Both the position numbers and the translations under genes were made by a program. Below, piece after piece: positions 1 through 6,208 of a DNA stretch of 6,208 nt (positions are counted from its first letter, which is position 1; every line of letters begins with the position of its first letter). The notes below the pieces were generated by a model. That model saw only the letters and a list, made by a program, of their open reading frames with translations. It searched no databases and was not told the DNA's origin. This DNA is from a bacterium (GTDB lineage: Bacteria; Coprothermobacterota; Coprothermobacteria; Coprothermobacterales; JAADFF01): the NCBI GenBank assembly GCA_027063755.1, contig JAMORD010000114.1, positions 1 through 6,208 on the forward strand. The letters run 5' to 3'.

Positions 1-5
1 GAGTT

Positions 6-683
6 GTGTTGTATGTAACTAGTATTTATAAAAAAATGTGGTGTCAGTTAATGTTGAACTGGTGGGTACTGGCCTTGACATTTGTTTTGTTGGTGCCCAC
101 CTTATTGTTGAGTGTGTATTTTCACGGCGGGACGTCGTATTATTCTCTTGATAAAGCGAAAATTGTAGATGTTGTGAATATCATGTTTGTGTTTTTCAAT
201 ATGGTCTATTTGATACCGGTAATTACATTTCTCAGAACTTCAAACTTTGGAGAGATGTTTTTTGTGGGTAGAACTAATGTGAAAAATTATTTCTTTGTAT
301 CATCAATGGCAGCTATTGTGAGTATATTGGTTATAGGATTGATATCCCTGTGTGTTATAAGTTCTTTGACGCTATTTAGTATGATGTATCTGTTATTTGT
401 ATCAACGATGTCAGTGTGGGTATATCTGTCAGCCTATATATTCCAGCTTTTAAAGGTTCCAACAGGCTTTGATGGAATGATGGCAAGTGGTGTTGCTTTA
501 TTCATGATGAATTATCTCTATAGCATATATTCCTATTCCAAGATATTAGCGTTTTCATTATCTGTACTGGGGATAGTGATGTATGTACTGACGCCCCACC
601 TGAAGCATGCAGATAGGTTTGTAGAGGCAGATAAATTTACTACTTCTATATTTCCAAATAATTCGCTTTGGTATTTTAAATAG
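6..683 (+). CDS. Multi-pass membrane protein, probable ABC-2-type permease (5' end at window edge)
   Basis: The 225-residue reading begins with GTG at position 6, but the frame is open to the window edge, so the true start may lie upstream. The protein is very hydrophobic. A short basic/aromatic N-terminus precedes a first helix at about residues 18-38. Further helices lie at about 56-76, 95-118, 120-147, 158-175 and 178-195, and the C-terminus is polar. Six helices with a short N-terminal cytoplasmic lead is the usual ABC-2 permease layout. No catalytic motif is visible. It lies 78 bp upstream of the radical SAM gene on the same strand, and an ABC ATPase is encoded two genes on, so it is probably a membrane subunit of that exporter or immunity transporter. 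The permease assignment rests on topology and context, not on a recognised signature. An unrelated integral membrane protein remains possible. Confidence 0.6.
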   Translation: MLYVTSIYKKMWCQLMLNWWVLALTFVLLVPTLLLSVYFHGGTSYYSLDKAKIVDVVNIMFVFFNMVYLIPVITFLRTSNFGEMFFVGRTNVKNYFFVSSMAAIVSILVIGLISLCVISSLTLFSMMYLLFVSTMSVWVYLSAYIFQLLKVPTGFDGMMASGVALFMMNYLYSIYSYSKILAFSLSVLGIVMYVLTPHLKHADRFVEADKFTTSIFPNNSLWYFK

Positions 684-745
684 GTTTTTGTTATTTGACT
701 AAATTGGCTTCCTTTTTTGTCTTATTTTTGCCGTATATGACATGT

Positions 746-752
746 AAGGAGG
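746..752 (+). promoter_or_regulatory. Ribosome binding site setting the radical SAM gene start
   Basis: AAGGAGG is a near-perfect SD. It lies 9 nt before GTG at 762 and directly abuts a TTG at 753 in the same frame. Only the GTG has workable spacing, so the protein starts at 762 and not at the more upstream TTG. Confidence 0.85.
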
Positions 753-761
753 TTGATAATA

Positions 762-2135
762 GTGAAACGTAAATCTGTACTACTTCACCAACCTGATAGA
801 ACTCTATGGACTTTTCAGTCCGATATTGAAGTTCTTGATGGTAAGCTGTTGGATACCAAAGGTTTTGGATATATCAAGTTGTATATAAATACAGTGGCTG
901 GAGATTTTTTGGAGATACTCTCACAGGTTGGTAATGTTGAGGACGCTTATGAGAAGATGGCAGATAAATACGATGTTTCTATAGAAGAAGTAAGGGAAAA
1001 GTTTGCTCCTTTTATCCGGCAGCTGAAGGAGTATGGCTTTGAGGTTAATAATCCCGGGCTTTATCAGTGGGATATACGTGGTAGCAGAGAATATCATTTA
1101 CCAATACATCTTGCTTTAGAACTTACTTATTCTTGTAATCTACGGTGTAAACATTGTTATAACAGATCGGGTAGTGATAGAAGGGTATTTATGGATTATG
1201 AGAAGTTCAAGAGACTTGTGGATAATTCTGTTGAGATAGGAGTTGTGGAATTTGAAATAACAGGTGGTGAACCGACGGTTCATCCAAGGTTTTTGGATAT
1301 GGTGGAGTACATTCTGCAGAAGGAAGTTTTCTCTGTAGCCATTCTAAGTAATGGAACATTGTGGACGGAAGAGTGGGTTAAGAGACTCTTGCCATATAAA
1401 GATAAAGTTTTAGTGCAAATTGATCTTCACGGACTTGACAAAGAATATGTTGCTTGGTTTACTGGATGGGAACATAGTTTAGAACGTCAGAAGCGGACAA
1501 TAGAGCTGTTTTCCAAATATGGTATACCTTTTAGAGTTGTAGCGGTGATTACTCCTAAGTCTGTAAAGGATATGCCGGAAATACTTGCATATGCAAAAGA
1601 GAAGGGAGCTGTTTCTTCTGGCATTTCTATTCCTATGCCTATGGGAAGAGCAGAAGATTATGAGAAAGAAATACTCTTTTCCCCTGAAGAAATGTCGGAA
1701 TATATGAAAATATACGAAGAACAAAAATCTCAATATGGTATGTTTATGTATGATCTGAGAGATATATCGGATAAGGATAAGATAAACTGTGGGGTTGGGG
1801 ACAATTTGAGTATTACACCGGATTTTGGTGTAAAAATATGTAGTATGTCAGATTTTGAGTTTGGAAGAATATCAGACTATGAATTTTCTTGGGTTGATTA
1901 TGTTAAAAATATTGATTTGCCTGGGATTTTGAAGAGTACAAAGGCACCTGGTAAAGATGAAAGCTGTAGCAGGTGTAATGATGTGGGAACGGCTGCTTTC
2001 TGTTATGGTTGTATTACCCGTGGTGTAAAGAAAGCGTTGGAAGATCCAGATAGGTGCCATTGGATAAAGGGAGCAGGTAAGGAATTGTGGGAACTTGTAG
2101 AGAAGGTAAGGAAATTGCAATATAGTGATGTTTGA
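762..2135 (+). CDS. Radical SAM/SPASM peptide-modifying enzyme with N-terminal PqqD-like domain
   Basis: The 457-residue protein starts at GTG 762, chosen from the SD at 746-752. Residues 1 to about 95 resemble PqqD/RRE domains, which bind the leader of a precursor peptide: a beta-rich start, then helices containing NTVAGDFLEIL and an acidic YDVSIEEV segment. The radical SAM core carries CNLRCKHC with C125, C129 and C132, the CxxxCxxC ligands of the [4Fe-4S] cluster that cleaves S-adenosylmethionine. The GGEP motif is at 168-171. The C-terminus has a SPASM-like cysteine set for auxiliary iron-sulfur clusters: C343, C360, C402, C405, C414, C417 and C432. The CxxC-x8-CxxC spacing differs somewhat from the usual SPASM pattern. 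Such enzymes install thioether or carbon-carbon links or epimerise residues in ribosomal peptides. The chemistry here cannot be read from sequence, and no precursor is evident. ABC transporter genes flank it. It is cytoplasmic and expected to be oxygen-sensitive. Confidence 0.9.
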   Translation: MKRKSVLLHQPDRTLWTFQSDIEVLDGKLLDTKGFGYIKLYINTVAGDFLEILSQVGNVEDAYEKMADKYDVSIEEVREKFAPFIRQLKEYGFEVNNPGLYQWDIRGSREYHLPIHLALELTYSCNLRCKHCYNRSGSDRRVFMDYEKFKRLVDNSVEIGVVEFEITGGEPTVHPRFLDMVEYILQKEVFSVAILSNGTLWTEEWVKRLLPYKDKVLVQIDLHGLDKEYVAWFTGWEHSLERQKRTIELFSKYGIPFRVVAVITPKSVKDMPEILAYAKEKGAVSSGISIPMPMGRAEDYEKEILFSPEEMSEYMKIYEEQKSQYGMFMYDLRDISDKDKINCGVGDNLSITPDFGVKICSMSDFEFGRISDYEFSWVDYVKNIDLPGILKSTKAPGKDESCSRCNDVGTAAFCYGCITRGVKKALEDPDRCHWIKGAGKELWELVEKVRKLQYSDV

Positions 2136-2146
2136 TGTAGTGTCTA

Positions 2147-2152
2147 TATAAT
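2147..2152 (+). promoter_or_regulatory. Possible internal -10 box (TATAAT) ahead of the ABC ATPase
   Basis: A perfect TATAAT lies just after the radical SAM stop codon, in the 144-bp gap before the ATPase. No good -35 exists at 16-18 bp (the hexamers there resemble AGTGAT). In an AT-rich genome this may be chance. If used, it would give the transporter genes expression independent of the maturase, with a leader of about 120 nt. Confidence 0.25.
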
Positions 2153-2264
2153 GCTATTTAGTGTAATAGTTGTTTGGTTTTCTAAGAAAGCTAGTAATGT
2201 TTTGTTAGAGAATCGGCAATTGAAATAGGGAATGGGCTGAGGTGTTTGTCCGGAGTTGAATGAA

Positions 2265-2271
2265 GAGGTGA
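2265..2271 (+). promoter_or_regulatory. Ribosome binding site setting the ABC ATPase start
   Basis: GAGGTGA lies 8 nt before ATG 2280. An upstream in-frame TTG at 2256 has only CGGAG directly against it, with no spacing, so ATG 2280 is the better start. Confidence 0.75.
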
Positions 2272-2279
2272 TATTTTCG

Positions 2280-2936
2280 ATGGTAAAGATAGAGGTCAAA
2301 GAGTTGCATAAGATGTTTGATGACAAGCATGTTTTGAAGGGGATATCTTTTACCCTTGAGGGTCCAGGGGTGTATGGGCTTTTTGGTCCCAATGGTGCAG
2401 GAAAAACAACACTAATAAGGTGTGTTACTGGTGTCTTTGCTCCTTCTTCTGGAGAAGTGTATGTAGAGGGGAATCTCTCCTATATGCCAGAAAAGAATTT
2501 GGTATGGAAGTTTATGAAGGCGCGGACCAATATAAAAGTCTTTAGGGAGATGTTTGATGGCAAAGGAGACTTAAGTAAGGTATTTGAGGTGGCAAGATAT
2601 TTGGGAATGGAGGATGAACTAGATAGATTAGCGGGTAGGCTGTCAAAGGGTACACAGCGTAAACTGACATTTCTCATGTCTCTTGCCATGGGAGGAGATA
2701 TATTTATACTTGATGAACCACTATCAGGACTTGATGTTATTGCCCGTAAGCGTATGAGAGAGGTTATAGCACAACTTGCAGATGAGGGTAAGATGGTTAT
2801 CATATCTACTCATGAGTTAAGGGAGATGGATGGCCTTGTAAAGAAGGCGGTGTTTATAAAAGGAGGAAAGATACTTGATGTCAAAGAAAAGGGTGAGATG
2901 TCTTGGGAAGAGGCGTTTTTAGCGCTGGTAGAGTAG
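2280..2936 (+). CDS. ABC transporter ATP-binding protein
   Basis: The 218-residue protein is a single nucleotide-binding domain of normal length for ABC-2-type exporters. Walker A is GPNGAGKT at 36-43 with K42. The signature loop is LSKGTQ at 121-126, a common variant of LSGGQ in this subfamily. Walker B ends in D145-E146, followed by PLSGLD. The H-loop histidine is H178 in STHE. The Q-loop region reads YMPEKN, with glutamate where many ABC proteins have glutamine; this variant is familiar in ABC-2 ATPases. It hydrolyses ATP at the inner face of the membrane to drive a permease, most likely the gene that starts 2 nt after its stop and/or the permease at the left edge. Context suggests export of, or immunity to, a peptide made by the radical SAM enzyme, which is inference. 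All catalytic motifs are intact. Confidence 0.93.
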   Translation: MVKIEVKELHKMFDDKHVLKGISFTLEGPGVYGLFGPNGAGKTTLIRCVTGVFAPSSGEVYVEGNLSYMPEKNLVWKFMKARTNIKVFREMFDGKGDLSKVFEVARYLGMEDELDRLAGRLSKGTQRKLTFLMSLAMGGDIFILDEPLSGLDVIARKRMREVIAQLADEGKMVIISTHELREMDGLVKKAVFIKGGKILDVKEKGEMSWEEAFLALVE

Positions 2937-2938
2937 CA

Positions 2939-3472
2939 ATGCTACTAAGGATATGGTGGCAGATAGGTAGAGGTAAGCTGTTATTGGCTCTGTTTATAGG
3001 TGTAGTATTATTTGTCCAGATATGGGTAATGTCTAGTATAGTTGGGGGTGTAAGGACATATATGCCCGTCATATCGCTTGTTTTCTCTGTTATTCCTATA
3101 TTTTTGCTGATAGATGTCTTTGCCGTTGCCCGTGATTTCTTGGAATATATTCTTGTATATGTCAAGGTTAGTATGTTAGAGGTTGTTCTTAGCACAGCTA
3201 TGTTTCTTATGGTTGTTCCACTTCCCCTGATATTTGTAAATATAGTGTGGTATATGTGTATGTTTTCCCTTATGATAGTGTTTTCCACAATTCTATGGAG
3301 GGTGTCATATGTGGTGTTTCGGTATCTTACCATGATACTAGTGGCCTTGCTGTATGTAGTGGCAGTGTTGTATATTGCCGATACTATGCCCATAGTGTCC
3401 TTGTTGGTGATGGTTCTGTTTTTGATGTATGCACGGAATATAAAGGTAGAGCAAGCCCTTCTAACGTATTAG
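2939..3472 (+). CDS. Multi-pass membrane protein, probable ABC-2 permease, possibly cut short by an amber codon
   Basis: The 177-residue protein starts at ATG 2939, 2 nt after the ATPase stop, which suits translational coupling. An alternative TTG at 2903, preceded by AAGGGTGAG, would add 12 residues and overlap the ATPase, so it cannot be excluded. A basic start (LLRIWWQIGRGK) precedes hydrophobic spans at about residues 13-33, 41-63, 79-101, 102-117, 127-147 and 150-164. The tail is amphipathic. Immediate linkage to the ATPase makes it the likely transmembrane subunit. The TAG stop is followed in the same frame by 40 sense codons with a strongly hydrophobic run and a charged end, so the ancestral protein may have been 218 residues with one more helix. 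No sequence signature names the substrate. Confidence 0.75.
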   Translation: MLLRIWWQIGRGKLLLALFIGVVLFVQIWVMSSIVGGVRTYMPVISLVFSVIPIFLLIDVFAVARDFLEYILVYVKVSMLEVVLSTAMFLMVVPLPLIFVNIVWYMCMFSLMIVFSTILWRVSYVVFRYLTMILVALLYVVAVLYIADTMPIVSLLVMVLFLMYARNIKVEQALLTY

Positions 3473-3595
3473 AAGAAGGTAATATGCCTCTCTCTAATGG
3501 GTTTGGCATTGATGTGGAGTGCGACATTGCTTATGTTGTGTGAGAGAAGTATTAGGGAGGATAGGAGAAAAGATGAATTTACAGATGTTAGGTAA
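3473..3595 (+). other. In-frame continuation of the permease beyond its TAG stop
   Basis: After TAG at 3470-3472 the permease frame stays open to TAA at 3593-3595. The 40 codons encode a lysine pair, about 20 hydrophobic residues containing LSLMGLALMW, then a very charged tail (ERSIREDRRKDE). This is the shape of a terminal membrane helix with a cytoplasmic tail. It may be the lost C-terminus of the permease, or a separate tiny membrane peptide starting at ATG 3497 or 3512, for which no good SD is seen. The end overlaps the next gene by 23 nt. T/G-rich DNA often translates to hydrophobic residues by chance, so confidence is limited. Confidence 0.35.
3554..3568 (+). promoter_or_regulatory. Twin SD-like sites before the small membrane protein
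   Basis: AGGGAGG (3554-3560) is 12 nt and AGGAGA (3563-3568) is 4 nt before ATG 3573. Together they support ATG 3573 as the start rather than GTG 3519, whose extra residues (rich in Cys and Arg) look non-coding. Confidence 0.6.
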
Positions 3596-4052
3596 GATAG
3601 TGGATTACTTTCAAACTGAAAACATATGGTTTTCCTTGTTGTTGTTTATTAAGGCGTGGATAGAGATATTAGTTGGTATGTATGTTATTACTTATAATGA
3701 AGAGTTATCATTTATTAATGTGAATTTTCCCGATATTGTGGATGCTTCTTTTATTTTGCTAATTGTAGTTGTTACAGCTGCTGTGGTTGATGGAATTTTG
3801 AATGTTACTATTTATTTGGGTAAACTTGTGTTAAATAATGGGTATTATTTTAATAATAAGGAAGAACGGATATGGGCTCTTCTGCTTTTGTGTATATTGG
3901 TGATATGTGATGTTTTTTTGCTGATTTTTTCATATAAAATGCTTACTATCTTGATTATTAGAGATCTTTCTCTGGAGCTCCAAGGTGTTCTTGCTATTTT
4001 GCTTGTTTTGCTTTTTCAATTTAATAGCAATACATATCAAAGAGAGAAATGA
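3573..4052 (+). CDS. Small integral membrane protein of unknown function
   Basis: The 159-residue protein starts at ATG 3573, behind two SD-like sites. I do not recognise the family. It has about four hydrophobic spans (roughly residues 17-41, 58-82, 102-121 and 134-151). A polar loop between the first two contains NEELSFINVNFPD, and a loop with an asparagine-rich NNKEER segment precedes the third. The CPBP (CAAX-type) protease motifs seen in some radical SAM peptide loci are absent. It uses more ATT and TTA codons than the permease just upstream. As the last gene of the operon it could be an immunity protein, an accessory transporter subunit or a sensor. All of these are inference from position only. 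Confidence 0.65.
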   Translation: MNLQMLGKIVDYFQTENIWFSLLLFIKAWIEILVGMYVITYNEELSFINVNFPDIVDASFILLIVVVTAAVVDGILNVTIYLGKLVLNNGYYFNNKEERIWALLLLCILVICDVFLLIFSYKMLTILIIRDLSLELQGVLAILLVLLFQFNSNTYQREK

Positions 4053-4057
4053 TGATT

Positions 4058-4063
4058 AGGAGG
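4058..4063 (+). other. Orphan Shine-Dalgarno-like AGGAGG with no gene behind it
   Basis: A perfect AGGAGG lies 5 nt after the stop of the small membrane protein. The reading frame behind it (ATG 4078, 14 nt away) ends after seven codons inside the 3' end of the opposing methyltransferase gene. It may mark the start of an operon gene lost when the restriction-modification genes joined here, or it may be chance. Confidence 0.35.
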
Positions 4064-4080
4064 AACTGCTAAAAGATATG

Positions 4081-4911
4081 TTACAGTTTTTCTATTATTA
4101 ATAGTTCTTTCCATCCTCTGCGGGCATTTCCTCTGCTGTTTATAAATCTGCTGGTTTCTATTTCTACTATTGTAAAATCGCGGTACAGTTCTCTTATTAT
4201 TGGGCTGTCAGAGTTTGATAATATGACAAATACACCCTGTGATGAAAGTTTTTGGAAGGTATCTCGTAGTCTAATATGGTCTTCTATACCAAAGTTGTCT
4301 GATGTGTAAGAAGTAAACTTACTACTGCCATCTGATGGCAAGTATGGTGGGTCAAAGTATACAAGGTCTCCCGGCTTAGCTAATAGAGATACTTTTTCAA
4401 AATCTTCATTGAGTATGGTAATGTCATTATTTGATAAGTAGTTATGCACTGCCAGAATATTATCTCTGTCTACTATCTTGGGGTTTTTATATCTTCCCAT
4501 CGGTACATTGAATTTACCCTGTTTATTAACCCTCCACAGTCCATTGAAGCATGTGCGGTTGAGGTATATAAACCTGGCAGCTTTTTCAATATTGTCTTTT
4601 GGCAAGAATTTATCTCTTATGTAGTAATAGTACTCTTTGCTGTGATGAGATTTCATATGTTCCAGTAGCTCTATAAGCTTGTATGGGTTTTCTTTGATCA
4701 CCCTGTAAGCATTTATGAGTTCTGAATTAGTATCTGAGATAATGGCCGTTTTAGGTTGTAGATGAAATAGCAGTGCCCCACCACCAACAAAGGGTTCTAT
4801 GTATGTGTTCCAGTGTTTGGGTAAATACTGTGTTATTATCCCAATGAGTTTCCTTTTGCCACCAGCCCATTTGACAAAGGGTTTGGGTAAAATATCTGTC
4901 TTGTCTATCAT
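4081..4911 (-). CDS. dpnM: Dam/DpnM-family DNA adenine-N6 methyltransferase (D12 class), predicted GATC-specific
   Basis: The 276-residue protein has the usual length for the D12 class. It carries motif X (KWAGGK, 14-19) and the SAM-binding motif I (EPFVGGGAL, 39-47). The conserved FNGLWRVN block is at 122-129, followed by FNVPMG. The catalytic motif IV is DPPY at 187-190, and SNSD is at 232-235. Motif I before IV, the FNGLWRVN block and the segment FTSYTSDNFG match DpnM/Dam enzymes, which methylate the adenine of GATC and protect host DNA. Specificity is inferred from this similarity and from the DpnII-type nuclease nearby. Some D12 enzymes (M.EcoRV) read GATATC instead. No SD precedes the ATG. 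A TATAAT six bases upstream suggests a leaderless transcript. The gene converges on the peptide operon with a 28-bp gap and diverges from the second methyltransferase with 16 bp between starts. All motifs are intact. Confidence 0.93.
   Translation of the reverse strand: MIDKTDILPKPFVKWAGGKRKLIGIITQYLPKHWNTYIEPFVGGGALLFHLQPKTAIISDTNSELINAYRVIKENPYKLIELLEHMKSHHSKEYYYYIRDKFLPKDNIEKAARFIYLNRTCFNGLWRVNKQGKFNVPMGRYKNPKIVDRDNILAVHNYLSNNDITILNEDFEKVSLLAKPGDLVYFDPPYLPSDGSSKFTSYTSDNFGIEDHIRLRDTFQKLSSQGVFVILSNSDSPIIRELYRDFTIVEIETSRFINSRGNARRGWKELLIIEKL
4871..4898 (+). promoter_or_regulatory. Weak candidate promoter for the second methyltransferase and nuclease
   Basis: TTGACA at 4871-4876 and TATCTG at 4893-4898 are 16 bp apart, inside the 5' end of the opposing Dam gene. 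The -35 matches perfectly but the -10 is poor. The expected start is near 4905, giving a leader of about 23 nt without an SD. TTGACA also encodes part of the Dam motif X strand in reverse, so chance is likely. Confidence 0.25.
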
Positions 4912-4925
4912 GCTATCATTATAGC
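4905..4925. repeat. Direct heptamer repeat and small inverted repeat between divergent methyltransferase genes
   Basis: CTATCAT occurs at 4905-4911 and again at 4913-4919, 8 bp apart. GCTAT-CATT-ATAGC at 4912-4925 is a perfect 5-bp inverted repeat around 4 bases. Together they cover the Dam start codon and its -10 box, where a bound protein would block Dam transcription. No separate controller gene is visible, so any regulator would be a methyltransferase itself or a factor encoded elsewhere. The repeats are short and AT-rich. Confidence 0.35.
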
Positions 4926-4948
4926 AAATGGAAAAACTGGACTGTGAA
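4918..4948 (-). promoter_or_regulatory. Candidate promoter for the Dam-family methyltransferase, leaderless
   Basis: On the minus strand a perfect TATAAT (plus 4918-4923) lies 19 bp downstream of TTCACA (plus 4943-4948). Six bases separate the -10 from the ATG at 4911, so transcription would begin at or very near the start codon. No SD is present, which fits a leaderless mRNA. The promoter overlaps the first codons of the divergent methyltransferase. Confidence 0.5.
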
Positions 4949-5767
4949 AAACTGATATCTCAAGTGGGTAGGGGCACGATAGATATATCTATGTTTAATG
5001 CTCCCGAAGATGACAATGTGCCGAAAATTAGTGTTTGGTCTTTTCCCGATAGGGGATCTTGGTCTACTCATAAGGGAGACTATCCCGGCAATTTTTCTCC
5101 ATATATCCCAAGGTATGTGATGAAACTATACAGCAGAGAAGGTGATCTTGTCCTTGATCCTATGGTTGGCAGTGGCACAACCCTTGTGGAGGCAAAACTG
5201 CTTGGGAGAAGGGCTATAGGTGTAGATATAAATATAGATGCTTTGAAGGTTGCTGCATCCCGTGTATGGTATACCCATCCTGAGGGATGTGAGGGTATAG
5301 AGATTTATCGTGGGGATGTAAGAAAACTTGACGGTATAAAAGATGAAAGTATTGACCTTGTTATTACTCATCCGCCCTATGCCAATATCATTAAATATTC
5401 TAAAGAAAGTGGTGACTTATCTCGCTTGGGGCCTAAGAGGTTTTTAAAAGCCATGGAAGATGTTGCTTTAGAAATATACAGGGTTTTAAAACCTGGAAAG
5501 TATGCCGCTATTTTGATAGGTGATACCCGTAAGAGTAGGCACTATGTGCCCCTTGCATATGGACTCATGAGAAGGTTTTTACATGTGGGATTTGTTCTCA
5601 AAGAAGATATCATTAAGGTGCAACATAATATGAGGGGTACTATAACAAGGTGGAGAGGTAGATATGATTTTATGCTTATTGCCCATGAGCATCTGTTTGT
5701 GTTTTACAAACCCGTTAGCGATGAAGAGAGAAAGAAACTCAAGCTGTCAGGGAGTGACCTTATATGA
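4928..5767 (+). CDS. Second DNA methyltransferase (amino-methyltransferase with HPPY motif) of the restriction-modification system
   Basis: The 279-residue protein starts at ATG 4928, the first possible start, because an in-frame TAG lies at 4922. There is no SD. An N-terminal motif X-like region (FSPYIPRYVMKLY) leads into SAM-binding motif I, DPMVGSGTT at 77-85. A GVD turn at 98-100 and motif IV, HPPY at 148-151, follow. Then come a helix with YRVLKPGK and a strand with AILIGDTR. (D/N/S/H)PPY marks methyltransferases that modify exocyclic amino groups (N6-adenine or N4-cytosine). Motif I precedes IV with only about 65 residues between and no large target-recognition insert. DpnA, the second enzyme of the classical DpnII system, has the opposite order, so this is a different family. 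Its stop overlaps the nuclease ATG as ATGA, tying it to that gene. Compact RNA methyltransferases share the layout and are the main alternative. Target sequence unknown. Confidence 0.85.
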   Translation: MEKLDCEKLISQVGRGTIDISMFNAPEDDNVPKISVWSFPDRGSWSTHKGDYPGNFSPYIPRYVMKLYSREGDLVLDPMVGSGTTLVEAKLLGRRAIGVDINIDALKVAASRVWYTHPEGCEGIEIYRGDVRKLDGIKDESIDLVITHPPYANIIKYSKESGDLSRLGPKRFLKAMEDVALEIYRVLKPGKYAAILIGDTRKSRHYVPLAYGLMRRFLHVGFVLKEDIIKVQHNMRGTITRWRGRYDFMLIAHEHLFVFYKPVSDEERKKLKLSGSDLI

Positions 5768-6208
5768 ATCTTGATGTGATAAAGTGTATTCTTGGTAAAG
5801 AAGCTACATATGAGGATTATGTGGATTATCTCCTGAATACTGTGCAAACGGCAAGGCCGGGTCGTTATTTTGTAGATTGGAATAAGGTAAAGAAGAATGT
5901 TGGTAAATATGCCCCAGAGATAAAGCTTCTTGAGTATGTATTTATGGATGATGGCAAAGATAGGGTAGAAAAACTGAGGGAAGTTTTTAACTGTTGGAAA
6001 AATAAAGAGAAGTTGGGTAAAGCCCTTATTCTGCTTGTTGCATATCGCTATGGTAATAATGGTTTTTATCTTAGGATAGAGGATGGAGTAATGAAGGTAG
6101 ATGTCAAAGATGTTGATAGTCTTATACTGTTTGCCAATGAGACAGGCTTAATTAAAGAACTAACCGTTGAGAATATTATGGACTATGTCACTGGTGTTGA
6201 GGTTGGGC
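5764..6208 (+). CDS. DpnII-family type II restriction endonuclease (GATC), truncated by window edge
   Basis: The frame opens at ATG 5764 within ATGA, overlapping the methyltransferase stop by 4 nt, and is open for 148 codons to the window end. The final visible residues, DYVTGVEVG (140-148), match the conserved central motif of DpnII/MboI-type endonucleases, which in the family continues into a D-T-N...R-K-N-R stretch that forms part of the active region. DpnII-type enzymes are about 280-300 residues, so roughly half is present and the main catalytic part lies beyond the edge. The N-terminal half is mixed alpha/beta with an aromatic- and lysine-rich start and the hydrophobic LGKALILLVAYRYG, similar in character to the family's N-terminal region. 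The expected activity is cleavage at unmethylated GATC. Translational coupling after a methyltransferase would let protection precede cutting. Recognition rests mainly on the terminal motif plus the Dam-family neighbour. Confidence 0.82.
   Translation, partial: MNLDVIKCILGKEATYEDYVDYLLNTVQTARPGRYFVDWNKVKKNVGKYAPEIKLLEYVFMDDGKDRVEKLREVFNCWKNKEKLGKALILLVAYRYGNNGFYLRIEDGVMKVDVKDVDSLILFANETGLIKELTVENIMDYVTGVEVG

Follow-up and report, generated by a model that had tools for sequence, protein, structure and literature searches.

Comparison with described systems

Subtilosin A (sbo-alb) is the closest described system to the operon analysed here. Both have a PqqD/RRE-radical SAM-SPASM enzyme, an ABC ATPase with membrane proteins and a short leader, and the subtilosin A donor cysteines (C4, C7 and C13; PMC8172795) follow the C-x2-C-x5-C spacing that recurs in one peptide of a sister species. 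The two differ in that our maturase, at 130.8 bits, is far from the AlbA cut-off of 850, that two precursors are predicted here instead of one, that a permease gene would stand between precursors and maturase, and that the window (the whole 6.2-kb stretch of DNA analysed) has no AlbE/AlbF-like peptidase and no PF11420 match was found. Thuricin CD-type systems (TrnC/TrnD) likewise combine two precursor peptides, radical SAM enzyme(s) and ABC transport, but thuricin peptides have C-x3-C-x3-C spacing and here there is one maturase, not two. The initial annotation had compared the locus with yyd and skf. The alb type proved closer than yyd, and the skf comparison holds to the extent that, of solved structures, SkfB comes nearest in sequence and that it neighbours our enzyme in the maturase tree, with weak support. 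By contrast, the skf system forms a single thioether and includes a CAAX-type protease and one precursor, and SkfB carries a twitch domain and not a seven-cysteine SPASM (PMC8172795).

On Anaerococcus prevotii plasmid pAPRE01 (L023:7558-11261), a 41-aa peptide is encoded together with a radical SAM enzyme, an ABC ATPase and two membrane proteins. This is the same gene set, with an enzyme of the same clade at 30% identity, but the pAPRE01 peptide directly precedes the maturase and has C-x2-C repeats, and a two-component regulator lies downstream. The passages considered from Murphy et al. 2011 (PMC3132745) report the neighbouring Apre_1837 cluster of pAPRE01, distinct from this operon, and a different radical SAM pair in Petrotoga, and those from a survey of anaerobes (PMC4289311) give similar candidates. 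This operon is described in neither set of passages.

The operon and its contig

The window spans the whole of contig G000:C114 in its own draft genome, which comprises 1.5 Mb in 251 contigs and is 88% complete. The operon genes all run in one direction, as follows.

1..5, +, left contig edge; on contig L220 of the sister species, the pair of precursor peptide genes stops 24 bases short of this point
6..683, +, perm1, 225-aa membrane protein; GTG-start ORF, 87% identical to its G001 (sister species) counterpart over 175 aa
762..2135, +, PqqD(RRE)-radical SAM-SPASM maturase, 457 aa, AlbA-like (Pfam PqqD and Radical_SAM; NCBIfam AlbA)
2280..2936, +, ABC transporter ATPase, 218 aa (PF00005, E 2e-19)
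2939..3472, +, perm2, membrane protein of 177 aa before an in-frame TAG (ORF map)
3573..4052, +, third membrane protein, 159 aa (ORF map), with 23 bases shared with the extended perm2 frame

The ORF map bears out the earlier description of a codirectional ATPase and membrane proteins with a permease-like gene 5' of them, and a Pfam scan of the window agrees with it that no peptidase gene is present; of AlbE/AlbF-type peptidases in particular there are none in the window, where a restriction-modification system comes after the operon. This system is a DpnII-type set (window 4081-6207) that adjoins the operon on its 3' side in a divergent arrangement, with a Dam methylase on the minus strand, a second DNA methylase and a DpnII endonuclease interrupted by the right contig edge. 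An Rfam scan of the window gave no match.

The initial annotation saw no precursor, and indeed no credible cysteine-rich ORF of that kind occurs in the window. The contig begins 5 bases before perm1, so that this is probably an edge effect, and the sister species (below) suggests that the precursor lies off the contig and is not absent. The left end of the window overlaps no other contig of the genome.

An AlbA-like maturase

The maturase start was confirmed as the GTG at 762, with a Shine-Dalgarno (SD) sequence, AAGGAGG, at 746-752. The PqqD-like N-terminus that had been recognised by eye corresponds to PF05402 at residues 41-93 (E 5e-7, 30.3 bits against a Pfam cut-off of 23.4), and the radical SAM core is matched in Pfam at E 5e-28. 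The CxxxCxxC motif of this core is C125-x3-C129-x2-C132, and the seven C-terminal cysteines are C343, C360, C402, C405, C414, C417 and C432; both sets are invariant in the aligned relatives, which is far beyond chance. The SPASM model PF13186 scores above its cut-off in one relative (P0003) and below it in the window protein.

Of the 18,950 NCBIfam models, that of AlbA, the subtilosin A maturase, fits the enzyme best (130.8 bits, E 4.5e-38, residues 46-437); it was also the top model for all five relatives scanned. The score is far under the 850-bit cut-off of the AlbA equivalog (NF012164), and the enzyme is therefore AlbA-like and no AlbA equivalog. The closest solved structure by sequence is that of the sactisynthase SkfB (6efn, E 9e-18). 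An AlphaFold model from the single sequence had a mean pLDDT of 46 and was set aside. It is extremely improbable that this PqqD-fused radical SAM enzyme acts on a cofactor or small molecule: its core does give weak matches to NirJ, AhbD and MoaA models, but AlbA is the best model across residues 46-437, the PqqD domain is above cut-off, and conserved peptides adjoin the enzymes of relatives as well as perm1 in the sister species. The profile search thus places the enzyme nearest to a peptide maturase and not in a family with a non-peptide substrate.

Close relatives of the maturase are rare, with one further clear case in a broad sample of 386 genomes. More were found in one order of a phylum that we guess to be Thermotogota, and others on pAPRE01 and on a human-gut scaffold (MT836680.1, unverified). 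A scan of genome contigs yielded one remote radical SAM protein, and IMG/VR scans gave general radical SAM matches only. Identity to the relatives is only 27-36%. In a tree of 29 rows, whose bootstrap is incompletely settled, the window enzyme groups with G088 and G474 and with the Anaerococcus, gut, G082 and Paraclostridium enzymes (support 90/95, branch unstarred), and G090 and G091 join next (88/84, likewise unstarred), which sets it among peptide-linked enzymes. pAPRE01 also encodes a TrnC-like enzyme, which the tree places well away from this clade.

Cysteine-rich peptides beside the relatives

Every relative found with an intact maturase (seven records, five distinct loci) has a peptide gene just 5' of the maturase, so the conserved small ORFs that the RiPP interpretation calls for lie beside these intact homologues. 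The peptides are 38-50 aa long, SD-preceded, and carry a C-x2-C-x2-C-x2-C motif and a Gly-rich hydrophobic tail, as listed here.

G088: MGNAGVIGPRAEYCSACNSCLICPISGAALSTAVAFVGLW
G090 and G091: METTLNPDYTSPESEVCYSCLGCIACFFPSLSGFGAFGIIGIADVE, plus further copies
G057 and G082: MPTPEMVTSDITCWSCLACAFCGLSFTVISALSGLSTAS
pAPRE01: MKPEIVAMGNGCKLCAGCTGCMFCGPSPAAGVGVAGFVGFF
Gut scaffold MT836680.1: MTNPEMTTLDIGCWGCLGCASCGIGVSLLSALSGANVI

Only in G090 is the distance to the maturase long, with the peptides ∼1.7 kb 5' of it. Downstream of the maturase come either an ABC ATPase with permease(s) or an ABC exporter. A peptide profile recovered the relatives' peptides with E values from 4e-9 to 4e-20, five of these peptides having been used to build it. 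As background, 3.1 Mb of strand contained seven ORFs with C-x2-C-x2-C-x2-C, one of them with an SD. No such peptide was found at any of the four relatives with broken maturases (G474, G475, G077 and Paraclostridium). Peptides accompanying intact enzymes are the pattern expected of an enzyme and its substrate, and this pairing supports such a relationship, the four broken cases being few and partly related.

Other peptide genes were noticed near some of these loci and elsewhere. In G082 (L031, oriented 4230-4634), two thuricin-like peptides (C-x3-C-x3-C-x3-C) lie 3' of the subtilosin-like peptide cluster, accompanied by two more radical SAM genes and ABC genes, and on pAPRE01 a thuricin-like cluster likewise adjoins the subtilosin-like one; the two sactipeptide types may travel as neighbours. 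On Vagococcus plasmid p12B2_p3 (L205), a 59-aa ORF at 3499-3678, directly 5' of a radical SAM gene, contains the internal repeat EPVVMCGTKYTKNTKASPNLEE twice and is a possible repeat-type RiPP precursor.

Probable precursor genes in the sister species

In the broad sample, perm1 has one close relative, at 87% protein identity, in G001, the only other member of the genus compared. This copy lies at one end of contig L220 (G001:C30), which is 5,600 bases long. Positions 1-527 of the window align with L220:5074-5600 at 92.4% identity and gap-free, from which it follows that the window begins 5 bases before the perm1 start codon. The 370 bases 5' of the G001 perm1 hold two peptide genes, each with a ribosome-binding site.

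L220:4712-4858, pepA, MPAPVIISDGNTTCNACVVSYVCVIGGFFSPIAGLANMAILMSLVNGA; SD-preceded, 5' of perm1
L220:4882-5049, pepB, (M)MAPKIISPASNGCSTCLTVCMGSGCWMGGYLCGGVAVGVGVVPVLATGLVLHVF; SD-preceded, 5' of perm1

The two have AP[KV]IIS as a common leader but different cores, pepA being the one with subtilosin A donor spacing. With a profile of the other peptides, pepA and pepB ranked first and second of 55 ORFs on L220, with weak E values of 0.04-0.06; neither matched PF11420 or any Pfam or NCBIfam precursor model. A comparable rule of cysteines plus SD selected three ORFs in 1.25 Mb of strand from G000, so that two adjacent ones at perm1 are unlikely to be there by chance. Further 5' on L220 (16-1572 and 2437-4424) are a Ro60-type vWA-domain protein gene on the opposite strand and lipoprotein-like genes.

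In the window's own genome, neither PF11420 nor the peptide profile, which did find positives elsewhere, detected peptides, the C-x2-C-x2-C-x2-C pattern at the DNA level had 28 matches of which none was in a credible small gene, and the 100 of 251 contigs read directly contained neither the peptides nor the sister's upstream genes. A weak pepA match in G000 falls within the gene of an MFS transporter, in a different frame, and was rejected, as was a profile match on G001:C28 (E 0.005) that is out of frame in a coding region. Since L220 stops inside perm1, no single contig in the genus shows peptides and maturase together; we infer from synteny that they would be joined in this genus and that the window's own species would have the peptides. 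The initial proposal of a RiPP operon thus gains support from small cysteine-rich ORFs beside homologues and, by synteny, beside perm1 in the sister species.

The linkages made could be ranthipeptide-type thioethers to the beta- or gamma-carbon, or carbon-carbon bonds, and not sactionines. SPASM enzymes have several chemistries, alpha and beta/gamma linkages being unreadable from sequence, the model of the ranthipeptide maturase PapB also matches several relatives, and the cysteine spacing differs among precursors. We nevertheless regard such cross-links as unlikely, given that every member scanned has AlbA as its top model, well above PapB, and that pepA has the subtilosin donor spacing.

Transport genes and state of the locus

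Perm1 starts with its GTG at base 6, so almost none of it is missing. It has no Pfam or NCBIfam match and is likely an ABC-2-type permease or an immunity protein. The third membrane protein, for which we assume an immunity or transport role, has no Pfam match, and the window permeases match neither the relatives' permeases in sequence nor anything in plasmids. The best NCBIfam model of the ATPase is TIGR03740, a lantibiotic-protection ATPase, at a score under the cut-off of that model. It is 38-42% identical to the maturase-adjacent ATPases of G088, G077, G474 and G475, which are among its best matches when all ABC ATPases of 103 genomes are compared; these matches point the same way as the maturase tree, placing the window with these relatives.

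A dedicated transport or immunity set, the PF00005 ATPase with its adjacent membrane proteins, is therefore present, and its predicted direction of transport is export. The resemblance to lantibiotic-protection ATPases, and the histidine kinase and response regulator adjoining the Anaerococcus relative, would fit a locus for resistance or signalling only, in which the peptide is a signal or the transporter protects against the peptides of others. We consider this highly unlikely, as a maturase with adjacent precursor genes implies production, and protection alone requires no maturase.

An in-frame TAG at 3470-3472 closes perm2, after which the frame stays open to a TAA at 3593-3595, and this 40-codon stretch has one further hydrophobic segment. 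With genome-wide usage, the codon score of 3473-3592 in the perm2 frame is 4.5, similar to perm2 itself, and those of the other frames are below -28; against the codon usage of membrane proteins alone the same extension scores -1.9, which is less clear. Reassignment of UAG was rejected, as TAG terminates 79 of 311 long ORFs in G000. The TAG would be either a nonsense mutation or a draft-assembly error, and the operon may accordingly be decaying or the draft in error.

A former sactipeptide operon now losing function here would be compatible with our preferred explanation of its origin. Besides the TAG in perm2, relatives often have broken copies of the cluster: the ABC ATPase of G088 is split by a transposase gene (L028 6139-7680), the radical SAM proteins of G474 and G475 are truncated with loss of the N-terminal part, the G077 maturase is frameshifted, and that of Paraclostridium is truncated and ends before the last auxiliary cysteines. 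However, the maturase, ATPase and perm1 are intact, perm1 is gap-free against the sister species at 92% DNA identity, and a lone stop codon may simply reflect an error of the draft. On balance we find decay or silencing rather improbable, if the least so of the alternatives considered.

Proposed mechanism and significance

The locus is probably a divergent, AlbA- or subtilosin-like RiPP operon of sactipeptide type. If its enzyme works as AlbA does (PMC8172795), the PqqD-like domain would bind the N-terminal leader shared by the two short cysteine-rich precursors predicted just 5' of perm1. An acceptor residue of the hydrophobic tail would then lose a hydrogen to the radical SAM centre, the SPASM clusters would help the oxidation of the radical, and the cysteines would close thioether bridges to the backbone. 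Export of the product and/or protection of the producer would fall to the ABC ATPase and permease(s). Leader cleavage and an antibacterial role of the product are likewise predicted.

More tentatively, we propose that one AlbA-like enzyme modifies two leader-sharing precursors with different cysteine spacing, and that a separate AlbA-like clade is tied to an unmodelled C-x2-C-repeat precursor family in Thermotogota-like genomes, Bacillota and this barely sampled phylum. If true, one leader with two cysteine spacings would be a test of how one maturase picks its cross-link partners.

The locus adds a divergent branch to the sactipeptide maturases, along with precursor sequences that escape the current Pfam and NCBIfam models. 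The majority of relatives are in apparently thermophilic bacteria, and heat-stable enzymes for structural work may therefore exist. The case also illustrates how the genome of a sister species can supply a "missing" precursor where an unlucky contig break has hidden it. Worth pursuing, in our view, are the layout of two peptides with one enzyme and the unmodelled precursor family.
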